Under the pieces are notes generated by a model. That model saw only the letters and a program-made list of their open reading frames with translations, was not told the origin of the DNA and did no database searches. A DNA stretch of 14,759 bases from NCBI GenBank assembly GCA_002414705.1, contig DIAL01000101.1, positions 43,948 to 58,706 of the forward strand, given 5' to 3'. Shown here piece by piece: positions 1 to 14,759 of this stretch (the stretch's first letter is position 1; each line of letters opens with the position of its first letter). The translations under genes and the position numbers were made by a program. The stretch is from Flavobacteriaceae bacterium UBA5079. GTDB lineage: Bacteria; Bacteroidota; Bacteroidia; Flavobacteriales; Flavobacteriaceae.

Positions 1-595
1 TAAACTTGTTTTTTGAGTTTATCAAATCCAAAAGATTTTCTTCTTTTTGTCTTTGCCAGTTTTTTAAGGCATAATTTGAGTAAAATTCATGTTTTTCTGA
101 TAACATTTTTATGTTTTCATCTAGCCATTCACTAGCCGAAAATTTTACAATACCCTGTATTTCCAATTCTTTTCTTAAAAATTCGCTTGTTTCATTAAAG
201 TAGTCTTTGCCAAAATGAGAGCAATCCGCATCCCGAACTATTTTTTCGAAATCTGTTTTAGGTTTACTATCAAATTGAGTCGCCATAATACAAGATTTAA
301 CCGCTTCTATAGTTTGTGAATTAACCTGATTATTCATTAAAAAATTCTCGGCAATTTGAGCGCTTTCTTGTTCATGGTCATCAATTGTTTTTGTGTAACC
401 TGTGTCATGAAATAGTGCTGCTAACTGAAGCATTTCAGAATCTTTGTCAGAAATATTGGATCCAGATATAATTTCACGAATACTTTTTAATACGCGTTTT
501 GTATGGGTTGTATTATGGTACAAAAAAGTCGTGTCTAGTTCCTTTTTAAATAAATCGAACACATAGGATTCTGCCTTATCTACAATATTTGTCAT
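1..595 (-). CDS. HD-domain phosphohydrolase, C-terminus beyond the left edge (Pycsar effector-like)
   Basis: The reading frame is open from an ATG at 595-593 to the window edge, giving 198 residues without a stop. The residues show an HD-type metal phosphohydrolase: His27 and His31 in an early helix (YHNTTH), the His-Asp pair at 63-64 in LFHDTGY, and Asp122/Asp124 in RDADC. HD domains of this kind hydrolyse phosphoester bonds, often in nucleotides. From memory, flavobacterial proteins with this N-terminus are about 400 residues long and carry a C-terminal membrane domain (DUF5706/PycTM), for which they are named Pycsar effector family proteins. That domain would lie outside the window, so this part is inference. 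No nucleotide cyclase gene is visible on this side. The gene is transcribed away from the msr operon. The HD call is strong; the specific family is moderate. Confidence 0.82.
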   Translation of the reverse strand, partial: MTNIVDKAESYVFDLFKKELDTTFLYHNTTHTKRVLKSIREIISGSNISDKDSEMLQLAALFHDTGYTKTIDDHEQESAQIAENFLMNNQVNSQTIEAVKSCIMATQFDSKPKTDFEKIVRDADCSHFGKDYFNETSEFLRKELEIQGIVKFSASEWLDENIKMLSEKHEFYSNYALKNWQRQKEENLLDLINSKNKF

Positions 596-618
596 AAATT
601 TGATATCAAGATGCTTTA

Positions 619-645
619 GACGTACAAATTACAAAAAATTACGTC
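619..645. repeat. short inverted repeat upstream of the HD-domain gene
   Basis: Perfect 6-base arms GACGTA (619-624) and TACGTC (640-645) flank a 15-base AT-rich spacer. The site lies 24 to 50 bases upstream of the HD-domain start, where an operator for that gene could sit. Short arms such as these can occur by chance, so this is only a candidate. Confidence 0.25.
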
Positions 646-710
646 AAAATCTGATTTAGTTTAATTCGTGTTTTTTGTAAGGAATTGGAAAACATACCGA
701 CTAAAATTAC

Positions 711-770
711 ATGTATTTATATACAACTAACTTCGATGCTTTATCGGAGTTTTTATTTGGTATATTTTAA
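711..770 (+). other. possible 19-codon leader ORF overlapping the hairpin upstream of msrB
   Basis: An ATG at 711 opens a 19-residue frame (MYLYTTNFDALSEFLFGIF) that stops with TAA at 768-770, 44 bases before msrB. It runs through the whole terminator-like hairpin, as expected of an attenuator leader peptide. No Shine-Dalgarno sequence precedes it. It has no run of a regulatory amino acid apart from several Phe and Tyr. A short ORF like this can easily arise by chance. Confidence 0.15.
729..758 (+). terminator. intrinsic terminator-like hairpin in the msrB leader
   Basis: Arms AACTTCGAT (729-737) and ATCGGAGTT (743-751) pair over nine positions with one U-G wobble, around a 5-base loop, and are followed by TTTATTT. 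The U-rich side is on the plus strand only, so the hairpin would stop rightward transcription. No plus-strand gene ends upstream of it. It is therefore either an attenuator in the msr operon leader or the end of a small RNA from 596-728. Confidence 0.5.
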
Positions 771-800
771 ACAAACAAAACGTATTATTTTATAATTTAA

Positions 801-807
801 AGAAAGG
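801..807 (+). promoter_or_regulatory. Shine-Dalgarno-like site of msrB
   Basis: AGAAAGG lies 7 bases before the ATG at 815. The same heptamer or a close match recurs before the glutaredoxin-like gene and the 57-residue gene, but not before the later genes of the cluster. Confidence 0.5.
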
Positions 808-814
808 ACAAAGT

Positions 815-1264
815 ATGTTAACGTGGAAAGAAGTTATTAGTTTCAGTGTAAATGGAAATCCAACTCCAGATCGTCGTGTTGAAAAAACGGAAACGGAATG
901 GCGTGAAATCTTAACGGATGAGCAATTCAGGATTACCAGAAAAAAAGGAACTGAAATGGCTGGAACTGGAGCGTTATGCAGTGTTTATGATGCAGGAAAA
1001 TATAACTGTGTGTGTTGTAATACACCATTATTCGATTCGACAATAAAATTTGATTCCAGTTCAGGTTGGCCAAGTTTTACGCAGCCAATTAAAGAAAATG
1101 CTATTAAATATGAAAAAGATTCTACCTTCGGTATGGTGCGCGTTGAAGTAATGTGTAACACCTGTGATGCGCATTTAGGGCATGTGTTTCCTGATGGTCC
1201 GGAACCAAGTGGTTTGCGGTATTGCGTTAATTCAGAATCTATGGTGCTAGAATCGAAAAACTAA
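815..1264 (+). CDS. msrB: peptide-methionine (R)-S-oxide reductase MsrB
   Basis: A cytoplasmic repair enzyme that reduces the R epimer of methionine sulfoxide in proteins. The 149 residues cover the whole SelR fold. A structural zinc site is formed by Cys65 and Cys68 (CVCC) with Cys114 and Cys117 (CNTC), followed by the DAHLGHVFPDGP core and the catalytic Cys137 in RYCVNS. The usual resolving cysteine, as in the DSGCGWPSF segment of E. coli MsrB, is Ser83 here. Cys55 in GTGALC sits where other MsrBs (for example the Xanthomonas enzyme) place an alternative resolving cysteine. There is no signal peptide. The start is the ATG behind an AGAAAGG motif. It is the first gene of a collinear set of ten, so it probably carries the main operon promoter upstream, although no clear TAnnTTTG box was found there. 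Confidence 0.97.
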   Translation: MLTWKEVISFSVNGNPTPDRRVEKTETEWREILTDEQFRITRKKGTEMAGTGALCSVYDAGKYNCVCCNTPLFDSTIKFDSSSGWPSFTQPIKENAIKYEKDSTFGMVRVEVMCNTCDAHLGHVFPDGPEPSGLRYCVNSESMVLESKN

Positions 1265-1267
1265 ATT

Positions 1268-1276
1268 AGAGAAAGG
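1268..1276 (+). promoter_or_regulatory. Shine-Dalgarno-like site deciding the TTG start of the glutaredoxin-like gene
   Basis: AGAGAAAGG ends 7 bases before TTG 1284. It matches the motif before msrB in sequence and spacing, and supports TTG as the true start. Confidence 0.45.
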
Positions 1277-1283
1277 TATTACA

Positions 1284-1523
1284 TTGAAAAATATTACATT
1301 GTATGGTAGCTCAAACTGCCATAAAACAAATTATTATAAAACTTTTTTTGAATCTCGAAATCTCCAATTTACCTTTCAAGATGTGTTAAAGTACGAAAAT
1401 TTTGCTCTAGAATTACGTAACTTATACCCAAATAATGATTTGCATTTTCCTACAATTTTAATAGATGATAAACGGTTGCGAAACCCAAATGATAAGGAAC
1501 TTTTAAAATGGTTAAACAAATAA
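1284..1523 (+). CDS. glutaredoxin-like single-cysteine thioredoxin-fold protein
   Basis: A 79-residue protein with a glutaredoxin/NrdH-like pattern: a first strand (ITLYGSSNC), an active-site-like Cys12 in CHKT, and a cis-proline segment at Pro56 (HFPTILIDD). It closes with a helix ending KELLKWLNK. The second cysteine of the classic CxxC motif is Thr15, so it is a monothiol-type or variant glutaredoxin. Its electron donor and substrate are unknown. The start is TTG at 1284, backed by an AGAGAAAGG motif; no in-frame ATG gives a full first strand. It lies 19 bases after msrB and overlaps selO by 16 bases, which implies coupled translation. The context suggests it reduces the Msr enzymes or is handled by SelO. 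The fold is fairly sure, the role is inference. Confidence 0.75.
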   Translation: MKNITLYGSSNCHKTNYYKTFFESRNLQFTFQDVLKYENFALELRNLYPNNDLHFPTILIDDKRLRNPNDKELLKWLNK

Positions 1524-3082
1524 AAATTAATATCAACGATAGCTTTAATAAAGAACTGCCTGCAGATCCCATTTTAGAAAATACGAGAAGGCAGGTTACA
1601 AAAGCGTGTTTTTCGTTTGTTAAGCCGAAACAAACGGCAAATCCAGAAATGCTTCATGTGTCTCCAGATATGTTGGATAATTTAGGTTTAACGGAAGCTG
1701 ATGGTAAATCGGAAGCATTTTTAAATATTTTTACGGGTAATGAGGTGTTAGAAAATACCAAACCCTACGCTATGTGTTATGGTGGTCATCAGTTTGGCAG
1801 TTGGGCTGGGCAATTAGGTGATGGTCGCGCTATTAATTTGTTTGAAGTAGAACACGACAATACAAATTGGGCATTGCAATTAAAAGGAGCAGGTGAAACA
1901 CCGTATTCCAGAACTGCTGACGGATTAGCTGTATTGCGTTCATCTATTCGCGAGTATTTGTGTAGTGAAGCCATGCATCATTTAGGGGTTCCAACAACTA
2001 GAGCATTATCATTAGCATTATCTGGCGATGAAGTGTTGCGTGATGTGTTGTATAATGGGAATCCAGCTTATGAAAAAGGCGCTATTGTTTCACGAGTAGC
2101 ACCTAGTTTTTTGCGTTTTGGAAGTTTTGAAATTTTAGCCGCAAGGCAAGATATAGAAACTCTAAACACACTGGTAGATTATACCATAAAGCATCATTTT
2201 TCGTATTTAGGGAAGCCCTCAAAAGAAAGCTATGTCCAGTTTTTTGCTGAAGTTACAGAACGTACTTTACAAATGATTATTCATTGGCAACGTGTTGGTT
2301 TTGTTCATGGTGTAATGAATACGGATAATATGTCCATTTTAGGATTAACCATAGATTATGGACCTTATGGCTGGTTGGAAGATTTTAATTTTGGTTGGAC
2401 TCCTAACACAACGGATAGTCAACATAAACGTTATCGTTACGGCAATCAGCCTAACATTGGACTGTGGAATTTATACCAATTAGCCAATGCACTTTTTCCA
2501 TTAATTGAAGATGCTGAAAAATTAGAAGCTATACTTAATAAGTACAAAGTAGATTTTGAAACGCAATCTTTAAAAATGATGCGCAACAAATTAGGTTTAG
2601 AATTGGTTGATGATTTAGATACGCAACTCATTCAGAATTTAGAAGATAATTTGCAACTATCCGAAACGGATATGACTATTTTCTTTCGAAGTTTAGGGGA
2701 TTTCAAAAAAGAAAATCCAACAGATGGCATAAAAATAGTAGCTAACGCATTTTATCATCCAACAGAAATTTCGGATGCTATCAGACAAAATTGGAATAAC
2801 TGGTTTGTACGTTATGCATCTAGATTGCAAAAGGAAACAACTATAGATGAGGCAAGAAAAGAACAAATGAATACGGTAAACCCAAAATACGTATTACGAA
2901 ATTATATGGCACAATTAGCTATTGATGCTGCGGATAAGGGTGATTATAGCTTAATTGACGAATTATTTCAACTTTTAAAAAACCCGTATAATGAACAACC
3001 TCATAACGAAAAATGGTTTGTTAAACGTCCAGATTGGGCCAGACATAAAGTGGGATGTTCCATGTTGTCTTGTAGTTCATAA
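1508..3082 (+). CDS. selO: protein adenylyltransferase SelO (YdiU family)
   Basis: A pseudokinase-fold enzyme that transfers AMP from ATP to Ser, Thr or Tyr of target proteins, known from E. coli and Pseudomonas to act in oxidative stress. The 524 residues carry the family signature. Lys126 (QLKGAG), Glu149 (SIREY) and Arg203 (LRFGSFE) match the ATP-contact residues of Pseudomonas SelO. Asp273-Asn274 (NTDNMS) and Asp283 (TIDYGPYG) match its catalytic and Mg-binding residues. The C-terminus ends CSMLSCSS, where Cys522 occupies the selenocysteine position of vertebrate SelO and could form a redox-switching disulfide. It begins inside the glutaredoxin-like gene (16-base overlap). There is no signal peptide and the protein is complete. 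Confidence 0.96.
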   Translation: MVKQIKININDSFNKELPADPILENTRRQVTKACFSFVKPKQTANPEMLHVSPDMLDNLGLTEADGKSEAFLNIFTGNEVLENTKPYAMCYGGHQFGSWAGQLGDGRAINLFEVEHDNTNWALQLKGAGETPYSRTADGLAVLRSSIREYLCSEAMHHLGVPTTRALSLALSGDEVLRDVLYNGNPAYEKGAIVSRVAPSFLRFGSFEILAARQDIETLNTLVDYTIKHHFSYLGKPSKESYVQFFAEVTERTLQMIIHWQRVGFVHGVMNTDNMSILGLTIDYGPYGWLEDFNFGWTPNTTDSQHKRYRYGNQPNIGLWNLYQLANALFPLIEDAEKLEAILNKYKVDFETQSLKMMRNKLGLELVDDLDTQLIQNLEDNLQLSETDMTIFFRSLGDFKKENPTDGIKIVANAFYHPTEISDAIRQNWNNWFVRYASRLQKETTIDEARKEQMNTVNPKYVLRNYMAQLAIDAADKGDYSLIDELFQLLKNPYNEQPHNEKWFVKRPDWARHKVGCSMLSCSS

Positions 3083-3092
3083 TTAAAATTTT

Positions 3093-3099
3093 AGAAAGG
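3093..3099 (+). promoter_or_regulatory. Shine-Dalgarno-like site of the 57-residue gene
   Basis: AGAAAGG with 6 bases to the ATG at 3106. This is the third occurrence of the same motif in the cluster and supports translation of this short ORF. Confidence 0.45.
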
Positions 3100-3105
3100 T
3101 CAGAA

Positions 3106-3279
3106 ATGCTATTAGAGCTAATAAAACAATTACCAATTGGTTATTCTGAAGTATTATATAATGGTAAAAAGTATGGCGTAACAAGAAGTGATTTTAATAA
3201 CGGAAAAAGTTATAAAGTTTATGCTGAAGCGTTAGGAGGTAAAGATATTATCAGTTTAAACAATTATAAATTAATATAA
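3106..3279 (+). CDS. small conserved-looking protein of 57 residues, linked to Msr genes
   Basis: A short frame from ATG 3106 to TAA 3277-3279, fitting the 23-base to 12-base gaps between selO and msrA and preceded by an AGAAAGG motif. The product has a leucine-rich start (MLLELIKQLP), a central KKYGVTRSDFNNGKSYKVYA segment and an end DIISLNNYKLI. It has no cysteine, signal peptide or membrane helix, and is probably a small beta-rich cytoplasmic protein. From memory, slightly longer flavobacterial relatives (about 75-80 residues) are named 'peptide methionine sulfoxide reductase' without any Msr catalytic motif, so the name would come from its neighbourhood. If so, this copy may be shortened at the C-terminus. 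The biochemical function is unknown. Confidence 0.7.
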   Translation: MLLELIKQLPIGYSEVLYNGKKYGVTRSDFNNGKSYKVYAEALGGKDIISLNNYKLI

Positions 3280-3291
3280 ACACATAAAGTA

Positions 3292-3786
3292 ATGAGCAAT
3301 TATAAAAAAGCGTACATAGCAGGTGGCTGTTTTTGGGGCATGGAAGATTTATTCCGTACACAAAAAGGAATTAAAGATACTGAAGTAGGATACATTGGTG
3401 GTCAAAATGATAATCCAACCTATAAAAATCATCCAGGTCATGCCGAAGGTATTGAAATTACCTACGACGAAAACGAAACGTCATTTAAAAATATTTTAGA
3501 TTATTTCTTTCGAATTCACAACCCAACCACAGTGGATAGACAAGGAAATGATATAGGATCCAGTTACCGTTCGGCTATATTTTTTCAAAATGAAGACGAA
3601 AAAACCGAAGCAGAAAAAATGATCAATATTGTAAACGATTCCAATAAGTGGGAAGGGAAAGTAGCAACTACCTTAGAGCCTTATTCAACCTTTTGGGCTG
3701 CAGAACCAGAGCATCAGGATTATTTAGTGAGAAAACCTGATGGTTACACCTGCCATTTTGAACGTTTTAGTGATAGTTTTATTTAG
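3292..3786 (+). CDS. msrA: peptide-methionine (S)-S-oxide reductase MsrA
   Basis: Reduces the S epimer of methionine sulfoxide, free or in protein, in the cytoplasm. The 164 residues contain the catalytic Cys13 in GGCFWG. The supporting residues align in spacing with E. coli MsrA: Tyr44 (Tyr82), Glu52 in GHAEG (Glu94), Asp87 and Tyr92 in [10 protein letters not shown] (Asp129 and Tyr134). Cys154 in GYTCHFER is the likely resolving cysteine. It complements the stereospecificity of MsrB encoded at the head of the same operon. The ATG at 3292 lies just six residues before the first beta-strand ([10 protein letters not shown]), so little extension is missing. The stop is TAG, unlike its TAA-ending neighbours. 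Confidence 0.97.
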
Positions 3787-3812
3787 TAACATTATAAATT
3801 AATACCAAGCCT

Positions 3813-4097
3813 ATGAAAGCTATATGGAATAATCAAATAGTAGCAGAAAGTGATAATACAGTTGTTATTGAAAACAACCATTATTTCCCACATGATAGTA
3901 TAAATAAGGATTTTTTTAAACCAAGTAATACGCATACTAACTGTCCATGGAAAGGTGAAGCATCTTATTACACTTTAGTAGTGGATGGAAAAGAAAATGT
4001 AGATGCTGCTTGGTTTTATCCAGAAGTATCATTATTAGCAAAAGGGATTAAAAACCATGTGGCTTTCTGGAAAGGTGTGGAAGTGGTAAAGGATTAA
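3813..4097 (+). CDS. DUF427 domain protein
   Basis: A complete 94-residue DUF427 protein: an N-terminal MKAIWNNQIVAESDNTVVIE strand pair, the hallmark THTNCPWKGEASYY segment at about 41-54, and AAWFYPE at about 65-71. DUF427 is a small widespread beta-fold domain of unknown biochemical function. Members are often found near redox or stress genes. Cys44 in NCPWKG is the only cysteine and lies in the most conserved segment. The gene is 26 bases after msrA and 3 bases before the second MsrA paralogue, so it is part of the operon. No function beyond the family can be claimed. Confidence 0.88.
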   Translation: MKAIWNNQIVAESDNTVVIENNHYFPHDSINKDFFKPSNTHTNCPWKGEASYYTLVVDGKENVDAAWFYPEVSLLAKGIKNHVAFWKGVEVVKD

Positions 4098-4100
4098 TTC

Positions 4101-4613
4101 ATGAATTCCGATTCAAAAATAGCATTTGGAGGTGGCTGTCACTGGTGTACGGAAGCTGTATTTCAATCGGTAATTGGTGTTGAAAAAGTAGAGCAAGGCT
4201 ATGTGGCCTCATTAGGCGAAAACAATTCTTTTTCCGAAGCTGTTATAGTTCATTTTAATTCTAATCGGGTTAAACTAAATATATTAATTGAAATACATTT
4301 GTTAACACACAGGAGCACGTCCAATCATAGTATGCGTGATAAATATCGTTCGGCTGTTTATACGTTTTCAGATATGCAACATCAAGAGGTTAGTAGGCTT
4401 ATTGAAAGGTTTCAAATAGAATTCGACCAAAATTTGATAACACAAGTTTTGCCGTTTTCAGAATTTAAAGCCTCTCGAGATGCGATTCAGAATTACTATA
4501 AAAAGGATCCTGAAAAACCTTTTTGTGAAACCTTTATCAACCCAAAATTAAAGATGTTATTAGAACAGTTTTCAAATTATGCTAACCACGATGCTTTAAA
4601 TCATTTAAAATAA
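4101..4613 (+). CDS. divergent MsrA-family paralogue with a CHWC active-site motif
   Basis: A 170-residue MsrA-fold protein. The catalytic region reads [13 protein letters not shown], so Cys13 is kept but the usual Phe and Gly of GCFWG become His14 and Cys16, making a CxxC. The family's KYRSAVY segment is present at 81-87 (Tyr82), yet the Asp that normally lies five residues before this Tyr is Ser77. The Tyr/Gly-rich loop after the first helix is shortened. Glu46 ([10 protein letters not shown]) can stand for the catalytic Glu. The C-terminal [12 protein letters not shown] segment offers Cys142 as a resolving residue. It may be an MsrA with a changed recycling mechanism or substrate, distinct from the canonical MsrA upstream. 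It starts 3 bases after DUF427 and ends 1 base before the hydrolase-OsmC gene. Confidence 0.88.
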
Positions 4614-4614
4614 T

Positions 4615-5832
4615 ATGAAAAGTACTAAACTTGAAATTCAGAATAATAAAGGCTATAAATTGCAAGCATATTTCGAATTGCCTGCGAACCAAAAACCGAG
4701 TTATTACGCCATTTTTGCGCATTGTTTTACGTGTACAAGTACCTTAAATGCTGTGAAAAATATAAGCCGTGCGCTAACAAATCATGGTTTTGCTGTGGTA
4801 CGATTTGATTTTACAGGTTTAGGAAAAAGTGAAGGCGAATTTGCCGATAGTCACTTTTCTGCCAATGTATCCGATTTACTAGCTGTTAACACATATTTAG
4901 AAGAAAATTATAAAGCACCTAGTTTATTAGTTGGGCATTCTTTAGGTGGTGCAGCAGTAATAACGGCAGCTTCTAAACTAGAAAATATAAAAGCGGTAGC
5001 CACAATTGGTGCGCCTGCTACCGTTAATCATGTTACGAAATTATTTTCCCATGGGTTAGATGATGTTCAACAAAAAGGCGATGTGACCGTGAATATTGGT
5101 GGACGACCTTTTAAAATTAATCAAGAGTTTGTGGACGATTTTAGTAAAACTAATCTCCCAGAAATCACCAAAAATTTACGGAAGCCCTTACTCATCATGC
5201 ATGCGCCTTTTGATGCTATTGTAGGTATAGAAAATGCCGAAAAATTATATCAAAATGCGCACCATCCTAAAAGTTTTATCAGTTTGGATGGCGCAGACCA
5301 TTTGCTGTCTAACTCAAGAGATAGCATGTATGTAGGAAATATGATTGGGAATTGGGTTGAGCGTTTTTTTGATTCACAAGAAAACACCATGTTAGATACA
5401 GAAGGTGAACAATTAGTTGCTCATTTAAATTTAAGAGATGATAACTTTACAACGTCTATTCAAACCAAAAAGCATGCATTCATTGCAGACGAGCCAGATT
5501 CTGTAGGTGGTGATGATTTTGGGCCATCTCCTTACGATTATTTAAGTGCTGGATTGGCAGCTTGTACCGTTATGACACTGAAATTATATGCCGAACGTAA
5601 AAAGTGGGATTTACAGGAAGTATATGCTTATATTACGTATTCAAAAAAACACAGCGACGATTTAATGCTAAATATGGATAAACCAAAACGCATGGATCAT
5701 CTGAAAAAACGCTTAAAATTTGTAGGTAATTTAAATGAAGACCAGAAAAATCGTTTACAAGAAATTGCTTCAAAATGCCCAGTTCATAAAACCTTGCAAA
5801 GCGAAGTAATTATAGAAACCGAACGTGTATAA
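4615..5832 (+). CDS. bifunctional alpha/beta-hydrolase / OsmC-family fusion protein
   Basis: A 405-residue cytoplasmic fusion. Residues about 1-255 form an alpha/beta hydrolase with nucleophile Ser109 (VGHSLGG), acid Asp200 (APFDAIVG) and His229 (DGADHLL). A CFTC motif (Cys37, Cys40) sits near the expected oxyanion loop. Residues about 265-405 form an OsmC domain with the [16 protein letters not shown] segment (Cys317) and KCPVHKTL (Cys388), the two cysteines that reduce organic hydroperoxides in OsmC/Ohr proteins. This domain order is known in Bacteroidota and proteobacteria, but the hydrolase substrate is undefined; a peroxidised ester or thioester is one idea. The stop abuts the egtB ATG with no gap, which fits co-translation within the sulfur-redox operon. 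Confidence 0.93.
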
Positions 5833-6702
5833 ATGACAATAAAAGAACAATTCCATTACACTAGAAACCGATTTGTAGAAATTTGCAAACCGCTTAAAAC
5901 TGAAGATTATTCGGTGCAACCAGCCGTTTTTGTGTCACCACCCAAATGGCATTTGGCACATTCAACCTGGTTTTTTGAACAGTTTGTTTTGTGCAAATTT
6001 GTAAAGAACTATCAGGTTTTTGATGAAGATTTCGCATACCTTTTCAACAGTTATTACAACAATGCAGGAAAGCGTGTTTTGCGTCCAAATCGAGGTTTAA
6101 TGACGCGTCCATCTGTGAAAGATGTTTATAAATATCGGGATTATGTTGATTTGAAAATGTTGGCTTTTTTAAATGATAATCCATCACAAGAGGCGCTTGA
6201 TAGTGTTGAATTGGGTATCAACCATGAACAACAACATCAAGAATTGTTTTACTATGATATTACCTATATTTTAGGCAACCAGCCTACATTTCCAACCATC
6301 GCAAATAAAATTGAATTAGATGCTATTTCTTCTACTTCAGAATTTATAAAAATTCCTGAAGGGTTATATAATATTGGTCATAAAGGTGATCAGTTTTGTT
6401 ACGATAATGAACTTGGTAATCATAAGGTCTTTCTTCAAGAATTTGAAATTAGTAACCAGCTTGTTTCCAATAGAGAATATTTAGAGTTTATTGAAGCTGG
6501 AGGCTATCAAGATTTTAATCTATGGCATGCTGAAGGTTGGGATTTTATTCAAGAAAACAACATAAATGCACCTTTGTATTGGTATGAAGAGGAAGGTGTC
6601 TGGCATCAGTATACCTTAAATGGATTTGTGCCTATAGATGAAAATAAACCCGTAGCACATATTAGTTTTTACGAAGCTTTTGCCTATGCTGAATGGAAAT
6701 GA
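5833..6702 (+). CDS. egtB: EgtB N-terminal part: iron-binding DinB domain and first half of the FGE domain
   Basis: The 289-residue product made if TGA 6700 terminates. It keeps the three-His iron site (His43, His131, His135) and the first part of the FGE-like domain (IKIPEGLYNIG, FYEAFAYAEWK). It lacks the [13 protein letters not shown] and WQFSGIRL segments that complete the fold and the substrate pocket. On its own it should be inactive. Confidence 0.7.
   Translation: MTIKEQFHYTRNRFVEICKPLKTEDYSVQPAVFVSPPKWHLAHSTWFFEQFVLCKFVKNYQVFDEDFAYLFNSYYNNAGKRVLRPNRGLMTRPSVKDVYKYRDYVDLKMLAFLNDNPSQEALDSVELGINHEQQHQELFYYDITYILGNQPTFPTIANKIELDAISSTSEFIKIPEGLYNIGHKGDQFCYDNELGNHKVFLQEFEISNQLVSNREYLEFIEAGGYQDFNLWHAEGWDFIQENNINAPLYWYEEEGVWHQYTLNGFVPIDENKPVAHISFYEAFAYAEWK
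6700..6702 (+). other. in-frame TGA inside egtB
   Basis: The TGA replaces a codon expected to be Gly (one substitution from GGA) and is followed directly by an in-phase ATG (TGAATG). A second, out-of-phase ATG overlaps it (ATGA at 6699-6702), the arrangement that favours termination and re-initiation. No obvious SECIS-like hairpin follows. Confidence 0.8.
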
Positions 6703-6978
6703 ATGCGCTTGCCAACCGAGTTTGAATGGGAAGTTGCCTCTGAAAAAATTAATTTCGGTCAATTATGGGAATGGACTAACAGTGCCTATTTGCCATACCC
6801 AAACTTTAGTAAAGCTCCAGGTGCTTTGGGCGAGTATAATGGCAAATTTATGATAAATCAAATGGTGCTGCGTGGCGCTTCTGTTGCAACCGTTAAAAAC
6901 CATAGTAGAAATACGTATCGGAACTTTTTTCATCCAGACATGAGATGGCAATTTTCGGGAATAAGACTAGTAAAATAA
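6703..6978 (+). CDS. egtB: EgtB C-terminal part: second half of the FGE-like domain
   Basis: A 91-residue frame starting with the ATG right after the TGA. It holds the conserved EgtB segments [39 protein letters not shown] and RWQFSGIRL. It has no independent fold known to me. It would be made only by re-initiation or readthrough, and could in principle complement the N-terminal part as a separate chain. Confidence 0.55.
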
Positions 6979-6979
6979 T

Positions 6980-7912
6980 ATGAATAAAACGTTTGCAAAA
7001 GATGTGGTAGATGGTTTAACAGCAAAAGATAAATACCTGTCTTCTAAATATTTTTACGATACTAATGGAAGTCGCATATTTCAAGAAATTATGAATATGC
7101 CAGATTACTATTTGACCGATTCTGAATTTGAAATTTTATCGCTACAAGCCAAGCAAATTGTGGAAGCTTTGGCGTTTAATGAACCCTTCAATATTATTGA
7201 ATTAGGCGCAGGTGATGGTTTTAAAACCTTCAAATTGTTGGAGTATTTAGTTAAAGAAGGCGTTAATTTTAATTATGTACCTATAGATATTTCACAAGAA
7301 GCTATAGATATACTTTCAGAAAAATTACACGAACGCTTACCCAAATTAAGTATAAAGCCTCAAGTAGGCGATTATTTTGAAATTTTAAATAAAAAATTTC
7401 AGGGAAACACATCAAATCTATTACTCTTTTTAGGAAGTAATATTGGTAATTATCTAAAGGATGATGCCATTGCTTTATTAAAATTATTTCATAAAGTCAT
7501 GAATACTGGTGATAAACTTTTGATAGGAATGGATTTAAAGAAAAATCCTATCACAATTAAAAACGCGTATGATGATAAAGAAGGGATTACCAAACGGTTT
7601 AATATGAACTTATTAATTAGAATGAATAGGGAATTAGAAGCCGATTTTAAACTGGATGATTTTGATTTTTATTATAATCCTGAAACTGGACGTGTAAAAA
7701 GCTACATTGTTAGTTTAAAAAAACAAACGGTTTTGCTTAAAAATCTTAATAAAACAATTCAATTTAATCAGAATGAATTGATTTGGACCGAATTATCTAA
7801 AAAGTACAGTCTTTCTGAAATTGATAAATTAGCTGCTGTTTCTGGATTTCAATCTAAACAGCATTTTTTAGATTGTAAACACTATTTTACGGACAGTCTT
7901 TGGGAAAAATAA
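6980..7912 (+). CDS. egtD: L-histidine N(alpha)-methyltransferase EgtD
   Basis: Transfers three methyl groups from SAM to the amino group of histidine, giving hercynine, the substrate of EgtB. The 310 residues match the EgtD family. There is an N-terminal substrate region (YFYDTNGS at 24-31 and MPDYYLT at 40-46). The SAM-binding motif I is ELGAGDG (74-80), followed by PIDIS (101-105) and GSNIGNY with Asn154. Tyr197 lies in AYDD, and Glu271 and Ser273 in WTELSKKY. Asn154, Tyr197, Glu271 and Ser273 correspond to mycobacterial Asn166, Tyr206, Glu282 and Ser284, which bind histidine, so histidine rather than another amino acid is the likely substrate. The gene is intact and starts one base after the egtB stop. 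If egtB is truly dead, hercynine would be a dead-end product. Confidence 0.95.
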   Translation: MNKTFAKDVVDGLTAKDKYLSSKYFYDTNGSRIFQEIMNMPDYYLTDSEFEILSLQAKQIVEALAFNEPFNIIELGAGDGFKTFKLLEYLVKEGVNFNYVPIDISQEAIDILSEKLHERLPKLSIKPQVGDYFEILNKKFQGNTSNLLLFLGSNIGNYLKDDAIALLKLFHKVMNTGDKLLIGMDLKKNPITIKNAYDDKEGITKRFNMNLLIRMNRELEADFKLDDFDFYYNPETGRVKSYIVSLKKQTVLLKNLNKTIQFNQNELIWTELSKKYSLSEIDKLAAVSGFQSKQHFLDCKHYFTDSLWEK

Positions 7913-7931
7913 TACAGACACGAATAATTTA

Positions 7932-10900
7932 ATGAATACACTAAATAAATTGTTTTTTTGCTGTCTTATTTTGATAGCTTTTTTTGGATGTGCCACGTTT
8001 AAAACGCAGTATAAAGAACCGTATGTTCCAATAACAGAATCAGAAAACCCTATTGCGCATACTTTTTATTTAATAGGTGATGCTGGAAATTCGCCAATTG
8101 GCACAAAAACCAATGCGCTAAAAGCATTCGAGTCTGCTTTAAATAAAGCAGATGCTAATAGTTCTGCATTTTTTTTAGGAGATAATATTTATCCAAAAGG
8201 ATTACCAGAAAAGGGAGAAAAAGGTTATGCCTTTGCAAAACACCAGTTGGATGTTCAAATAGATGCCGTTAAAAATTTTAAGGGCAAAACCATTTTTATA
8301 CCCGGAAATCATGATTGGTATTCAGATGGTTTAAAAGGTTTGGAGCGTCAAGAGGATTATATTGATGATGTTTTAGGTAAAAACTCATTCTTGCCAGAAA
8401 ACGGTTGTCCAATAGAAAATGAAACTATAACAGATAATATTGAGTTGATTTATGTGGATGCTAAATGGTATATGGCTAATTGGGATAAGCATCCAACTAT
8501 AAATGATAAATGTGATATAAAAACACGTGATGCCTTTTTAGATGAGTTTGAAAGTCGCATAAAAAAAGTACGAGGAAAAACAACAATTGTTGCTATGCAT
8601 CATCCTATTTTTGCAAATGGGCCACATGGTGGACAATATTCATTTATGGACCACATGAAACCGTTCCCTGTTTTAGGAACCCTTAAAAACATTTTAAGGA
8701 AAACCACAGGCGTAAGTCCAGAGGATATCCAGAATAAACGGTATAATGATTTTAGAAAACGCATAATAACACTAGCTAAAGAAAATGAGCATGTTATTTT
8801 TGTGTCTGGTCACGATCATAATTTACAGTATTTAGTTCAAGATAATTTGGTGCAAATAATTAGTGGTTCAGGCTCAAAATCCACTGCTACAAGAAATGTG
8901 GGTAGTGGTTTGTTTTCCTCTAGTGAGCCAGGATTTACGCGTCTGGATGTGTTTAAAGACGGGTCGTCTCAAGTTCGTTTCATAGCAGCAAAAAAAGAAA
9001 CTATTTTGTTTTCCAAAGAAGTCTTTCCAAAACAAAAACAAGCATCCCGAAATTATCCTGAAAATGTTCCGCAAACGGTTCTAGCTTCTATTTATACAGA
9101 TAAAGAAACACAGAAAAGTAATTTTTATAATTTTCTTTGGGGAAACCGATATGCACAAGATTTTAGCATGGAAATTGAGGCGAAAACCGTAATGTTAGAC
9201 ACGCTTTATGGTGGATTAAAACCTATTAGAAAAGGTGGTGGTACACAGTCAAATTCCTTGCGGTTGGCAGATTCTACAGGTCGTGAATACGTAATGCGTG
9301 GTTTACGAAAAAATGCCTTAAATTATATTCAAGCATTCGCATTTAAAGATCAATTTGTAGAAGGTCAGTTTGATGATACCGTTGCCGAGGAATTAATTTT
9401 TCATGTTTTTACAGGTTCTCATCCGTATGCACCATTTGTAACAGCAACTTTGTCTGATGCGGTAGGCGTTTTGCATACCAACCCTGTGTTGTATTATGTG
9501 CCACATCAAAAAGCAATTGCCCCATATAATGACACCTTTGGTAATGAATTATATATGATAGAGGAACATGCTGGTGATGATCATGGTTATCAAAAAAGTT
9601 TTGCCTTTTCAAATGAGTTGATTGGAACGGATGATATGCTGGCTGAAATTCGCTCGGATGAAGATATTATAATTGATGAAACAGCTTATGTTCGTGCCCG
9701 AATCTTTGACATGCTTATTGGAGATTGGGACAGACATCAAGACCAATGGCGTTGGGCTAAAACTAAAAAAGATGGTCAAACAGTTTATGTGCCTGTTCCA
9801 AGAGATCGCGACCAAGCTTTTTCTAATATGAATGATGGGTTTTTGTTAGGAATTGGATCCCGAATTATTCCTGCTGCAAGATTATTACAAGGTTATGAAA
9901 ATGATTTACGCAGTCCTAAATGGTTTAATCTAGAACCCTATCCATTGGACGTAGCATTAATTAGTGAATCTGATAAATCTGTTTGGGATGCGCAAGTAAA
10001 CATAATAACCAGTCAATTATCTGATGCGGTTATTGAGGAAGCATTTCAAAATATACCTAAAGAGTTACAAGGAAAAAACATTGAAGATATTAAAGCCAAG
10101 TTGCGTGCTAGACGCGGAAACCTACAAGGAATTTCTGATGTATATTTTGCGCATGTAAATAAGTTTGCGGTTATAAAAGGAACCGATAAAGATGATTATT
10201 TTGACATTGAACGCTTACCAAATGGCAAAACAAAAGTCATTGCATACCGGATTAAAGGTGGTGAAAAAAGCGATGTATTTCATCAGCGTATTTATGATAA
10301 AAAAGTAACTAATGAAATATGGATTTACGCATTAGATGATGACGATGTGTTTTATGTTCATGGTGAAGGGAATAATTATATAAAATTGCGTTTAGTTGGT
10401 GGGCAAAATAATGATGTTTATAACATTGAAAATGGAAAGAAAACACATTTATATGATTATGAGGCAAAAAAAAACACCTTCCAAACTTCTGAAGGAAAAC
10501 CGCATCTGACCAATAATTATGATATTAATTCGTATAATTATTTAAAGGTAAAAAACAATGCAAATCAGCTTATTCCTATTGTTGGTTATAACCCAGATGA
10601 TGGTGTTAAATTAGGTTTAAAAAATACCTATACGGTTTACGGTTTTAATCGAAACCCTTTTACCTCACAGCATAATATGTCTGCAGCTTATTATTTTGCA
10701 ACAAATGGTTTCGACTTATCTTATAATGGTGAATTTGCAAATGTACTTGGTGATATTAATTTAGGACTTGACCTAATTTTTACAAGCCCAAATTACAGTA
10801 TTAATTTCTTTGGTTATGGTAATGAAACGGTAAATCCAAATGCCGAAAATGAGGATATATTCAACAGAGACTACAACCGAGTTAAATTACGGACTTTGCG

Positions 10901-11606
10901 TTTTGCGCCATCATTAATTTATAAAGGTTTTCTAGATGGAGAATTTAAATTAGGTTTGGCTTATGAAACTATAGAGGTGGAGGAAACTCAAGGACGTTTT
11001 ATAAACAATTATTATTTATCTAACTTAATTGAAAACAGCAATTCCTTTATTGGTGCATTTACGTCTTATCATTTTCAAAACAGAAATAATAAAGCCTATC
11101 CGTCTGTTGGTTTTGAAACCAATTTAAAAATAGGCTTTCGCACTAATATAGATAACTCCAAGAGTATGGGATACATTATTCCCGATATCAGTTTTGATTA
11201 TCAATTAGAGCCAACCGGTAAACTAGTTTTGGCAACCAAATTAAAAGGTCACCTAACTTTAGGTGATGATTTTGAATTTTATCAAGCTGCTTCAATTGGT
11301 GCCAGCGATGGTCTTCGTGGATATAGAAATCAACGCTTTACAGGTAAAAACTCCTATTATCAATTAACGGACTTACGCTACATGTTTAGTAAATTAAAAA
11401 CAGGAATTCTGCCTATTAATTTAGGCGTTTATTCAGGTGTAGATTATGGACGTGTTTGGCTAAAGGATGATCCTTCCAAAAAATGGCATAACTCTTATGG
11501 TGGTGGATTCTTGTTAATGGCAGCAGAAGTGTTCACTGGAAATTTCTCCTTGTTTCATAGCGATGATGGCTTACGTTTTGCATTTGGCTTAGGCTTAAAT
11601 TTTTAA
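7932..11606 (+). CDS. outer-membrane fusion: metallophosphatase, kinase-like segment and Omp85-type barrel
   Basis: A 1224-residue exported protein. Residues 1-20 look like a signal peptide ending FFGC, a loose lipobox with Cys20. Residues about 43-350 are a calcineurin-like metallophosphatase: GDAGN (49-53), GDNIYP (83-88), GNHDW (125-129), MHHP (222-225) and GHDHN (293-297). Residues about 440-650 hold a kinase-like series: YVMRGLRKN, AEEL, YMIEEHAG, then DMLIGDWDRHQDQW (593-606) and PRDRDQAF (623-630). Residues about 750-835 repeat short DDxF/NDxY turns. Residues about 880-1224 form a beta-barrel with LRGYRNQRF (1128-1136), like the VRGF/Y loop-6 motif of Omp85 proteins, ending in Phe. The enzyme domains would face the periplasm or the surface. 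The substrate is unknown. It follows egtD by 19 bases and may be the operon's last gene. Confidence 0.88.
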   Translation: MNTLNKLFFCCLILIAFFGCATFKTQYKEPYVPITESENPIAHTFYLIGDAGNSPIGTKTNALKAFESALNKADANSSAFFLGDNIYPKGLPEKGEKGYAFAKHQLDVQIDAVKNFKGKTIFIPGNHDWYSDGLKGLERQEDYIDDVLGKNSFLPENGCPIENETITDNIELIYVDAKWYMANWDKHPTINDKCDIKTRDAFLDEFESRIKKVRGKTTIVAMHHPIFANGPHGGQYSFMDHMKPFPVLGTLKNILRKTTGVSPEDIQNKRYNDFRKRIITLAKENEHVIFVSGHDHNLQYLVQDNLVQIISGSGSKSTATRNVGSGLFSSSEPGFTRLDVFKDGSSQVRFIAAKKETILFSKEVFPKQKQASRNYPENVPQTVLASIYTDKETQKSNFYNFLWGNRYAQDFSMEIEAKTVMLDTLYGGLKPIRKGGGTQSNSLRLADSTGREYVMRGLRKNALNYIQAFAFKDQFVEGQFDDTVAEELIFHVFTGSHPYAPFVTATLSDAVGVLHTNPVLYYVPHQKAIAPYNDTFGNELYMIEEHAGDDHGYQKSFAFSNELIGTDDMLAEIRSDEDIIIDETAYVRARIFDMLIGDWDRHQDQWRWAKTKKDGQTVYVPVPRDRDQAFSNMNDGFLLGIGSRIIPAARLLQGYENDLRSPKWFNLEPYPLDVALISESDKSVWDAQVNIITSQLSDAVIEEAFQNIPKELQGKNIEDIKAKLRARRGNLQGISDVYFAHVNKFAVIKGTDKDDYFDIERLPNGKTKVIAYRIKGGEKSDVFHQRIYDKKVTNEIWIYALDDDDVFYVHGEGNNYIKLRLVGGQNNDVYNIENGKKTHLYDYEAKKNTFQTSEGKPHLTNNYDINSYNYLKVKNNANQLIPIVGYNPDDGVKLGLKNTYTVYGFNRNPFTSQHNMSAAYYFATNGFDLSYNGEFANVLGDINLGLDLIFTSPNYSINFFGYGNETVNPNAENEDIFNRDYNRVKLRTLRFAPSLIYKGFLDGEFKLGLAYETIEVEETQGRFINNYYLSNLIENSNSFIGAFTSYHFQNRNNKAYPSVGFETNLKIGFRTNIDNSKSMGYIIPDISFDYQLEPTGKLVLATKLKGHLTLGDDFEFYQAASIGASDGLRGYRNQRFTGKNSYYQLTDLRYMFSKLKTGILPINLGVYSGVDYGRVWLKDDPSKKWHNSYGGGFLLMAAEVFTGNFSLFHSDDGLRFAFGLGLNF

Positions 11607-11681
11607 GAACTAATTTAAATTTAACGCACTTTATCTTCAACAAAACTAGTAATAATAATACCTTGTAAAAAAATAATATTT

Positions 11682-12551
11682 ATGAATTCAACAGATAGCT
11701 TATTACAAATACTTCAATTAAAACATCTTAAAGAAAATCAATTTGAAGGCGTGAGTAAAACTGTTGGTAGTCCTAATGTTTTTGGTGGGCAAGTACTAGC
11801 ACAAGCCTTAAATGCGGCATACAGAACCATTAATAACAATCGCATTTTACACTCTTTACATGCGTATTTTTTAGAGGCAGGACATTTAGATTATCCTATT
11901 CATTATGACGTGAGTATTATGCGTGATGGTGGTAGTTTTTCGGTTCGTCGTGTAACGGCTAGTCAGAATAATCAAACTATTTTTATTTTGTCGGCTTCGT
12001 TTCATAAAGTAGAAGAAGGCTATTCACATCAAATAGCCATGAAATCTGGAATTAAACAGCCGGAAGAATTAATGAGTTGGACAGATATTCTTAATACATA
12101 TGGCAGTATGTTACCAACTAGAACCAAAACATTTTTAGAAATTCCACGTCCTGTGGAATTTAAACCAACACATATTCCAAACCCTTTAGAACAAAAAGAT
12201 TTACCATCTTTTACAGATATTTGGTTTAAGTTAAAAGGTGAAGTTGGCGATTTAGAATTGGCAATTAAGCAACAAATACTTACTTATATTTCTGATTATG
12301 ATATTTTATCAGTTGCTATCCAGCCGAATGCCAGCAAAGCACATTGGGGGAATTTATTAACCGCCAGTTTGGATCATTCTATGTGGTTTTTTAGGGAATT
12401 TGATTTGAACGATTGGATGCTTTTTTCATTAGAGTCGCCAAGCACAGGAAATGCCAGAGGATTTGCCAAAGGAAATATTTTTACACGAGATGGTGTTTTA
12501 GTAGCTTCTGTTGCACAAGAAGGATTAATGCGTCCTATTACCAAGTCTTAA
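11682..12551 (+). CDS. tesB: acyl-CoA thioesterase II (TesB, double hot-dog fold)
   Basis: Hydrolyses acyl-CoA to free fatty acid and CoA in the cytoplasm. The 289 residues cover both hot-dog domains. The N-terminal one has VFGGQVLAQAL (33-43), LHAYFLEAG and MRDGGSFSVRRV. The C-terminal one has YISDYDIL, SLDHSMWFF and NARGFAKG, ending VASVAQEGLMR. Asp205, Ser229 and Gln279 fall at the spacing of the E. coli catalytic Asp204, Thr228 and Gln278, with Ser replacing Thr. The length equals that of E. coli TesB (286). A 75-base AT-rich gap after the envelope protein could hold its own promoter; TAAATTTA near 11618 is an imperfect -7 box. Its end overlaps the convergent lipoprotein gene by 4 bases. 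It belongs to lipid rather than sulfur metabolism. Confidence 0.95.
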   Translation: MNSTDSLLQILQLKHLKENQFEGVSKTVGSPNVFGGQVLAQALNAAYRTINNNRILHSLHAYFLEAGHLDYPIHYDVSIMRDGGSFSVRRVTASQNNQTIFILSASFHKVEEGYSHQIAMKSGIKQPEELMSWTDILNTYGSMLPTRTKTFLEIPRPVEFKPTHIPNPLEQKDLPSFTDIWFKLKGEVGDLELAIKQQILTYISDYDILSVAIQPNASKAHWGNLLTASLDHSMWFFREFDLNDWMLFSLESPSTGNARGFAKGNIFTRDGVLVASVAQEGLMRPITKS

Positions 12552-13351
12552 TTTAAAGACATTTTATACAGATTGCCGCCTTCGTTTTTCTTGTATTCAT
12601 CGGTTATGTAAAGGGTGTTGTCTATTTCAAAAACACCTTCTTTTTGCGTGTTATGGTTAAATGGAAAGCTTGTTATTTTACCTTCAAAAAAGGTGTCATT
12701 TTTATATTCCGAAAGTTCCCAGACTTTATCATGATTCAGTAAATACATACGCTTACCATTTCTGCTGATAGTCGCAGAAGTAATTTTGTTGTTTTTTCCT
12801 TCTAAATTGAATTCTGAAAAAAGTTTGGCTTCATGATATCCAACACGATTAGGAATTTTTAAAGTTCTAAACTTTTTCGTCTCTTTACTAAACACATAAA
12901 AATAATCGTTGTAAAGAAAAAAGGCTTCAAAATCTTTGGGCTTGGTATCTTTTGGTAAGCTAAACCGAATAAATTCGGCTTTTATACGTTTCATATTAAC
13001 CTGTGGATTTGTAATTTTTAAAATGGTAAAATTTGTTTCTTCTTTATTGTTGTTTCCAAAATCACCTATGTACAGATTTCCTTCTTTGTCTGAAGTTAAA
13101 TCTTCCCAATCCCTGTTTTCTGCATTTTCAATAGTAATATCAGCTTTAATATCACCTTTTTCGTCTAATCCGTAAATATGATTGTTATTCCCTGCGTCTT
13201 GAACAACCCAGAATAAATTGGATTTTGTGGTTTTTTCAATCGCTGAAATTTCTGGTAAACTACTAGGCAAATTAGCAATAACTTTGGGATTCCCGTTTTG
13301 ACACGTTATAAATATAGATGTAAATAGCGTAAGCGAGGTTTTAATTTTCAA
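12548..13351 (-). CDS. probable lipoprotein with beta-propeller-like sequence, function unknown
   Basis: A 267-residue exported protein. A short positively charged start and hydrophobic stretch end at Cys17 (FITCQNG), which fits a loose lipobox, so it is probably membrane-anchored. The body repeats strand-turn units such as FWVVQDAGNNNHIYGLDEKG, DWEDLTSDKEGNLYIGDFGNN and RMYLLNHDKVWELSE. These are typical of a six-bladed propeller and recall SdiA-regulated or NHL-like proteins. No catalytic motif is recognised. The start is TTG at 13351-13349: the upstream ATG is out of frame and hits a stop after nine codons, whereas ACAGGAT precedes the TTG. A good -7 box lies just upstream. It converges on tesB with a 4-base overlap. 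Confidence 0.82.
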   Translation of the reverse strand: MKIKTSLTLFTSIFITCQNGNPKVIANLPSSLPEISAIEKTTKSNLFWVVQDAGNNNHIYGLDEKGDIKADITIENAENRDWEDLTSDKEGNLYIGDFGNNNKEETNFTILKITNPQVNMKRIKAEFIRFSLPKDTKPKDFEAFFLYNDYFYVFSKETKKFRTLKIPNRVGYHEAKLFSEFNLEGKNNKITSATISRNGKRMYLLNHDKVWELSEYKNDTFFEGKITSFPFNHNTQKEGVFEIDNTLYITDEYKKNEGGNLYKMSLN

Positions 13352-13377
13352 ATCCTGTATATTTTACCATAAATTTA

Positions 13378-13385
13378 CAAACATA
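13378..13385 (-). promoter_or_regulatory. Bacteroidota -7 promoter element for the lipoprotein gene
   Basis: Read on the minus strand this is TATGTTTG, a perfect match to the TAnnTTTG consensus, 26 bases upstream of the TTG start. Transcription would begin about 20 bases before the start codon. No TTG -33 element is seen at the usual distance, so the promoter is inferred from the -7 box alone. Confidence 0.45.
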
Positions 13386-13410
13386 AAGTCACATTAAAAA
13401 AAACTAGAAT

Positions 13411-14103
13411 ATGATAAGCCATTCAACCCGTGTTTTTGGACATCGAGGTGCTAAAGGGTATCTAGCTGAAAACACCTTGGAATCCATAGAAAAAGCCTTA
13501 AGTTTTCAAGTAGATGGTATTGAAATAGATGTGCATCTTTGCGCTTCTGGCGAATTGGTGGTTTTTCATGATTTTACCCTAGATAGAATGACCAATGGAA
13601 CAGGTGAAGTTGGCAAGCAAACTTTGGAGGTCTTAAAGAAATTGATAGTAAACGGTGGATTTCAAATTCCAACTTTGGAAGAAGTTTTAAACTTTATTGA
13701 TAAAAAATATATTTTAAATATTGAGTTAAAAGGAAAAAATACAGCTATTAAAACAGCTGAAATACTTGACCATTATGTCAAAAAACATGGTTGGAATTAT
13801 GCTGATTTTATTGTGTCCAGTTTTCAGCATACCGAATTAGAAAATACATTTCAAATCAATAAAAATATACCTTTAGCAGTTTTAACAAAAGCGAGTGTTT
13901 CGGGAGCGATAGATGTAGCGAAAACGATTCAAGCTAAAATAATTCATCCTAATTTTGCTTTGTTAACAGTTGATAATGTGAAATTAGCTCAAAGTCAAGG
14001 CTATGAAGTCAACACATGGACCGTTAATGACGCAGATACTATTTCCAGAATGAAACAATATGGTGTAAATGGTATTATTTCAGATGTTCCAGATAAAATA
14101 TGA
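13411..14103 (+). CDS. glycerophosphodiester phosphodiesterase (GDPD family)
   Basis: Hydrolyses glycerophosphodiesters to glycerol-3-phosphate and an alcohol, in lipid turnover. The 230 residues form the GDPD TIM barrel. Residues include His11-Arg12 (GHRGAKG), Glu20-Asn21 (AENTLES), the metal ligands Glu38 and Asp40 (GIEIDVHL), and the catalytic His53 (VFHDFTLDRMTNGTG). It continues with LNIELKG, and near the C-terminus has VNTWTVND and GVNGIISDVPDKI, the usual closing strands. No signal peptide is present, so it acts in the cytoplasm, similar to UgpQ. The stop TGA overlaps the ATG of the next gene (ATGA), implying coupled translation. It is the only gene in the window that certainly ends in TGA. 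Confidence 0.95.
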   Translation: MISHSTRVFGHRGAKGYLAENTLESIEKALSFQVDGIEIDVHLCASGELVVFHDFTLDRMTNGTGEVGKQTLEVLKKLIVNGGFQIPTLEEVLNFIDKKYILNIELKGKNTAIKTAEILDHYVKKHGWNYADFIVSSFQHTELENTFQINKNIPLAVLTKASVSGAIDVAKTIQAKIIHPNFALLTVDNVKLAQSQGYEVNTWTVNDADTISRMKQYGVNGIISDVPDKI

Positions 14104-14759
14104 AACAACAAGATGTACTTATAATTGGAGGTGGAGCTGCAGGTTTTTTTGCAGCAATTAATATAGCGGAACTAAATCCAGATTTAGCTATAACCATTTT
14201 AGAAAAAGCCAAGGAAGGTTTACAGAAGGTGAAGATTTCTGGAGGAGGACGTTGTAATGTTACTCATGCTGAATTTATTCCTTCAGAATTAACCCAGAAC
14301 TATCCACGTGGCGAAAAGGAATTATTAGGACCCTTTCATCAATTTATGACAGGCGATACAATTGCGTGGTTTGAAAAACGCGGTGTAGAATTGAAAATTG
14401 AAGAAGATGGAAGAATGTTTCCCGTTTCAAATACCTCACAAACCATTATTGATTGTTTTTTAAATGAAGCCAAAACACGAAAAATCAATGTGCAGTATAG
14501 CCAGAATGTGTTGAATATTGAGGTGAAAGATAATTTTAAAGGTTTTATAGTTTCAACAAAAGATGAAACCTATCATGCTGATAAATTACTCATTGCCACA
14601 GGAAGCAGTGTGAAGTTTTGGAAGTTGTTGGAAAAGCTTGGGCATTCAGTTGTGCAACCAGTTCCGTCATTGTTTACGTTTGATATTCAGGATGAACGTA
14701 TTCAAGATATTCCTGGAGTTGTTGCTCAAGATGTTGGTGTTTCGGTTCTTGGTACGGAA
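14100..14759 (+). CDS. YhiN/HI0933-type NAD(P)/FAD-dependent oxidoreductase, C-terminus cut by the window edge
   Basis: The frame is open from ATG 14100 to the last base, giving 220 residues. An FAD-binding Rossmann motif, IIGGGAAGFFAAI, occurs at residues 8-20, followed by KVKISGGGRCNVTH, the diagnostic segment of the HI0933/YhiN (BaiN-like) flavoproteins. RMFPVSNTSQT and LLIATGSSVKFW follow, the latter being the second dinucleotide-site region. Complete members are about 400 residues, so roughly half is missing. Some relatives reduce steroid or quinone-like substrates, but the physiological role of most is unknown. It overlaps the GDPD gene by four bases (ATGA) and so belongs to a separate two-gene or longer operon. 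Confidence 0.93.
   Translation, partial: MKQQDVLIIGGGAAGFFAAINIAELNPDLAITILEKAKEGLQKVKISGGGRCNVTHAEFIPSELTQNYPRGEKELLGPFHQFMTGDTIAWFEKRGVELKIEEDGRMFPVSNTSQTIIDCFLNEAKTRKINVQYSQNVLNIEVKDNFKGFIVSTKDETYHADKLLIATGSSVKFWKLLEKLGHSVVQPVPSLFTFDIQDERIQDIPGVVAQDVGVSVLGTE

Follow-up and report, generated by a model that had tools for sequence, protein, structure and literature searches.

Does the single TGA that interrupts egtB in Flavobacteriaceae bacterium UBA5079 reflect a mutation, a wrong base in the assembly, a recoded codon, or a sulfoxide synthase made as two chains? We addressed this question in a 14,759-nucleotide stretch of contig DIAL01000101.1 (hereafter the window), in which the gene and its immediate neighbors are arranged as follows.

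4615-5832, forward strand: alpha/beta hydrolase-OsmC fusion, directly upstream of egtB
5833-6702, forward strand: egtB, first piece (289 codons plus TGA), with a DinB-like domain and the first part of an FGE-like domain
6700-6702, forward strand: TGA stop in frame at codon 290, where the intact relatives examined have a sense residue
6703-6978, forward strand: egtB, second piece (91 codons from an in-frame ATG), with the last part of the FGE-like domain
6980-7912, forward strand: egtD, histidine methyltransferase (open frame, 310 codons), with a missing stretch near 7667-7675

The first-pass annotation of this DNA, made from the sequence without database searches, had described an EgtB gene carrying an in-frame TGA, with two fragments in one phase and no base missing. 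Both parts of this description were borne out: the gene matches the EgtB model TIGR03440 and the corresponding Pfam domains, and the TGA alone separates 5833-6702 from 6703-6978, with the 91-codon open reading frame (ORF) starting at the codon directly after the TGA in the same phase as the 289-codon ORF. Taken by itself, the first piece passes TIGR03440 (365.1 bits for a cut-off of 360) and includes DinB_2 and the first part of FGE-sulfatase, while the second piece matches the end of the model at a score under the cut-off (144.9 bits) and holds the last part of FGE-sulfatase. Solved EgtBs are single chains, whereas the window's frame is not an uninterrupted one, being cut by the TGA at 6700-6702. 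The WQFSGIRL end and the iron-ligand positions H43, H131, and H135 are retained, as had been noted earlier, and the three histidines are invariant among the 120 nearest homologues; their role as iron ligands is known from solved EgtBs and is carried over here by alignment. The best sequence matches (E ~1e-110) were obtained to the EgtB of Chloracidobacterium thermophilum, a type II sulfoxide synthase (PDB 6qki, 6qkj, 6o6l, and 8qf6), and by offset in the sequence alignment the three histidines fall on residues 62, 153, and 157 of 8qf6. Likewise by offset, Y74-Y75 align with residues 93-94 of 8qf6, the type II catalytic Tyr-Tyr pair, and Tyr93 and Tyr94 are described as essential in the C. thermophilum enzyme (PMC10903977). 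The same enzyme ranked first in a Foldseek fold search with a structure model of P0001, an intact near-identical protein introduced below; since the TM-scores of the EgtB matches were poor (about 0.37), they add little to the sequence match. This model, built from 25 sequences, has a mean pLDDT of 64 with residues 308-374 under 50, and was drawn on for the local helices at 279-305 only. Apart from the stop, the window's enzyme is, judged from these alignments, an ordinary type II EgtB (hercynine/cysteine sulfoxide synthase).

We then asked how far the stop extends among relatives, a comparison that the first-pass annotation had called for. All five other genomes of the genus (Bizionia, going by its named members in the protein database) carry an unbroken 381-codon egtB frame (83-91% identical), and the named Bizionia EgtB proteins, 78-91% identical to the window's reading, differ from it in lacking the stop. 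At the family level, a sample of 299 genomes, among them the genome of the window and that of one congener out of the five, yielded 128 full-length single-stretch egtB places (counted by hand, with one genome contributing two), of which the window's alone contains a stop (0 of the 127 others); one further family genome has an egtB match in two stretches, also free of stops. The closest sequence, P0001, is a 381-residue protein from the protein database that agrees with the window's reading at every one of the 380 other residues and has Gly at 290. Three member sequences and two contigs are listed for it, the longer contig spanning 113,738 bases, for 92,440 in the window's own. P0002, with one further difference beyond P0001, and P0003, 96% identical, are likewise intact with Gly at 290. 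Among the close relatives compared, the stop is thus, at the level of sequence, private to this assembly. A split gene conserved among close relatives was ruled out as a candidate, since the stop is absent from all five congeners and from the other 127 full-length family places. The 91-residue piece is itself present in the protein database as an identical entry (P0121; three member sequences and one contig of 92,440 bases, as the window's); a 289-residue EgtB was not found among the best 120 protein-database relatives listed, possibly having been merged into a cluster. A literature search found no paper on an egtB nonsense mutation and ergothioneine.

The codon affected is less constrained than had been thought. 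The TGA had been placed exactly at a conserved glycine, and Gly is indeed the residue found in P0001, P0002, and P0003, but the five congeners have Gln and just 42 of the 120 nearest homologues have Gly, the remainder having Gln (47), Lys (12), Asn (10), His (3), Asp (3), or single other residues. Residue 290 is, on this alignment, a variable position and no strictly conserved Gly. The Met directly after the TGA, on the other hand, is Met in 104 of the same 120 homologues, as an ordinary residue of the intact enzyme; as far as this distribution indicates, it is inherited, and was not gained as a start.

The age of the stop could be gauged from the changes around it. Over the 91 codons after the stop, comparison with the three closest congeners revealed 2 non-synonymous differences for 30, 31, and 33 synonymous ones, and comparison with the other two congeners 6 and 9 non-synonymous differences for 34 synonymous ones each. 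So few non-synonymous changes next to so many synonymous ones indicate that the piece after the stop was under selection until very recently. In addition, P0001, which equals the window's protein but for the stop, agrees with the other 118 homologues wherever conservation among these reaches 95% or more, while three of seven other proteins submitted to the same test depart at one or two positions. egtB was therefore under strong purifying selection for nearly the whole of its lineage, and the stop is either very young or an error. An old pseudogene was ruled out, given this ratio of changes and the identity in amino acids to P0001 save for the stop. Hence, within the options that the first-pass annotation had left side by side, a very recent nonsense mutation and a sequencing or assembly error are the two favored by the near-identical intact copies and by the ratio of changes, and the existence of near-identical public copies without the stop makes either more likely than a new two-part enzyme.

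Between these two, we consider it probable that an ordinary type II egtB acquired a nonsense mutation very recently. Recent nonsense alleles and young pseudogenes in draft genomes show one private in-frame stop in an otherwise unblemished gene, and the window's egtB, with relatives that lack the stop, has the same appearance. It differs from ordinary nonsense alleles in that the codon following its stop is an ATG, at an operon-like zero-base gap, and some translation of the second piece is possible for that reason. Under this reading, ribosomes reaching the TGA at codon 290 would mostly terminate after residue 289, and the resulting 289-residue product, without the last quarter of the protein, would presumably provide little or no sulfoxide synthase, while a small amount of the 91-residue piece may arise by re-initiation at the next codon. 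Correct bases, a non-functional allele, and ongoing decay are inferences on our part.

A second lesion in the adjoining gene bears on this reading. The first-pass annotation had taken egtD to be intact, which holds for its frame, but two residues are absent that 125 of the 126 other EgtDs compared keep, the remaining one being shorter by one residue. This set combines 106 sequences from 108 fetched loci with 20 database proteins, some of which may share species, and one of the aligned locus sequences contains a stop. The window's EgtD is 310 residues long and the 20 database relatives are listed at 312-313, the loss lying within FYCYYNPETG with an exact placing that is ambiguous. The underlying DNA change is a six-base loss that preserves the frame, located where short direct repeats were seen by eye, as replication slippage would leave. 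When nine window genes were compared to those of up to five congeners, this deletion was the only internal indel private to the window's genome; a private insertion in TesB of congener G002 indicates that private indels occur in congeners also. The protein matches PF10017 (Methyltransf_33; 314.8 bits for a cut-off of 23), and its score under the TIGR03438 cut-off (278.6 vs 290.9 bits) is shared by the five tested relatives without the deletion, which also fall below it (284-288). Two unusual lesions, one in each of two genes of the same pathway, fit early pathway decay without proving it, and the pathway may be starting to decay in the window's strain. The EgtD deletion may, nonetheless, also exist in strains with an intact EgtB.

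The strongest competitor to a recent nonsense allele is a sequencing or assembly error, in which one wrong base would hide an intact EgtB like P0001 in the living strain; we regard this as a realistic though unlikely explanation. The stop is the sole residue difference between the window and P0001, egtB displays no other sign of relaxed selection, and the lack of a second lesion within it is compatible with an error and a young mutation alike. P0001 could moreover stem from a separate assembly of this sample, in which case an error or mixed strains would be favored. The draft genome is also a gapped one, divided into 173 contigs, with a completeness of 88% and a contamination of 0.12. The window's contig contains 16 runs of N, and the window is exactly the stretch between two of these runs. 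Against an error, we surveyed lesions along the contig using 90 ORFs from a 100-kb stretch of a one-contig congener, considering as testable those with an identity of 60% or more and a coverage of 80% or more. Of the 40 testable ORFs, seven showed a stop or a change of frame, five of them at N runs and one at a slightly earlier natural end, which leaves egtB as the only true internal lesion in 40 testable genes. The reverse survey (36 of 66 testable) identified one gene with a stop, close to its natural end. Single-base lesions are therefore rare on this contig, and base quality there looks good. The six-base in-frame deletion in the adjoining egtD, in turn, would require a second error of a different kind.

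Much less probable is a working two-chain EgtB, in which translation would stop at the TGA and re-initiate at the next ATG, and the 289- and 91-residue chains would assemble. The first-pass annotation had proposed re-initiation at the ATG following the TGA and had taken an ATGA overlap to make it plausible. The ATG of this overlap (6699-6701) is out of frame and opens an ORF of 8 codons (MNALANRV, then a stop), so that this part of the proposal falls away; re-initiation itself retains a candidate start in the in-frame ATG at 6703-6705, directly after the TGA. The zero-gap TGA-ATG at 6702/6703 resembles the native junctions of the same operon, where gaps of 3, 1, 0, and 1 bases were found at 4097/4101, 4613/4615, 5832/5833, and 6978/6980. 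The third of these, where the TAA of the hydrolase-OsmC gene abuts the egtB ATG, has the same layout as the TGA-ATG. Some re-initiation is plausible because native neighbors are joined this closely. Both egtB pieces are conserved in sequence, and in the modest-confidence P0001 model residue 290 lies between two predicted helices (279-288 and 296-305). The break nevertheless cuts a single folding domain, and a very young stop accounts equally well for the conservation of both pieces. The two-chain arrangement is in sum mechanically possible, as had been suggested; as an evolved arrangement it is unsupported, with a split found in neither the five congeners nor the 127 other full-length family places and with a Met that was inherited. 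A newly born split sulfoxide synthase, relying on stop-start re-initiation at the TGA-ATG before any compensating change, is in our view slightly less probable still.

Short C-terminal pieces comparable to the one in the window exist elsewhere: among the 120 relatives listed for the 91-residue piece, 25 (counting the window's) share its initial Met, which precedes RLPT. Leaving the window's aside, 22 of these are on contigs of less than 5,000 bases, one is on a contig of 9,516 bases, and one is on a contig of 823,600 bases, and further short EgtB pieces on long contigs start at other residues. Because the Met after the stop is inherited, the shared start of these pieces may just mark the first usable start, and the pieces themselves may result from truncation at contig ends, or from broken genes starting at a conserved Met. 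The two on the longer contigs, P0214 (823,600 bases) and P0139 (9,516 bases), are 91-residue EgtB C-terminal pieces and possibly represent other interrupted egtB genes. In more distant relatives, recurrent splitting of egtB is conceivable.

Readthrough or recoding of the TGA, by selenocysteine or a near-cognate tRNA, would yield a full-length EgtB, and of the explanations weighed it is the one we find hardest to credit, even though the frame past the TGA is open and conserved. No match to SelA was found in the genome, which is no proof of absence at 88% completeness, and none of 8 matches to the tRNA-Sec family exceeded the gathering score (this family gives matches in 14 of 14 controls, above the cut-off in 5 only). 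At 290, intact relatives most often have Gln, Gly, Lys, or Asn, and two other contig genes that end in TGA do so where their orthologues end. Stop codons of the window's genome, counted over 37 orthologue pairs from the contig, were TAA (29), TAG (5), and TGA (3). prfB is present, and its CTTTGAC shift site (locus L129, about 1500-1545), after which the other frame continues, is the programmed frameshift known for this gene; the in-frame TAA that the search had reported inside prfB is no oddity for that reason. The TGA is, by these indications, an ordinary stop in the window's genome, and the readthrough option raised by the first-pass annotation was set aside, a recoded TGA being ruled out as unlikely.

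The significance of a very recent nonsense allele, our preferred reading, relates to its operon setting. egtB and egtD close a row of redox-repair genes at 815-7912, consisting of msrB, a small glutaredoxin-like ORF, selO, msrA, a DUF427 gene, a second msrA-like gene (scoring under the MsrA model cut-off), the hydrolase-OsmC fusion, egtB, and egtD. The five congeners preserve most of this gene order, and egtB and egtD are side by side in all five. Exceptions are the small glutaredoxin-like ORF, not found in congeners G002 and G005, and two genes in G002, where no DUF427 gene was found and the second msrA-like gene has only a 28% match elsewhere. If the stop is real, one strain would have lost, or begun to lose, ergothioneine synthesis, in a genus in which five congeners keep egtB-egtD within a redox operon; if it is an error, it would serve as a warning against taking single stops in draft genomes for split genes. 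Either outcome would be ordinary, and a surprise would come only with proof of a working two-chain enzyme.

Three further observations concern the surroundings of these genes. A scan for promoters and terminators returned counts near the shuffled background (15 vs 12.9 in shuffles, and 1 vs 1.1, respectively). In congener G003, the DUF427 gene is frameshifted, with two tblastn pieces in different frames (locus L141, about 9613-9889). Beyond egtD, positions 7932-11606 of the window encode a 1224-residue protein that combines a calcineurin-like phosphoesterase domain with an Omp85-like end, the latter based on an Omp85-family match under the cut-off.
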